NCBI RefSeq assembly: GCF_011682235.2
Contig: NZ_CP076718.1
Span: 1,575,141-1,639,140, forward strand
Reading direction: 5' to 3'
DNA length: 64,000 nucleotides
Source: Rhodocaloribacter litoris
Lineage (GTDB): Bacteria > Bacteroidota > Rhodothermia > Rhodothermales > ISCAR-4553
Below are positions 1 to 64,000 of the stretch, one piece after another. Positions within the stretch are counted from its first letter, which is position 1, and the number at the start of each line of letters is the position of its first letter. The notes under the pieces are model-generated. The model saw only the letters and a program-made list of their open reading frames with translations, did not search any database and was not told where the DNA came from. The position numbers were made by a program, and so were the translations under genes.

Positions 1-1945
1 GACGCCGGCTGCGCTTCGCCTGCCGCCGCTCCACCTTCTGGCGCCGGCGCTCCACCTCCTCCCTGAACCCCTCCAGTTCGGCCCGGGCGGCGCGGGTGGC
101 TTCGCGGGCGGCCTCGGCCTCCTTGATCTCACGGATGGTGCGTTCGATGCGGGCGTTGGCCTCCTGCAGTAGCCGCTCGGCCTCCACGGCCGCCTGCCGC
201 CGGATGTTGTCCGCCTCGGCTCGCAGCCGCTCCCGCAGCGCCTCGTACTGCTCCTTCTCCGCCCGTGCCCGGGCCAGCTCCGCCTCGGCCTCGGCCAGCC
301 GCTCGGCCAGCGCCCGGCTGCGCGCCTCGAACGTGGCGATGAGCTCTTCCATCGACACTTTCTGCTCGCCCACCAGGGCCCGCGCCCGCGCCAGCACGTC
401 GGCGTCGAGGCCGATGCGCTCGGCGATCTCGAAGGCATAGGACGAGCCCGGCACGCCGAGCTGGAAGCGGTAGGTGGGGCTGAGCGTGGCCCGGTCGAAC
501 GCCATCGACCCGTTCTCGACGCCCTCGGTGGCGTGGGCGAACGCTTTGAGCGTGCCGTGGTGCGTGGTGGCGATGGTGCGCGCGCCGATCTCCGTGAGGC
601 GTTCGAGGACGGCCTGGGCCAGCGCCCCCCCTTCGGCCGGGTCGGTGCCGGTGCCCGCCTCGTCGATCAGGATGAGCGTGCGGTCGTCGGCATGGCGGAG
701 CATGTACTTGAGGTTGGCTACGTGCGAGGTGAACGTGGAGAGGTCCTCCTCGATAGACTGCTCGTCCCCGATGTCGACGATCAACCGGCCGAAGAGGCCG
801 AAGCGCGAGGCCGGGTCGAGCGGCAGCGGCAGGCCGCAGGCCAGCATCAGCGCGAACAGGCCCACGGTCTTCATCGCCACGGACTTGCCCCCGGCGTTGG
901 GGCCGGTGATGATGAGCGTGCGGAAATCGCCGCCGAGGCGCAGGTCCAGCGGGACCACCTCACGCGCCGGGCCGCCCTCGGCCCGCTGCCGGGCGAAGTG
1001 GAGCTGGAGCACGGGATTGCGCCCGCCCCGGATGTCGATGACGCCGTCGTCGTTGAGCGTGGGCACCACGGCGTCGAGCTCGTTGGCCAGGCGGGCCTTG
1101 GCCTGCAGGAGGTCGAAGGTCGCCAGGACCCGCTGCCCCGCGTGGAGGGCGTCGAGGTGGGTGCGGACGGCGTCGGCGGCGGCCCGCAGGATACGCTCGA
1201 TCTCGCGGCGCTCCTCACTCTCGAGCTCGCGCACCTCGTTGTTCAAATCCAGCGTGGCCGCCGGCTCGATGTAGACCGTCTGCCCGGTGGCCGACGTGTC
1301 GTGCACGAAGCCCTGCACCTTGCGCTTGGCCTCGGCGCGGACGGGGATGACCATGCGCCCGTTGCGGATGGTCGGCTGCTCTTCGGTGGCGTAGCCCTGC
1401 GCCACGGCGTCACGGAGGGCCTTCAGGACGGAGGCGCGGAGCTGCTCCCGCCGGCGGGCCAGCTCCCGGCGGACCCGCCGGAGCTCGGGCGAGGCGTCGT
1501 CGCGGAGCCGGCCCTCGTCGTCCACCACGGCGGCCAGGCGCTCCTCCAGGCCGGGCAACGGCACGAGCGCCGCCGCCACACGGGCCAGGTGCGGGTACTT
1601 GCCCGTGCGCCGGTCGAAGTACCCTTTCAGCCGCCGCACGGTGGTGAGCACCTGCCGCAGGGCCAGGAGGTCTTCCGGGTCGAGCGCCGCCCCTTCGAGG
1701 GCTGCCCGCCGCAGCACCTCGCCCAGATCGAGGACGTGGTCGAGCGGCACGGGGTCGTCGAAGCGGAGGGCCTGCTGGAGCTCGGCTACCCGTCCCAGTT
1801 CATCACGGACCCACGCCGGCTCGGCCGAGGGCTGCATCGCCGCCAGCCGCCGCTCGCCGAGGGTGCTGCGCACATAGGCCCCCAGCCGCGCCCGCAGCAC
1901 GTCGAAGCCGAGCTTCGCTTCCACCGTGTCGGGATACACATGCAT
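1..1945 (-). CDS. mutS2: Endonuclease MutS2, 3' end missing
   Basis: MutS2 is a MutS-family ATPase that acts on recombination intermediates or collided ribosomes. The reading frame starts at the ATG at 1945 (MHVYPDTVEAKLGFDVLRAR, the usual MutS2 opening) and runs off the left edge, so about 648 residues are visible. It shows the conserved core segment around RNGRMVIPVRAEAKRKVQGF, the TGQTVYIEP motif, a Walker A GPNAGGKS near residues 346-353 and a Walker B/signature LILIDEAGTGTDPAEGGAL. A long charged coiled coil follows. The C-terminal Smr nuclease domain would lie beyond the window. It sits 35 bases downstream of the nucleotidyltransferase gene on the same strand, so the two are probably co-transcribed. 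Confidence 0.95.
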   Translation of the reverse strand, partial: MHVYPDTVEAKLGFDVLRARLGAYVRSTLGERRLAAMQPSAEPAWVRDELGRVAELQQALRFDDPVPLDHVLDLGEVLRRAALEGAALDPEDLLALRQVLTTVRRLKGYFDRRTGKYPHLARVAAALVPLPGLEERLAAVVDDEGRLRDDASPELRRVRRELARRREQLRASVLKALRDAVAQGYATEEQPTIRNGRMVIPVRAEAKRKVQGFVHDTSATGQTVYIEPAATLDLNNEVRELESEERREIERILRAAADAVRTHLDALHAGQRVLATFDLLQAKARLANELDAVVPTLNDDGVIDIRGGRNPVLQLHFARQRAEGGPAREVVPLDLRLGGDFRTLIITGPNAGGKSVAMKTVGLFALMLACGLPLPLDPASRFGLFGRLIVDIGDEQSIEEDLSTFTSHVANLKYMLRHADDRTLILIDEAGTGTDPAEGGALAQAVLERLTEIGARTIATTHHGTLKAFAHATEGVENGSMAFDRATLSPTYRFQLGVPGSSYAFEIAERIGLDADVLARARALVGEQKVSMEELIATFEARSRALAERLAEAEAELARARAEKEQYEALRERLRAEADNIRRQAAVEAERLLQEANARIERTIREIKEAEAAREATRAARAELEGFREEVERRRQKVERRQAKRSRR

Positions 1946-1980
1946 GGCGGGATGCGGGCATACCGGGGACGGAAGGCGGC

Positions 1981-2985
1981 TCAGCCGCGCGGCCCGACCT
2001 CCGAGTGGTCGCCGATGTTGAGCACGCGGGGCGCGTCGCGCACGACGGCGTGACGGCCCACGAGCGTGTCGGCGAGGACGGCCCCTTCCACGTGGGCCTC
2101 TCCGAAGACGATGCTCTCGCGGAGGACGCTTTGCTCCACGTGCGCGCCGGCCTCAATGGACACGTTCGGCCCGACGACCGCGTTCCGCACCACCGCCCCC
2201 GGCCCCACATAGACCGGGTCGATCACCACGCTGTTTTCGATGGTGCCCTGGCGGAGGTCGTCCCGCTCGCGGTCCAGGATGACCTTCGTCGTTTCGAGCA
2301 GCGCCGGGATGGTGCCGCAGTCGAGCCAGTCGGTGACGGTGGCCGTCTTGAAGACGCGTCCGGCCTGGAGCATACGGTCGAGGGCGTCGGTGAGCTGGTA
2401 CTCGCCGTGTCCTTTGATGTCGAGGCCGATCAGCTCGGCAATGGCGGCGCGGAGGGTCGTGAGATCCTTCACGTAATAGATGCCGATGAGGGCCTCGTGC
2501 GAGATGGGCTCCTTCGGCTTCTCCACGAGCGCCTTGATGCGGTCGCCCTCGCGCACGGCCACGCCGAAGCGGCGGGGGTCTTCCACCCACTTGACCCACG
2601 CCACCACGTCGGCCTCCTCCAGGTGCTCGACGGGCTCCATGTAGAAAAGCGTGTCGGCAAAGACCACGATGCCTTCGCCGTCGAGGTGTGCCTCGGCGGC
2701 ATAGACGGCATGGGCGGTGCCGAGTGCCTGCTCCTGCACGGCGAAGTGGGCCTCCATGTCGTGTCGCCGGCAGATGTCGGCGAGCTGGGCGCGCACCTCG
2801 TCGCCGAAGTCGGGGCCGAGCACAAAGACGCCGGCGTCGAGCGCGCGCGGCAGCACCTGGTTGAACGTGTCGACGATGCGCTCGACCATGCTCTTGCCCT
2901 TGACGGGAAGGAGCGGTTTCGGGGTGACGTGGGAGTGGGGCCGCACGCGCGTCCCGCGCCCGGCCATGGGGATGATCAGTTTCAT
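1981..2985 (-). CDS. Sugar-phosphate nucleotidyltransferase (RmlA/GlmU-like, with beta-helix tail)
   Basis: A predicted cytoplasmic enzyme that activates a sugar 1-phosphate with an NTP. The N-terminus MKLIIPMAGRGTRVRP carries the GxGTRxRP nucleotide-binding loop, followed by TPKPLLPVKGKSM, both typical of this superfamily. The C-terminal third (NSVVIDPVYVGPGAVVRNAV and on) has hexapeptide-type repeats of a left-handed beta helix. The length is 334 residues. The start is set by the M just before KLIIPMAG; the frame is open further upstream but that part lacks family character. The exact sugar (glucose, mannose) and NTP cannot be read from the sequence. Confidence 0.88.
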   Translation of the reverse strand: MKLIIPMAGRGTRVRPHSHVTPKPLLPVKGKSMVERIVDTFNQVLPRALDAGVFVLGPDFGDEVRAQLADICRRHDMEAHFAVQEQALGTAHAVYAAEAHLDGEGIVVFADTLFYMEPVEHLEEADVVAWVKWVEDPRRFGVAVREGDRIKALVEKPKEPISHEALIGIYYVKDLTTLRAAIAELIGLDIKGHGEYQLTDALDRMLQAGRVFKTATVTDWLDCGTIPALLETTKVILDRERDDLRQGTIENSVVIDPVYVGPGAVVRNAVVGPNVSIEAGAHVEQSVLRESIVFGEAHVEGAVLADTLVGRHAVVRDAPRVLNIGDHSEVGPRG

Positions 2986-3339
2986 GAATCGTACGGATGG
3001 GTCGGTTGATACGTGCCAGCCACCCGGAAGAGACGACGGTGACGCCGCCAAAGATAGAAAGCAGACGGCAGGAATGGAGGATGCAATGGACCCGAATTGT
3101 CCACCATCCGATACATTTCCGGGGATCTCGGCGATTTTTCAAACGGAGCGCTCCCCGGGCACCCCGGCAGGTGCTTTTCCCGCCTTTCCCGTGCTCCTCT
3201 GCGACCCGGATCCGAGCCGCTCCATGCGGCCGTACGTTCTGGCATCAAGCTTGTCGGATCGCCGGCCAGAGACGACATGGCCGGGCGACACCGCATGCAC
3301 CTGCCGCCGGCCTGATCATAAAACCAACCGTCAACGACC
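2986..3339. other. Intergenic region between divergent genes
   Basis: This 354-base stretch separates the minus-strand nucleotidyltransferase from the plus-strand OmpA lipoprotein. It holds the candidate minus-strand -7 element at 3049-3056. No convincing gene, RNA or repeat is visible, and the open frames across it are antisense or leader extensions of neighbouring genes. Confidence 0.5.
3049..3056 (-). promoter_or_regulatory. Candidate -7 element for the nucleotidyltransferase-mutS2 unit
   Basis: On the minus strand this reads TATCTTTG, a perfect match to the Bacteroidota -7 box TAnnTTTG, about 65 bases before the start codon at 2985. No TTG lies at the expected -33 distance, so the call is tentative. 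Confidence 0.35.
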
Positions 3340-4029
3340 ATGAAACGCAGTTTACCATTTTCCCTTTTCGCCGCTTCCTTCGTACTCATCGTGGCCGGCG
3401 CCCTTCTCCTTTCCGGCTGCGCCGGCCTGAACAACACGGGCAAGGGCGCGGCCATCGGCGCCGGTGCCGGGGCCGTCATCGGCGGGGTCATCGGCAAGAC
3501 ACAGGACAAGACGGCCGAGGGCGCCATCATCGGCGCTGCCGTAGGCGGTGCAGCCGGCGCCATCATCGGGCGGCAGATGGACAAGCAGGCCGAGGAACTC
3601 GAAAAAGAGCTGGAAGGTGCCCGGGTAGAGCGCGTCGGCGAGGGCATCGAGATCACCTTCGACGCAGCCATCCTGTTCGACTTCGACTCGGCGGCCCTGC
3701 GTCCCGAGGCCCGGGCCAACCTGCGGGACCTGGCCGAGAGCCTGCTCAAGTACCCGAACACCGAGGTGAGCATCATCGGGCACACGGACGCCATCGGGTC
3801 GGAGGAGTACAACCAGCGCCTTTCCGAACGCCGGGCCAACGCCGCGGCGACGTACCTGATCGGTCTGGGCGTCCCGCCCGAGCGCATCCGCGCCTACGGC
3901 ATGGGCGAGACGGCCCCGATCGCCTCGAACGACACCGAGGCCGGCCGCCAGCAGAACCGCCGCGTCGAGGTGGCCATCTACGCCTCGGAGGAATACCGCC
4001 GGCAACTCGAGGCGGAACACGGCAACTGA
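3340..4029 (+). CDS. OmpA-family lipoprotein with glycine-zipper region
   Basis: A 229-residue envelope protein. A signal peptide ends in the lipobox LLSGC (Cys near residue 28), so it is predicted to be lipid-anchored in the outer membrane. Residues 32-85 are a glycine-zipper segment (GAAIGAGAGAVIGGVIG and a second GAIIGAAVGGAAGAIIG). The C-terminal half is an OmpA domain: ILFDFDSAALRPEA, then IIGHTDAIGSEEYNQRLSERRA and the NRRVEVAI ending. It would tether the outer membrane to peptidoglycan in the manner of Pal/YiaD. It is probably transcribed alone or with the LOG gene downstream. Confidence 0.92.
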   Translation: MKRSLPFSLFAASFVLIVAGALLLSGCAGLNNTGKGAAIGAGAGAVIGGVIGKTQDKTAEGAIIGAAVGGAAGAIIGRQMDKQAEELEKELEGARVERVGEGIEITFDAAILFDFDSAALRPEARANLRDLAESLLKYPNTEVSIIGHTDAIGSEEYNQRLSERRANAAATYLIGLGVPPERIRAYGMGETAPIASNDTEAGRQQNRRVEVAIYASEEYRRQLEAEHGN

Positions 4030-4118
4030 GCGGGGCGTCTGGTTATTTTCCGGGCCGGGCGAGACGTCGAACCGGCGTCTCGCCCGGCCCGTCGTCCTCC
4101 TCTCCTGCACACGTACCC

Positions 4119-4859
4119 ATGTCCTTCTCCGACAAAAAGCTGAACACGGGTAACCATGCCCGCCTGCCGGCCTCCATGACCAAAGAAGAGATCGATGCCT
4201 GGCAGGAGCAGCGGATCAAGGACCTCTGGCGGGTTTTTCGCATCGTGGGTGAGTTCACCAAGGGCTTCGAGACGCTTTCGGCGCTGGGGCCCTGTGTATC
4301 GATCTATGGATCGGCCCGCACGCCGGCGGATCACCCCGACTATCACCTGGCGGAGACCGTCGCCCGCAAGCTGGTCGAGCGCGGCTTCGGGGTCATCACC
4401 GGAGGCGGGCCGGGCATCATGGAGGCCGCCAACAAAGGCGCTTTCGAAGCCGGCGGCCTCTCCGTCGGGCTCAATATCGTCATCCCCCACGAACAGCATC
4501 CCAACCCCTACGTCGCTCCCGACAAACTGCTCAACTTTGACTTCTTCTTCGTGCGCAAGGTGATGCTGCACAAGTACGCCCAGGGCTTCATCGTCCTGCC
4601 GGGCGGCTATGGCACGATGGACGAGCTGTTCGAAGCGCTGACGCTGATCCAGACCCGGAAAGCTACCCCGTTCCCCATCATCCTGATGGGCAAAGCCTAC
4701 TGGCAGGGGCTGGTATCGTGGCTCCGGGACACCATGCTCGCAAGCGGCCGCGTCTCGCCCGAAGACCTGGAACTGTTCGCCCTCACGGACGACCCGGACG
4801 AGGCCGTCGACCGGATCGACACCTTTTACCGGCAGCACATGCTCTCGCCCAATTTCTGA
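4119..4859 (+). CDS. LOG-family protein (nucleotide 5'-monophosphate ribohydrolase type)
   Basis: A 246-residue Rossmann-fold protein of the LOG/YgdH class, whose members cleave purine or cytokinin riboside monophosphates into base and ribose 5-phosphate. The diagnostic motifs are GGGPGIMEAANKGA and LPGGYGTMDELFE. A long N-terminal extension (about 60 residues) before CVSIYGSARTP is typical of the larger bacterial members. The start ATG at 4119 follows a short leader; the same frame is open for another 1.1 kb upstream, but that part translates out-of-frame OmpA sequence and is not coding. The in vivo substrate is unknown. Confidence 0.88.
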   Translation: MSFSDKKLNTGNHARLPASMTKEEIDAWQEQRIKDLWRVFRIVGEFTKGFETLSALGPCVSIYGSARTPADHPDYHLAETVARKLVERGFGVITGGGPGIMEAANKGAFEAGGLSVGLNIVIPHEQHPNPYVAPDKLLNFDFFFVRKVMLHKYAQGFIVLPGGYGTMDELFEALTLIQTRKATPFPIILMGKAYWQGLVSWLRDTMLASGRVSPEDLELFALTDDPDEAVDRIDTFYRQHMLSPNF

Positions 4860-5120
4860 GGCAGGCGGGCCGGGCTCCGCTTTTGCCTTTCATCATTATT
4901 CAATCTTGCGTATCTTCCTTTTTCACAGAAAAAATGAAACCTGGACACAGAAAACCGAAACCGTGCGCCTTGTGCGCTCATTAGTTATAGAGGCCCCGCA
5001 GCCTTGCGTTTGACCGTGCGGGTTGCTTCGAGAAGCCTCACGCGGTCGATGCCGTCAGCGCATGAGGGGCGACCTCCGGGCAGCCCCGTTTGACCGAAAA
5101 CCCTCCCACGCAACAAGCCC

Positions 5121-6008
5121 ATGACAGAGACCATGAAGCCGTATCATCCCAGATGGCTTGCCCGCATTTCCCGGTTGCTGGCACTGGCCCTGCTGATGGC
5201 CGCGTTCAGCGGCATCACGGCCTACGCCCAGGAATACAAGGAGGCCTTCAATGCGGGCCTGGAAGCCTTGAAAACCTACCAGAGCTCCAAAAAGGCCGCA
5301 GACCTGACCAAGGCTTACCAGCAGTTCGAAGCCTCGCGTAAGGGTGCCCAGGCCGCCAACGACCGAGAAGTGGCCGCCAAAGCCGCGCAGTACCTGGCCC
5401 GGATCGACTATACCCGCGGCGTGGCCTCCTACAAGGCCGAAAAGTTCGAAGAAGCCGTCACGTTCTTTGACCAGTCGATCAAGAACGACGCCGACTACGA
5501 CAAGGCCTATTACATGAAAGGGCTGGCCCTGAAGAAACTCGACCGGCTCGACGAGGCCATGGCTTCCCTGCAGATCGCCATGGAAAAGGGCGAGGGCAAA
5601 GCAAAGCAGGCTGCCGCCGACGCCATTCGCGATCACTACATCTACCTGGCTTCCCGGGCCCTGAGCCGCGGCGGCGAACGCATCAGCGCGGCGGACGCCG
5701 AAGAAGCCCGCGGATACCTGCAAAAACTGATGGACCACGGCGTAGAACCCGACGCCGACTACTACTACTACATGGCCGTTGCCTTGAAAGCCACGGGACA
5801 GGCGCGCGAGTCGGTCGAGATGGCGGACAAGGCCCTGGAGCTGCACCGCGGCAGCCGCTCCGACAAGGCCAAGATCTACTTCGTCAAAGGGGAAGCCCTG
5901 ATGGCGTTGCAGGACTACGAGGGGGCCAAGGAGGCCTTCCGTAATGCCGCCTACGGCAGCTACAAGGCCACCGCCGAACACTACCTCGAAACGATCGGCA
6001 CCCGGTAA
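5121..6008 (+). CDS. Exported TPR-repeat protein
   Basis: A 295-residue protein with an N-terminal signal peptide (hydrophobic LLALALLMAAFSGITAYA, cleavage likely after AYA-QE). The mature part is alpha-helical with tetratricopeptide-like units, for example the repeat around ARIDYTRGVASYKAEKFEEA and its neighbour with DYDKAYYMKGLALKKLDRLD. It probably acts as a periplasmic scaffold; no enzymatic motif is visible. An alternative start at 5133 (MKPYHPRW) would remove four residues. A strong terminator follows at 6036. Confidence 0.8.
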   Translation: MTETMKPYHPRWLARISRLLALALLMAAFSGITAYAQEYKEAFNAGLEALKTYQSSKKAADLTKAYQQFEASRKGAQAANDREVAAKAAQYLARIDYTRGVASYKAEKFEEAVTFFDQSIKNDADYDKAYYMKGLALKKLDRLDEAMASLQIAMEKGEGKAKQAAADAIRDHYIYLASRALSRGGERISAADAEEARGYLQKLMDHGVEPDADYYYYMAVALKATGQARESVEMADKALELHRGSRSDKAKIYFVKGEALMALQDYEGAKEAFRNAAYGSYKATAEHYLETIGTR

Positions 6009-6035
6009 GGCCCCTGCCAGCTCCGGTATTGGACG

Positions 6036-6068
6036 AAGCCCGCGGTCCCGTCGACCGCGGGCTTTTTC
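6036..6068 (+). terminator. Rho-independent terminator after the TPR gene
   Basis: A perfect 12-bp stem (AAGCCCGCGGTC paired with GACCGCGGGCTT) with a 5-base loop is followed by a run of T. It lies 27 bases after the TPR stop codon and separates that gene from the HAD hydrolase gene. Confidence 0.85.
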
Positions 6069-6120
6069 CTGCCCGGGTGTCCCCGGCCTGTTCCCCGGCC
6101 AACCTCTTCATTCCTACCCG

Positions 6121-6855
6121 ATGGCTTTCTCCGGTGCCCTGACCATCGACTTCTGGAACACGCTCGTCGAGGCGGGGGTGAACGGAGCGGCACGCCGGCA
6201 GCAACGGATGACCCACCTGCTGGCCACGGTGCACGCCTGCCGCCCCGGCATCCTGCCGGCTCACGTCGAGGCGGCCTTCAACGAAGCGGTACGTCGTTTC
6301 GACCAGGCGTGGAAACACCAGCACCGAACCCCGTGCACGGAAGAGCTGGTGCGTGACGTCTGGAACCTGCTCGACCTCCAGGTACCGCCCGACCGGCACG
6401 AAGACACGGTCCGCGTCTTTCAGGAAGGCGTACTCGAACACCCGCCCGCCCTCGTCGAAGGAGCGGCCGAAACACTCGACCGCCTGGCCGAACGCTACCG
6501 CCTGGCCCTGATCTCGGACACCATGTTCTCGCCGGGACGGGTCCTCCGCCGCCTGCTGGACCGGCACGGGTTGCTCCGCTACTTCGACGCCTTCGTCTTC
6601 TCCGACGAAACCAGTTTTTCCAAACCCGACGTTCGCGCCTTCCACCAGGCGGCCCGGCAATTGAACGTCTCCCCCGGAGCCCTGCTGCACATCGGCGACC
6701 TGCGTCGTACCGACGTGGCCGGAGCCCGGCAGGCAGGCGCCTGCGCCGTGCTTTTTACCGGCGTCCACACCGACGAAGAAGAAGGCCCGGAGCCACACCA
6801 CATACTCACCTGCTGGCACGAGCTGCCGGACCTGCTGCGCACGCGCTTCGCTTAG
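6121..6855 (+). CDS. HAD-family hydrolase
   Basis: A 244-residue haloacid-dehalogenase-superfamily hydrolase. Motif I is LTIDFWNTLVEAG, with the nucleophile Asp; the second Asp of the usual DxD is Trp, as in the FDxWNTL/FDAYGTL branch. Motif II is LALISDTMF, motif III Lys lies in SFSKPDVRAF, and motif IV is HIGDLRRTDVAGARQAG. The helical cap sits between motifs I and II. The substrate cannot be predicted; a phosphatase is the likeliest role. The start at 6121 is the ATG directly before the motif I strand. The hexapeptide-transferase gene begins 34 bases downstream, suggesting an operon. Confidence 0.85.
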   Translation: MAFSGALTIDFWNTLVEAGVNGAARRQQRMTHLLATVHACRPGILPAHVEAAFNEAVRRFDQAWKHQHRTPCTEELVRDVWNLLDLQVPPDRHEDTVRVFQEGVLEHPPALVEGAAETLDRLAERYRLALISDTMFSPGRVLRRLLDRHGLLRYFDAFVFSDETSFSKPDVRAFHQAARQLNVSPGALLHIGDLRRTDVAGARQAGACAVLFTGVHTDEEEGPEPHHILTCWHELPDLLRTRFA

Positions 6856-6889
6856 TTTCGTACAACCGGGTTATCCCACCTGACCGCCT

Positions 6890-7648
6890 ATGTCCACCTC
6901 CTACATCGCCGGCAGCGCCGTTCTGGGTGAAGGCACCACGGTCGGCCACTTCTGCGTCATCGGCGAAGGCGTCACCATCGGCGCAGGGTGCCAGATCGGG
7001 CACCACGTCGTCATTCACGACGGCACCACCATCGGCGACCACGTCCGCATCGACGACCATGCCACCCTCGGCAAACAGCCCATGCGGGCGGCCAACAGCG
7101 CCGTCACCCGGGACCGCCGGAAACCGCCGGCCCGGATCGGCAACCGGTGCCTCATCGGCGCGGGTGTGGTGCTCTACGCCGGCTGCACCCTGGGCGAGCA
7201 CGTCCTCGTGGCCGACCTGGCCACGCTCCGCGAAGACGTTCGCGTCGGCGACTTCACCATCATCGGGCGCGGTGTGGCCGTCGAAAACCAGTGCACCATC
7301 GGGCGCTACTGCAAGCTGGAGACGAACGTCTACCTGACGGCCTACTCGGTCATCGAGGACCGTGCCTTCCTGGCGCCGGGGGTTCTCACGAGCAATGACA
7401 ACTTCATCGGGCGCACCGAGGAACGGTTCAAGCATTTCAAGGGGATCACGGTGCGACGCGGCGGGCGCCTCGGCGTGGGTGCCGTCATCCTGCCGGGCAA
7501 GGAAGTGGGGCCGGACGCCGTCGTGGCCGCCGGCGCCGTCCTCACACGCGACGCGGAGGCCGAGATGATCTATGCCGGCCTCCCGGCCCGCCCCTTCCGC
7601 CCCGTCCCCGAGGAACAGAAGCTCGACAGGCAGGGATGGGAGGAATAA
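6890..7648 (+). CDS. Hexapeptide-repeat (left-handed beta-helix) acyltransferase-like protein
   Basis: The 252-residue protein is almost entirely built from isoleucine/valine hexapeptide repeats such as AVLGEGTTVGHFCVIGEGVT, which fold as a left-handed parallel beta helix. Members O- or N-acylate sugars, often nucleotide-linked. The segment VLTSNDNFIGRTEERFKHFKG resembles the loop insertion of WbbJ/PglD-type acetyltransferases, and the C-terminal AGVPA-like YAGLPARPFRPVP ending is also typical. With the upstream HAD hydrolase it may serve surface-polysaccharide modification, but that link is inference. It is probably co-transcribed with the HAD gene. Confidence 0.8.
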   Translation: MSTSYIAGSAVLGEGTTVGHFCVIGEGVTIGAGCQIGHHVVIHDGTTIGDHVRIDDHATLGKQPMRAANSAVTRDRRKPPARIGNRCLIGAGVVLYAGCTLGEHVLVADLATLREDVRVGDFTIIGRGVAVENQCTIGRYCKLETNVYLTAYSVIEDRAFLAPGVLTSNDNFIGRTEERFKHFKGITVRRGGRLGVGAVILPGKEVGPDAVVAAGAVLTRDAEAEMIYAGLPARPFRPVPEEQKLDRQGWEE

Positions 7649-7770
7649 GATTGCGAATTGCAGGAGCAAGCGTGCCGGCCCCGCACAATCGACACGGCCC
7701 GGGCCACCATCCGGCAAGTGCTTCGCCCTTTCCTCGCGAAGCCGCATGCACGCTGCGTAACGCAGCCTGT

Positions 7771-7802
7771 TTGCATGGTTCACCGGTGTTTTTTTAGATT
7801 CG
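7771..7802 (+). promoter_or_regulatory. Candidate promoter of the LacI-family gene
   Basis: TTG at 7771-7773 is separated by 21 bases from TAGATTCG at 7795-7802, which matches the Bacteroidota -33/-7 pattern TTG-N19-21-TAnnTTTG at seven of eight -7 positions. The LacI start codon lies about 58 bases downstream. Confidence 0.5.
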
Positions 7803-7860
7803 CCCCGTACCCGCCCTCCGAAACGTTTCCGGCCCCTCTCGTTCTTTTCAAACCAAGACG

Positions 7861-8880
7861 ATGCCCACCCTTCAAGACGTAGCGCGGGAGGCCGGGGTCT
7901 CCTCGGCCACCGTCTCGCGGGTCCTGAACGACTCCGGCAAAGTGAACGTGGCCACACGCCGGCGCGTCGAAGAAGTCATTCGTCGTCTCGGCTATCATCC
8001 CAGCCGGGTGGCGCGCCGGCTCCGGGTTCAGCGGGGTCGCTCGCACATCCTCGGCCTGATGATCCCCGACCTGCAGAACCCCTTCTTTTCCGACGTAGCG
8101 CGCGGCGTTGAGGATTATGCCTACAACCACGAGTATGCCGTCATCCTGTGCAGCTCGGACGAGGACATCGACAAGCAAACCTTTTATCTCAACACCCTGT
8201 ATGCCGAATCGGTGGATGGCATCATCCTGCCGCCGATCCCGGGTGAACACGGCCGGTTGGCCTGGCTGGCCCAGGAGCAGCGGCTGCCGATCGTCTGCCT
8301 GGACCGGCACCTGCCCGCGCTGACGCTCGACACGGTGGTCGTGGACAACCACCGGGGCGCGTTCGAAGCCGTCGAGTTGTTGATCCGGCTCGGACACCGT
8401 CGCATTGCCATCATCACCGGTCTGCCGGCCCTCTCGACCAGCCAGGAGCGTCTTGAAGGCTATCTGGAAGCGCTTTCTAAACACAACGTGCCGGTCCTTC
8501 CCCACCTGATTCGCCGGGGAGACTCCCGGTACGAAAGCGGGCGCCTGGAAGCGGGCCATCTGCTGGACGAACCCGTTCCTCCCACGGCCCTCTTCGTCGG
8601 CAACAACCTGATGACGCTCGGGGCCCTGGAGGCCATCCACAGCCGGGGGATCCGGGTACCCGAACAACTCTCCATCATCGGCTTCGACGACATGCTCTGG
8701 GCGGCTTCCCTGAACCCGCCCCTGACGACCGTCCGGCAGCCCGGCTACGAGATCGGCCGGCAGGCCGCCGAACTGCTGCTGCAACGCATCGCCGAACCGA
8801 GCCGCCCGCCCACCGTTGTGGTGTGCCAGCCGGAGCTTGTCCTCCGGGCCTCCTGTGGCCCGGCTCCCCTGAACCCGTGA
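7861..8880 (+). CDS. LacI/GalR-family transcriptional regulator
   Basis: A 339-residue sugar-responsive DNA-binding protein. Residues 3-22 (LQDVAREAGVSSATVSRVLN) form the classic LacI helix-turn-helix, followed by the hinge region with GYHPSRVARRLR. The rest is a periplasmic-binding-protein-like effector domain (LGLMIPDLQNPFFSDVARG, IGFDDMLWAASLNPPLTTVRQP). It stands directly before the susC gene. LacI-type palindromes at 9029 and 9134 in the next intergenic region, and at 29847 before a sugar symporter, are its most likely operators. It probably controls this uptake locus and the distant alpha-glucoside block. Confidence 0.93.
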   Translation: MPTLQDVAREAGVSSATVSRVLNDSGKVNVATRRRVEEVIRRLGYHPSRVARRLRVQRGRSHILGLMIPDLQNPFFSDVARGVEDYAYNHEYAVILCSSDEDIDKQTFYLNTLYAESVDGIILPPIPGEHGRLAWLAQEQRLPIVCLDRHLPALTLDTVVVDNHRGAFEAVELLIRLGHRRIAIITGLPALSTSQERLEGYLEALSKHNVPVLPHLIRRGDSRYESGRLEAGHLLDEPVPPTALFVGNNLMTLGALEAIHSRGIRVPEQLSIIGFDDMLWAASLNPPLTTVRQPGYEIGRQAAELLLQRIAEPSRPPTVVVCQPELVLRASCGPAPLNP

Positions 8881-9028
8881 GCCACCCTGCCCCCGACACG
8901 TCCCTCCGCCGGCCCGCGGCGACCATCCTGCCCGGCATCCGCTGCCGGAAAAGATCCATTATTTACGCCGGGCGGTGGGGGCAACCGCCCGGCTGCCCGC
9001 AAGGAGACGATTTATTCCCTTGCAAATA

Positions 9029-9040
9029 GTAATCGATTAC
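9029..9040. promoter_or_regulatory. LacI-type operator O1 upstream of susC
   Basis: GTAATCGATTAC is a perfect 12-bp palindrome with the central CG dyad typical of LacI/GalR operators. Its centre (between 9034 and 9035) lies 105 bp from the centre of the second site. It ends 17 bases upstream of the candidate -33 element. Confidence 0.65.
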
Positions 9041-9056
9041 ATTTTCTTTAAGACTG

Positions 9057-9086
9057 TTGTTGACTTTGGAGAAGGGATTACGTTAT
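9057..9086 (+). promoter_or_regulatory. Candidate susC promoter
   Basis: TTG at 9057-9059, 19 bases, then TACGTTAT at 9079-9086 (six of eight matches to TAnnTTTG). It lies between the two operator-like palindromes, as expected for a LacI-controlled promoter. The leader to the susC ATG would be about 190 bases. Confidence 0.45.
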
Positions 9087-9133
9087 TTTTTACGACGCCA
9101 TATTCTCCACTGGCTTCTGGTTTTGCAAAGTGT

Positions 9134-9145
9134 GTAAGCGCTTTA
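9134..9145. promoter_or_regulatory. LacI-type operator O2 upstream of susC
   Basis: GTAAGCGCTTTA matches the perfect palindrome at 29847-29858 (GTAAGCGCTTAC) at 10 of 12 positions. It contains the symmetric core AAGCGCTT centred between 9139 and 9140. It lies downstream of the candidate -7 element, where a bound repressor would block transcription. Confidence 0.55.
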
Positions 9146-9282
9146 GCAACACCAAAACCCGCTATCCTCACCCCCAAAATCACCTGGCATTTTCTGCCTC
9201 CCTCCCTTTATCCTACCCGGAAGGCCGGGTGCCCTGCGCCGGCTTTCCCTGTTTCATCCCGCCAACCTAACGCTCCAACGAC

Positions 9283-12200
9283 ATGGTCAAAAAAATACTG
9301 CTCCTGAGTACCCTGATGCTCTGCTGCGTGAGCCTGGCCTTCGCCCAGCGGACCATCACGGGTACGGTGACGGACGCCGACAGCGGTCTGCCCCTGCCGG
9401 GCGTCAACATCGCCATCAAGGGTACGATGACCGGTACGACGACCGACATCAACGGCCAGTACCGCATTCAAGCCAACCAGGGCGACGTGCTCGTCTTCTC
9501 CTTCGTCGGTTACCTGACGCAGGAAGTGCCCGTCGGTACACAGGATGTGATCGACGTGGCGCTGGCCGTCGATGAGGTGTTGCTCGACGAGGTGGTCGTC
9601 GTCGGGTACGGTACGCAGCGCCGGGCCAACGTGACGGGGTCGGCCGAACGCGTCAATGCCGACGAGGCCAACGTGGGGCTCGTCAGCGCGCCCGAACAGC
9701 TCATCCAGGGCCGTGTGGCCGGCGTCAACATCATCCAGAACGGTGGGGAGCCGGGTGCCCCGACGACCGTCCGCATCCGCGGCGGCACCTCCATCAGCGC
9801 CTCGAACGAGCCGCTCTACGTGATCGACGGCGTGCCGATCGACAACGCCGGCGGCACCCCGGGCCTGCTCAACGAAGGCGGCAACACCCCGTCCTCCGGG
9901 CGCAAGAACCCCCTCGTCTTCCTCAACCCGAACGACATCGAGTCCATCGACGTGCTCAAGGACGCCTCGGCCGCGGCCATCTACGGCAGCCGCGGCGCCA
10001 ACGGCGTCATCCTGATCACCACCAAAAAGGGCCGCGCCGGGCAGGTGCAGGTGGACTACGACGGCTACGTCTCCACCTCCAACTTTGCCCGCAAGCTGGA
10101 CCTGCTCACGGCCGAGGAATACTGGGCGGCGGTTCGTTTCTATGGCCTTCCGGAGGACAACCTGGGCAACGCCGACACCGACTGGCAGGAGGCCGTCACG
10201 CGCGATGCCGTCTCGCACCAGCACAACCTGGCCTTCGGGGGTGGCACCTCGGCCACGCAGTACCGCGCCTCGGTCAGCTACCTGAAGCAGGAGGGCATCA
10301 TCATCGACTCCGGCCTGGAACGCGTCTCGGGCCGCATCAACGTCAACCACTCGGCCTTCGACGACCGCCTCCGGATCGACACCCGGCTGACGGGGTCGTT
10401 CTTCAACGACAACCGCGCCCCCTTCAACCAGACGGGCGGCTTCGAAGGCGGCCTGCTGACCAACGTGATGAAGTACAACCCGACGCTGCCCGTACGAAGG
10501 GCTGACGGGACGTTCTTCGAGATCCCCGGCCAGACCTCGGTCCGGAACCCGGTCGCCATGGCCGAACAGGTGGACGACATCGTCAAGACGACCCGCCTCC
10601 TCGGCAGCTTCAAGGCCGACTACGACTTCACCTTCATCACCGAGGGCCTCACCGGGACCGTCAACCTGGGGCTGGACCGCCAGCAGGCCAGCCGGCGCTA
10701 TTTCATCCCCGGTGCCAACCCGCTGAAGCAGGCCGTCAACGGTGAGGCCCAGCAGTCGAACCGGGAGCAGAGCTCGCAACTGATCGAGCTCTACGGGACG
10801 TATGCCCGCCTCTTCGGCGACGCCCACAACGTCAGCCTCGTCGGCGGCTACTCCTTCCAGGAGTTCCTGCAAGAGGGGTTCCAGGCGATGGCGCAGGGCT
10901 TCGTGACGGACCTCTTCGAGTTCAACAACCTTGCGGCCGGTAACTCCGAAACGTTTAGTATCTCCTCCTTCAAGCAGAAGAACCGTCTGATCTCGTTCTT
11001 CGGCCGGCTCAACTACGACTACAGAGGCCGGTACATCCTCTCGGCCTCGCTCCGGCGGGACGGTTCTTCGCGCTTCGGGGCGGACGAAAAGTGGGGCTTC
11101 TTTCCGGCCTTCACGCTCGGCTGGCGCCTCTCGGACGAAAGCTTCCTCCAGGGCGTAGAGGCCATCAGCGACCTGAAGCTGCGCGTCGGCTGGGGGGTGA
11201 CCGGCAGCCAGGAGATCGGGAACCTGCGCTCGCTGCCCATCTTCGGCTCGGCCGGCAACGCCGTCCTGGGTGAACAGGAGGTCTCGGGCGTGGCCCCGAC
11301 CAACTTCCCCAACCCGGACCTGAAATGGGAAGAGACGACGCAGTTCAACGTCGGGCTCGACTTCGACCTGTGGGACAGCCGCGTCTACGGCTCGGTCGAG
11401 TACTACGTGAAGAACACCGACGACCTGTTGCTCGAGTTCGAGGTGCCGCAGCCGGCCGCCGTGCCGACGCGCCTGGCCAACGCCGGCGAGATGAAGAACA
11501 CCGGTGTGGACGTGGCCCTGAACGCCGTCGTGCTCGACCGGGGCGACCTCTTCCTCGAGTTCGGTGCCACGTTCAACCGGAACAAGAACGAGATCGAGAA
11601 CCTGGGTGGCCGGACCCAGATCTTCACGGGCCGCGCCAGCGGGGCCGGTCTGTCCCAGCTGAACACCCAGATCCTGACGCCCGGTGAACCGTTCGGCACG
11701 TTCTTCGGGCCCGAGTTCATCGGCTTCGACCCGCAGACAGGCATCCAGCTCTGCCGCGGAGCGCAGACCCAGTCGGCGCCCTGCTCGGACATCGGTCAGG
11801 CCGAGTGGCTCATCATCGGGAGCGCCCAGCCGGACTTCACCTACGGCCTGACGACCAACCTGACGTACAAGAACTGGGACTTCAGCTTCTTTATCCGGGG
11901 TGAGCAGGGCCGTGACGTGTTCAACAACACGGCGCTCGAATACTCCTCGAAAAACCTGCTCAACACCAACGTCAACTTCCTCCGCCAGGCCCTTGAGGAT
12001 CCGACACCGCTGGCCGAGGCGCCGCAGTACAGCTCGCGCTGGATCCAGGATGCCTCGTTCCTGCGCATGGAGAACATCACGCTGGGCTATACCTTCCGGA
12101 ACGTGACCTCGCTCAACGCACTCGTGGGCACGATCCGCCGGGCCCGCATCTACGTGTCGGCCAACAACCTCTTTGTGATCACGCCCTACGACGGCTTCGA

Positions 12201-12324
12201 TCCCGAGGTGAACACGGAGGCCTCCTCCAGCGTGGGCAACATCCCGATCCTGAGCCTGGGGATCGACTACACCAACTACCCACGCCCGCGCACCTTCACG
12301 GCGGGCATCAGCCTGGGCTTCTGA
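9283..12324 (+). CDS. SusC/RagA-family TonB-dependent outer-membrane receptor
   Basis: A 1013-residue outer-membrane importer that works with its SusD partner. A signal peptide (LLLSTLMLCCVSLAFAQ) is followed by a carboxypeptidase-D-like domain (RTITGTVTDADSGLPLPGVN) at about residues 23-100. The TonB-box-like stretch VDEVLLDEVVVVGYGTQRR comes next, then the plug domain (LIQGRVAGVNIIQNGGEPGA to GSRGANGVILITTKKGRAG) and a large beta-barrel ending in an aromatic-terminal strand (FTAGISLGF). The substrate is probably an oligosaccharide. The SusD gene follows after 88 bases. Regulation is probably through the LacI-type operators upstream. Confidence 0.95.
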   Translation: MVKKILLLSTLMLCCVSLAFAQRTITGTVTDADSGLPLPGVNIAIKGTMTGTTTDINGQYRIQANQGDVLVFSFVGYLTQEVPVGTQDVIDVALAVDEVLLDEVVVVGYGTQRRANVTGSAERVNADEANVGLVSAPEQLIQGRVAGVNIIQNGGEPGAPTTVRIRGGTSISASNEPLYVIDGVPIDNAGGTPGLLNEGGNTPSSGRKNPLVFLNPNDIESIDVLKDASAAAIYGSRGANGVILITTKKGRAGQVQVDYDGYVSTSNFARKLDLLTAEEYWAAVRFYGLPEDNLGNADTDWQEAVTRDAVSHQHNLAFGGGTSATQYRASVSYLKQEGIIIDSGLERVSGRINVNHSAFDDRLRIDTRLTGSFFNDNRAPFNQTGGFEGGLLTNVMKYNPTLPVRRADGTFFEIPGQTSVRNPVAMAEQVDDIVKTTRLLGSFKADYDFTFITEGLTGTVNLGLDRQQASRRYFIPGANPLKQAVNGEAQQSNREQSSQLIELYGTYARLFGDAHNVSLVGGYSFQEFLQEGFQAMAQGFVTDLFEFNNLAAGNSETFSISSFKQKNRLISFFGRLNYDYRGRYILSASLRRDGSSRFGADEKWGFFPAFTLGWRLSDESFLQGVEAISDLKLRVGWGVTGSQEIGNLRSLPIFGSAGNAVLGEQEVSGVAPTNFPNPDLKWEETTQFNVGLDFDLWDSRVYGSVEYYVKNTDDLLLEFEVPQPAAVPTRLANAGEMKNTGVDVALNAVVLDRGDLFLEFGATFNRNKNEIENLGGRTQIFTGRASGAGLSQLNTQILTPGEPFGTFFGPEFIGFDPQTGIQLCRGAQTQSAPCSDIGQAEWLIIGSAQPDFTYGLTTNLTYKNWDFSFFIRGEQGRDVFNNTALEYSSKNLLNTNVNFLRQALEDPTPLAEAPQYSSRWIQDASFLRMENITLGYTFRNVTSLNALVGTIRRARIYVSANNLFVITPYDGFDPEVNTEASSSVGNIPILSLGIDYTNYPRPRTFTAGISLGF

Positions 12325-12412
12325 TGGTCACCCGGCACGCCTGAGGTACTTTACCGATAGCGTGCCCCTGCCTTCGCGAGACTTCACGTTTAACCCCAGA
12401 CCGACTTTTCCC

Positions 12413-14026
12413 ATGAAAGCCTTACATACCCCCAGAACCTGGGCGGCAATGCTCCTGGCGGTGGTGCTCCTGACCCCGCTGGCTGTCTCCCTCCAGGGTT
12501 GTACGGATCTGGACGAAGAAACCTTCGGGGTGATCACCCCGGACCAGTTCTTCCGCACCGAAGCCGAAATCGTGGCCGCGCTGGCGCCCGTCTACGCCCA
12601 GCTGCGTGCCATGATGTGGAACTACCACAACATCAGCGAGGTGACCTCGGACGAGGCCATCATCCCCACCCGCGGCACGGACTGGGACGACGGTGGCCAC
12701 TGGCGCCAGCTCCACCAGCATAACTGGGACGCCCTGACGGTGGACTGGAACGGCGCCTGGGTGGACGCCTATACGGGCATCGCCCGCGCCAATGTGGTGC
12801 TGGAAAACCTGGCGGCTGCCGACGTCTCGCAGGAGACGAAGGATGCCGTCAGCGCCGAGTTGCGCTTCCTCCGGGCCTTCTACTACTACCAGCTCATGGA
12901 CCTCTTCGGCGGCGTGCCGATCGTCGAAGCGGCCGCCGTGGACCCGGACAACCCACCGTCCCGAAACACCCGTGCCGAGGTCTTTCAGTTCGTCGAAAGC
13001 GAACTGAATGCCATCCGCGACGCCCTGCCGGAAACATGGGACACGGCCAACCTGGGGCGTGCCACCCGCGGCGCCGCCGACGCCCTGCTGGCCAAGATCT
13101 ACCTGAACGCCCGGGAGTTCACCGGCGAAGTGACGACCGACGGCATCCAGCGCGGCCAGGCCCGCTGGCAAGACGCCATCGACGCCGCCGACCGGGTCAT
13201 CAACTCGGGCGTCTACAGCCTCGCCGGCGACTACTTCGACAACTTCCGCGTCGACAACCACACCTCGCCGGAGATCATCTTCATGGTCGGCCACCTGGCC
13301 AGGCCGGGCCTCGGCCTGACCTTCATCATGCGCACGCTCCACTACAACCAGATCCCGGAGACGCCCTGGAACGGGTTCTCGACGCTGGCCGAGCGCTTCA
13401 ACTCGTTCGACGACGATGACCGGCGCAAGCTGATGTTCCTCGTCGGCCTGCAACGCTCCGGCCCCAATGAGGGCTGTGTCGGGCAGGAATGCTTCTCCTC
13501 GGGCGACCCGCTCACCGACCGCGTCGGCAACCCCCTCGAATTCACGCCGGACTTCCGCCGACCCGACGGAACCCCGGTCACGGGGACCCCGATCAACGTC
13601 AATGAGACCTCGGGGGTGCGCGTCCTCAAGTGGGAGATCGACCCGAGCCGGGTCGGCGGCGACAACGGCAACAACTACGCCTTCTTCCGCCTGGCCGAGA
13701 TGTACCTGATCAAGGCCGAGGCGCTCATCCGCCAGGGCGACGTCCAGGGCGGCATGGCCCTCATCAACCTGATCCGTGAACGCGTCTTCGAGCCGGACGA
13801 GCCGCTGACGGCCAGCAACCAGGCCGAAGCCCTCCAGCACGTGCTCGACGAGCGCGGCCGCGAGCTCTTCTGGGAGGCCACCCGCCGCCAGGACCTGATC
13901 CGCTTCGATCAGTTCACCCGGGCCTGGGAGTTCAAGCCGGAGAGCCAGCCGTACCGCGTCCTCGGCCCCATCCCGCAGGTGCAGATCGACGCCAACCCGA
14001 ACCTGACGCAGAACCCGGGCTACTGA
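12413..14026 (+). CDS. RagB/SusD-family nutrient-binding lipoprotein
   Basis: A 537-residue surface lipoprotein that caps the SusC channel and captures the glycan. The signal peptide ends in the lipobox SLQGC. The mature protein has the SusD hallmarks: an early helical segment, SAELRFLRAFYYYQLMDLFG, and a C-terminal block with FFRLAEMYLIKAEALIRQGD and LDERGRELFWEATRRQDLIR. The start at 12413 is the ATG immediately before the hydrophobic signal; upstream codons in the same frame are not signal-like. It is translated from the susC transcript and followed by a terminator at 14071. Confidence 0.95.
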   Translation: MKALHTPRTWAAMLLAVVLLTPLAVSLQGCTDLDEETFGVITPDQFFRTEAEIVAALAPVYAQLRAMMWNYHNISEVTSDEAIIPTRGTDWDDGGHWRQLHQHNWDALTVDWNGAWVDAYTGIARANVVLENLAAADVSQETKDAVSAELRFLRAFYYYQLMDLFGGVPIVEAAAVDPDNPPSRNTRAEVFQFVESELNAIRDALPETWDTANLGRATRGAADALLAKIYLNAREFTGEVTTDGIQRGQARWQDAIDAADRVINSGVYSLAGDYFDNFRVDNHTSPEIIFMVGHLARPGLGLTFIMRTLHYNQIPETPWNGFSTLAERFNSFDDDDRRKLMFLVGLQRSGPNEGCVGQECFSSGDPLTDRVGNPLEFTPDFRRPDGTPVTGTPINVNETSGVRVLKWEIDPSRVGGDNGNNYAFFRLAEMYLIKAEALIRQGDVQGGMALINLIRERVFEPDEPLTASNQAEALQHVLDERGRELFWEATRRQDLIRFDQFTRAWEFKPESQPYRVLGPIPQVQIDANPNLTQNPGY

Positions 14027-14070
14027 TGAACCCCCACACGTTGCCCCTCGGGTAACGGCTACCTCAGAGC

Positions 14071-14110
14071 AGCCCCGCCTGTCCTCCCGAGGGCAGGCGG
14101 GGTTCGCTTT
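14071..14110 (+). terminator. Terminator-like hairpin after susD
   Basis: CCCCGCCTG (14073-14081) pairs with CAGGCGGGG (14094-14102) around a short loop. The following tract TTCGCTTT is only partly T-rich. It would end most susCD transcripts before the plug-lipoprotein gene. Confidence 0.6.
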
Positions 14111-14201
14111 GAAGGGCCGATCCGGCAACTCCGGCACGCTGAGGCGTACTACCCCCGCCCGGTACGTATCCCGAACACCGCTTCCAGAACCCGACGAACC
14201 C

Positions 14202-14648
14202 ATGCGCTACCCGACACGCCTCGTGCTCCTGATCGCGGCGCTCTCGCTCGCCCTCTCCGCCGGATGCGGCGGCAGCGGCGGCGCCCGCACCACGGAGCCC
14301 GCCGGCACCCTCACCGGCGACGACCTCACCCGTACCGCCCCCTCGGCCACGCGCCTGCAAGACCTCATCGAAGGCCGCATCCCGGGCCTGACCTTCACCG
14401 AAGGCGCCGGCGGCCGCGTCCTCATCCGCCTGCGCGGCATCAGCAGCTTCAGCGGGCACGACCAGCCCCTGATCGTCGTCGACGACATCCCCGTGGACCT
14501 GGCCGCCGACGGCTCCATCCCCGGCGTCGTCGTCTCCGAGATCGCCCGCATCCGCGTCCTCAAGGACCCTGCCGAGACAAGCCGCTACGGCATGCGCGGC
14601 GCCCACGGCGTCATCGTCATCACCACCAAACGAGGCACCGGCCGGTGA
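14202..14648 (+). CDS. Free-standing TonB-receptor plug-domain lipoprotein
   Basis: A 148-residue protein with a signal peptide ending in the lipobox LSAGC. The mature part is a TonB-dependent-receptor plug domain: ATRLQDLIEGRIPGLTF, VLIRLRGISSFSGHDQPLIV, IARIRVLKDPAETSRYGMRG and the closing AHGVIVITTKRGTG. These blocks align in order with the plug of the SusC protein encoded 4 kb upstream, but the carboxypeptidase-D-like domain and the whole beta-barrel are absent. It cannot form a pore; a role as lipid-anchored accessory or ligand-sensing module is inference. The start at 14202 is the ATG before the signal peptide. Confidence 0.75.
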   Translation: MRYPTRLVLLIAALSLALSAGCGGSGGARTTEPAGTLTGDDLTRTAPSATRLQDLIEGRIPGLTFTEGAGGRVLIRLRGISSFSGHDQPLIVVDDIPVDLAADGSIPGVVVSEIARIRVLKDPAETSRYGMRGAHGVIVITTKRGTGR

Positions 14649-14658
14649 TCGGGGGGAG

Positions 14659-14700
14659 ATTGAAAATTGAAAATTGAAAATTGAAGATTAAAAATTGGAA
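14659..14700 (+). repeat. Short A/T-rich tandem repeat, 7-bp unit
   Basis: Six units of ATTGAAA or close variants run head to tail. Three are exact and the last three carry one or two changes. The tract is an A/T island in GC-rich DNA between the plug-lipoprotein gene and the first VCBS gene. Confidence 0.8.
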
Positions 14701-14730
14701 GGTTGAAGATAGCTCGGCCTTCCCTTCGTG

Positions 14731-14748
14731 CCTTCGTGTCTTCGTGGC
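14731..14748 (-). repeat. Dispersed 18-bp repeat, copy 1 (GCCACGAAGACACGAAGG family)
   Basis: The minus strand reads GCCACGAAGACACGAAGG. Other copies lie at 18180-18197, 18598-18615 (inverted, one change) and 35637-35654 (one change). All are intergenic. Confidence 0.75.
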
Positions 14749-14799
14749 AAAAAAATCCATCCCGATCCTGACCTCGAAACCCGGAACCCGAACAGGTTG

Positions 14800-17700
14800 A
14801 TGTCCCTGCGTTTCTCCCCGCTCTTTTTCCTTTCCCTGATGGTCCTGGCCGGGTGCGCGAAGGAGCGCGCCGGGGGTCCCCGCGCCGCGGCGCCGGCCGT
14901 CTCCCACCGCTTCACCCTGCTGCCGCCCGGCTTCACCCGCATCGACTTCGAGAACCGGCTCACCGACACGGACGACTTCAACGTCTTCACCTACCGCAAC
15001 TACTACGACGGCGGGGGCGTCGGCCTGGGCGACTTCAACGGCGACGGCCTGCTCGACGTCTACCTCACCGCCAACCAGCTCCCCAACCGGCTCTACCTGA
15101 ACCGCGGCGACTTCCTGTTCGAAGACGTCACCGACCGGGCCGGCGTGGGCGGGCGGCACCGGTGGTCCACCGGCGTGGCCGTGGCCGACGTCAACGGCGA
15201 CGGATGGCTCGACCTCTACGTGCTCAACTCGGGCGACCTCGACGACCGCGCCAACGAGCTGTACCTCAACCGGGGACCGGACGCCGACGGCATCCCCCGC
15301 TTCGACGAACGCGCCGCCGAATACGGCCTCGACGACCGCGGATACGGTACCCACGCCGCCTTCTTCGACTACGACCGCGACGGCGACCTCGACGTCTACG
15401 TGATGAACAACTCGTCGCGGCCCATCTCCAGCTTCCGCGTCAAGACCGTCCGCCACGTGCGCCACGACCTCGGCGGCGACCGCCTCTACCGCAACGACGG
15501 CGGCCGCTTCACCGACGTCAGCGAGGAGGCCGGCATCCACGGCAGCGAGATCGGCTTCGGCCTGGCCGTCACCGCCGGCGACGTCGACGGCGACGGGTGG
15601 GTCGACCTCTACCTCTCGAACGACTTCTTCGAACGCGACTACCTCTACCTGAACAACCGCGACGGCACCTTCCGCGAGGTCATCAAAGACCGCATGCCCC
15701 ACATCAGCCAGTCGTCGATGGGCGCGGACATGGCCGACCTCAACAACGACGGCCTGCCCGAGATCTACGTCACGGACATGCTCCCCGAGGACGACCTGCG
15801 CCTCAAGACCACCTCCACGTTCGATGACTGGCGGGCCTACGAGGGCGGCCTCGCCAGCGACTTCTACCACCAGCTCATGCGCAACATGCTCCACCGCAAC
15901 AACGGCGACGGCACCTTCTCCGAGATCGGCCTCCTCGCCGGCGTCGCCGCAACCGACTGGAGCTGGAGTGCCCTCCTGCAGGACTTCGACCTCGACGGCC
16001 ACAAGGACATCTTCGTCACCAACGGCGTCTACAAGGACCTGACCGACCAGGACTTCATCATGAACTTCAGCTCGGAGCAGAGCCTGCGCGACTTCGTGGC
16101 CGAGGAAGGGGTCAACTACCCGAAGCTCCTGGCGCAGATCTCCTCGTCGCGCCTGCCCAACTACCTCTTTCAGAACCGGGGCGACTGGTCGTTCGTCAAC
16201 CGCGCCGACGACTGGGGCCTGGCCACACCGGGCTGGTCCAACGGCGCGGCCTACGGCGACCTCGACGGCGACGGCGACCTCGACCTCGTCGTCAACAACC
16301 TGAACATGCCGGCGTTCGTCTACCGGAACGAGACCGACTCGCTCGACGCCCACCGCTTCCTGCAGGTCGCCCTCGAGGGCGAGGGGATGAACCGCTTCGG
16401 CATCGGCGCGAAGGTGTTCGTCCGGCACGACGGGCAGACGTTCTACCTCGAGCAGATCCCGACGCGCGGCTTCCAGTCGTCCGTCGACCCCGTGCTCACC
16501 TTCGGCCTCGGGACGATCGAGACGGTGGATACGCTGCTGGTGGTCTGGCCTGACGGGCGCGGCGAGGTGCGCACGGGCATCCCCACGAACCAGCGCCTCA
16601 CGCTCCGGCAGCGCGAGGCCCCCCTGCCGGCGGTGGACGACCTGCCGATCCCGCGCCCCACGCCCCGGCCGCGCTTCACCGACGTGACGGCCGCCTCCGG
16701 GCTCGACTTCGTCCACCGCGAGAACGACTTCATCGACTTCCGGCGCGAGCCGATGCTGCCGTGGAAGCTGTCCACGGAGGGGCCGGCGCTGGCCGTGGGG
16801 GACGTCGATGGCGACGGCCTCGACGACGTGTTCGTGGGCGGGGCGAAGGAGCAGGCGGGCGCGCTCTACCGGGGCCGCCCCGGCGGCACCTTTGCCCGCC
16901 TCGCCACGACGGCCTTCGACGCCGACGCCATCTCGGAGGACGTCGACGCCGCCTTCTTCGACGCCGACGGCGACGGCGACCTCGACCTCTACGTCGTCAG
17001 CGGCGGCAACGAGTACGGGCAGCGGGCCCCGGCCCTCCTCGACCGCCTCTACCTGAACGACGGGCACGGCGCCTTCACGAAGGCGTACGGCCGCCTCCCC
17101 GACCACTACGAGAGCGGCAGCGTCGTGGCCCCCGCCGACGTCGACGGCGACGGCGACCTCGACCTGTTTGTCGGCAGCCGCTCGGTGCCCTGGCGCTACG
17201 GCGAGACGCCCCGGAGCGCCCTCCTCGTCAACGACGGACGCGGCGGCTTCACCGACCGGACGGACGACCTCGCCCCGGACCTGGCCCGTGTGGGGATGGT
17301 CACGGACGCCGTCTGGGCCGACGTCGACGGCGACGGCCGCCCGGACCTCGTCGTCGCCGGTGAGTGGATGCCCGTCACCGTCTTCCGCAACACGGGCGGC
17401 CGCCTCGCGCGCCGCACCGGCGACGGCCTCGAGCGGACCCACGGCCTCTGGACGCGCCTCCTCGCCGCCGACCTCGACGGCGACGGCGACACGGACCTCG
17501 TCGCCGGCAACCACGGCCTCAACTCGAAGCTCCGTGCCACGCCGGACGCACCGCTGACGATGCACGTCCACGACTTCGACCGCAACGGCTGGGTCGAGCA
17601 GATCCTCTCCGTCTACCGGGACGGGCGGCCCCTGCCGCTGGTGCTGCGCCGCGACCTCGTCGCCCACATCCCGTTCCTGGCCGAGCGTTTCCCCACGCAC

Positions 17701-18132
17701 CGGGACTACGCCGGCAAGACGGTCGAGGAGTTGTTCACCGAGGCGGAGCGGGCCGGGGCCCTCGTGCACACGGCCTACGAACTGCGCACGGTGGTCTTCG
17801 AGAACACCGGCGGCGCCTTCCGCCTGCATCCCCTGCCCTTCGAGGCCCAGCTCGCCCCCATGTACGGCCTGCTCGCCGGCGACTTCGACGACGACGGCCA
17901 CACCGACCTCCTCCTCGGCGGCAACTTCTTCGGTTTCAAACCCGACCTCGGGCGTATGGACGCCAGCTATGGCGTCTTCCTCCGCGGCGACGGCGCCCTC
18001 CGCTTCGAGACGCGCCTGCCCCGTCAGAGCGGCTTCTTCGTGCCCGGCCAGACGCGCCGCCTCGCCCGCGCCAACGGCCGCGTCCTCGTGGCCCGAAACG
18101 ACGACGCCGTGCAGGTGTTCGAGGTGCGATGA
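14800..18132 (+). CDS. VCBS/FG-GAP repeat lipoprotein with ASPIC/UnbV domain (copy 1)
   Basis: A 1110-residue surface lipoprotein (lipobox LAGC near residue 19). It contains many FG-GAP/VCBS units with Ca-binding DxDGDGxxD loops, such as GLGDFNGDGLLDVYLTANQL, expected to form one or two beta-propellers. A central ASPIC/UnbV segment is visible around GEGMNRFGIGAKVFVRHDGQ and VDTLLVVWPDGRGEVRTG. Homologues often follow SusC/SusD pairs in this phylum and may bind carbohydrate; no catalytic site is evident. A paralogue lies at 19130. The start at 14800 is the ATG before the signal sequence. Confidence 0.9.
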   Translation: MSLRFSPLFFLSLMVLAGCAKERAGGPRAAAPAVSHRFTLLPPGFTRIDFENRLTDTDDFNVFTYRNYYDGGGVGLGDFNGDGLLDVYLTANQLPNRLYLNRGDFLFEDVTDRAGVGGRHRWSTGVAVADVNGDGWLDLYVLNSGDLDDRANELYLNRGPDADGIPRFDERAAEYGLDDRGYGTHAAFFDYDRDGDLDVYVMNNSSRPISSFRVKTVRHVRHDLGGDRLYRNDGGRFTDVSEEAGIHGSEIGFGLAVTAGDVDGDGWVDLYLSNDFFERDYLYLNNRDGTFREVIKDRMPHISQSSMGADMADLNNDGLPEIYVTDMLPEDDLRLKTTSTFDDWRAYEGGLASDFYHQLMRNMLHRNNGDGTFSEIGLLAGVAATDWSWSALLQDFDLDGHKDIFVTNGVYKDLTDQDFIMNFSSEQSLRDFVAEEGVNYPKLLAQISSSRLPNYLFQNRGDWSFVNRADDWGLATPGWSNGAAYGDLDGDGDLDLVVNNLNMPAFVYRNETDSLDAHRFLQVALEGEGMNRFGIGAKVFVRHDGQTFYLEQIPTRGFQSSVDPVLTFGLGTIETVDTLLVVWPDGRGEVRTGIPTNQRLTLRQREAPLPAVDDLPIPRPTPRPRFTDVTAASGLDFVHRENDFIDFRREPMLPWKLSTEGPALAVGDVDGDGLDDVFVGGAKEQAGALYRGRPGGTFARLATTAFDADAISEDVDAAFFDADGDGDLDLYVVSGGNEYGQRAPALLDRLYLNDGHGAFTKAYGRLPDHYESGSVVAPADVDGDGDLDLFVGSRSVPWRYGETPRSALLVNDGRGGFTDRTDDLAPDLARVGMVTDAVWADVDGDGRPDLVVAGEWMPVTVFRNTGGRLARRTGDGLERTHGLWTRLLAADLDGDGDTDLVAGNHGLNSKLRATPDAPLTMHVHDFDRNGWVEQILSVYRDGRPLPLVLRRDLVAHIPFLAERFPTHRDYAGKTVEELFTEAERAGALVHTAYELRTVVFENTGGAFRLHPLPFEAQLAPMYGLLAGDFDDDGHTDLLLGGNFFGFKPDLGRMDASYGVFLRGDGALRFETRLPRQSGFFVPGQTRRLARANGRVLVARNDDAVQVFEVR

Positions 18133-18167
18133 GCGTCGCTACGGCACACGGGTGGGACGGGTTGTTG
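18133..18167 (+). repeat. 35-bp direct repeat, left copy, flanking a GxxExxY gene
   Basis: It matches 18624-18658 at 31 of 35 positions (shared core CGTCGCTACGGCACA and CGGGTTGTTG). The pair brackets the first GxxExxY gene and begins immediately after the stop codon of the VCBS gene. Confidence 0.8.
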
Positions 18168-18179
18168 CAAAAATGCTCT

Positions 18180-18197
18180 GCCACGAAGACACGAAGG
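18180..18197 (+). repeat. Dispersed 18-bp repeat, copy 2 (left inverted arm)
   Basis: GCCACGAAGACACGAAGG, ending seven bases before the start codon of the first GxxExxY gene. The inverted copy at 18598-18615 directly follows that gene's stop codon and differs at one base. Confidence 0.8.
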
Positions 18198-18204
18198 CAC
18201 AAAG

Positions 18205-18597
18205 ATGTCGTACGAGCCGCTCTCCCCCGAAGAGGAACGGATGGCCCGGCACATCGTCGATGCCGCTTTCACGGTTCACCGGCATCTGGGTCCCGGCCTC
18301 CTGGAAAAAGTATACGAGGTATGTTTCTGCCACGAACTGGGTAAACGGGGCCTGCGCTATCTACGCCAGGTCGCCATCCCCATCGAATATGACGGCATTG
18401 TCTTCGACGAGGGATTACGGCTGGACGTGCTCGTGGAAAAGCGCATCATCTGCGAATTAAAGGCCGTGGACGAAATGCATCCGGTCTGGGAAGCCCAGAT
18501 TCTGAGTCATCTCAAGCTGACCGGCCTCCGGCTGGGCTTCCTCATCAACTTCAACGTACCCCTGATCAAGCATGGCATCAAGCGCATCATCCTCTGA
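18205..18597 (+). CDS. GxxExxY-family protein (PD-(D/E)XK-like), copy 1
   Basis: A 130-residue protein with the family-naming motif GPGLLEKVYE (G, E, Y conserved) near residue 29. A PD-(D/E)XK-like core follows: LRLDVLVEKRIICELKAVD supplies the Asp and the E-x-K pair. Such proteins are predicted nuclease-fold proteins of unknown role, often present in several copies per genome. The gene is tightly framed by an inverted 18-bp repeat and by a 35-bp direct repeat. A second member lies 105 bases downstream with only moderate similarity, so the pair is not a recent tandem duplication. Confidence 0.85.
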   Translation: MSYEPLSPEEERMARHIVDAAFTVHRHLGPGLLEKVYEVCFCHELGKRGLRYLRQVAIPIEYDGIVFDEGLRLDVLVEKRIICELKAVDEMHPVWEAQILSHLKLTGLRLGFLINFNVPLIKHGIKRIIL

Positions 18598-18615
18598 CCT
18601 TCGTGTCTTTGTGGC
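18598..18615 (-). repeat. Dispersed 18-bp repeat, copy 3 (right inverted arm)
   Basis: The minus strand reads GCCACAAAGACACGAAGG, which is 17 of 18 identical to the left arm at 18180-18197. It starts at the base after the stop codon of the first GxxExxY gene. Confidence 0.8.
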
Positions 18616-18623
18616 CCATAGCA

Positions 18624-18658
18624 ACGTCGCTACGGCACAGGGATGGGTCGGGTTGTTG
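18624..18658 (+). repeat. 35-bp direct repeat, right copy, flanking a GxxExxY gene
   Basis: Right partner of the repeat at 18133-18167 (31 of 35 identical). It lies eight bases beyond the right inverted arm. Confidence 0.8.
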
Positions 18659-18702
18659 ACGGATGATCACGGATTTTTTCGTTCCAGGTGACACACAGGA
18701 TC

Positions 18703-19101
18703 ATGCTCCACGAGGATATCACGGGTCGGATAATCCGGGCTTTCTACCAGGTCTACAACACCCTCGGGTATGGATTCCTGGAGAAAGTGTATGAGAAGGC
18801 TATGGCGATCGAACTGGCCCGGAACGGCCTCGATGTGATTCGGCAGAAACCGATCGACGTGTATTATGGAGAAGAACGGGTTGGTGAATACTTTGCCGAC
18901 CTGGTCGTCAACGACATGGTCATCATCGAACTGAAGGCCGTAGACCTGTTGCACCCGAACCACACCCATCAACTGGTGAACTACCTGAAGGCAACCGACA
19001 TCGAAGTGGGCCTGTTGCTCAATTTTGGAGAAAAGCCCGAAGTGGTTCGGCGCATTTTCACCAACGACCGTAAGCGACACCGATCCGCGCCCCATCCGTA
19101 A
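18703..19101 (+). CDS. GxxExxY-family protein (PD-(D/E)XK-like), copy 2
   Basis: A second GxxExxY protein of 132 residues. The motif appears as GYGFLEKVYEKA, and the PD-(D/E)XK-like residues lie in EYFADLVVNDMVIIELKAVD. The C-terminus (NDRKRHRSAPHP) is basic and probably reads past the usual family end. The ATG at 18703 is preferred; a GTG at 18688 would add five residues. No flanking inverted repeat is seen around this copy. Its stop lies 28 bases before the next VCBS gene. Confidence 0.85.
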   Translation: MLHEDITGRIIRAFYQVYNTLGYGFLEKVYEKAMAIELARNGLDVIRQKPIDVYYGEERVGEYFADLVVNDMVIIELKAVDLLHPNHTHQLVNYLKATDIEVGLLLNFGEKPEVVRRIFTNDRKRHRSAPHP

Positions 19102-19129
19102 CCATCCGCGCCCATCCGTGTGCCCTTTC

Positions 19130-22100
19130 ATGAAACGATTTCCTTTTCTCGCCCTGCTCCCGATCCTGTTTGCGACGGCCTGCTCCGAGCCGGAGGCGCC
19201 GGCGGCGGGGCCGCCGCTGTTTGCCCCGGTGCCGCCCGACTCGTCCGGGGTCACCTTCGCCAACGTGCTGGACGAGGACTCGACGTTCAACATCATCAAC
19301 TACCTGTACTTCTACGACGGCGGCGGCGTGGCCGTGGGCGACGTCAACGGCGACGGCCTCGTCGACCTCTACTTCACCGCCAACCGCGGGCCCAACCGCC
19401 TCTACCTGAACCGGGGCGGCTTCACCTTCGAGGACGTCACCGAGGCCGCCGGGGTGGCCGGCCGGGGCACCTGGACCAAGGCCGCCACGATGGCCGACGT
19501 CAACGGCGACGGGTGGCTGGACCTCTACGTCTCGAACGTGGAGCACGGCCCCATGCACGGGCGGAACGAGCTGTACCTCAACCGGGGCCCCGGCGACGAC
19601 GGCCTCCCCCGCTTCGAGGAACGCGCCGCCGAATACGGCCTCGACGTGGCCGGCCTCAACACCCAGGCCGTCTTCTTCGACTACGACCGCGACGGCGACC
19701 TGGACGTCTACCTCGTCCGCCACTCCGTCCACGACGTCGGGCAGATCGGCGGCATCGAGTTCCGCGCCAAACGTCACGAGGCCGCCGGCGACCTCCTGCT
19801 CCGCAACGACGGCGGCCGCTTCACCGACGTCACCGAGGCCGCCGGCATCTACGGCAGCGTCCTCGGCTACGGCCTCGCCGCCGCCGCCAGCGACCTGAAT
19901 GCCGACGGCTGCCCGGACCTCTACGTCTCGAACGACTTCCACGAGAACGACTACCTCTACCTGAACAACTGCGACGGCACCTTCCGCGAGACCATCTACA
20001 CGGCTACCGGCCATACCAGCCTGGCCTCGATGGGCAGCGACGCCGCCGACATCAACAACGACCTGCGGCCCGACGTCATCGTCACCGACATGCTGCCCTT
20101 CCGCGAGGACATCCGCCGCACCGCCGTCTCGGAGGAAGGCTACGACGTCTACCGCATCAAGCTGAACCGGGGCTACCACCACCAGTTCACCCGCAACACG
20201 CTCCTCGTCAACCTGGGGCAGGGGCGCTTCATCGACCTGGCCTTCTATGCCGGCGTGGCCGCCACCGACTGGAGCTGGGCCGCCCTCCTGGCCGACCTCG
20301 ACCTCGACGCCTACAACGACCTGTTCGTCACCAACGGCGTCTATCGCCGCCCCAACGACCTGGACTACCTCCGCTTCGTCGTGCAGCCCCAGGTGCAGGC
20401 CGCCCTCCGCAACGAGGTCATCCCCCCCGCCGTGCTGGACTCGGTCCTGGCGTGGATGCCCTCCGTGCCCCTGCCCAACGCCGCCTTCCACAACCGGGGC
20501 GACCTGACCTTTGCCGAACGCGCCGCGGCCTGGGGCCTCGGCACGCCCGGCTTCTCCAACGGCGCCGCCTACGCCGACCTCGACAACGACGGCGACCTCG
20601 ACCTCGTCGTCAACAACCTCAACGCGCCCGCCTCGATCTACCGCAACCGGGCCCGTGAGCACACCGGCCGCCACTACCTGACCGTAGTACTCGAAGGCGA
20701 AGGAATGAACCGCTTCGGCATCGGGGCGAAGGTGATCGTGCGGCACGGCGGCACGGCGCAGCTCCGCGAGCAGTTCCCCACACGCGGCTGGGCCTCCTCC
20801 GTCGACCTGCGCCTCCACTTCGGCCTGGGCGACGACGCCACCGTGGACACCCTCACGGTCGTCTGGCCCGACGGGCGATTCCAGACCCTCACCGGCCTCG
20901 CCGCCGACCGGACCCTCACGCTCCGGCAGGCCGATGCAGCCGGCGCGTACGCCTACCCGCCACAGGTGCCGGACAACCCGCTCTTCGCCGACGTGACGGA
21001 CGAGGTGGACCTCGACGTCGTCCACCGCGAAAACGCCTTCATCGACTTCACGCGCGAGCCGCTGATGCCGCACCTGGTCTCCACCGAAGGGCCGGCGCTG
21101 GCCGTGGGCGACGTCAACGGCGACGGCCTCGACGACCTGTTCTTCGGCAACGCCAAATGGCAGCCGGCACGCCTCCTCGTACAGACCCCGGACGGCCGCT
21201 TTCGCCCGACCAACGAGGCCCTCTGGCAGGCCGACAGCCTCTACGAAGACGTCGCCGCCGCCTTCTTCGACGCCGACGGCGACGGCGACCTCGACCTCTA
21301 CGTCGTCAGCGCCGGGAATGAGTTCTGGGGGCGGAACGAGGCCCTCCGCGACCGCCTCTATCGCAACGACGGCACCGGCCGCTTCACCCGCGACGCGGAG
21401 GCCCTCCCGCCGCTCTTCGAGCAGGGCAGCGTGGTGGCCCCCGCCGACGTCGACGGCGACGGCGACCTCGACCTGTTCGTCGGCAGCCGGGTGGTGGCCA
21501 AGGACTATGGCGCCCTCCCGCCCTCGTTCCTCCTGGAGAACGACGGCACCGGCCGCTTCACCGACGTGACGACCGGCCGTGCCGAAGGCCTGGCCTCCGC
21601 CGGCCTCGTCACCGGCGCCGCCTGGGCCGACGTGGACCGCGACGGCGACCCGGACCTCGTCGTCGTGGGCGAATGGATGCCGGTGCGTCTCTTCATGAAC
21701 GAAGGCGGTCGCCTCGTCGAGCGGACCCGCGAAGCCGGTCTGGCGGATACGCACGGCTGGTGGTACGCCGTCCACCCCGCCGACGTGGACGGCGACGGTG
21801 ACCCGGACCTTCTCCTGGGCAACCAGGGACTGAACGGCCTGCTGCGCCCGGAGCCCGGCCATCCCGTCCGCCTCTACCGCCACGACTTCGACGGCAACGG
21901 CACCATCGACCCGCTCCTGACCTTCTACCGCGACGGCGAAGAGCTCCCCTTCGCCTCGCGCGACGACCTCCTCCGCCAGATGCCGCGCCTGGCCGAGCGG
22001 CTGCCCACCTACGCCGCCTTCGCCACCGCCACGCTGGACGACCTCTTCCCCGACCGCCGCGATGCCGAGACGCTCGTGGCGACCACCTTCGCCTCGGCCT

Positions 22101-22486
22101 ACGCCGAGAACCGGGGCGACGGCACCTTCGTGGTGCGCCCGCTCCCCCGCGAGGTCCAGTTTGCCCCGGTCCGCGCCATCGTCTCCGGCGACTTCGACGG
22201 GGACGGCCACCTGGACGCCCTCATGGCCGGCAACTCCGGCGGGGCCACTACGCGGCGCGGGCGGGAAGACGCCGCCTACGGCTGGCTCCTCCGGGGCGAT
22301 GGACAGGGCGGCTTCACCGTGGTGCCCCCGGCCGAGAGCAACCTGTGGCTCGAAGGCGAGGTGCGTCGCCTGGCCCCGCTCCGCCGCGCCGACGGCACCC
22401 CCCTGATCGTGGCCGCCCGTAACAACGACCGGCCGCAGGTCATCCAACGGCTCGTGCCGGAAACCTCCCTCGCTCACGGAGAATAA
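19130..22486 (+). CDS. VCBS/FG-GAP repeat lipoprotein with ASPIC/UnbV domain (copy 2)
   Basis: An 1118-residue paralogue of the protein at 14800, with the same order of domains. The signal peptide ends at the lipobox ATAC. VCBS units carry DxDGDG loops (VAVGDVNGDGLVDLYFTANR), and the ASPIC/UnbV segment reads GEGMNRFGIGAKVIVRHGGT and VDTLTVVWPDGRFQTL. Many blocks, such as DWSWAALLADLDLDAYNDLF, match copy 1 closely. It is predicted to sit at the cell surface as an accessory of the SusCD system; the ligand is unknown. The GxxExxY genes separate the two paralogues. Confidence 0.9.
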   Translation: MKRFPFLALLPILFATACSEPEAPAAGPPLFAPVPPDSSGVTFANVLDEDSTFNIINYLYFYDGGGVAVGDVNGDGLVDLYFTANRGPNRLYLNRGGFTFEDVTEAAGVAGRGTWTKAATMADVNGDGWLDLYVSNVEHGPMHGRNELYLNRGPGDDGLPRFEERAAEYGLDVAGLNTQAVFFDYDRDGDLDVYLVRHSVHDVGQIGGIEFRAKRHEAAGDLLLRNDGGRFTDVTEAAGIYGSVLGYGLAAAASDLNADGCPDLYVSNDFHENDYLYLNNCDGTFRETIYTATGHTSLASMGSDAADINNDLRPDVIVTDMLPFREDIRRTAVSEEGYDVYRIKLNRGYHHQFTRNTLLVNLGQGRFIDLAFYAGVAATDWSWAALLADLDLDAYNDLFVTNGVYRRPNDLDYLRFVVQPQVQAALRNEVIPPAVLDSVLAWMPSVPLPNAAFHNRGDLTFAERAAAWGLGTPGFSNGAAYADLDNDGDLDLVVNNLNAPASIYRNRAREHTGRHYLTVVLEGEGMNRFGIGAKVIVRHGGTAQLREQFPTRGWASSVDLRLHFGLGDDATVDTLTVVWPDGRFQTLTGLAADRTLTLRQADAAGAYAYPPQVPDNPLFADVTDEVDLDVVHRENAFIDFTREPLMPHLVSTEGPALAVGDVNGDGLDDLFFGNAKWQPARLLVQTPDGRFRPTNEALWQADSLYEDVAAAFFDADGDGDLDLYVVSAGNEFWGRNEALRDRLYRNDGTGRFTRDAEALPPLFEQGSVVAPADVDGDGDLDLFVGSRVVAKDYGALPPSFLLENDGTGRFTDVTTGRAEGLASAGLVTGAAWADVDRDGDPDLVVVGEWMPVRLFMNEGGRLVERTREAGLADTHGWWYAVHPADVDGDGDPDLLLGNQGLNGLLRPEPGHPVRLYRHDFDGNGTIDPLLTFYRDGEELPFASRDDLLRQMPRLAERLPTYAAFATATLDDLFPDRRDAETLVATTFASAYAENRGDGTFVVRPLPREVQFAPVRAIVSGDFDGDGHLDALMAGNSGGATTRRGREDAAYGWLLRGDGQGGFTVVPPAESNLWLEGEVRRLAPLRRADGTPLIVAARNNDRPQVIQRLVPETSLAHGE

Positions 22487-22575
22487 TCCACTGAAATGCG
22501 TATGGTTGTCCGGCCCGCCCTGTGTGCTTTCTGGGAAGGACCGGCTCCTTACCGTCCTCTCAACCCGTCGTAGCC

Positions 22576-23016
22576 ATGCGATCCCTCGTTGTACGCCTCG
22601 CGTTTCCCCTGGCCGTCAGTCTCTTCCTCGCCGCGTGCGACTCCGGCTCCGGCATGGACGAGGACCCCAACTCGGTGGCCGGCACCTGGGTGGGCGAGGT
22701 GACGTCCGTGACGGCCCAGGGAGATACTATCGTCTTTCAGATCAACATGACGATCCAGCAGCAGGGCATCGAACTCTCGGGCGGCGGCACCGTCACCGGT
22801 CCGAACGGGCCCGATGCGTTCACCATCGTCGAGGGCGCCGCCTATTTCCACCCCATGATCAACATGGACCTGCTCTTCTCGGGCCCGCCCCTCGGTGAAC
22901 TCAACGGCGTGGTGTCGGACGACCGGCGGACCATCACGGGCACCATCAGCGGCCCCGGCTTCTCGGGCCTGACGGTCCTGACCGTGGCCCTTTCCAAAAC
23001 CGGCCCGCCGGTGTAG
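22576..23016 (+). CDS. Small lipoprotein of unknown function
   Basis: 146 residues with a signal peptide ending in the lipobox LAAC. The mature part begins with an acidic linker (DSGSGMDEDPN) followed by an all-beta, lipocalin-like pattern: VAGTWVGEVTSVTAQGDTIV, LSGGGTVTGPNG and RTITGTISGPGFSGLTV. Proteins of this kind bearing a GTW motif near the start are common in the phylum but have no assigned role. It follows the second VCBS gene by 89 bases and is probably on the same transcript. Function is not recognised beyond the fold-like pattern. Confidence 0.7.
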   Translation: MRSLVVRLAFPLAVSLFLAACDSGSGMDEDPNSVAGTWVGEVTSVTAQGDTIVFQINMTIQQQGIELSGGGTVTGPNGPDAFTIVEGAAYFHPMINMDLLFSGPPLGELNGVVSDDRRTITGTISGPGFSGLTVLTVALSKTGPPV

Positions 23017-23228
23017 GAGGGTGACGTCCAGGGCATCGTACCTCGCGGCAGGCCCCTGCGTCTGCTCGACTATAGCGGAGGTCATGGTTCATGAGGGCAT
23101 GGCGTCCCTTCGCCCGTCGAACCAACCGCTTAGCCGCGGATCTGAACGCGTTGCGCGTCCCGCTTTCCTGTGGGCCAGGGGGCGCACCCATAAAGGGTGC
23201 GGCTACATCGCGCTGCACAACGACACCT
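23017..23228. other. Gene-free stretch before the toxin remnant
   Basis: No gene, RNA or terminator is convincing here. The short open frames lack signal sequences and family motifs. The region joins the uptake locus to a decayed toxin-antitoxin module. Confidence 0.4.
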
Positions 23229-23372
23229 TCAATAGTATGGACCAACGCTATAGCGCGTCTCGCCACGGGCCAGTTTCTCGATGACCTCCTTCAGCTTCTG
23301 AACGTCCTTTCCCCGCTTTTTCGCACGCCTGACCTCTTTCTTGAACTGGTTCGTGCGACGGATGACTTTCAT
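23229..23372 (-). pseudogene. YafQ-type toxin, truncated remnant
   Basis: The first 38 or so codons (MKVIRRTNQFKKEVRRAKKR then GKDVQKLKEVIEKLARGE) match the N-terminus of YafQ/RelE-superfamily mRNA interferases, which are about 90 residues long. After LARGE the sequence diverges and stops at codon 48, so the catalytic C-terminal half is lost. The matching DinJ/RelB-type antitoxin gene lies upstream on the same strand, but 263 bases of repeat-like DNA separate them; in intact modules the two genes abut or overlap. Confidence 0.75.
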
Positions 23373-23635
23373 CACTGATGTTAGGCAGTAAGCGGCGAAG
23401 CCGCCACGTTTCTCCCCGTTCACTTCGTGATTGCTTCCGGCCAGGGAGAGAGCGACCCCCATCCCCCCTTCGGGGTACTTCCCCCTGCAGGGCCGCCGGG
23501 TGCGGCCAGGGGGAAGGGCTTGGCTTCACACGAAGCCGCCACCCACTTCCTCCCCATGCGAAGGGGAGGTGTCGCGAAGCGACGGAGGGGTAGCCCTGTC
23601 GCGGCACAGGTCTCAGCGGCGTAACTCCTGTTTCG
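23373..23635. repeat. Repeat-like insertion inside a toxin-antitoxin module
   Basis: This 263-base block lies between the antitoxin stop and the toxin-remnant start, where intact modules have almost no spacer. It contains imperfect inverted pieces (CCCCCTTCGGGG; CCCCCTGCAGGG; a TCGCGAAGCGA palindrome near 23572) like the non-coding repeats common in intergenic DNA. No protein is supported. Confidence 0.5.
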
Positions 23636-23896
23636 TCAGATGTCCAGGTCCTCATACAGCGCCTCGGGCGACTCAAAACGCGGCAGGCGTTCGCGGTCAC
23701 GCGCCTCTTCGAGTGCTTTGCGCGTCGTCTCATTCGGCAACTCGACCGGAAAAGGCAACCCCTTTCGCAGTGCCACCTGACGGTAGAAGAGCGTGATGGC
23801 CTGTGATGCCGTCAACCCGAGTTTCCTGAAAGTTTCTTCCGCCTTCCGCTTGGTTTCGGGGTCGATGCGGGCCGAGACGGTACTGGTCTTTCCCAT
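23636..23896 (-). CDS. DinJ/RelB-family antitoxin
   Basis: An 86-residue ribbon-helix-helix protein. MGKTSTVSARIDPETKRKAE gives the DNA-binding strand and first helix, and LGLTASQAITLFYRQVALRK the family signature that follows; LPFPVELPNETTRKALEEAR is the toxin-wrapping segment. It normally neutralises a YafQ/RelE toxin and represses its own operon. Here the partner toxin is truncated (23229-23372). The start at 23896 gives the canonical MGKT opening; the frame extends eight codons further upstream. Confidence 0.88.
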   Translation of the reverse strand: MGKTSTVSARIDPETKRKAEETFRKLGLTASQAITLFYRQVALRKGLPFPVELPNETTRKALEEARDRERLPRFESPEALYEDLDI

Positions 23897-23967
23897 GATG
23901 CCGGTCCGGTGATGTGACACAACGTACTACAATTGAAGTACATGGAACGGATCGCCGGGTTTCCACT

Positions 23968-26058
23968 TCAATCGCGCACGTCGAAGGCCAGCGAGCGCGC
24001 GACCGACTGGCCGGTGACCTCGTCGGTGACGCGGACGTGGACCTCGAAACGGCCCGGACCGCTGAGTTCGTTCAGGTCGAGGAAGACCGTCTCGCGGGCG
24101 GTGCGGTCGTCGCCGGTGTACGACGTGGTCGTGACGGTGCGGCGCTCGACGGTCTGCTTGCGGAGGCGGAGCAGCCCGCCCTCGTGCTCCTCCCGGGTCA
24201 CCTCGTAGGCGACGGTGTAGTGCGTCCGGTCGTCCGGGCCATAGGCGAGGTGGTAGACCTCGAAGTAGAGGCCCAGGCGGACGTCCGGGGTGATGGCCGT
24301 ATGTGGGAAGGGGTCGGCCTGGTCGAGCGGCTGCGTGTCGTCGCGCAGGCGGAGGGGCTTGAGGTCGCTCATCTCCAGGCGGCCGGGGTCGGCGTCGAGC
24401 GGCGTGAGGCCTTCGAGGCGGTAGGCGCCCGTGCGGAAGCGCGGCCCCCGGGCCACCTCCGCGCCGGCGGCGGCCCAGTAGGCGTCCCAGGCCAGGGCCA
24501 CGTGCGCCGTCCCGGCGAGCCGATCTACGACGTACGTGCGTACGGGCAGCACACCGTCCGCCTCCGCACCCGGATCGTGGATCATCATCAGACTGCTGTC
24601 TCGGGCCAGGGTCCGGTAGTCGGGTGCCTGCCGGAGGGCATTCATCTGAAGGAGCACGCGGTCCGAGGGGGTGAAGCCCGCCTTCCGGAGCCGCCGGGCC
24701 GTCCCCTCCGTCGGCAGCAGGTCGGCCGTGCGGAGCGTCCAGTAGACCTCGGCGCGGGTGGTGCCGTCCGGCTCGAGGAACCGGGCCCAGCGGAGGTCGA
24801 CGGGGAGCAAATCCACCCCCTCGAGCACGTTCGAGTAGGCACGCGGCACCCGCTCTTCGCGCGTGCGGATGGCATGCCGGTCCTCGGCCCGGCCCCGCGA
24901 GAGCATCGAGAAGATCGTGGCGCGCGGCGCCGGCGGGACGGCGCGGTACATGTTCGGCAGGACGCCCATCCGCCCGGCGATGGCGTAATCCTCGAGCAAC
25001 CCGACGTAGTTCTCGATCTGTTCGTAGAGGGAGCCGTAATGCCCCTTCGGGTGGTAGAGGGCCAGCATCCGGTAGATGTCCATCATGGAGGTGATGTACC
25101 GGAGACTGCTGCGCTGCCCGCTGACCGAGGGCGGCACGAGGTCGGTGGGCGTGGCGAGTGCGTACGGCTTGCCGCGCTCGCGGGCGAAGAGGTACTGCGC
25201 GGCGTCGTCGATGTGGTCGTAGACCCAGAACTCCCCTTCGGGATAGAAGGGCACGAGGGGGTCGGAGAGCTGCGGCCGGAGGGGTTCGTTCTGGTCGATC
25301 TGCACACGCACCCGCCGCGTCGGCGGGCCGAGGCGGATGTAGATGCGGGCGCGGTCGTCGAAGCCCAGGGGGGCGAGGGGGTGGCGGTAGGCGTCGAGGG
25401 CGAACGTGACGCGCTCCAGGTGCTCGTAGAGGCGCTCGTTCGCGGGCGTGGCGGGCAGCAGGTCCACGCTGCGCCACCAGGCTGCGAGGCGGCTTCCGGC
25501 CCCCGGCGGCAGCCCGCGCGTGAGCACGGCGTCCAGGCTGTCGAGGCCCGTCGCGGCGCGGACGTCGTCGGGGAGGATGAAGGCAAGCGGGGCGAGGTGG
25601 CGTACCCGGACGGGGCGCAGCGCCTCGCCGGCCACGCCGTCGAGGTGGTCGAGCAGGGCGAGGTAGGCGGTGGCTGCCTCGGGGTAGTGGAGTGAGTCCC
25701 GGCGGGTAAACACGTCCCATACGAGCGCGTCGGCCAGACGCAGATCTACACGGCCTTCGGCAGCCAGCGCCTCGGCTCCCCGCCCCCACACGGCGACGGC
25801 GCTGTCCGGCCGGTCCGCATCGGCATAGGCGCGCCCGAGCCAGTAGGCCACCGTGCCCGCTTCGGCCATGCCGGCGGCCGGGTCGGCGTCAAACGCCGGG
25901 CGCAGCACCGCCAGGGCACGGACGGGGTCGCCAGCCTCCACAGCCGCCCGCCCCGCCGCCAGCGCCTCGGCGACCGGCTGCCCCTGGGCCACCGCGCCGG
26001 CCGGAGCCAGCAGCCCCAGCCCCGCCATCACCATCATAGCCCATCGAGCCGCCCGCAT
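23968..26058 (-). CDS. Exported GWxTD-domain protein
   Basis: A 696-residue protein with a signal peptide (MMVMAGLGLLAPAGAVAQ). An N-terminal helical, TPR-like region (residues about 25-130) is followed by a GWxTD-type domain. In that domain WWRSVDLLPATPANERLYEH and RVTFALDAYRHPLAPLGFDD precede RARIYIRLGPPTRRVR, the counterpart of the RGRIYIxxGPPD block that defines the family. The C-terminal 250 residues are beta-rich. Homologues are widespread in Bacteroidota and Acidobacteria, without known function. It lies alone between two toxin-antitoxin remnants. Confidence 0.75.
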   Translation of the reverse strand: MRAARWAMMVMAGLGLLAPAGAVAQGQPVAEALAAGRAAVEAGDPVRALAVLRPAFDADPAAGMAEAGTVAYWLGRAYADADRPDSAVAVWGRGAEALAAEGRVDLRLADALVWDVFTRRDSLHYPEAATAYLALLDHLDGVAGEALRPVRVRHLAPLAFILPDDVRAATGLDSLDAVLTRGLPPGAGSRLAAWWRSVDLLPATPANERLYEHLERVTFALDAYRHPLAPLGFDDRARIYIRLGPPTRRVRVQIDQNEPLRPQLSDPLVPFYPEGEFWVYDHIDDAAQYLFARERGKPYALATPTDLVPPSVSGQRSSLRYITSMMDIYRMLALYHPKGHYGSLYEQIENYVGLLEDYAIAGRMGVLPNMYRAVPPAPRATIFSMLSRGRAEDRHAIRTREERVPRAYSNVLEGVDLLPVDLRWARFLEPDGTTRAEVYWTLRTADLLPTEGTARRLRKAGFTPSDRVLLQMNALRQAPDYRTLARDSSLMMIHDPGAEADGVLPVRTYVVDRLAGTAHVALAWDAYWAAAGAEVARGPRFRTGAYRLEGLTPLDADPGRLEMSDLKPLRLRDDTQPLDQADPFPHTAITPDVRLGLYFEVYHLAYGPDDRTHYTVAYEVTREEHEGGLLRLRKQTVERRTVTTTSYTGDDRTARETVFLDLNELSGPGRFEVHVRVTDEVTGQSVARSLAFDVRD

Positions 26059-26233
26059 GACACCCTGTCCGGTTATGCTTCCATCGAACCCAGAAGGGTA
26101 CCGGGCAGCCGGGCATAAGGTTCTGTGGTTCCTCGTTTTGCCCCGGCGCCCGGATCCCGCCGCCGGGCTGGCGGGTAGGAACGCTTGACGGCTTTCCTAC
26201 CGGTTTCGCCCCTCCGTCCAGCTTCTCTGCACG

Positions 26234-26566
26234 ATGCAGACGCCAGACACAACCAGCGTGAATCACGCTCGTGATGACCTGGTCCGCCAGATCGTGGCGC
26301 TGGTGCACCCGCTCCGGATCTACGTGTTTGGTTCCGCCGCCCGTGGACAGACCCACACCGGCAGCGACATCGACTTCCTGGTCGTCATGCCCGAAGGTAC
26401 GCCCCGCCGCCGGACGGCCCAGTATCTGTACGAGCATCTCACCGGCCACGGCGTCCCCTTTGATGTGCTGGTCACCACGCCCGGGCACCTGCGCCGGTAT
26501 GCCGACCACCCCGGGTTGATCTATCGCACCATCCTCCGCGAGGGGCACGAGGTGTATGCCGCCTGA
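26234..26566 (+). CDS. Minimal nucleotidyltransferase (MNT, MntA-type antitoxin)
   Basis: A 110-residue protein with the nucleotidyltransferase signature: FGSAARGQTHTGSDIDFLVV fits GSx10DxD exactly. In MNT-HEPN modules this partner AMPylates and silences the HEPN RNase toxin. Its last codons overlap the start of the HEPN gene by 11 bases, so the two are translationally coupled. The HEPN partner has a frameshift, whereas this gene is intact. Confidence 0.85.
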   Translation: MQTPDTTSVNHARDDLVRQIVALVHPLRIYVFGSAARGQTHTGSDIDFLVVMPEGTPRRRTAQYLYEHLTGHGVPFDVLVTTPGHLRRYADHPGLIYRTILREGHEVYAA

Positions 26567-26958
26567 GTCCCCCACACCCGGTAGCCCGGCCGACTGGCTT
26601 CGTCGTGCCCGGAGCGACCTGACCCTGGCCCGTCTTTCTCCCCCGGATGGCGTGCTGCGCGAAGACCTGTGCTTCCATGCTCAACAGGCGGCCGAAAAAG
26701 CCCTGAAGGCCCTGTGGGTGGCCCTGGAACAACCCGTGCCCCGCACCCACAACCTCAAGACATTGCTCGAAGGCTCAACGCCCCGCCTTGCGATACCCGA
26801 CCCCGGTCCGGCGCGCTGCCTCGCTGACGGTCTATGCCGTCCTGACCCGCTATCCCGCCGACCTCGAACCCGTCACACCGGATGAGCACCGGGACGCCGT
26901 CGAGCGGGCCGAGGCGGTGGTGCGATGGGTGGAAACGACGCTGGCCTCCCCCGCATGA
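26556..26958 (+). pseudogene. HEPN-domain protein, frameshifted
   Basis: The first 80 or so codons encode a HEPN domain (ADWLRRARSDLTLARLSPPD, CFHAQQAAEKALKALWVALE, RTHNLKTLLEG). After that the original frame gives non-homologous sequence and stops at 26885. The +1 frame restores family sequence (VRRAASLTVYAVLTRYPADL and on) and ends at 26958. Removing one base of the CCCCGG run near 26801-26806 gives one continuous frame of 133 codons, the usual length. It would be the toxin of the MNT-HEPN pair. A sequencing error cannot be excluded, nor can a phase-variable tract. Confidence 0.75.
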
Positions 26959-26961
26959 CGC

Positions 26962-29592
26962 TCACTCCAGCGGCAGGCGAAAAATACGGCGAACATAGAC
27001 GTGCGCCGGCCCCTCGAACGAGATGGCGAGGGCCGTGTCGCCGTTCGGGGCAGGCGTCACCGTCACGCCCTCGACCGGGCCGATGCGGTGGGGCGTACGG
27101 GCGTGGAGCGTGTACGTGCGCCCCCCGCGCCCCTCGACGACGAGCTCGAGCCGCCCCGGTGCCCCCTCCGGCTTCATGGCCCGGGACCGGAGGATCCGCA
27201 GGCCCTCGTTCCGCGCCCCCTCGGCCGGGATCGGGCGGTGGACGTACACGTCCGTGCCGGGCGTGTGGGTATAGACCACCTCCACCCGCGCCGGCGGGCT
27301 CGTCACCCGCACCCGGGCCCGCTGCACGTCGCCCGGCCCGTAGACCGCCTCATAGTTCGCCGGCCCGTCGTTCACCCGCACCTCCGCGAACGTCACGTCC
27401 ATCGGGAAGGCCGGCGCCAGCTCCAGCGTCGCCGCGCCCGTCCCGGCGGTGCGCTCGACGACCAGGCGCGTCTCGCCGGCCGTACGCCGCATCGTGACCG
27501 TGTAGACGCCGTCTCCGGCGCGGACGCCCGTGAGCGTGAAGCCGTCCCAGTCCGCCGGCACCTGTGGGGCGAGGCGGAGGGTGCGCCCCGCGTCCCGGGC
27601 CTCCACGCCGAAGAGACCGCGCACGGCGGGCGTGATGACCATCGCCTCGGACCATACCTGGTGGTGCGACGACCGGCCGAACGCCGTGTTGAAGTCGCCC
27701 GAGAGCAGTTCGGTCACGTAGCCGAGGGCATCCTGGTACGTCAGCAGGGCGGTGGCCATCAGGGCCTGGTGGCCGACGTGGGGACGGTCGTACCGGTAGG
27801 CCGCCATCGAGGCCCAGCCGGTGAAGAGGGGCCAGACCGAGCCGTTGTGGTACGAGAGGGGGTCGTAGAGGTCGCTCGTGGCAGCGAGGATGCGGGTGCC
27901 CCAGTCGGTGGCCAGGGCGCCGGCCCCCAGGTGGTCGATGCTCGCCTGCGCCCGCTCGGCGTCGAGCACGCCCCACCACATCGGCACGGCGGGCAGGACG
28001 GTGTCCTCGTCGTACATGGCCTCGGCGCGCTCGGGCGTGGTGGCGCCCGGCGTGCGTGTGGCGAAGGCATAGTGGCCCGCCTCTTCGAGCCAGTAGTGTT
28101 CCTCGGTGGCCCGGCGGGTGCGCTCGGCGGCGGCGCGGGCCTCGGCGGCGATGTCCGTCTCGCCCAGCGCCTCGGCCAGCTCCGCCAGGCTCCGGGCCGC
28201 CTCGATCCACAGCCCCTGCATGTAGATCTCCTCGTGCGCCGGGTACAGCTCGCCCCCCTCCACCCAGCCGTGCCCGAACCGGGTATTCTCCACCAGCCCG
28301 TTGCCGTCCGTGTCCGTGGCGGCCGTGAAAGCGTAGGCCTTCTTCAGCGCCTCCCAGTTGGCCCGGAGGTAGTCCACATCCCCCGTGGCGCGGAAATGGT
28401 CGGCGTGGGCGATGATGAACAGGGGCGTCGCGTCGGCGCTGTTCCAGGGGTAAGAATAGTCCTCGAACCAGTCGAGCAGGGCGGCGCTCTGCGAGATCTC
28501 GTGCGGGATCTTGCCGTCGTCCCGCTGGAACTGCTTGAGGAAGTCGAGGGCGGTGCGGGCGGCCTCGACGTCGCCGTAGGCCAGCAGGGCGAAGGTGGTC
28601 CAGAGCGCGTCGCGGCCGAAGAACCAGGCGAAGCCGGGCCGTTCGCTGTTGCCGGCGGTGCGGAAGCCGGCCACGAAGCCGGTGCCCAGGTAGGGGTTCG
28701 TCGCCAGCCCCTTGTCCGTGCCGATCTTCGCCCAGGCAAAGGCCTCGTCGAGCCGGTCGTCCGGCGTGTCGATCTGCACGGTGCGGTCGAGCAGGTCGCG
28801 GTAGTAGCGGACCGTTTCGGCGTACCGCTCCGGCACGTGGTCGCGGAGGCGTTCGTAGGTGGCACGGGCCGCCTCGATCCCCTCCACGCTGCCGGCCACC
28901 ACCACCGGGATCAGGTAGTCGCGGCCCATCTCCGGCGTCACCTCGAAGACCAGCCGGTTGGGCACGTCGCGCGGCTCCTCCTGGTAAGGCATGATCGACA
29001 CGTCGCGGCCGACGGGCGCCCCGAGCACCCCGGCGAAGCGCCCGGTCTCCTCCACGATGCCGTAATAGCCGCCGGCCTCGTCCCAGAAGATGTTGCCCGT
29101 CATCAGCCCGGCGGGCCACATCAGGCGCAGGTCCGGGCGGAAGGAGACGGTGACGGTGAGCGGGCGGACGGTATCCACATCGAGCAGCATCACCACGCCC
29201 ATCTCGTCGACCGGGGCGAAGAGGATCTGGCGGACGGTGAAGGCGGCGTGCGTGTACGTGAGGATCGTCGCCTCGGGCCTCACGTCGATGTGGGTGACGG
29301 TCTCGGTGCCGGCAAACGAGCCGGGGTAGTCTGCGATCTGGAAGAACAGCTCGACGTCTGATACGAGCTTGAGCGGGTAGGCCCACACCTCGAAGGGGCG
29401 GTTCTCGTAGCCGAAGACGGCGGCGCGGCGGCCGAGCACGTCGAAGAAGGCGCCGTTCTGGACGGGCCGTTCGAGGCGGAGGCCGCTCTCGGGCAGGGCG
29501 AAGCGGGGCACGAGGCCCGCCTGGGCACGGGCCTGCGGCGCCGCCGGGACGGCCAGGAGGAGGACGAACAGCAGGGGGGTAATCGTTTTCAT
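26962..29592 (-). CDS. Exported (alpha/alpha)6-barrel glycosidase (glycogen-debranching/GDE_C-like)
   Basis: 876 residues beginning with a signal peptide (MKTITPLLFVLLLAVPAAP to ARAQ). An N-terminal beta-sandwich of about 290 residues is followed by a six-hairpin barrel with WFFGRDALWTTFALLAYGDV, ISQSAALLDWFEDYSYPWNS and ENTRFGHGWVEGGELYPAHE. This pattern is seen in amylo-1,6-glucosidase and related GH15/GH63/GH133-type enzymes. A beta-rich C-terminal domain closes it. It probably releases glucose or disaccharides outside the inner membrane for the symporter encoded divergently. The linkage cleaved is not determined. The start at 29592 is the ATG before the signal peptide. Confidence 0.78.
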   Translation of the reverse strand: MKTITPLLFVLLLAVPAAPQARAQAGLVPRFALPESGLRLERPVQNGAFFDVLGRRAAVFGYENRPFEVWAYPLKLVSDVELFFQIADYPGSFAGTETVTHIDVRPEATILTYTHAAFTVRQILFAPVDEMGVVMLLDVDTVRPLTVTVSFRPDLRLMWPAGLMTGNIFWDEAGGYYGIVEETGRFAGVLGAPVGRDVSIMPYQEEPRDVPNRLVFEVTPEMGRDYLIPVVVAGSVEGIEAARATYERLRDHVPERYAETVRYYRDLLDRTVQIDTPDDRLDEAFAWAKIGTDKGLATNPYLGTGFVAGFRTAGNSERPGFAWFFGRDALWTTFALLAYGDVEAARTALDFLKQFQRDDGKIPHEISQSAALLDWFEDYSYPWNSADATPLFIIAHADHFRATGDVDYLRANWEALKKAYAFTAATDTDGNGLVENTRFGHGWVEGGELYPAHEEIYMQGLWIEAARSLAELAEALGETDIAAEARAAAERTRRATEEHYWLEEAGHYAFATRTPGATTPERAEAMYDEDTVLPAVPMWWGVLDAERAQASIDHLGAGALATDWGTRILAATSDLYDPLSYHNGSVWPLFTGWASMAAYRYDRPHVGHQALMATALLTYQDALGYVTELLSGDFNTAFGRSSHHQVWSEAMVITPAVRGLFGVEARDAGRTLRLAPQVPADWDGFTLTGVRAGDGVYTVTMRRTAGETRLVVERTAGTGAATLELAPAFPMDVTFAEVRVNDGPANYEAVYGPGDVQRARVRVTSPPARVEVVYTHTPGTDVYVHRPIPAEGARNEGLRILRSRAMKPEGAPGRLELVVEGRGGRTYTLHARTPHRIGPVEGVTVTPAPNGDTALAISFEGPAHVYVRRIFRLPLE

Positions 29593-29912
29593 ACGCCGGG
29601 CACGAGGTGTCGAAGGTGAAACGAGAGGGGGCATCGCAACCACGCGCCTCCTCCGGAGAGAGGCGCCCTGCAATATGAAACGCCGAAGGGTGAGTTTCAA
29701 GGCAACGGCCGGCCCGCACGATACGGCCCCCTGCCCCTCACCGGTTTCCCACTCTGACCCTTTTGCCCGCAAAAAGAAAACGGGCGGTCCTTGCACGGGC
29801 TCGTTTTCGACCGGAGGCGCGGTGTTCCGGCTTGCATTTTTGATCTGTAAGCGCTTACCATGGCGCGATCCCAGGCCGTCTCCGGCTCCCCCGTCAACAA
29901 GCCTCGTCTGCG
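29593..29912. promoter_or_regulatory. Divergent control region between glycosidase and symporter
   Basis: 320 bases separate the start codons of the minus-strand glycosidase and the plus-strand symporter. It contains a perfect LacI-type palindrome (29847-29858). No further gene or repeat was seen. Confidence 0.55.
29847..29858. promoter_or_regulatory. LacI-type operator upstream of the SSS symporter
   Basis: GTAAGCGCTTAC is a perfect 12-bp palindrome with a central CG. It matches the site at 9134-9145 at 10 of 12 positions and shares the GTAA..CG..TTAC frame of 9029-9040. It lies 55 bases before the symporter start codon. Confidence 0.65.
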
Positions 29913-31583
29913 ATGCCCGTCTTCGAACTGACCTGGATCGACCTGTTGATGGTCCTGCTCTACGTCGTCTTCATCGTGTGGGTCGGCTTTTACGTGGCCC
30001 GCAAGACCGAAACCACGGACGACTACTTCCTCGCCGGCCGCTCGCTGGTGTGGTGGCTCATCGGCTTCTCGCTCTTTGCCTCGAACGTCTCATCGAGCAC
30101 GCTGGTGGGGCTTTCGTCGAGCGCGTTCAGCAGCGGCATCGCCGTCTACAACTACGAGTGGATGGCGGCGCTGGTGCTCATCTTCTTCGTCGTCTTCTTT
30201 CTGCCCTTCTACCTGAAGACGCAGGTCTACACGATGCCCGAGTTTCTGGAGCGGCGCTACGACGCCCGGTCGCGGTACTACTTCTCGGCGCTGCTCATCT
30301 TCATGAACATCGTCATCGACACGGCGGCGGCCCTGTATGCGGGGGCGCTGGTGGTGCAGATCATCTACCCTGCCATCCCGCTATGGCAATCGGTGGTCGT
30401 GCTCGGGGTGCTGGCGGGCCTCTACACGGTGGCGGGCGGCCTGAAAGCCGTCGTCTACACGGATGCCGTGCAGGCTGTGCTCCTGATCTTCGGCGCGTGC
30501 CTGGTGTCGTTCCTGGCTTTCGAGCAGGTGGGCTCCTGGGACGCCGTCACGGCCGTGGTGCCCGAGGCGGACCTGAGCGTCGTCCTCCCGGCCGACCACC
30601 CGGTGATGCCCTGGCCCGGTCTGGTCACGGGCGTCTTCCTCCTCGGCTTCTATTTCTGGGGGACGAACCAGTTCATGGTGCAGCGCACCCTCGGCGCGAA
30701 GGACCTCAACCACGGCCGATGGGGCGCCCTCTTCGCCGGCCTGCTGAAGCTGCCCATCATCTTCATCATGGTCCTCCCCGGCATCTTTGCCCGGCTCATC
30801 TATACCCCCGAGGCACGCCCCGAGATCGCCGCCCGCCTAGCCGAGAACGCCGACCTTCTTTTCCCCACCCTGATGTTCGACCTGCTGCCCGTGGGCATCC
30901 GGGGGCTGGTCATCACGGCCCTCATCGCCGCCATCATGTCCAGCGTCGACTCCACGCTCAACTCGGCCTCGACGCTCGTCACGATGGACTTCGTCAAGAA
31001 GCTCCGGCCCGACGCCTCGAACCACACGCTGGTCGTCGTCGGGCGCGTGGTGACCTTCACCTTCATGACGCTGGCGATCCTGTGGGCCCCGCAGATCCTG
31101 CGCTTCCAGGACCTGTGGACGTATCTCCAGCAGATGCTTGCCTACCTGGCCCCGCCGGTGCTGGCGTGCTTCCTGGTGGGCGTCTTCTGGAAACGGGCCA
31201 ACCGGCACAGCGCCTTCGCCGGCCTGATCGTGGGGCACCTGGCCGCCGCCGCCATCTTCGCGCTGGCGCTGATGGACAAGCTCATCGTGCAGACCGGCCC
31301 GCTCGGCCCCCAGGAAGCCACCCTGGCCGCCGCCGGCGTCCCCGTCCTGCACTTCCTCTACCTGGCCCCGCTGCTGCTGGTCATCAGCGCCGTCACGATG
31401 GTGATCGTGAGCCTGACCGGCGAGGAGCCCGACCCGCAGGTGGTACGCGAACTGACGTGGTCGCCGGCCTTCTTCCGCGAGGAGTCGAAAGAGCTGGCCC
31501 ACCTGCCCTGGTACAAGAACTACCGCTACCAGGTCGTCGGGATGCTCGGCCTCATCGCCCTGTTCGTCGGGATGTTCTGGTGA
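29913..31583 (+). CDS. Sodium/solute symporter (SSS family), probable sugar transporter
   Basis: A 556-residue inner-membrane protein with about 14 hydrophobic helices. Family marks are TTDDYFLAGRSLVWWLIGFS near residue 36, YTVAGGLKAVVYTDAVQAVL near residue 170 and IAAIMSSVDSTLNSASTLVT near residue 340 (the SSS sodium-site region). It couples sodium entry to solute uptake. Neighbouring glycosidase, amylosucrase and trehalase genes make an alpha-glucoside or glucose the likely substrate, but that is inference. A LacI-type operator precedes it. Confidence 0.9.
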   Translation: MPVFELTWIDLLMVLLYVVFIVWVGFYVARKTETTDDYFLAGRSLVWWLIGFSLFASNVSSSTLVGLSSSAFSSGIAVYNYEWMAALVLIFFVVFFLPFYLKTQVYTMPEFLERRYDARSRYYFSALLIFMNIVIDTAAALYAGALVVQIIYPAIPLWQSVVVLGVLAGLYTVAGGLKAVVYTDAVQAVLLIFGACLVSFLAFEQVGSWDAVTAVVPEADLSVVLPADHPVMPWPGLVTGVFLLGFYFWGTNQFMVQRTLGAKDLNHGRWGALFAGLLKLPIIFIMVLPGIFARLIYTPEARPEIAARLAENADLLFPTLMFDLLPVGIRGLVITALIAAIMSSVDSTLNSASTLVTMDFVKKLRPDASNHTLVVVGRVVTFTFMTLAILWAPQILRFQDLWTYLQQMLAYLAPPVLACFLVGVFWKRANRHSAFAGLIVGHLAAAAIFALALMDKLIVQTGPLGPQEATLAAAGVPVLHFLYLAPLLLVISAVTMVIVSLTGEEPDPQVVRELTWSPAFFREESKELAHLPWYKNYRYQVVGMLGLIALFVGMFW

Positions 31584-31626
31584 GGCCAGGAACCGATCGG
31601 TTCACGATCCGGGTGGCACGTTTCCG

Positions 31627-31668
31627 GTTCCAGGTTGGTGCCCCCTGATGCGAGGTAGAACCTGGAAC
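31627..31668. repeat. Inverted repeat between symporter and amylosucrase genes
   Basis: GTTCCAGGTT (31627-31636) pairs with AACCTGGAAC (31659-31668) over a 22-base loop. It has no T-run and is followed by GTGCAACCTGAAACC, a member of the dispersed ACGTGCAACCTGAAAC family also seen near 35690. It may be a recombinational repeat rather than a terminator. Confidence 0.5.
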
Positions 31669-31697
31669 GTGCAACCTGAAACCCCTGGCGAACGCCT

Positions 31698-33959
<2,262 letters not shown>

Positions 33960-34062
33960 ACCGGACGTCGCACGTTGCACGTTTGACGTTACACGTTGCC
34001 CTTTTTACGTCACTTCGAGATTAGATTATGACGCCGATGCTGCACGCGGACGGTGTTGTTAA

Positions 34063-34139
34063 GCCTGACGCTGTAGCCGCCCCCTTCACGGGTGCGCTCT
34101 GCCAGACGCCGGCATACCCGGGCTGAAGCCCGCGGCTAC
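34063..34139 (+). repeat. 77-bp direct repeat, copy A
   Basis: Identical to 34220-34296 except for one base. The element contains the hairpin-forming GGGCTGAAGCCC and GTAGCCGC...GCGGCTAC ends, so each copy could fold into a cruciform or RNA hairpin. Confidence 0.9.
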
Positions 34140-34219
34140 CTTCCGTCCCAGCGCCCGTTGTTGTCCCTCCGTCCACACGGCTTTACCGAACTTCGAGCGT
34201 AGATTATGACGCCCATTCA

Positions 34220-34296
34220 GCCTGATGCTGTAGCCGCCCCCTTCACGGGTGCGCTCTGCCAGACGCCGGCATACCCGGGCTGAAGCCCGCGGCTAC
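34220..34296 (+). repeat. 77-bp direct repeat, copy B
   Basis: 76 of 77 positions identical to copy A at 34063-34139. It ends 48 bases before the MFS start codon. Confidence 0.9.
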
Positions 34297-34344
34297 ATAC
34301 CGCTCGTCTCCACACCCAAAACAGCAACCCATCCGAAACGGTTC

Positions 34345-35565
34345 ATGTCCCAGTCCTGGAAAGTGCGTATCTCGCTGGCGTTGAACTTCTTCGTCTTCGC
34401 CATCCTGCTGAACACGGTCGGCATCGTCATCGCCCGGGTCATCGAGAGCTACGGGGTCGACGAGGCGGCGGCGGCGAGCCTGGAAGCGTTCAAGGACCTC
34501 TCCATTGCGGTGGCTTCCTTTCTGCTGGCCGCCTACATCCCCCGCTTCGGCTACCGGCGGTCGATGCTGGCGGGGCTGCTGGCCGTGACGCTGGCCTGCA
34601 TGCTGGTAGCCCTGGTGAGCGGTTTCTGGGTGACGCCCGTGCTCTACATGGCCATCGGCGTCAGCTTCGCCCTGATGAAAGGCGCCGTCTACGCCACCGT
34701 GGGCCTGATCACGAAGAACCAGCGGGATCACACGAGCCTGATGAACGTGCTGGAGGGAATCTTTCAGGTGGGAGCCCTCACCGGCCCGCTCTTCTTTTCC
34801 CTGGTGATCGGGCTGGACTTCTCCTGGAACCAGACCTACTGGCTCATCGCCATCGTGAGCGCGCTGGCGTTCCTGCTGCTGCTCGCCACCCCGCTCGACG
34901 AAAGCGAGGTGGCCTCGCATCCGGAACAGGCCGGCATCCTGGAGATGCTCAAGCTGCTGCGCCTGCCGATGGTGTGGGTGTTCGTCCTCTGTGCCTGGCT
35001 CTACGTGATGATCGAGCAGAGCTTCGGCACGTGGCTGCCCACCTTCCACGAGCGCATCTTCGGCCTCGCCCCCGCCATCGCCGCCGGGCTGTTGAGCGTC
35101 TATGCCGGCTCGATCGCCTTCAGCCGTTTTCTGATGGGCTATCTCTCGAAGCGCCTGCCCTGGCTGCCCACCCAGCTCGCCCTGCTCGCCGGCGCGTTCG
35201 TGCTCACCCTGAGCATCCTGCTGGTCACCGCCAGCTGGCAGCCCGGCACCATTACGGCCTGGCGCCAGATCCCCCCGCTGGCCCTCGCCTTCTCGGTGAT
35301 GGGCTTCTTCATCGGCCCCATCTACCCGACGATCATCTCCATCATCCTGAGCAAGCTGGAGAAACCCCGCCACGCCGCCATGACGGGCCTGATCATCATC
35401 TTCTCCGCCCTCGGCGGCACCACCGGCTCGTTCATCGTGGGCTTCATCTCGCGCAGCTTCAGCACCCACGACGCCTTCTATTACCCCCTGATCCCGATCA
35501 CCCTCCTGGGCCTGCTCCTGATCCCCTACAAACGCCTGACCGACCGCGCCGCCACCCTCACCTGA
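34345..35565 (+). CDS. MFS transporter
   Basis: A 406-residue inner-membrane protein with about 12 hydrophobic helices in two halves, typical of major-facilitator transporters. It starts with MSQSWKVRISLALNFFVFAI and contains a loop GYLSKRLPWLPTQ between helices of the second half. Position between amylosucrase and trehalase suggests a sugar substrate such as trehalose or sucrose, by context only. The ATG at 34345 is chosen; upstream codons in the frame translate the 77-bp repeat. Confidence 0.82.
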   Translation: MSQSWKVRISLALNFFVFAILLNTVGIVIARVIESYGVDEAAAASLEAFKDLSIAVASFLLAAYIPRFGYRRSMLAGLLAVTLACMLVALVSGFWVTPVLYMAIGVSFALMKGAVYATVGLITKNQRDHTSLMNVLEGIFQVGALTGPLFFSLVIGLDFSWNQTYWLIAIVSALAFLLLLATPLDESEVASHPEQAGILEMLKLLRLPMVWVFVLCAWLYVMIEQSFGTWLPTFHERIFGLAPAIAAGLLSVYAGSIAFSRFLMGYLSKRLPWLPTQLALLAGAFVLTLSILLVTASWQPGTITAWRQIPPLALAFSVMGFFIGPIYPTIISIILSKLEKPRHAAMTGLIIIFSALGGTTGSFIVGFISRSFSTHDAFYYPLIPITLLGLLLIPYKRLTDRAATLT

Positions 35566-35636
35566 CCGTTTTTCGTTTCTCGTTTCACGTTGCATGTTCG
35601 GCAGACTCGACGGAGTCCCCCGACCTTTTGTTTATT

Positions 35637-35654
35637 GCCACGAAGACACGAAGT
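35637..35654 (+). repeat. Dispersed 18-bp repeat, copy 4
   Basis: GCCACGAAGACACGAAGT, one change from the copy at 18180. It lies in the short spacer before the trehalase gene. Confidence 0.7.
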
Positions 35655-35727
35655 CACAAAGAGATGGTGGGTGCACGTCTCCCAGAACGTGCAACATGAA
35701 ACACGCAACCTGAAACCCGAAAGTACG

Positions 35728-37617
35728 ATGCGCCTGCACCTCCCCGTCGAAGACACGTTCCGTCGCCTGCTCGCGCAGGAGGACACGGACGGCGACCGGC
35801 AGATCACCGTCAAGGACACCGGGCCGAAGCGGTTCGTCATCGAGGGGGAGACGCCCTACGTGGTGGAGGGCACGTACGCGCTGTCGAACCTGCTGCAGGA
35901 GCTGGCGCTGGCGCGGGAGGCGGGCCGGGCCACGCTTGCGCTCGACGCCGAACGGCTCCACGAGAACCCCGTCCACCGCATCTCCCGCATGATCCGCGAG
36001 CTGTTCTGGGACGGGCTGACGCGCACCGTCGACGCCGAGGGGCTGGCCCGCACGGCCATCGATACGAAGGGCGAGGGCGCCGACCTCGACCGCCGCGCCC
36101 GCGTCTACGTGCCGGCCACCGACCCCGTGGCGCAGGACTACTTCGCCGGCGTGGCGCGGGAGCGGCCCGGGCTGGGGCTGGAGGTCATCACCCTGCCCGA
36201 ACAGATCACGCCCGAGTACGTCCTGGGCCTCAACGAGCGGCCCGGCATCCTGAGCCTGAAGCTCGTCCGCGGCGACGACGGGCGGCTGCGCGGGCTGCCG
36301 TTCGTGGTGCCGGGCGGGCGCTTCAACGAGCTCTACGGGTGGGACAGCTACTTCGAGGCCCTGGGCCTGCTCCACGACGGGCGCGTCGACCTGGCACAGG
36401 CGATGGTCGAGCACTTCCTCTACGAGATCACCCATTACGGGCAGATCCTGAACGCCAACCGGAGCTATTACCTGACCCGTTCGCAGCCGCCGTTCCTGAC
36501 GGCCATGGGGTGGGCCGTCTACGAGCACCTGCCCGCCGGCCCCGCCCGCGACGCCTGGCTCCGTGACGTGATGACGACGGCCCTCCGCGAGTACGAGACC
36601 GTGTGGACCGCCCCGCCCAAGCTGACCGAGACGGGCCTGAGCCGCTACTACGGGCGCGGCATCGGGATGCCGCCCGAGACGGAGGAGGGCCACTTCGACG
36701 CCGTGCTCCGCCCCTACGCCGAGGCCGCCGGCATGGAGCTGCGGGCCTTTGCCCGTGCCGTCCGCCGCCGCGAGATCGTCGTCCCCGAGCTCGATGCCTA
36801 CTTCGTCCACGACCGGGCGCTGCGCGAGTCCGGCCACGACAACAGCTACCGCCTCGAAGGGCGCGCCGCCCACCTCTGCACCGTCGACCTGAACGCCCTC
36901 CTCTACCGCTATGAGGTGGACCTCGCCCGCGCCATCGAGGAGGTCTTCGGCGGGCGGCTGGTGACGCCGGACGGCCGCACGCACACACCGGACGCCTGGC
37001 GGGCCCGCGCCGCGGAGCGCCGGGAGCGGCTCAACGCCCTCTGCTGGGACGCCGGCCGCGGCTTCTTCTTCGACTACGACTTCGTGGAAGGGCGGCAGAC
37101 CGGCTTCGAGAGCGCCACCACGTTCTACCCGCTGTGGGCGGGACTGGCGAGCGAGACCCAGGCCGAGGCGCTGGTCGCCCGCGCCCTGCCGCTGCTGGAG
37201 GCGCCCGGCGGGCTCGTCTCGACGACCGAAGCCTCGCGCGGGCCCGTCTCCGACGAGCGCCCGCAACGGCAGTGGGACTACCCCTTCGGCTGGCCACCCC
37301 ACCAGATCCTCGCCTGGCACGGCCTCCTCCGCTACGGCTACGCCGACGAGGCCCGCCGTCTGGCCTACCGGTGGCTCCACATGATCACGCGCAACGCCGC
37401 CGACTACAACGGCACCATCCCCGAGAAGTACGACGTCGTCCGCCGCACGCACGACGTGTTCGTCGAATACGGCAACGTGGGCACCGAGTTCGACTACATC
37501 ACCCGCGAGGGCTTCGGCTGGATGAACGCCTCGTACCAGCTCGGCCTGGACCTGCTGACGCCCCGCCTGCGCGAGGCGCTCGAAGCCGGCACGCCGGTGG
37601 AGCACCTGTTCGGCTAA
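35728..37617 (+). CDS. Alpha,alpha-trehalase of the neutral (fungal Nth1) type, GH37
   Basis: A cytoplasmic 629-residue enzyme hydrolysing trehalose to two glucoses. Trehalase signature 1 is PGGRFNELYGWDSYF (residues 195-209) and signature 2 is QWDYPFGWPPHQ. The general-acid region reads RESGHDNSYRLEGRA, the fungal neutral form, rather than the ESGWDFSSRW of E. coli TreA/TreF. Residues 15-34 (AQEDTDGDRQITVKDTGPKR) match the EF-hand-like Ca-binding loop of yeast Nth1. No phosphoregulatory N-terminal tail is present. The stop codon overlaps the convergent DoxX stop by three bases. Confidence 0.93.
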   Translation: MRLHLPVEDTFRRLLAQEDTDGDRQITVKDTGPKRFVIEGETPYVVEGTYALSNLLQELALAREAGRATLALDAERLHENPVHRISRMIRELFWDGLTRTVDAEGLARTAIDTKGEGADLDRRARVYVPATDPVAQDYFAGVARERPGLGLEVITLPEQITPEYVLGLNERPGILSLKLVRGDDGRLRGLPFVVPGGRFNELYGWDSYFEALGLLHDGRVDLAQAMVEHFLYEITHYGQILNANRSYYLTRSQPPFLTAMGWAVYEHLPAGPARDAWLRDVMTTALREYETVWTAPPKLTETGLSRYYGRGIGMPPETEEGHFDAVLRPYAEAAGMELRAFARAVRRREIVVPELDAYFVHDRALRESGHDNSYRLEGRAAHLCTVDLNALLYRYEVDLARAIEEVFGGRLVTPDGRTHTPDAWRARAAERRERLNALCWDAGRGFFFDYDFVEGRQTGFESATTFYPLWAGLASETQAEALVARALPLLEAPGGLVSTTEASRGPVSDERPQRQWDYPFGWPPHQILAWHGLLRYGYADEARRLAYRWLHMITRNAADYNGTIPEKYDVVRRTHDVFVEYGNVGTEFDYITREGFGWMNASYQLGLDLLTPRLREALEAGTPVEHLFG

Positions 37618-38108
37618 GCTTTGTGCGGTGCATACTCGCCGGCATAGACCGGTGGGTCCGTATCGGCAGGCCGTGCTCCGTTAGCGTTCCGGCGGCGGGC
37701 CCGGAGCGCGTCCAGGCTGTACCGGCCGGGTCCGATGAAGAGCAGGCTGAAGAAGAGCACGGCGCCCTTGAGAGCGTGTGCGGCGCCGCCCCAGCCGTCG
37801 CCCCGGCCCAGATGAAAAGCCACGGCGACGGACATCGTACCCAGGAGCCACAGGCACGCCGGGCGGAAGAACAGGCCCAGTGCCAGCAACAGCCCGCCCA
37901 CCGTCTCGGCACAGGCGGCCAGGAAGCCCCAGAACACGAAGCCGAACTCGATACCCAGGTGGCTCACGGCCTGCCCGACCTGCGCCCAGCGCTCCGGTCC
38001 ACCGACGAGCTTTCCCCAGCCGTGCAGGGTGATATAGGTCAACCCGATGCCGACGCGTAGCACCAGCAGGCCCAGGTCGATCAGGCGGCCTTTTCCGGAA
38101 GCATCCAC
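37614..38108 (-). CDS. DoxX-family membrane protein
   Basis: A 164-residue protein with four hydrophobic helices and the DoxX-type opening LRVGIGLTYITLHGWGKLVG, then CAETVGGLLLALGLFFRPAC. DoxX-family proteins are small inner-membrane proteins linked to quinone redox or oxidative-stress functions; the precise role is unknown. The tail after the fourth helix is hydrophilic. It is convergent with trehalase and lies 18 bases downstream of the alpha/beta-hydrolase gene on the same strand. Confidence 0.85.
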   Translation of the reverse strand: MDASGKGRLIDLGLLVLRVGIGLTYITLHGWGKLVGGPERWAQVGQAVSHLGIEFGFVFWGFLAACAETVGGLLLALGLFFRPACLWLLGTMSVAVAFHLGRGDGWGGAAHALKGAVLFFSLLFIGPGRYSLDALRARRRNANGARPADTDPPVYAGEYAPHKA

Positions 38109-38126
38109 GATGTCGTCGATCCGTTT

Positions 38127-38894
38127 TTAGCGTTGGAGAAAGTCGAGCACCGCCTCCGCGAACGCCTCCGGGGCATCGGCGTGGACCCAGTGTCCCGCCT
38201 CCGGGATCGTCACCAGTTCGGCCCGGGGAAACAGGCGGCGGATCGCCGGCAGGTCATCCTCCGCGATATACGGCGAGTCTTCGCCGCGGACGAAAAGCAC
38301 CGGCCCGTCGAACGTTCCCGTCGCCTCGACGGGAACGTTGATCTTGTCGTAGTTCCGGTAGAGCGCCTCCAGGTTAGGCAGCCAGGTGTAACCGCCCTGG
38401 CCGTCCGGCCGGAGGTTCTTGAGCAGAAACTGGCGAATGGGGAGGGAGGGCACCCGCAGCGCCAGGGCCGCATCCACCTCCGCCCGGGAGCGGTAGGCGC
38501 TCAGGTCGAGGTCACGCAGGGCGTCCAGGATGTCGAGCTGCCAGGGCGGATAGGCCTTCGGCGCCATGTCCACGACGACGAGGCGGTCGACGCGGTCCGG
38601 GTACGTGAGGGCGAACTGCATGGCCGTCTTGCCTCCCATCGAATGCCCCAGCACGTGGGCCCGGTCGAGGCCGTGCCGGTCCATGAAGCCGGCCAGGTCG
38701 GCGGCCATCGACGGGTAGTCGTGCACCGGATCGTGCGGCGAGCGACCGTGGTTGCGCTGGTCGAGGGCATAGACGTGAAAGTGCTTGCCGAAGGCGCGGC
38801 TGGAGAGGGTGTGCCAGTTACCTCCCGAGCCGAGCAGCCCGTGCAGGATGAGCAACGGTGGCCCTTCGCCATACTCCTTGTAGAACAGCTCCAT
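38127..38894 (-). CDS. Alpha/beta-fold hydrolase (YbfF-like esterase)
   Basis: A 255-residue cytoplasmic hydrolase. ILHGLLGSGGNWHTLSSRAF forms the oxyanion region, VLGHSMGGKTAMQFALTYPD holds the nucleophile Ser, and IPEAGHWVHADAPEAFAEAV the catalytic His. The DQRNHGRSPHDP motif is typical of the YbfF/ABHD11 branch, which acts on short-chain acyl esters or thioesters. The natural substrate is unknown. It is probably co-transcribed with the DoxX gene. Confidence 0.87.
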   Translation of the reverse strand: MELFYKEYGEGPPLLILHGLLGSGGNWHTLSSRAFGKHFHVYALDQRNHGRSPHDPVHDYPSMAADLAGFMDRHGLDRAHVLGHSMGGKTAMQFALTYPDRVDRLVVVDMAPKAYPPWQLDILDALRDLDLSAYRSRAEVDAALALRVPSLPIRQFLLKNLRPDGQGGYTWLPNLEALYRNYDKINVPVEATGTFDGPVLFVRGEDSPYIAEDDLPAIRRLFPRAELVTIPEAGHWVHADAPEAFAEAVLDFLQR

Positions 38895-38977
38895 GGAGGG
38901 CGTGGATGGCTAAACGAAACCGTACGTACAACGGCCGGCGGCCCCGGGGGTTCGTCCGGCTCGGCCGGGCCCCGGCC

Positions 38978-39424
38978 TCATCCCTGTGCCGCCTGCGCGC
39001 GTAGCAGGTCGCGGATCTCCGCCAGCAGCTTTTCCTCGTTCGACGGGGCCGGCGGGGCGGGGGGCGGGGCAGCCTCCTGTTGCCGCTTCAACCGGTTCAT
39101 CCCCTTGACAACCACGAACAGCACGACCGCCACGATCAGGAACGAGATCAGCGCATTGATGAAGAGTCCCAGCCCGAGGGCCACCCCGCCCGCCTCACGC
39201 ACCGCCTCGATGGACTCCATGTTGACCCCGGCCTGTTCCGGCGCCCGGAGCACGATGAACAGGTTGCTGAAGTCCGGAGCAGAGAAAACCGCCGCGATGA
39301 TCGGCATCAGGATGTCGTCCACGATCGACTTGACGACGACGCCGAAGGCAGCTCCGATGATGATACCCACGGCCATATCGACCATGTTACCTTTGAGTGC
39401 AAATTCCTTGAACTCTTTGAGCAT
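38978..39424 (-). CDS. mscL: Large-conductance mechanosensitive channel MscL
   Basis: A 148-residue inner-membrane channel that opens at high membrane tension to release solutes on osmotic downshock. The N-terminal [23 protein letters not shown] is the amphipathic helix and pore-lining TM1, followed by the periplasmic loop and TM2 ([20 protein letters not shown]). The C-terminal helix carries [13 protein letters not shown] after a Pro/Ala-rich linker. A well-formed minus-strand promoter lies at 39504-39534. Confidence 0.96.
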
Positions 39425-39503
39425 GGCCTACCTCCCTGTGAAGTTCTGGATGCGGCTGGACGAGAGGCCACGGCGGGGACCTGGCCGTCGACGTGGCCGA
39501 CGA

Positions 39504-39534
39504 CAAACTTATCACCTCGGGGCACCCTCCGCAA
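39504..39534 (-). promoter_or_regulatory. Promoter of mscL
   Basis: On the minus strand TTG (39534-39532), 20 bases, then TAAGTTTG (39511-39504): a complete match to the Bacteroidota -33/-7 consensus. The predicted leader is about 70 bases. Confidence 0.65.
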
Positions 39535-39671
39535 GCCGGTTCGCCAAAAGCCCGGCAAGGGTGCAAAAACCGCGCAAAGCTCACAAACCCGGGACCGCAA
39601 AGCTGTAACTTGCGTCGCCGGGGTCTCGTGTAGCCCGAAAGCGAATCACCGGAACACAGCCTTTGCCCGAC

Positions 39672-40688
39672 ATGCTGCGTTTTCTCTGCCCGCTCCTGCT
39701 GCTCCTGATCTTTCCCGCCGCTACCATGGCGCAGGGACTCGACCTGACCGCCGGCGGCGTCGGGCTCGGCCTCGGCGACGTGCCGCGGGTCACGGGGATC
39801 CGCCTCAACTACCGGGACCGCCATCTGGAGCGGGTCAACGGGCTCAACGTCACGCTGTGGTACCCGTACCATCCGGCCGGCGGCACGGTCAACGGCGTGG
39901 CGGTCGGCTTGCCGCTGACGGGGGCACGGCGCGTCCACGGCCTCACGCTCGGGCTGGCCGGTGCCAGCGCAGACGAGCGGCTGACCGGCGTCATGGTTGG
40001 CGGCATCGGCCTCGGCTCCGGCGAAGACATCACCGGCCTCGGCCTGGCAGCGGCCGTGATCGGCAGCGGGCGCGACATCACGGGGCTCATGGTCGGCGGC
40101 TTCGGCGTCGGCAGCGGACGCAACCTGAGCGGCGTCATGGCGGCCTCCTTCGGCGTGGGCGCCGGCGGCAACCTGACCGGACTCTTCGCGGGTGGCTTCG
40201 GCGTCGGTGCCGGCGGTGACGTGCAGGGTATCGTCCTGGGCGGCCTCGGCGTGGGCACCGGCGGCAACCTGACGGGCATCGCCCTGGGCGGCCTCGGCGT
40301 GGGCACCGGCGGCAACCTGACGGGCATCGCCCTGGGCGGCCTCGGCGTCGGCACCGGCGGCACCCTGCGCGGCCTCGGCGTGGGCGGCCTCGGCGTGGGG
40401 GCCTCTCGCGTCGAAGGGGCCCTCGTAGCCGGCGTGGCGGCCGGCGCCGGCGCGATGACGGGCCTGGCCCTGGCCCCCGGCTATTTCAACCTCGGACGCG
40501 ACGGCCTCTTCCGGGGCCTTGCCGTCAGCGCCTTCAACCACATCCGGGGCGAGCAGCGCGGGCTGACGATCGGGCTGTTCAACTATGCCCGTCGCCTCTA
40601 CGGCCTCCAGATCGGGCTGCTCAACTATGCCGGCAACAACCCGAAGGGGCTCCGGCTCCTGCCCCTCGTCAACCTGCACTTCGATTAG
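39672..40688 (+). CDS. Exported 16-residue-repeat surface protein (LA_2272-like)
   Basis: A 338-residue protein with a signal peptide (LLLLLIFPAATMA). About nine 16-residue units with consensus G(L/I)xxGGxGVGxGGNLT run between residues 106 and 250. The C-terminus GLTIGLFNYARRLYGLQIGL resembles the surface-repeat family described in Leptospira (LA_2272). It is expected to be an outer-membrane beta structure. Two DNA units of 48 bases (40236-40283 and 40284-40331) are identical, showing recent duplication. The ATG at 39672 is preferred over a TTG at 39663. Its stop overlaps the convergent polyketide-synthase stop. Confidence 0.7.
   Translation: MLRFLCPLLLLLIFPAATMAQGLDLTAGGVGLGLGDVPRVTGIRLNYRDRHLERVNGLNVTLWYPYHPAGGTVNGVAVGLPLTGARRVHGLTLGLAGASADERLTGVMVGGIGLGSGEDITGLGLAAAVIGSGRDITGLMVGGFGVGSGRNLSGVMAASFGVGAGGNLTGLFAGGFGVGAGGDVQGIVLGGLGVGTGGNLTGIALGGLGVGTGGNLTGIALGGLGVGTGGTLRGLGVGGLGVGASRVEGALVAGVAAGAGAMTGLALAPGYFNLGRDGLFRGLAVSAFNHIRGEQRGLTIGLFNYARRLYGLQIGLLNYAGNNPKGLRLLPLVNLHFD
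40236..40379 (+). repeat. 48-bp coding tandem repeat in the surface-protein gene
   Basis: Units at 40236-40283 and 40284-40331 are identical. A third at 40332-40379 has diverged in its second half. Each unit encodes one 16-residue protein repeat. Confidence 0.85.
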
Positions 40689-41806
40689 CCGGCCCCGCGT
40701 CGCCACAGGCACCCTTCGAGCGTAAGCCCCGGTCCGAAGGCCACGGCCAGGCCCGTCCGGTAGCCGGCCTCCCCCCGCGCCCGCGCCGCCTCATGCCGGT
40801 CGAGAAACCGCTTGAGAACGAAAAAGATGGTGGGCGAGCTCATGTTGCCGTGCAGGCGGAGAACCTCCAGGCTGTCGTGCACGGCCTCGTCGGACAGGCC
40901 CAGCACCTCCTGCGCCCGCTCGACGATGGCCCGGCCGCCGGGATGGATCGCCCAGAAGTCGACGTCGCCGGGGGTGAGGCCGTGCCGTCCCAGCAGGGCC
41001 TCGACGAAAGCCGGCAACTGCCGCGCCAGCACGTCGGGCACCCGGCTGGAAAGCCCCATGAGGAAACCATTGTCGCCCACGTCCCACGTCATGTCATCCA
41101 GCGAATCCCCGTCGAGGAGGCAATGATCGCCGGCATAGGTGAGCCGCCCTCCGGCGTCGGGACGGGCTGCCAGCACCGCCGCCGCCGCTCCATCGGAGAA
41201 AAGCGCGTTGATGACGGCACTTTCGAGCGTCTGGCTTGCCTGGAAATGCAGCGTGCAGAGTTCGACGCAGACGACGAGCACGCGGGCCGCCGGATCGCTC
41301 CGGCAGAACCCGTGCGCCAGGCGCAACGCGTTGAAGGCGGCATAGCAGCCCATGAAGCCGACGATCACGCGCCGGGTATCCGGGCGCATGCCCAGACGCC
41401 GGACCAGCTCGACATCCAGCCCCGGCGCGAAGAAGCCCGTGCAACTGACGGCAACGACGTGCGTCACCGCCTCCGGTGCCAGGCCCGCCTGCCGGAGCAC
41501 CGCACGGGCCACCTGCTCGGCCAGCGGAACGGCTGCCTCCCGGTATTTCCGGTTCCGTGCCGCCGTCGTCGGCTCGGGGCGGAGCGACCAGTTCGGCGGG
41601 AAAAAGGTCCAGTCCGCCGGCTCGCGCACGTAATCCTCCACGCACGAATAGCGGTAGTCGATGCCGGAGCGCGCGTAGAGTTGCGGGATGCGCCGGCGGA
41701 TACCCTCGGGCTGGCTGTCGACGCGCTGCATGAACGACGCCGCATAGGCCTGCGACCGCCGCAACGGCGGGTTAGCGGTAGCGATGGCTTCGAGCGTCGT
41801 CGGCAT
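40685..41806 (-). CDS. Type III polyketide synthase (chalcone/stilbene-synthase superfamily)
   Basis: A 373-residue homodimeric ketosynthase-like enzyme that extends a CoA starter with malonyl-CoA. The catalytic triad is visible: Cys154 in GFMGCYAAFNALRLAH, His288 in DFWAIHPGGRAIVE and Asn321 in RLHGNMSSPTI. The closing GFGPG loop is AFGPGLTLEGC. Starter and product cannot be deduced; bacterial relatives make alkylpyrones, alkylresorcinols or tetrahydroxynaphthalene. No methyltransferase or oxidase gene is adjacent to form an obvious pathway. The upstream spacer is filled with short tandem repeats. Confidence 0.92.
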   Translation of the reverse strand: MPTTLEAIATANPPLRRSQAYAASFMQRVDSQPEGIRRRIPQLYARSGIDYRYSCVEDYVREPADWTFFPPNWSLRPEPTTAARNRKYREAAVPLAEQVARAVLRQAGLAPEAVTHVVAVSCTGFFAPGLDVELVRRLGMRPDTRRVIVGFMGCYAAFNALRLAHGFCRSDPAARVLVVCVELCTLHFQASQTLESAVINALFSDGAAAAVLAARPDAGGRLTYAGDHCLLDGDSLDDMTWDVGDNGFLMGLSSRVPDVLARQLPAFVEALLGRHGLTPGDVDFWAIHPGGRAIVERAQEVLGLSDEAVHDSLEVLRLHGNMSSPTIFFVLKRFLDRHEAARARGEAGYRTGLAVAFGPGLTLEGCLWRRGAG

Positions 41807-41838
41807 GGCGTATTACGTTGCGCGTTGCGCGTTTACAC

Positions 41839-41918
41839 GTTCCACGTTGCGTGTTGGCATGTTCCACGTTGCGCGTTGGCATGTTCCACGTTGCGCGTTG
41901 GCATGTTCCACGTTGCAC
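41839..41918 (+). repeat. 22-bp tandem repeat upstream of the polyketide synthase
   Basis: Units GTTCCACGTTGCGCGTTGGCAT at 41839-41860 (one variant base), 41861-41882 and 41883-41904, with a partial fourth to 41918. It lies 33 bases before the polyketide-synthase start codon, on the 5' side of that gene. Confidence 0.9.
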
Positions 41919-42005
41919 CTTGATGTGGAAAAGGGCCTTCGACGCGTCGCATCACATCCGGGCGTTCATACCAACGTGTAACTTTCCAACGTGTACCGTG
42001 CAACG

Positions 42006-42824
42006 CTATTCCCGTTCGGCGGCTTTCGCCTCGTCCCAGTACCGATCCATCTCGGCAAGGCCGGCCTCGGCGAGCGACCGGCCGGTTTCGGCCAGGCGCT
42101 GCTCGATGTGCCGGAAACGGCGGACGAACTTGTCGTTGGTGCGGCGGAGGGCGTTCTCCGGGTTGACGCCCACGAAGCGGGCATAGTTGACCAGGGCAAA
42201 GAGCAGGTCGCCGAACTCGTCTTCCAGGGTCCCGGGGTCGGTGCCCGCCTCGGCCCGGTTCCGGAACTCGCGGATCTCCTCCTCCACTTTGTCCCAGGCG
42301 CCCTCTTTTTCGGGAAAATCGAACCCGACACCGGCCGCTTTCTCCTGGATCCGGTAGGCCCGCAGCAGGGCCGGCAGCCGGCCGGGTACGCCGTCGAGCG
42401 TCGAGGTGCGGTCGCCTTCGGTGTTTTTGATCTGTTCCCAGTTGGCCAGCACCTCCTCGACACCGGCAACCTCCACCTCACCGAAGACGTGCGGATGACG
42501 GCGGATGAGCTTGGCCGTTTCCGCCTCGATGACGTCCTTCAACGTGAAGCGGCCGTCCTGCTCGGCGATGACGCTGTGGAAGACCACGTGGAGCAGCACG
42601 TCGCCCAGCTCTTTCATCAGGGCGTCATGGTTACCGGCGTCGATGGCCTCCACCGTCTCGTATGCTTCCTCGATGAGCAGGTGCTTGACGGATTCGTGGG
42701 TCTGCTCCCGGTCCCAGGGGCAGTCCCGGCGCAGCTGGCGTACGACGGCGACGAAGTCCGCATAGGCTTCGAGGGCTGCGGGCGCCTCGGCGAACTGGGG
42801 TTCGTAAACTTTCTTTTCAGGCAT
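42006..42824 (-). CDS. mazG: Nucleoside triphosphate pyrophosphohydrolase MazG
   Basis: A 272-residue protein with two MazG units. The N-terminal unit has CPWDREQTHESVKHLLIEEA, YETVEAIDAGNHDALMKELG and DVLLHVVFHSVIAEQDG; the C-terminal unit has KVEEEIREFRNRA and DEFGDLLFALVNYARFVGVN with the E..E..ExxD metal-binding pattern. It hydrolyses aberrant or excess NTPs to NMPs and pyrophosphate. The ATG at 42824 (MPEKKVYEPQFAEAP) is chosen because the 36 codons upstream are not family-like. Confidence 0.94.
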   Translation of the reverse strand: MPEKKVYEPQFAEAPAALEAYADFVAVVRQLRRDCPWDREQTHESVKHLLIEEAYETVEAIDAGNHDALMKELGDVLLHVVFHSVIAEQDGRFTLKDVIEAETAKLIRRHPHVFGEVEVAGVEEVLANWEQIKNTEGDRTSTLDGVPGRLPALLRAYRIQEKAAGVGFDFPEKEGAWDKVEEEIREFRNRAEAGTDPGTLEDEFGDLLFALVNYARFVGVNPENALRRTNDKFVRRFRHIEQRLAETGRSLAEAGLAEMDRYWDEAKAAERE

Positions 42825-43151
42825 GGAGCGAGCGGTCTGGGGATAACGTGGGCCGGTGGGTGCGGCACCCTGATCAACCCGCCAGTTAAAAATTTGTTTT
42901 TTTCTTCGAGCCCTGTGACGCAGGGTTGACACCCGCCCCGTTTTACCTTAGCGTCGGACCTTCAGCAAGGTGCCCCGCTTGCGGGGACGCTCCTTGATTT
43001 TTTGAATCATTACATCTCCTGGTGGATTCGTGTAATGAGGTCGGGAAAGGCCGGGGCGGCGGAGCCGTCGCCGGTGGACTCATGTAGAATCGCCAGGGGC
43101 TCATGTAGGACCGGACGCAGGGTGCGTCCTAAAACAGCAGGAGGTGTAATC
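42825..43151. other. Intergenic region between mazG and ssb
   Basis: 327 bases between divergent genes. A poor promoter candidate (TTGACA at 42926 with TACCTTAG only 15 bases on) and two short repeats of GGACTCATGTAG/GGGCTCATGTAG type near 43077 and 43099 are all that is seen. A clear ribosome-binding site AGGAGGTG precedes ssb. Confidence 0.45.
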
Positions 43152-43616
43152 ATGGCACGCGGAGTCAACAAAGTCATCCTCATCGGCAACCTGGGCCAGG
43201 ACCCCGAACTGCGCTACACGGGCGGCGGCACGGCCGTCTGCAACATGCGCCTGGCCACGAACGAGTCCTACAAGGACGCCGACGGGCAGTGGGTCGAGCG
43301 CACCGAGTGGCACAACGTGGTGGCCTGGGGCCGCCTGGCCGAGATCTGCAACGAGTACCTGAAGAAGGGCTCGCAGGTCTACTTCGAGGGTTCGCTCCAG
43401 ACCCGCTCGTGGGAGGACCGCGACGGCAACACCCGGTACACGACCGAGATCAAGGCACGCGAAATGATGATCCTCGGCAGCCGGGATGCCGGGCCGGAGG
43501 CGTTCGAGGGGACGTCCCAGAGCGCGCCCGCCCGTCCCCAGCAGCAGGCCCGCCCGAAACCGCAGACACAGCCCGACGACTACACGTTCGATCCGGACGA
43601 CGAACTGCCGTTCTGA
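43152..43616 (+). CDS. ssb: Single-stranded DNA-binding protein
   Basis: 154 residues. The OB fold begins [20 protein letters not shown], with [20 protein letters not shown] and [20 protein letters not shown] as the DNA-binding strands. A Gln/Pro-rich linker leads to the acidic tip DDELPF that recruits replication and repair partners. The ATG at 43152 is preceded by AGGAGGTG at good spacing, an unusually strong site for this window. A terminator follows at 43655. Confidence 0.96.
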
Positions 43617-43654
43617 ACGATCCGGACGCCGGGTACGGACGGGCACGCGCCCGC

Positions 43655-43692
43655 AAAGGCGCCGCTTCCCCCGGGGAGGCGGCGCCTTCTTT
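43655..43692 (+). terminator. Terminator after ssb
   Basis: GGCGCCGC (43658-43665) pairs with GCGGCGCC (43679-43686), with further pairing across CCCCC/GGGG inside. The stem is followed by TTCTTTC and preceded by AAA. Confidence 0.75.
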
Positions 43693-43878
43693 CATTGTGA
43701 AACGCCCGGCCAACCGGCCGGACCGTCCCGCGGCGCTTGAACTCGCCATCTCCCGGCCGATACCCTCCGATAAAGCACCCGCACCCCCCGCACCGGAATC
43801 GTACCACTTCCTGCTCCGACGACGCGCCCCCTCACAACCTCCGTCCCCCGGAGCAGGCCAGCCACACCCTGACGTAAC

Positions 43879-46643
<2,765 letters not shown>

Positions 46644-46654
<11 letters not shown>

Positions 46655-46676
46655 CCCGGCACGCAGGTTATTTTGG
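46644..46676 (+). promoter_or_regulatory. Candidate promoter of the NSS transporter
   Basis: TTG at 46644-46646, 22 bases, then TATTTTGG at 46669-46676 (seven of eight matches to TAnnTTTG). It overlaps the 3' end of the kinase gene; the leader would be about 190 bases. Confidence 0.4.
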
Positions 46677-46871
46677 GGCTTTGCCGGCACGGCCGCACCC
46701 GCCGCCACCTCCGGCAGCATCACCACGGCGAAGACGTGCAGGGCAAGGGGGGCAAGCCCGGCGCAGCACGTCCGACGCACGCCGTCCCCCACCCTGCGAT
46801 GCCTCGCCCCGGCACCGTACAACCGAAGCGGTATCCTTCATCCTCCTGAACCAGACCCGGAGCCTTCCACC

Positions 46872-48251
46872 ATGTCCGTCCCCTCACTAGATCGTGGTCA
46901 GTGGAGCGGTAAGCTCGGCTTCATCCTTGCCGCGGCCGGCTCGGCCATCGGCCTTGGCAACATATGGCGTTTCCCGTACACGGCGGGCGAAAACGGCGGG
47001 GGGGCGTTCGTGCTCATCTATCTGGTGTTCGTAGCCCTCATCGGGGTGCCGGTCCTCCTGGCCGAGCTCGCCATCGGCCGCAAGACGCAGCGCAACCCCG
47101 TCGGGGCGTTCAAAGCGCTCGTGCCCGCATCGTGGTGGCCGCTGGTGGGGGGGCTGGGGGTACTGACCGGCTTCGGCATCCTGGCCTTCTACAGCGTCGT
47201 GGCGGGCTGGACGCTCGGCTACCTGTTCATGGCCGTCACCGGGGCCCTGCACGAAGCGACCACGGCCGACGTCAGCGGCACGATCTTCACCGGTCTCGTC
47301 GCCGACCCCCTCTGGGCCATCGTGCTCTCGGGCCTTTTCCTGGTGCTGACCATCGTGATCGTGCGCGGCGGCGTCTCGGGCGGCATCGAACGGGCCACGA
47401 AGATCCTGATGCCGCTGCTGTTCCTGATCCTGCTCGCCCTTGCCGTGCGCGCCACGACCCTGCCCGGCGCCGTGGAGGGCATCGCCTACCTCTTCAAACC
47501 CGACTTCTCCCGGATCGATGCGGGGGTCGTCATGGCCGCGCTGGGGCAGGCCCTCTTCAGCCTGAGCCTGGGCATGGGCGCCATGATCACCTACGGCTCC
47601 TACCTGCCCGAGCGGGAGAACATGCCGTTTGCCGGGGTTTCGGTGGCGATCTTCGACACGCTCATCGCCGTGCTGGCCGGGCTGATCATCTTCCCGGCCC
47701 TCTTCGCCGCCGGCGGCGATCCCAGCGGCGGGCCCGGCCTGGTCTTCATCGTGCTCCCGACGATCTTCAACGCCCTGCCCGGCGGAACGGTCGTCGCCAT
47801 CGCCTTCTATGCCCTGCTGGCCATTGCCGCGCTCACCTCGACGATCAGCCTGCTGGAGGTCGTCGTCTCCTATTTCGTGGACGAGCGTGGATGGAGCCGC
47901 GAGAAAGCCGCCTGGCTCATCGGCGGGCTGTGCTTCGTGCTGGCCGTCCCGTCCGCCCTCTCACAGGGCGCCGTCGCGGCCCTCAGCGGCGGCGATGAGG
48001 GTCTTATTGCCTGGGACTTCCTCACGCTCAACAACAACGTCTGGGGCAACTACTCCCTCAGCATCGGCGCCATCCTGATCTGCATCTTCGTGGGATGGAA
48101 GTGGGGCCTGCCGAACGCCATCGCCTCGCTCGAGGCCAGCGGCGACCGGCTGCCCGCCGCCGGGGCCTGGGGGGTGCTGGTCAAATACGTGTGCCCCGTC
48201 GTGATCCTGATCCTGCTCATCTTCATCGTCGCCACCGGAACGTACTTCTGA
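46872..48251 (+). CDS. Neurotransmitter:sodium symporter (NSS/SNF) family transporter
   Basis: A 459-residue inner-membrane protein with 11-12 helices. The first helix holds the family signature GFILAAAGSAIGLGNIWRFP, which lines the sodium and substrate sites as in LeuT. FSLSLGMGAMITYGSYLPER and the helix IAFYALLAIAALTSTISLLE follow. It probably imports an amino acid with sodium. The start at 46872 is set by MSVPSLDRGQWSGKLGFI; upstream codons are not membrane-protein-like. Confidence 0.93.
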   Translation: MSVPSLDRGQWSGKLGFILAAAGSAIGLGNIWRFPYTAGENGGGAFVLIYLVFVALIGVPVLLAELAIGRKTQRNPVGAFKALVPASWWPLVGGLGVLTGFGILAFYSVVAGWTLGYLFMAVTGALHEATTADVSGTIFTGLVADPLWAIVLSGLFLVLTIVIVRGGVSGGIERATKILMPLLFLILLALAVRATTLPGAVEGIAYLFKPDFSRIDAGVVMAALGQALFSLSLGMGAMITYGSYLPERENMPFAGVSVAIFDTLIAVLAGLIIFPALFAAGGDPSGGPGLVFIVLPTIFNALPGGTVVAIAFYALLAIAALTSTISLLEVVVSYFVDERGWSREKAAWLIGGLCFVLAVPSALSQGAVAALSGGDEGLIAWDFLTLNNNVWGNYSLSIGAILICIFVGWKWGLPNAIASLEASGDRLPAAGAWGVLVKYVCPVVILILLIFIVATGTYF

Positions 48252-48320
48252 GCGGGACGGGCCACGCGCCGGCTTTTGCCCCGGCGCAAAGGAACCCGCC
48301 TCGTCCGGCAAACGTAGTTT

Positions 48321-49787
48321 TTGCACCGTTTCGGTGAGCAGACGGGCTCTTGCCTTTTGAACAAGCCGAGGGAGTTTCCCTCACCGGCCTTGGACCCTGA
48401 CCTTCCACCGTTATCCGCCCTAGGTTCTCTTCTCCAGCAAACGCAGGCCTTCTCGCCGGGCACGCCGGGCGCCCTCGTGGCGGCACTCATCCTCCTCGTG
48501 CTCCTCTTGCTGGCCTCCGCCGTGTTCTCGGGCTCTGAGGTGGCGCTCTTTTCGCTCTCGGCCACAGACCGCGACCTGCTGGCCCGGCAGGGAGACAGCG
48601 CCAGCCGCCGCGTGCTCCGGCTGCTCGAACGGCCACGTTCGCTCTTGATCACGATCCTGATCCTCAACACCCTGGTCAACGTGGCGGCCGCCATCCTGGC
48701 GGCCCTCGTCACCCACGGCGTGGCGCAGTACTACGGCTGGCCGCCGGCGCTGACCGTCTTCCTCGAAGTCATCGCGTTGACCTTCGTACTGCTGGTCGTC
48801 AGCGAGATCACGCCGAAGCTGATCGCGGCCCGGCATGCCCAGACCTTCAGCCGCCGCATCTCGGGCCCGTTGTTCGTGCTGTATCACCTGCTGGCGCCCC
48901 TCTCCGGGGCCCTCTCACGCGCCATGCGCCGCGTGCAGGACCGCCTCAAGCCCACCGTCCGCCCCCTCTCCGGCGAAGACCTCAAGACGATGGCCGAGAT
49001 CGGCGAGGCCCACGGCACGCTGGAAGAAGACGAAAAGGCCCTGATCCACTCCATCATCGAGTTCGGCGAAACCACCGTGCGCGAAATCATGGTCAGCCGC
49101 CTCGACATCGTGGCCCTGCCCGTGACCGCGACGCTCTCGGAAGCCCTGGAAACGATCCGCACCAGCGGCCACTCCCGCCTGCCCCTCTACGTCGAGCACC
49201 TGGACAACATCATCGGCATCGTCTACGCCAAAGACCTGTTGCCCTACACAAACGCCCACAACGGCAGCCGGCGGGTCGACTGGACCCGCCTGGCCCGCTC
49301 GCCCATGTTCGTTCCCCTGGGCAAAAAGCTCGACGACCTGCTGAAAGATTTCCAGCTTCGCAAAACCCACATCGCCATCGTGGTCGACGAGTACGGGGGA
49401 ACGGCGGGCCTGGTCACCCTCGAAGACGTGCTCGAAGAGATCGTCGGCGACATCCGCGACGAACACGACGACGACGAGGAAGAACTCTGCGAGCCGATCG
49501 ACGCGCACACCTACCGCTGCGACGCCCGCATCAACCTGGACGACCTCAACGAACTCCTCGGACTCCGGCTCGACACCGAGAACTTCGACTTCGAAACACT
49601 CGGCGGCCTCATCTTTCACCTCCTCGGCGCCATCCCCTCCGAAGGCACCGAGGTCACCTATGAAAACCTCCACCTGCGCGTCGAAACGATCGAGAACCAC
49701 CGCATCGGCACGGTGCTCGTCCGCGTCGAACCCCCGGTGGAAAATGAAGAAGAAATTTCGGAGAAAGGCACGTCGGACACGTCCTGA
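48321..49787 (+). CDS. Hemolysin-family CNNM/CorC-type transporter or regulator
   Basis: Up to 488 residues. A CNNM (DUF21) transmembrane domain (LILLVLLLLASAVFSGSEVA, EVIALTFVLLVVSEITPKLI) is followed by two CBS domains (EIMVSRLDIVALPVTATLSE, IVVDEYGGTAGLVTLEDVLE) and a C-terminal CorC_HlyC domain. Such proteins are linked to magnesium or cobalt efflux; in Bacteroidota one branch (GldE) is tied to gliding, but that assignment is not supported here. The start is uncertain: no suitable ATG exists, and TTG codons at 48321, 48357 and 48390 are all possible. Confidence 0.88.
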   Translation: MHRFGEQTGSCLLNKPREFPSPALDPDLPPLSALGSLLQQTQAFSPGTPGALVAALILLVLLLLASAVFSGSEVALFSLSATDRDLLARQGDSASRRVLRLLERPRSLLITILILNTLVNVAAAILAALVTHGVAQYYGWPPALTVFLEVIALTFVLLVVSEITPKLIAARHAQTFSRRISGPLFVLYHLLAPLSGALSRAMRRVQDRLKPTVRPLSGEDLKTMAEIGEAHGTLEEDEKALIHSIIEFGETTVREIMVSRLDIVALPVTATLSEALETIRTSGHSRLPLYVEHLDNIIGIVYAKDLLPYTNAHNGSRRVDWTRLARSPMFVPLGKKLDDLLKDFQLRKTHIAIVVDEYGGTAGLVTLEDVLEEIVGDIRDEHDDDEEELCEPIDAHTYRCDARINLDDLNELLGLRLDTENFDFETLGGLIFHLLGAIPSEGTEVTYENLHLRVETIENHRIGTVLVRVEPPVENEEEISEKGTSDTS

Positions 49788-49918
49788 CGGCGGCACAGCC
49801 GGTCGGGCCCGGCGTTGGACGAACGCCCTTGCCGGGCACAACCGAAGCGCCGCCGTGTAAGGACACCCCCAGCGAGCAAGACAACGGCTTTCAGCGGCGT
49901 TCAACATCCCGGTTACCC

Positions 49919-51421
49919 ATGCGACGCATCAAGGAGTACTGCGGTATCTTCGGCATCTACAACGCGGACAACGCCGCGCGCCACATCTACCTCGGCCTCC
50001 ATGCCCTCCAGCACCGGGGACAGGAATCCGCCGGCATCGTCACCTCCACCTTCGACGAACACCGGCGACGATGGGTGATGCCGGCACACCGCGGACCGGG
50101 GCTCGTCCTCGACGTGTTCCAGGATGCGACCCTCTTCGAGACGAAGCTGCTCGGGCGCGCCGGCATCGGCCATAACCGCTACTCGACCAGCGGCGCCTCG
50201 GACAACCCCGCCAACATCCAGCCTTTCGTCGTCCACTACCGGGACGGCAACCTGGCGCTGGCACACAACGGCAACCTCTCCAACGCCCGCGAACTGCGCC
50301 GCAGCTTCAGCCAGCGCGGCACCCTCTTTCAGACCACCAGCGACAGCGAGCTCATCCTCCACCTGATCGCCCAAAGCCCGCGCCGCCGGCAGATTGACCA
50401 GATCCTGGACGCCCTGACCCAGGTGGAAGGCGCCTTCTCCCTCGTCATCCTGACCGACGACAGCCTCATCGCCGTCCGCGACCCGAACGGCTTCCGCCCG
50501 CTGGCCCTCGGTCGCCTCGGGGAACCGGAGCAGGAAGGCGGGCCGGCCTACTGCGTCGCCAGCGAAACCTGCGCCTTCGACCTGGTCGGGGCCGAATACG
50601 TCCGCGACATCGAACCGGGCGAGGTGCTCGTCATCAACCAGCAAGGCTGCGAAACCGGCCGGTTCGAACGCTACCACCTCGCCCAGAACCACGGCGTCAG
50701 CCCCTGCATCTTCGAATACGTCTACTTCTCCCGGCCCGACTCCCGCGTCTTCGGCGAAATGGTCGACAAGGTGCGGCGCAAGATCGGCAAACAGCTGGCC
50801 CACGACGCCCCCGTACCGAAGGTGCCCGACGACGAAAAACAACCCATCGTCATCTCCGTCCCGGACTCCTCCAACACCGCGGCCCTGGGTTACGTGACCG
50901 AATGCCAGAAGCTCGGCTACCGCTGCCGCTTCGAAATCGGGCTCATCCGCAACCACTACGTCGGGCGCACCTTCATCTCCCCGGGGCAGAACCGGCGCGA
51001 AACCAAGGTGCGGAGCAAGTTCAACACGGTCGCCGGCGTACTCAAAGACCGCATCGTCGTCATGGTGGACGATTCCATCGTCCGGGGGACCACGGCCAAG
51101 TTCCTCGTGCGGATGGTTCGGGAGGCCGGCGCCAAAGAGGTGCACTTTCGCGTGACCTCACCGCCGGTCATCAGCCCCTGCTATTACGGCATGGACTTCC
51201 CGAGCCACGAAGAACTCTTCGCCAACCAGTTCGACGGCAACATCGAGGCGATGCGGCAATGGCTGGGCGTCGACTCGCTGGCCTACCTCTCGGTCGAAGG
51301 ACTCATGAAGGCCGTCCGCGCCGCCAACGAGCGCGAACAGAACTACTGCAACGCCTGCTTCACCGCCCGCTACCCGGTGCCCGTCGAGATGGGGGTCACC
51401 AAGGAAGAGAACGAATGGTAA
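49919..51421 (+). CDS. purF: Amidophosphoribosyltransferase PurF
   Basis: A 500-residue enzyme for the first step of purine synthesis (PRPP plus glutamine to phosphoribosylamine). A seven-residue propeptide MRRIKEY precedes the catalytic Cys of CGIFGIYNADNAARHIYLGL, which must be exposed by processing. The PRPP loop is RIVVMVDDSIVRGTTAKFLV. Cys residues in SPCIFEY, SPCYYGMD and NYCNACF fit the [4Fe-4S] ligands of the Bacillus-type enzyme. The ATG at 49919 is chosen because the 30 codons upstream are not conserved-like. Confidence 0.95.
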   Translation: MRRIKEYCGIFGIYNADNAARHIYLGLHALQHRGQESAGIVTSTFDEHRRRWVMPAHRGPGLVLDVFQDATLFETKLLGRAGIGHNRYSTSGASDNPANIQPFVVHYRDGNLALAHNGNLSNARELRRSFSQRGTLFQTTSDSELILHLIAQSPRRRQIDQILDALTQVEGAFSLVILTDDSLIAVRDPNGFRPLALGRLGEPEQEGGPAYCVASETCAFDLVGAEYVRDIEPGEVLVINQQGCETGRFERYHLAQNHGVSPCIFEYVYFSRPDSRVFGEMVDKVRRKIGKQLAHDAPVPKVPDDEKQPIVISVPDSSNTAALGYVTECQKLGYRCRFEIGLIRNHYVGRTFISPGQNRRETKVRSKFNTVAGVLKDRIVVMVDDSIVRGTTAKFLVRMVREAGAKEVHFRVTSPPVISPCYYGMDFPSHEELFANQFDGNIEAMRQWLGVDSLAYLSVEGLMKAVRAANEREQNYCNACFTARYPVPVEMGVTKEENEW

Positions 51422-51511
51422 GCAAGCCAGGAGCAGGATGCATGCCGGAAACGACAAGCGTTAATATCTTGTGAATAACTCACGGGCAACCCGCAAAACC
51501 ACGGGCGTTTC

Positions 51512-51541
51512 TTGCATCTCGGCCGGTCTTTTTTACCTTTC
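51512..51541 (+). promoter_or_regulatory. Promoter of a short transcription unit after purF
   Basis: TTG at 51512-51514, 19 bases, then TACCTTTC at 51534-51541 (seven of eight -7 positions). It lies 50 bases before a 30-codon reading frame. Confidence 0.5.
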
Positions 51542-51590
51542 GTTTCCCCTTCGGCCTGTTGTCTTTCCCCACCTACATGCTTTCGTACCC

Positions 51591-51683
51591 ATGCACAACC
51601 GCATCGACCTGGCGATCCGGGCGATGACGGTCGGCGCTGGCGTCGTCGGTCTGATCCTGTTTGTGGTCTTTCAGATGCTCTGA
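51591..51683 (+). CDS. Possible 30-residue membrane peptide
   Basis: The frame encodes a short charged N-terminus (MHNRIDLAIRAMT) and one hydrophobic helix (VGAGVVGLILFVVFQML). It has its own candidate promoter 50 bases upstream and a terminator 64 bases downstream, so the unit would give an RNA of about 235 bases. No clear ribosome-binding site is seen. It could equally be the visible coding-like part of a small RNA. No family is recognised. Confidence 0.45.
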   Translation: MHNRIDLAIRAMTVGAGVVGLILFVVFQML

Positions 51684-52108
51684 GCGGCGACCTCGTCTGG
51701 TTCGTATCCCTTTCGCTCATGCCGGTTCGTGACCGGCCCCGACGCGACGCACAACCGTCCTTCCGGCACGGCTGTGCGTTTTTTCTGGTGCGTACGCCTC
51801 CCATACGAACCACGTCCCACGGCTTCACGCAAGAACCCTGAGGCCGGCTTCGGGGGCCGCGGGGGCTCCTCCGGGATGTGTGGCGGGGCATCCGTGGCGG
51901 CGAGACGGCCTTCCGCCACCCGATCAAAAAGTACGCCCCTCCCACGGGTCCCGATTCGAACTCCCCCGTGCCATACGGACCTCTTCAACTTTTCAAGCGA
52001 AATCGGTATGACCGGCCTGAGGCCGGGTAAAACATTCGGCTTCCCGGGCTGTTTTATAGCTCCGGCCGTATCTTCACGGCCGGTCCGGCCTGACAACACA
52101 CAGAACCG
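51684..52108. other. Gene-free region before the GroES-like gene
   Basis: 425 bases. Apart from the terminator at 51747-51785, no gene or RNA is supported. A tRNA T-arm-like string near 51950 has no matching stem. Confidence 0.5.
51747..51785 (+). terminator. Terminator of the short unit after purF
   Basis: ACGCACA (51747-51753) pairs with TGTGCGT (51773-51779); after one mismatch CCGT pairs with ACGG. Six T residues follow. Confidence 0.75.
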
Positions 52109-52516
52109 ATGAGCGCGTTGATCCTCGTAGGCGACCGGGTGCTGATCGCCCCCGATGACGGCGAACGCCAGACGAAAGCCGGGTTGTACCTGCCGGCCAC
52201 GGTAGCGGAGCAGGAGCGGGTGCAGACGGGCCGTGTGGTGAGCGTCGGCCCCGGTTATCTGACGCCCAACCCGGAGTATGACGAGCGCGAGTCCTGGGCG
52301 GCGCGCAGTGCGGTGCGCTACCTGCCCCTGCAGGCACAGCCCGGCGACTATGCCTTCTTCCTGCGCAAGGAAGCCGTGGCCATCACCTACGAAGACCGGG
52401 CGTACCTGATCGTACCGCACGCGGCCATCCTGGCCCTCGTCCGCCCGGATCCCGAGGACGTGCTCGGCGGTCTCGGCGACGCGGACCTGAGCGACCTCGA
52501 CGACCTGCTGCCCTGA
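52109..52516 (+). CDS. GroES-like (Cpn10-fold) co-chaperone family protein
   Basis: A 135-residue cytoplasmic protein. The opening LILVGDRVLIAPDDGERQTK then AGLYLPATVAEQERVQTGRV reproduces the beta-barrel of GroES, and PGDYAFFLRKEAVAITYEDR with AYLIVPHAAILALV the closing strands. Between them is an insertion (LTPNPEYDERESWAARSAVR) where true GroES has its roof, and an acidic tail (DPEDVLGGLGDADLSDLDD) is added. The mobile loop that contacts GroEL is not evident as in GroES. A variant co-chaperone is the best guess. It is convergent with the kinase operon, seven bases apart. Confidence 0.75.
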   Translation: MSALILVGDRVLIAPDDGERQTKAGLYLPATVAEQERVQTGRVVSVGPGYLTPNPEYDERESWAARSAVRYLPLQAQPGDYAFFLRKEAVAITYEDRAYLIVPHAAILALVRPDPEDVLGGLGDADLSDLDDLLP

Positions 52517-52523
52517 ATCGTTT

Positions 52524-54335
52524 TCAGCCCTGCCACCAGGGGCGTTCGGGCGCCGGTGGCGACGTCACCGAGACCGCCGGGCGCCGGCCGGGCGGAGGCG
52601 CCGGAGGCGGCGAAGGCACCTCTTTCCGGACGGGCAGCGGGCGCAGCCGCAACAGATACCGAAGGTACGCCCCGTAGCCGACCTGCGGGCACGACGCCGC
52701 CCGCCGCGCGAGGGCGGCCCGTTCCTCCTCCTGCAAGGTCATCTTCTCCCGCAGGCGCGCCATCCCGGCGTCGAGCGCGGCCAGGCGATGTTCCACGTAC
52801 CGGTCGATGCGCCGCCGCTCGGCCGGGGAAAGCGCCTCCGGCAGGTCTTTTTCGTAGGTGGCGACCAGGGCGGCCCGCCACATCGCCACACGGGCACGGC
52901 TGGCCTCGCTGAGACCGGTGACGCGCTGCATGCGCTCCGGCGTCACGTGCACGGCCGTCCGGATCCCCGCGGCCTTCAGCCGCACGACCACCTTGTGACT
53001 GAGCCCTTCGATCTGCCGCACCTCGTCGATGAAATGGTACTTGAGGCGGTCGTGCAGGGCCTGTTCCTGCAACGCGCGCAGGTGTTCTTCCTTGAGCCGT
53101 TCCCGCCTTGCCAGCAGGGCCTGCCGGGCTTCGGCCTGCTCTGCCGCCTGCCGCCGGAGCCGTGCAAGGACCTGGTCGAGATAGGCCGCTTCCTGCCGCA
53201 GGCGTTTGCGTCGCCGCACCCCGGGCAACCGCCCATACCGGTACAGGCTCAGCCCGACCGCCGCGGCCACCACCAGGACCAGCACGGCCAGCCCGGCCGG
53301 AGCTCCGGCCACGATCCCGGTGCCGCCTGCCAGCAGCATCCCCCCGCCGAGTCCCGGCAGGAACCACCGCTCGAGGCCCCGGCGGGCCACCCGTTCCATG
53401 GAACGCCGCCGGGCGGCCCGCCGCCTCGGCGAAGCGACGGGCCGCCCGGCCAGCACCTCCTCCAGTGCCGGGACAGCGGCGGGCTCCAGCAGGCAGGCGC
53501 GCTGCAGCGCCCCGGCCAGCGGAGCAACGGCCTCCACGGAGGCCAGCTCGGCCAGCAGCGCCGAGGTGGCCGGCTCATAGAAGTCGGCGGCGCGAAAGAG
53601 CAGGTTCTCGCCCGAGTCGTACACCGCCCAGAGTTCGGGCCGTGCGGCACAGGCCCGGAGGGCCGTGTAGATCACCAGGCCGGGGAAACGATCGAGGTAC
53701 GGCCCGAAGTCGTCCTCATGCCGGTCGGGATGCTGGTAGTTCCGGTGCCCGATCTCCGGGCTTTTGCGCCCTTTGAGCGCCGGCACGTACATCGTATCGT
53801 AGTCGACGAGCTTCAGGTGGAAATCGTGCTTCGCTTCGACCACGAGCACGTTGCCGTGCTGCAGGTCGCCGTGGGCGACGCCGGCGCCGGCGAGGTCGCG
53901 CAGCAGCACCCGCCACTTTTCGGCCAGCGTTTCCAGCACCCCGGGCCGATCCAGGTTTCGCTGAACGAACGTATTCAGTGGCGTCCCCTCCACCCAGGCC
54001 ATCTTCAGCACGGGAAAGATGGCCGTGCCGACGCGGATGCCCTCGGGCTGGTAGTCGAAGTCGACGGTGCAGGAGAGCGGGTGAGCAGCCAGGTGGCGGG
54101 CGACGGCGCGGTAGCGCCGGGCCTGCTCGGGCACATCCGTGAGAAAGCACTTCACGGCCCAGCGCCCGGTGCGGCCCTGCATCGGAAAGACCGCCGCAAA
54201 CGTCCCGGTCACGACCCGGGGTAACCCCCAGGCCTGCTCTTCGGGCCGGGCCTGTTGCAGGGCGGGATCGAGAAAGGCGGTTGCCGGATGCTGAACGGCT
54301 TCCTGATAGGCACCGGGTGTAGGGTATTTCGCCAT
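52524..54335 (-). CDS. Membrane protein kinase with helix-hairpin-helix tail (YegI-like)
   Basis: A 603-residue protein. The kinase-like domain covers residues 35-290: K62 in RWAVKCFL, catalytic loop VAHGDLQHGNVLV (D157, N162) and LKLVDYDTMY (D178) in place of DFG. Two transmembrane helices follow near residues 325-370, then a coiled coil and a helix-hairpin-helix region (LSHKVVVRLKAAGIRTAVHV, RMQRVTGLSEASRARVA) near residues 445-510. The tail is Pro-rich. This matches the plan of E. coli YegI. It is the last gene of a VWA-PP2C-kinase operon, 21 bases after the phosphatase gene. Confidence 0.82.
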   Translation of the reverse strand: MAKYPTPGAYQEAVQHPATAFLDPALQQARPEEQAWGLPRVVTGTFAAVFPMQGRTGRWAVKCFLTDVPEQARRYRAVARHLAAHPLSCTVDFDYQPEGIRVGTAIFPVLKMAWVEGTPLNTFVQRNLDRPGVLETLAEKWRVLLRDLAGAGVAHGDLQHGNVLVVEAKHDFHLKLVDYDTMYVPALKGRKSPEIGHRNYQHPDRHEDDFGPYLDRFPGLVIYTALRACAARPELWAVYDSGENLLFRAADFYEPATSALLAELASVEAVAPLAGALQRACLLEPAAVPALEEVLAGRPVASPRRRAARRRSMERVARRGLERWFLPGLGGGMLLAGGTGIVAGAPAGLAVLVLVVAAAVGLSLYRYGRLPGVRRRKRLRQEAAYLDQVLARLRRQAAEQAEARQALLARRERLKEEHLRALQEQALHDRLKYHFIDEVRQIEGLSHKVVVRLKAAGIRTAVHVTPERMQRVTGLSEASRARVAMWRAALVATYEKDLPEALSPAERRRIDRYVEHRLAALDAGMARLREKMTLQEEERAALARRAASCPQVGYGAYLRYLLRLRPLPVRKEVPSPPPAPPPGRRPAVSVTSPPAPERPWWQG

Positions 54336-54356
54336 GGTTGTGCAGCCAGGTCGGCC

Positions 54357-55094
54357 TCAGTCGATACGTGTCGCTTCGAGACCGGCATCGCTTGCGTCGA
54401 GGTCGATCACGACCAGGGTGACGTCGTCGTTACGCAGGCCCTGCCGGCGGGCCGCTTCGACGCGGTCCCGGAAGGCGGCGCCGCTCCACCCGGCGACGGC
54501 CTCCCCCTGCATCAGCCAGGCAGCCAGGGCGTCGGTAGCGAGCAGGAAGCGGTCGCCGGGTTGCCAGGTTCCGGCCCGAACCGTCACCGGGGTTTCGGTC
54601 CCGGGCCGGCTGTGCACGAGCACCGGGCGATGGTGGAACTGGCCGGGGGCGTCGAGGGGCCAGCACAGGTGCACCGCACCGCCGCGTACGACCAGCAGGC
54701 AGCAGTCGCCCACGGCCAGGGCGTGCCAGGTGCCGTCATGCCGGAGGCTCAGCCCCAGGAAGGCGGCGGCGGCCCCTTCACGGGCCTTCTCGGCGGCATA
54801 CCAGGGCAGCTCCGGCAGGCGGGCCGCCACCGCAGCCGCCCACACGCTGCGCTGCACGTCGACGAAGGCGGTGAACGCCTGGGGGTCGGCGACGTCCGAC
54901 GCCACAAAGCCTTCGACGAGGGCCTGCGCCCACCGCGCCGCAAAGGCCGTCTCCGTGGCCCCGTCGGCAATGGCCACCCGGTACGGCCAGGTGCCGGGCT
55001 CCGGCACGGCAAAGGCGTCCTCGTATTCGTCCGGGGCATGCCCGTCCTTCGGCAACCAGGCTACTTGCGGCCGTATGCGAACCGTCCGATTCAA
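54357..55094 (-). CDS. PP2C-family protein phosphatase (YegK-like)
   Basis: A 245-residue metal-dependent Ser/Thr phosphatase. Metal ligands fit EYEDAFAV (D26) and YRVAIADGATETAF (D44, G45); later motifs are ALAVGDCCLLVVRGG, RFLLATDALAAWLM and the closing RNDDVTLVVIDL. It would reverse phosphorylation by the kinase encoded next. The VWA gene precedes it by 86 bases, the kinase follows by 21. The set is the bacterial kinase/PP2C/VWA triad. Confidence 0.85.
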   Translation of the reverse strand: MNRTVRIRPQVAWLPKDGHAPDEYEDAFAVPEPGTWPYRVAIADGATETAFAARWAQALVEGFVASDVADPQAFTAFVDVQRSVWAAAVAARLPELPWYAAEKAREGAAAAFLGLSLRHDGTWHALAVGDCCLLVVRGGAVHLCWPLDAPGQFHHRPVLVHSRPGTETPVTVRAGTWQPGDRFLLATDALAAWLMQGEAVAGWSGAAFRDRVEAARRQGLRNDDVTLVVIDLDASDAGLEATRID

Positions 55095-55180
55095 CGTTCA
55101 ACCTCAAATCCAGTCAGAGCACGCGGACCGGTACGGGCGCGGGCCCGCAATCCGTAAGGCCTGCCCGGTCGAGCGCCGGT

Positions 55181-56041
55181 TCATCGCAGCGTGCTCGGCC
55201 GGGTGCCGACTTCGAGGAACCGGACCAGCGCGACCGGGTCCGCATTGAAGACGAAGCCGCGGGCGTCCATGCTGACGGCATAGCCTTCCTGTTCGGCGGC
55301 GGCCCGCATCGAGAACGGCAACACGCTCGACATCTGGAAGAGCTGTTCGGCGTAGGCATCGGGCAGGCCGTTCATCCGATCCGGCAACTCCACCGGCATG
55401 GCTTCAACGCTGGAGAGGTGCACGTTGAAGAGCAGCACCTCGCCGTCGTCCGTGCCGAAGGAGCAGAGGGTGCGGGCATAGCGGAGTGGGTCGCCGTCGG
55501 TGGCTTCGCCGTCGGTGATGTTGAGTACGATGGGGGGAAAGCCGTGCGGATGCAGGTCGATCCAGCGGCGCACCATCTGCGTGGCCAGGTCCAGGGCCTG
55601 GCACATCGGTGTGCCGTTCCTGGCCTCGGGGTCGAACCACACGGGAAACCGAACGCGTTGTTCGACGAGGCCGCCGGCGCCGTCGGGCACCTGTTTGCGC
55701 CGCTCTTCGAGCCGGAGGGGGTGCTCGGCCAGGTGGCTGATCGGGATGAGGTCGAGGGCCGTACCCAGCGCCTCGGTCGGCCTTACCAGCGGTTGCACGC
55801 GGGCCCCGTACCCCACGACGCCGACGTAGAAATAGTCGCGCACGCCGTCTTCCTTGGCGCACCGCAGCACCAGGTTCTGGAGCAGGCGGTTCATCACGTC
55901 GGCCAGCACGCGGGCTTTGCTCGGGGCGGCATCGCCCTTCTCTTCGGCCCCGCCGAAGGGCTCCTGCATCGAGGCGGACTGGTCGAGCAGAAAGAGGAAG
56001 GCGGCGGGGCTGCTTCGGCTGATTTCGGCGGAATACGGCAT
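55181..56041 (-). CDS. VWA-domain protein (TerY/YegL-like)
   Basis: A 286-residue cytoplasmic protein with a von Willebrand A domain. The MIDAS motif is LLDQSASM (D20, S22, S24), with RNGTPMCQALDLATQMV supplying the Thr and IVLNITDGEATDGD the last Asp. Such proteins are the first member of kinase/phosphatase/VWA triads in Ter-like stress systems and in E. coli (YegL). It may be the phosphorylated scaffold or metal-dependent adaptor of the two enzymes downstream. The ATG at 56041 (MPYSAEISRSSPAAFL) is preferred to a longer frame lacking homology. Confidence 0.85.
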   Translation of the reverse strand: MPYSAEISRSSPAAFLFLLDQSASMQEPFGGAEEKGDAAPSKARVLADVMNRLLQNLVLRCAKEDGVRDYFYVGVVGYGARVQPLVRPTEALGTALDLIPISHLAEHPLRLEERRKQVPDGAGGLVEQRVRFPVWFDPEARNGTPMCQALDLATQMVRRWIDLHPHGFPPIVLNITDGEATDGDPLRYARTLCSFGTDDGEVLLFNVHLSSVEAMPVELPDRMNGLPDAYAEQLFQMSSVLPFSMRAAAEQEGYAVSMDARGFVFNADPVALVRFLEVGTRPSTLR

Positions 56042-56186
56042 GCCTGCGGGGGTTCGGCTTGCGAGGGTCGGTGCCGCAACGCGATCCGGCGGCCGCTGTG
56101 CGCCTCGGTATACAGACGAGGCCGGAGGATGATTCGCCCCGTGCAGGACGTTCAAGGAAAATGCAAGGGACGCAGGGGCGGCGTCC

Positions 56187-57248
<1,062 letters not shown>

Positions 57249-57352
57249 AATCTATATCCATGAAAACTGAGAGGATTGCATGAACAGGCCGGGCGACCTT
57301 CGGACAGGCCGTCCCGTTCCGCTTCCGGTGTCGTCGCCCGGGGGAACGCTGC

Positions 57353-58561
57353 TTATAAGCCCGCGCCCGTCACAAGTTCATCAGGAACGTGTTTCGACGG
57401 TGCCGGCTCGGCGAGGGGGCGGTAGAGGCGCCCGTCGTGCCGCCCGCGCATGGCCCGTCCGAGCGCCAGCGCCAGCGACATCAGCACCAGCGTCAGGTGT
57501 ACGTTCCGTTCCACCAGTTCGATGGCTTCCTCGACGAGGGCGGTCATGGCCTCCAGGTCGGCGCCGGGAACGTTTTCGCAGAACCGCTCGATGACCGGCC
57601 GCTGGTCGACGTTGACCAGGGGTGCGGCCTCGCCGAGGGTGCGGTAGAGCATCAGGTCGCGGATCCAGCTCAGCATCAGCCCGAGCACCCCTTTGACCCG
57701 TTCCCGTCCCAGGCCGCCGGCTTGTTCGACGAGGTCCGCCAGGCGGTCGATGTGGCGGGTGTAGGCGTGGCGGAAGAACGCCAGCACGAACGTGCGGTCC
57801 TCCAGCAGGGCCTCGTTCTCGGCCAGGTCGAGCGCGCGCGTGTAGGAGCCGTCGGCCATGCGGGCCAGCGTGCTTGCCGCCTCCGGCGCCGTGCCCTCCC
57901 GCCTGGCGAGCGCGTGTGCGATGGCCTCCGGCTCGAGCACATCGAAGCGCAGGCGCTGGCAACGCGAGACGATGGTTGGCAGGAGCAGGTCCGGCCGGCT
58001 GGTGGTGAGGATGAAGACGGTCTGCAGCCCCGGCTCTTCGAGCAGCTTGAGAAACGCATTGGCGGCCTCGACGCGCAGACGCTCGGCATCGGTCATGACG
58101 ACCACCTTGTACCGCCCTTCGACGGGCTTGAAGCTCATTGCCCGGCGCAGCTCCTCGTTGATGCGAGCCACCGTGTAGAGGGCCTGTTTGTTCGAGGTCT
58201 TCGTCGGATCGGCGAGCGAGGGGCGGCGGACGAAGTCGATGGCGGCGTACGGGTTCTCGGCCAGACGAGCCAGACGGGCTGCGACCTCCCCGGTGTCGGC
58301 ATCACTCGGATGCGGAAAAAGCACATGCACGTCCGGATGGATCAGGCGCCGGACCTTGTTGCAGGCGATGCAGCGACCACAGGGGGCTTCATCGCCGTGT
58401 GCACACTGCAACGTCTGGGCAAAGGCAAGCGCCACGGCCCGCTTCCCGACGCCATCCGGGCCGTGAAAAAGATAGGCGTGCGCCACCCGTCCGGCGGCGG
58501 CCGCCCGGCGCAGCGCTTCCACCACCCGCTCTTGCCCGATCACGATCTCCCACATCGACAT
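57353..58561 (-). CDS. holB: DNA polymerase III subunit delta' (clamp loader)
   Basis: A 402-residue AAA+ clamp-loader subunit. AHAYLFHGPDGVGKRAVALA is the Walker A region, with Arg after the Lys as in many delta' proteins. CGRCIACNKV, with upstream CAHGDEAPC, forms the Zn module. Walker B-like and sensor segments are YKVVVMTDAERLRVEAANAF and LKLLEEPGLQTVFILTTSRP. The C-terminal domain is helical. It helps load the sliding clamp at replication forks. ricT follows on the same strand after 104 bases. Confidence 0.9.
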   Translation of the reverse strand: MSMWEIVIGQERVVEALRRAAAAGRVAHAYLFHGPDGVGKRAVALAFAQTLQCAHGDEAPCGRCIACNKVRRLIHPDVHVLFPHPSDADTGEVAARLARLAENPYAAIDFVRRPSLADPTKTSNKQALYTVARINEELRRAMSFKPVEGRYKVVVMTDAERLRVEAANAFLKLLEEPGLQTVFILTTSRPDLLLPTIVSRCQRLRFDVLEPEAIAHALARREGTAPEAASTLARMADGSYTRALDLAENEALLEDRTFVLAFFRHAYTRHIDRLADLVEQAGGLGRERVKGVLGLMLSWIRDLMLYRTLGEAAPLVNVDQRPVIERFCENVPGADLEAMTALVEEAIELVERNVHLTLVLMSLALALGRAMRGRHDGRLYRPLAEPAPSKHVPDELVTGAGL

Positions 58562-58663
58562 AGGCCTGCTGATCCGTCTGGTTCACCAGTTGCGGATGAT
58601 AGGGTCTGAGACGCCTGCAAGGCAAGAGACCCTTTTGAGCCGGGCATGGATGCCGCGTACGCT

Positions 58664-59293
58664 TCAGGCGACCGTGCCCCCCTCGAAGGCTCGGGGAAGA
58701 GCGGGGACTTGCAGTTCCGAGAGATACACCGGATCCTCCAGCCCTTTGAGCCGGTGCGGCCCCACGTCGATCAGAACCAGGCCGGTCGGCAGTTCCGCTT
58801 CGACCCGTTCGCACATGGTCCGGGAAAGGAGGATCTGCCCGCCCCGGGCGGCGGCACAGATCCGGGCCGCCACATGCACGTCCAGCCCCACGTACCCTGC
58901 TTCGAACCGTGCCGGCTCGCCGGTATGCACCCCCATCCGGATGCGCACCTGCACCCCTTCGGGCCAGGGATATGCCGCGAGGGCCTGCTGTGCGGCAACC
59001 GCCGCCATCACCGCCGAGGAAGCCCGCCGGAACACGTTGAAACACCCGTCGCCTACCACATCGACCTCCTGACCGCCCAGGGGCTGGAAGATGGTGCGCA
59101 ACAGCCGGCGCTGCCCGCCGAGCACGCGCGCATAACCGGCGCTGCCGAGACGCCGCAGCAGCTGCGTCGACCCCTCGATATCACTGAAGAGCAGGGTGAC
59201 GGTTCCGGCAGGCAAACGGCGAGACCCCGGGGAACAGGCCGCCGGCACCGCAAACCGGTGTGTCTCTGGACAGGGAGCATATGGAGACATCAT
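58664..59293 (-). CDS. Class III cyclase-homology-domain protein
   Basis: About 209 residues, essentially one cyclase domain. TVTLLFSDIEGSTQLL holds metal ligand D38, and VDVVGDGCFNVF the second, D82. The transition-state motif NxxxR reads HVAAR (H140, R144) in GYVGLDVHVAARICAAARGG, and the substrate-Lys position before GDG is not Lys. This pattern belongs to the branch often fused to ATPase regulators. ATP cyclisation is therefore doubtful. No sensor or output domain is attached. The start is uncertain (ATG 59293 or 59290; the frame is open to 59404). Confidence 0.75.
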   Translation of the reverse strand: MMSPYAPCPETHRFAVPAACSPGSRRLPAGTVTLLFSDIEGSTQLLRRLGSAGYARVLGGQRRLLRTIFQPLGGQEVDVVGDGCFNVFRRASSAVMAAVAAQQALAAYPWPEGVQVRIRMGVHTGEPARFEAGYVGLDVHVAARICAAARGGQILLSRTMCERVEAELPTGLVLIDVGPHRLKGLEDPVYLSELQVPALPRAFEGGTVA

Positions 59294-59622
59294 GGTTCCG
59301 GATCGTCGTCGGGTGAAACGAGGCTTGCCACAGCGGTATATCCAAACTACGACATGGCCGTGCCACCCCCACGTCACAGGTTGTATACAGCAAAATCGCC
59401 TCAAAAAACCCTTTTAAGGCCACTTCACCCCGCCAGCCAGCTTCCTGTCATTCGCCCGAGCCGGTGCAAGGCAGCGTGCAGCCAGGCAGCGGTGCCGCCG
59501 CACGGCCTGATCCCGTACAGACAGGCTGGAAGGGATGCCGCACGAAGGGTTTCCCGGAAGGCAGCCGGCCCGTCCGGTACCATGAAGAAACAAAAGAAAC
59601 CTTCCGGCGAAAAAGAAGAGCG

Positions 59623-59653
59623 TTGTGTTGCGGAGCCGGATGCCGTAGCTTTG
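59623..59653 (+). promoter_or_regulatory. Promoter of tRNA-Met
   Basis: TTG at 59623-59625, 20 bases, then TAGCTTTG at 59646-59653, a perfect -33/-7 consensus. The tRNA begins 14 bases later. Confidence 0.65.
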
Positions 59654-59666
59654 AGGTTCCGCACGA

Positions 59667-59740
59667 GGCGCGGTAGCTCAGCCGGTTAGAGCGACGGATT
59701 CATAACCCGTAGGTCGGCGGTTCAAGTCCGCCCCGCGCCA
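59667..59740 (+). tRNA. tRNA-Met (anticodon CAT)
   Basis: A complete cloverleaf: acceptor GGCGCGG pairs with CCGCGCC, D arm GCTCAGCCGGTTAGAGC, anticodon loop TTCATAA, and T arm GGCGG-TTCAAGT-CCGCC. The discriminator is A and the 3' CCA is not encoded. The initiator-type first-pair mismatch is absent, so elongator Met is preferred; tRNA-Ile2 (lysidine-modified CAT) cannot be ruled out. The top pair under the loop (31-39) is an A-C mismatch. Confidence 0.93.
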
Positions 59741-59750
59741 CACCCTTCTT

Positions 59751-59778
59751 ACCCGCCCCGCTTCCCGGCGGGTTTTTT
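59751..59778 (+). terminator. Terminator after tRNA-Met
   Basis: ACCCGCC (59751-59757) pairs with GGCGGGT (59767-59773), followed by a run of T. It lies 10 bases after the tRNA and six before the stop of the convergent phosphoribosyltransferase gene. Confidence 0.8.
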
Positions 59779-59783
59779 CGTTT

Positions 59784-61169
59784 TCAGCCCGCCGCCGCGA
59801 CGTGCCGGGCTTCGAGTCGGCGGCGGACCGTCTCGGCGCGTTCCTGCAGGGTCGGGCTGAGTTCGACCGGATAGGGCGGCTCGGCTTCGTCGAGGGTGAG
59901 CAGGCGGGCAGGCAGGCGGGCCAGTTCGCGCTCGGCGTGCCGGCGGGCCTCGTCGAGGGTGCGCCGGCCGGCTTCGGTGCGTCGCCCGCCCCGCATGACG
60001 CACAAGAGCAGGGGCGTCCCTTCGTGCGCTTCTTCTGCGGTGGCGATGACGTCCCGCACGGCCGTGTCCCGTTCGAACAGGCGGTAGACCTGCTTGCGCC
60101 CCGGCAGGTTGGCCTTGTCGGTGGAGAGCTTCATGCGGGGCTTCCCGGCATAGCCGGCGAGCTTGTAGGCGCTGTCCAGGTAGGGCTGGTCGGCCATGGT
60201 GCCCATGCGGGTGCCGACGCCGAAGCCGTCGATGGGGGCCCCGGCCGCCACCAGGTCCGCGATGGCGTACTCGTCCAGGCTGCCGCTGGCGAAGATCTGC
60301 ACGTGGTGCAGGCCGGCCTCGTCGAGGAGGCGGCGTGCGGCGCGGGCCAGGGCGGCCAGGTCGCCCGAGTCGAGGCGGATGGCCTTCACGCGGAACGCCT
60401 CGCCCTGCTCGCGGGCCAGCCGGATGACGCGCCGCACCCCTTCGAGCGTGTCGTAGGTGTCCACCAGCAGCGTGGTGCCGGGGTAGAGGCGGGCGAAGGC
60501 GCGGAAGGCATCGCCTTCGTCCCGGTGTGCCTCGATGTAGCTGTGCGCCATCGTGCCGGTGACGCGCAGGCCGTAGGCGTGCCCGGCCAGCACGTTCGAC
60601 GTCGCCTGCACACCGGCGATGTGGTAGGCCCGCGCCGCCTTCAGGGCCGCATCCGCGCCGTGCATGCGCCGCATCCCGAAGTCGACCACGGTGCGGCCGG
60701 CCGCCGCCTGCACCACCCGCACCGCCTTCGACGCGACCCCCGTCTGGAAGGTGATCTGGTTGAGCAGGAACGTCTCGACGAGCTGGGCCTGCCCGATCGG
60801 CGCGACGACCTCCAGGAGGGGCTCGCCGGCAAAGACGGGCGTGCCCTCGGGCACGGCATACACGTCGCCCGTGAAGCGGAAGTCGGCCAGGTAGGTCAGG
60901 AAGTCGTTTCCGAACAGGCCGAGCGAGGCAAGGTAGTCGAGTGCCTCCGGCGTGAAGCGGAGTGTCTCCAGGTAGTGAAGCACCGTATCGAGCCCGCAGG
61001 CCAGCAGGAAGTTGCGGTGCCGGAGCCGGCGCACGAACAGGTCGAAGACGGCCTCCTCGTCCATGCCCTCCCGGAAGTAGGCCTGGAGCATGGTGAGCTG
61101 GTAGAGGTCGGTGAAGAGGGCCGCGCCGGCGTCGTCGACCCAGTGGGCGTTCGTCGTGGAATCATGCAT
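59784..61169 (-). CDS. pncB: Nicotinate phosphoribosyltransferase
   Basis: A 461-residue enzyme that makes nicotinate mononucleotide from nicotinate and PRPP in NAD salvage. Typical segments are [20 protein letters not shown] at the N-terminus, [40 protein letters not shown] and [20 protein letters not shown] (PRPP/nicotinate pocket), then [20 protein letters not shown]. The ATG at 61169 overlaps the stop of the upstream cysteine-hydrolase gene by eight bases, implying coupled translation. The two genes form a nicotinamide-to-NaMN route. Confidence 0.94.
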
Positions 61170-62223
61170 GGGAGACGGATTCTTTTCCGAAAGCGGCGGG
61201 GAAGCCCGGCCAGGTGTCCGGCGGGTCGGTGGAACGGACGACGTGCATCCCGGCTTCGGCGAACCGGGCAAAGGCCGCATCGGCGGCCTCGGTGAAGTCG
61301 GCGCCGGGCGCCACGATGGGCGAGGTGCAGTCCTCGAGCAGGTACACCCTGTGCGCCAGCGACGGGTCGTGCGCCCGGAGGTCGTCGAGCAGGTCCTGCA
61401 CCGTCCAGGCGACGCAGTGGCTCTTGGCCTGCCCGGCAATGACGACCGCGTCGAACGTGCGCACCATCTCGAAGAGCGCATCGTTCGGCTCGACGAGCCG
61501 GCGGCCGTCGGGGTCCGTGTTCACTTCGGGCCGCAGGGCGGAGTAGTGCTCCGTCAGCGGGTGCGTGCCCTTGACGAGCAGCTCCGGCGGGCTGTGCCGG
61601 GCAACGGTGTGGAAGAAGACGGCCTCCTCCACGGCCGGCACCAGGGCATGCCCGATGCCGCCGAGCATGGCATGGTACGGCCAGACCGTCAGCGCGTACT
61701 TGCCCCGCTCGGCCAGGGTGCGGACGTAATGCTCCAGGTGGCGCTGCCCGGCTTCGGGCGTCAGGCCAAGCCGGCCGGCCAGCGCCGCGTTGAACCGCCA
61801 TCGCCCCGACGCCACCTCCTCGACGGTCACCACGGTGAACGGCGCCGGGTGCCGCCCTTCGTCATCGACCAGGAACACCGGGTGGAAGATCTGGGCGGCC
61901 CGGTGGGTGTCCAGCGTGGCCAGGACGGCGGTGATGCGGTGGAGGTTGCGATAGATGAACGCGCACAGCCGGCGGTTGTCCTCTACGGCGGCCTGGCCCG
62001 TGGCACCGCCCACATAGAGTTCGAAGCCGGGCAGGCAGAAGGTGTTCTGCACGTCGATCAGGACCAGCCCCAGGCGGAAGGCGTCCTCACGGGCCGGACG
62101 GATGCCGTGCTCCACGGCCCAGGCCCGTGCCTCGCCGGCCCGCTGCTGGTACGGCACCCGGTAGACCGTCCCGACGGCCTCCGGGTCGTAAAACGGCGGT
62201 AGGGGCAGGGATTCGATAGCCAT
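61162..62223 (-). CDS. Isochorismatase-fold cysteine hydrolase, probable nicotinamidase
   Basis: A 353-residue hydrolase. The isochorismatase-type triad fits D57 ([11 protein letters not shown]), K218 (LVKGTHPL) and C270 ([18 protein letters not shown]). It is about 150 residues longer than E. coli PncA, with extra sequence before D57 and between motifs. The overlap with the nicotinate phosphoribosyltransferase gene makes nicotinamide deamidation the likeliest reaction. The start at 62223 ([18 protein letters not shown]) is chosen over a longer upstream frame. Confidence 0.82.
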
Positions 62224-62372
62224 GGCACGAAGGACGTTTTGTTGAGAGTCCAGGGCGCAAGGGGGGAGAAAAGCCTCCCGTTGTGCACAATGCACTACGC
62301 ACGACGCCGCCCGGACGATCCGCCCCGGCCGTGATGCGCCCAACGCCGGTCGGCTTGCCGGAGACCAACGCC

Positions 62373-62936
62373 TCAGTTCAGGCGCGGGTCGTCCGGGAAG
62401 TTGGCCAGGATCGCATACTCGCCTCCCTTGCGGCGCAACACGGCGCGCCACAACCGTTCGGGAACCTCCGCGAAGACGACGTCGCCGGAGGCCGGGCTCA
62501 GGAACCATCCGCCCTGCTCGATCTCCTCTTCGAGCTGGCCGGGGGACCACCCGGCGTAGCCGAGAAAAAAGCGCAGGGCCTCGCCCGTGACGCGTTCCCC
62601 CGTCAACAGGTGTTTCAGCGCTTCGAAGTCACCGCCCCAGTAGACGTCCTCCAGGACCGGAACGGCTCCGGGAATGCGTTCGCCGAAGCGATGGAGAAAG
62701 TGCAGGGTGTTCGGCTGCACCGGCCCCCCGAGGGAAAGCGGGGTATCATAGTCCAGCACGTCGTCGAGGACGTCTTGCAGGTGCAGGGTCAGGGGCCGGT
62801 TCAGGATCAGCCCGAAGGAGCCTTCCTCGCCATGCTCGCACAGCAGGACCACCGTTCGCCGGAAGTTGGGATCTTCCATCAGGGGCGGCGCGATCAGGAG
62901 CGTACCGGTCGTGGGCCGGCTCTCGGGCTGGGTCAT
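62373..62936 (-). CDS. YqgE/AlgH family protein
   Basis: A 187-residue protein starting with [20 protein letters not shown], the YqgE/AlgH hallmark, followed by [12 protein letters not shown] and [20 protein letters not shown]. The family is structurally known but its function is uncertain; AlgH was named from alginate regulation in Pseudomonas. Its start codon overlaps the stop of the upstream gene in an ATGA junction (62933-62936), so the two are translationally coupled. Confidence 0.92.
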
Positions 62937-63364
62937 TTCGTGTTCTCTGTCCGGCGGAGCAGGGCACGGTAGGCCCCGCACCACCAGTCGGCGTTGCGGG
63001 TGATGGCGGCGATGGTGATGTGCTGAAAATGCGGCACCAGGGCCAGCAGGCGTGCGGGCACCTCGTTCCACCGGTCGGCCCGTATGAGCGTTTCCAGTTC
63101 GTCGGCCGCGGTGCGGCACCAGCGCCACTTCTCCCGGAGCGCCTCGGCTTTCTTCCAGTAGTTGCGCTCGTCCCAAGCCCCGGCGCTCTCGTCGATGGTC
63201 CGGTAAATGTCCCGCAGGTTGAAAACGAGGAACGCCGTCATGTCCCGGGCCTCGTCGTCGAAACGGGCGCGCTGGGCCAGCAGGCGCAGCACCTCGGCAC
63301 ACGAGCGCATGTGCGCGTGCCGTCGGCTGGCGGGGGTCTCCCCCGTCGTGATGATGCGGCTCAT
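62933..63364 (-). CDS. Conserved-looking helical protein of unknown function
   Basis: A 143-residue protein without signal peptide or transmembrane helix. It is rich in Arg, Trp and Ala and mostly helical by pattern: [60 protein letters not shown]. No family is recognised. It is the first gene of a two-gene unit with the YqgE/AlgH gene (ATGA overlap), so a role connected with that protein is possible. A candidate promoter precedes it at 63404-63435. Confidence 0.7.
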
Positions 63365-63403
63365 CCCGTCGCACGAAAAGGTTCGTTGCCCTGGCGGTGC
63401 CCG

Positions 63404-63435
63404 AGAAGTTAGGGGACGCGCCTTTTCTTTTGCAA
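63404..63435 (-). promoter_or_regulatory. Candidate promoter of the unknown gene and yqgE pair
   Basis: Minus strand: TTG (63435-63433), 21 bases, TAACTTCT (63411-63404; six of eight matches to TAnnTTTG). It lies 40 bases before the start codon. Confidence 0.4.
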
Positions 63436-63466
63436 CGACCTTCCACCCGAAAACGGGCCGGCGGGG

Positions 63467-64000
63467 CTACCGGAGCAGCACCATCGTCCGGGTGAGCACC
63501 TGCGCCGGGGTTTCCAGCCGGTAGACGTAGAGCCCGCTGGCCCGCCCCGTGGCATCGAAGACCACCTCGTGCCGGCCGGCCGGCCGCAGCCCGTCGACGA
63601 GCGTGGCCACCCGGCGGCCCAGCACGTCGTAGACGGCCAGGCGCACCTCGGTCGGGCGGTCGAGCCGGTAGGCGATGGTCGTCACCGGGTTGAAGGGGTT
63701 GGGCCGGTTCGGCTCCAGCACCACCGCCGCGGGCACCTCCGCCATCTCCTCCACCGGCGTGGCCGTGTCCACCAGAAACTCGGCCCGGATCGGGATCGAC
63801 GTGTTCCGTAGGCTGGCACCGCTAGAGAGACTGAGAACCCAGAGTTCAGCCCAGTTTCCATTCGAGAGCCGTACCCAGGAGACACTCTCGGCCGGATGAC
63901 GTGACGGCACGATGACCATGTAGTTCGTATCGGTCCCTGTCTCTTTGTACCCAACCCAGATCACCTCGGGCAAATCGTTCAACTGGCTGTGATAGGCAGA
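63467..64000 (-). CDS. C-terminal part of a type IX-secreted protein
   Basis: The frame is open to the right edge, so only the last 177 or so residues are visible. The C-terminus is a type A sorting domain: [20 protein letters not shown], then [20 protein letters not shown] and [20 protein letters not shown]. This tail directs export through the type IX system and surface attachment. The part before it ([20 protein letters not shown]) looks like a beta-rich passenger of unknown role. Confidence 0.85.

Follow-up and report, generated by a model that had tools for sequence, protein, structure and literature searches.

The window analysed here, a 64,000-nucleotide stretch of the Rhodocaloribacter litoris genome, encodes a bacterial trehalase that is colinear with the yeast neutral trehalase Nth1, retains its Ca-binding domain, lacks its regulatory tail and lies directly downstream of an MFS transporter gene. 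Our data favour, at a probability of roughly 0.7, a reading in which a cytosolic alpha,alpha-trehalase of the Nth1 type acts together with an MFS trehalose importer, its N-terminal domain would be held docked by calcium, its activity would be constitutively on, and the bacterial family to which it belongs would be the source of the fungal enzyme.

The reading frame at 35728-37617 on the plus strand is open and contains all the peptides quoted in an earlier note, made from the sequence alone, which had described the protein as following the plan of Nth1 throughout. That description is borne out by phmmer, in which the best match among PDB sequences was yeast Nth1 over residues 7-624 (E 1.8e-197, 660 bits), followed by E. 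coli Tre37A (E 6.4e-40, 140 bits), and by a pairwise identity to Nth1 of 50.1% over 635 aa. The ATG start is the one found in the close homologs L033, L034, L038 and L040; a longer frame from a TTG at 35590 was dropped because translation of the homologs begins at the ATG and the added stretch consists of repeat-like intergenic DNA. The protein belongs to GH37, with a PF01204 score of 468.8 bits against a Pfam cut-off of 21, both family signatures and the catalytic Asp and Glu, and residues 12-36 match PF07492, the Ca2+-binding domain of neutral trehalases, at 42.7 bits (Pfam cut-off 25). The two catalytic residues align with D478 and E674 (5jta numbering, as for all Nth1 residues below), which we take to be the catalytic pair of Nth1. 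Residue 7 aligns with Nth1 residue 102, so that the protein begins at about residue 96 of Nth1 and the first ~95 residues of the yeast enzyme are absent. The alignment thus agrees with the earlier note that the tail is missing: the PKA sites and 14-3-3 motifs of the fungal N-terminus (Ser60 and Ser83 in Nth1) have no counterpart, and the enzyme is therefore not filed in the class of fungal regulated neutral trehalases. It also fell short of the NCBIfam cut-offs for TreF (178 bits against 512) and TreA (169 against 941 and 165 against 560 bits). Coordinates of the trehalase, its elements and the neighbouring genes are collected in the table.

Table. Trehalase gene, elements of the encoded protein and co-directional neighbours (positions in the window)
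Feature	Position	Strand	Remarks
Sodium:solute symporter, first gene of the co-directional run	29913..31583	+	PF00474 285 bits
Amylosucrase-type GH13 with C-terminal CBM20, co-directional neighbour	31698..33959	+	620 bits to amylosucrase 3ucq; PF00686 47 bits
MFS transporter, proposed trehalose permease	34345..35565	+	PF07690 118.5 bits
MFS-trehalase gap, 162 bp, intergenic-repeat-like sequence	35566..35727	.	only 33 bp in nearest relative L033
Neutral-trehalase-type GH37 trehalase	35728..37617	+	629 aa, no signal peptide; PF01204 468.8 bits, PF07492 42.7 bits, Nth1 50%
EF-hand-like Ca loop EDTDGDRQITVKDTGPK, residues 18-34	35779..35829	+	PF07492; putative ligand codons D19, D21, D23, Q25, D30
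GH37 signature 1, PGGRFNELYGWDSY, residues 195-208	36310..36351	+	block invariant except L202
Catalytic acid D371 in ESGHDNSYRLEG	36838..36840	+	aligns with Nth1 D478; invariant, 28 homologs
GH37 signature 2, QWDYPFGWPP, residues 515-524	37270..37299	+	homolog alignment
Catalytic base E566 in IPEKYDVV	37423..37425	+	aligns with Nth1 E674; invariant in homologs
Putative active-site lid VEYGNVGTEFD, residues 579-589	37462..37494	+	highly conserved, pLDDT <50; Nth1 counterpart 689-699

Comparison with characterized trehalases places the enzyme closest to Saccharomyces cerevisiae Nth1 (PDB 5n6n, 5jta, 5nis and 5m4a), with which it shares the catalytic residues, the EF-hand-like loop and a fold with a docked Ca domain; it differs from Nth1 in lacking the PKA/14-3-3 tail, in having D rather than N at the third ligand, in its bacterial host and in its pairing with an MFS gene. 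With the bacterial GH37 enzymes TreA and TreF (E. coli; PDB 2jf4) it has in common the catalytic barrel, both signatures and both catalytic residues. However, TreA/TreF proteins of the same phylum are only ~33% identical to it over the barrel, lack the Ca domain and carry ESGWDFSSRW in place of ESGHDNSYRLEG, just as the earlier note had stated for bacterial TreA and TreF. The sister group is a Rhodothermus-type trehalase, found in five genomes of one Rhodothermales genus and in relatives, which is mostly 45-47% identical over residues 191-603, has no Ca domain (its matches begin at profile position 85-94 or later) and bears signal peptides in L019 and L021. A trehalase of R. marinus was described by Jorge et al. 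2007, to judge from its citation in PMC4731906, and the Rhodothermus-type loci presumably correspond to that enzyme. FsTreA of Fusarium sacchari (PMC13274424) is likewise a trehalose-specific GH37 enzyme; unlike the protein described here, it has no Ca domain, is secreted and Ca-independent, and is given in that paper as 30% identical to Nth1. Elsewhere in the R. litoris genome, a second weak trehalase match (C1:1469854, 501 aa) covers only part of the barrel and was set aside as probably of the GH63/mannosylglycerate-hydrolase type. No relative of the trehalase was found in viral contigs, and no RNA family was found around its gene.

The protein is not a singularity: the Nth1-type trehalase is a patchy bacterial family spanning at least seven phyla. 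Scanning public genomes turned up 270 related stretches, and the 80 best of these were retrieved; within the phylum, 297 genomes contained 15 full-length homologs, counting that of the window. Hosts include Rhodothermales, Gemmatimonadota, Calditrichota, Ignavibacteriota, Flavobacteriaceae, Neomarinimicrobiota, Methylomirabilis and Riflebacteria, and the family was rare wherever it was counted (3 of 114 Rhodothermales, 3 of 249 Gemmatimonadota, 3 of 40 Calditrichota and 2 of 40 genomes of the Riflebacteria phylum); another 13 Rhodothermales genomes hold the different, Ca-less trehalase, whose match starts at profile position 85 or later. Identities of the homologs to the window trehalase range from 49 to 85%, the closest being from another genome of its family (85%) and then from three Gemmatimonadota (74-75%). 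Since L037, also from Rhodothermales, is sister to the window trehalase and these closest relatives, the simpler reading is that the gene passed from Rhodothermales to Gemmatimonadota.

The earlier note had singled out D19, D21, D23 and D30 as a retained Ca loop, and these residues proved to be exactly right. In alignment with Nth1, D19, D21, D23, Q25 and D30 correspond to D114, D116, N118, Q120 and D125, presumably the ligand set that holds calcium in the yeast enzyme. Among 94 bacterial homologs, D19, D23, I26, T27 and D30 are invariant, and position 21 has D in 90 of them and N in the other four. Only 94 of the 629 columns of the family are invariant, and five of the seven invariant residues within positions 1-66 fall in the loop, a pattern of sequence conservation that strongly indicates selection on this loop. 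The segment from D30 to K34 spans five residues in Nth1, in the window protein and in all cytosolic forms, and eleven or twelve in the nine deepest exported forms, which contain an insert of 6-7 residues.

The predicted structure of the trehalase (pLDDT 91.0) matched 14-3-3-bound Nth1 best among PDB entries (5n6n_C, TM 0.92 over 646 columns), then Nth1 alone (TM 0.80 over 560 columns, for structures that hold ~550 residues), and Tre37A at 0.51-0.54, figures that may in part echo the Nth1 entries in the AlphaFold training set. The pLDDT falls below 50 in only two segments. One of them, residues 579-589, is nevertheless highly conserved and aligns with Nth1 689-699; we regard it as a putative active-site lid. 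Our data suggest a model whereby the MFS protein would import trehalose into the cell and the cytosolic trehalase would split it into two glucoses, D371 being the acid and E566 the base of the reaction. The N-terminal domain of ~60 residues would owe its folding and its docking against the catalytic barrel to one calcium ion bound in the EF-hand-like loop, and this docking would in turn order the active-site lid. In Nth1, the Ca ion stabilizes the contact of the Ca domain with a flexible part of the catalytic domain, and the tail bears the PKA and 14-3-3 sites (PMC9523730, PMC10847541); in yeast, the docked arrangement is stabilized by 14-3-3 bound to the phosphorylated tail. The bacterial enzyme would hold the docked state by itself with bound calcium and would need no switch, and because it has no tail it is expected to be constitutively on.

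Whether calcium might instead be a true signal has to be weighed against this model. The earlier note had proposed Ca control uncoupled from phosphorylation. On this reading, changes in free Ca2+ would switch the cytosolic enzyme, as in an ancestral form of the yeast regulation, and the perfect retention of the ligands, the stabilizing role of the ion in Nth1 (PMC10847541, PMC9523730) and a lid that is conserved but of low confidence in the model are all consistent with such control. However, the loop is equally invariant in family members with Sec or lipoprotein signals, which are exported to where calcium is plentiful and cannot signal, and our analysis identified no regulatory partner; we therefore consider this explanation unlikely and do not favour Ca control of the bacterial trehalase. 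The same invariance in exported forms suggests that the loop has a structural and constitutive role rather than a regulatory one. A loop that persists in bacteria as an evolutionary relic and has lost its calcium is a very improbable alternative; the N at position 21 in four of the 94 homologs lends it something, but near-total invariance at 49-85% identity, including five of the seven invariants in the first 66 positions, would require active selection.

The proposed docked and constitutive enzyme is accompanied by a transporter. A homolog of the window's MFS protein is encoded directly upstream, on the same strand, in all 73 family members called cytosolic for which the flank is long enough, and in none of the 19 members called exported. 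Export was assigned from simple hydropathy, and the call for L004/L043 (one gene) is doubtful. Fisher's exact p for this association, 4e-20, is overstated by near-duplicate loci and by a sample picked for similarity to the window protein; four of four phylogenetically independent contrasts agree with it, a number at which a sign test cannot reach 0.05. Of 66 measured MFS-trehalase gaps (median -1 bp), 55 are at most 113 bp, and most are overlaps or a few bases, which implies co-translation; the other eleven, at ~1.2 kb, equal the length of the MFS gene and were set aside as an artefact of the starting point of the stop search. No sequence relative of the MFS protein was found in the PDB. No OtsA, TreS or TreY scored above the cut-off in the genome, in a search that did not extend to TreT and other trehalose-making routes, so that the trehalose substrate is more likely imported than made in the cell. 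Together, the MFS protein and the trehalase most likely form a trehalose import-and-hydrolysis module, the substrate being suggested by this genomic context.

The trehalase gene is the last of a co-directional run that begins with a sodium:solute symporter and continues with an amylosucrase-type GH13 with CBM20 and the MFS gene. A TreS-like identity for the GH13 protein was considered and rejected in favour of amylosucrase; its matches to solved amylosucrases stop near residue 655 and the CBM20 occupies residues 665-752, so that it looks like a fusion. In the exported lipoprotein forms L097 and L105, the directly upstream position of the MFS gene is taken by a sodium:solute symporter, as expected if the sugar passing through the inner membrane were glucose and not trehalose. 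In the window, the interval from the amylosucrase gene to the MFS gene contains two 87-nt direct repeats (34059-34145 and 34216-34302), 95% identical and with an internal GTAGCCGCGGGCTTCAGCCCG-like palindrome; the mechanically called GTG start of the MFS frame (34249) falls inside the second copy, and the ATG at 34345 is the likelier start. The repeat GCCACGAAGACACGAAG (14732, 18180, 18599 and 35637) has five matches in the window at two or fewer mismatches, where 0.03 would be expected, and three of its four exact copies in the genome lie in the window. Immediately upstream of the gene for a type III polyketide synthase (40685-41806, minus strand) are tandem 22-nt units (GTTCCACGTTGCGCGTTGGCAT; 41817-41926), and ACGTTGCATGTT motifs at 33972 and 35587 resemble them. 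The window also encodes a 341-aa glycine-rich repeat protein (VGGLGVGTGGNLTGIALGG; 39663-40688, plus strand) without a Pfam match, perhaps a beta-repeat surface protein, and, divergent from the symporter gene, a 944-aa protein with a six-hairpin glycosidase region (PF22422, PF04685; 26962-29796, minus strand).

The relation to the fungal enzyme was examined in three maximum-likelihood trees, one of 68 rows (IQ-TREE, LG+C20), in which fungi are represented by one long-branched sequence, yeast Nth1. The GH37 tree that the earlier note had suggested as a check placed the window trehalase with Nth1 and not within TreF: TreA/TreF and the Rhodothermus type fall outside a clade of bacterial Nth-type enzymes plus Nth1 (100/99), exported forms from several phyla lie at the base of this clade, and Nth1 itself is found inside the next clade together with cytosolic bacteria (100/99), a grouping that recurs under the two other samplings. 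The nearest bacterial relatives of Nth1 vary among the trees. Two of the three AU tests rejected a bacteria-only clade without Nth1 (p=0.028 and 0.0295); the third, with the Rhodothermus type as the only outgroup, did not (p=0.303). Both the Nth1 and the outgroup branches are long, and long-branch attraction would draw Nth1 toward the outgroup, so the observed nesting runs against that bias; the length of the D30-K34 segment, in which Nth1 resembles the cytosolic forms, agrees with the nesting.

These trees bear on the alternative that bacteria obtained the gene from a fungus and then spread it among bacterial phyla. The patchy distribution (3/249 Gemmatimonadota, 3/114 Rhodothermales, 3/40 Calditrichota) is of the kind that horizontal transfer typically leaves, and the AU value of 0.303 leaves fungal sisterhood standing; but the bacterial forms have diverged deeply across phyla, with exported forms among the basal ones, and the position of Nth1 among cytosolic bacteria, the two AU rejections and the direction of the expected long-branch bias all oppose it. 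We therefore regard fungal-to-bacterial transfer as improbable and rejected it as the main account. Of the two possibilities raised in the earlier note, an inter-domain transfer or an ancestor of the fungal enzyme, the ancestral one fares better, tempered by the single unsupportive AU test. The nesting and the two rejections make bacteria to fungi the likelier direction, and yeast neutral trehalase probably descends from the bacterial family, in which case fungi would have taken the bacterial enzyme and then added the tail. A fuller scenario, to which we give about an even chance, is that the Ca domain had a bacterial origin, probably as part of an exported trehalase with structural calcium, that it entered the cytosol along with an MFS trehalose permease, and that fungi took up this cytosolic form and made Ca-dependent docking into a phosphorylation/14-3-3 switch.

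Regulation by Ca and 14-3-3 has been presented as separating yeast Nth1 from its prokaryotic counterparts (PMC10847541), and within GH37 a review of the bacterial enzymes recognizes only TreA and TreF (PMC10969515); a Polaribacter GH37 trehalase is upregulated 4.7-fold on algal exometabolites (PMC9870897). We found no description of a bacterial class of trehalases with the Ca domain (PF07492) in the open-licence literature, and what is new here is chiefly how widely the family occurs, its association with an MFS gene and the direction in which the enzyme probably descended. With the Ca domain of Nth1 and no tail, the bacterial enzymes offer a natural 'before' state in which the role of calcium itself may be studied, and also allow one to ask how the allosteric 14-3-3 switch was built. 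In addition, the strict link between localization and an upstream MFS gene points to an uncharacterized candidate family of trehalose permeases.
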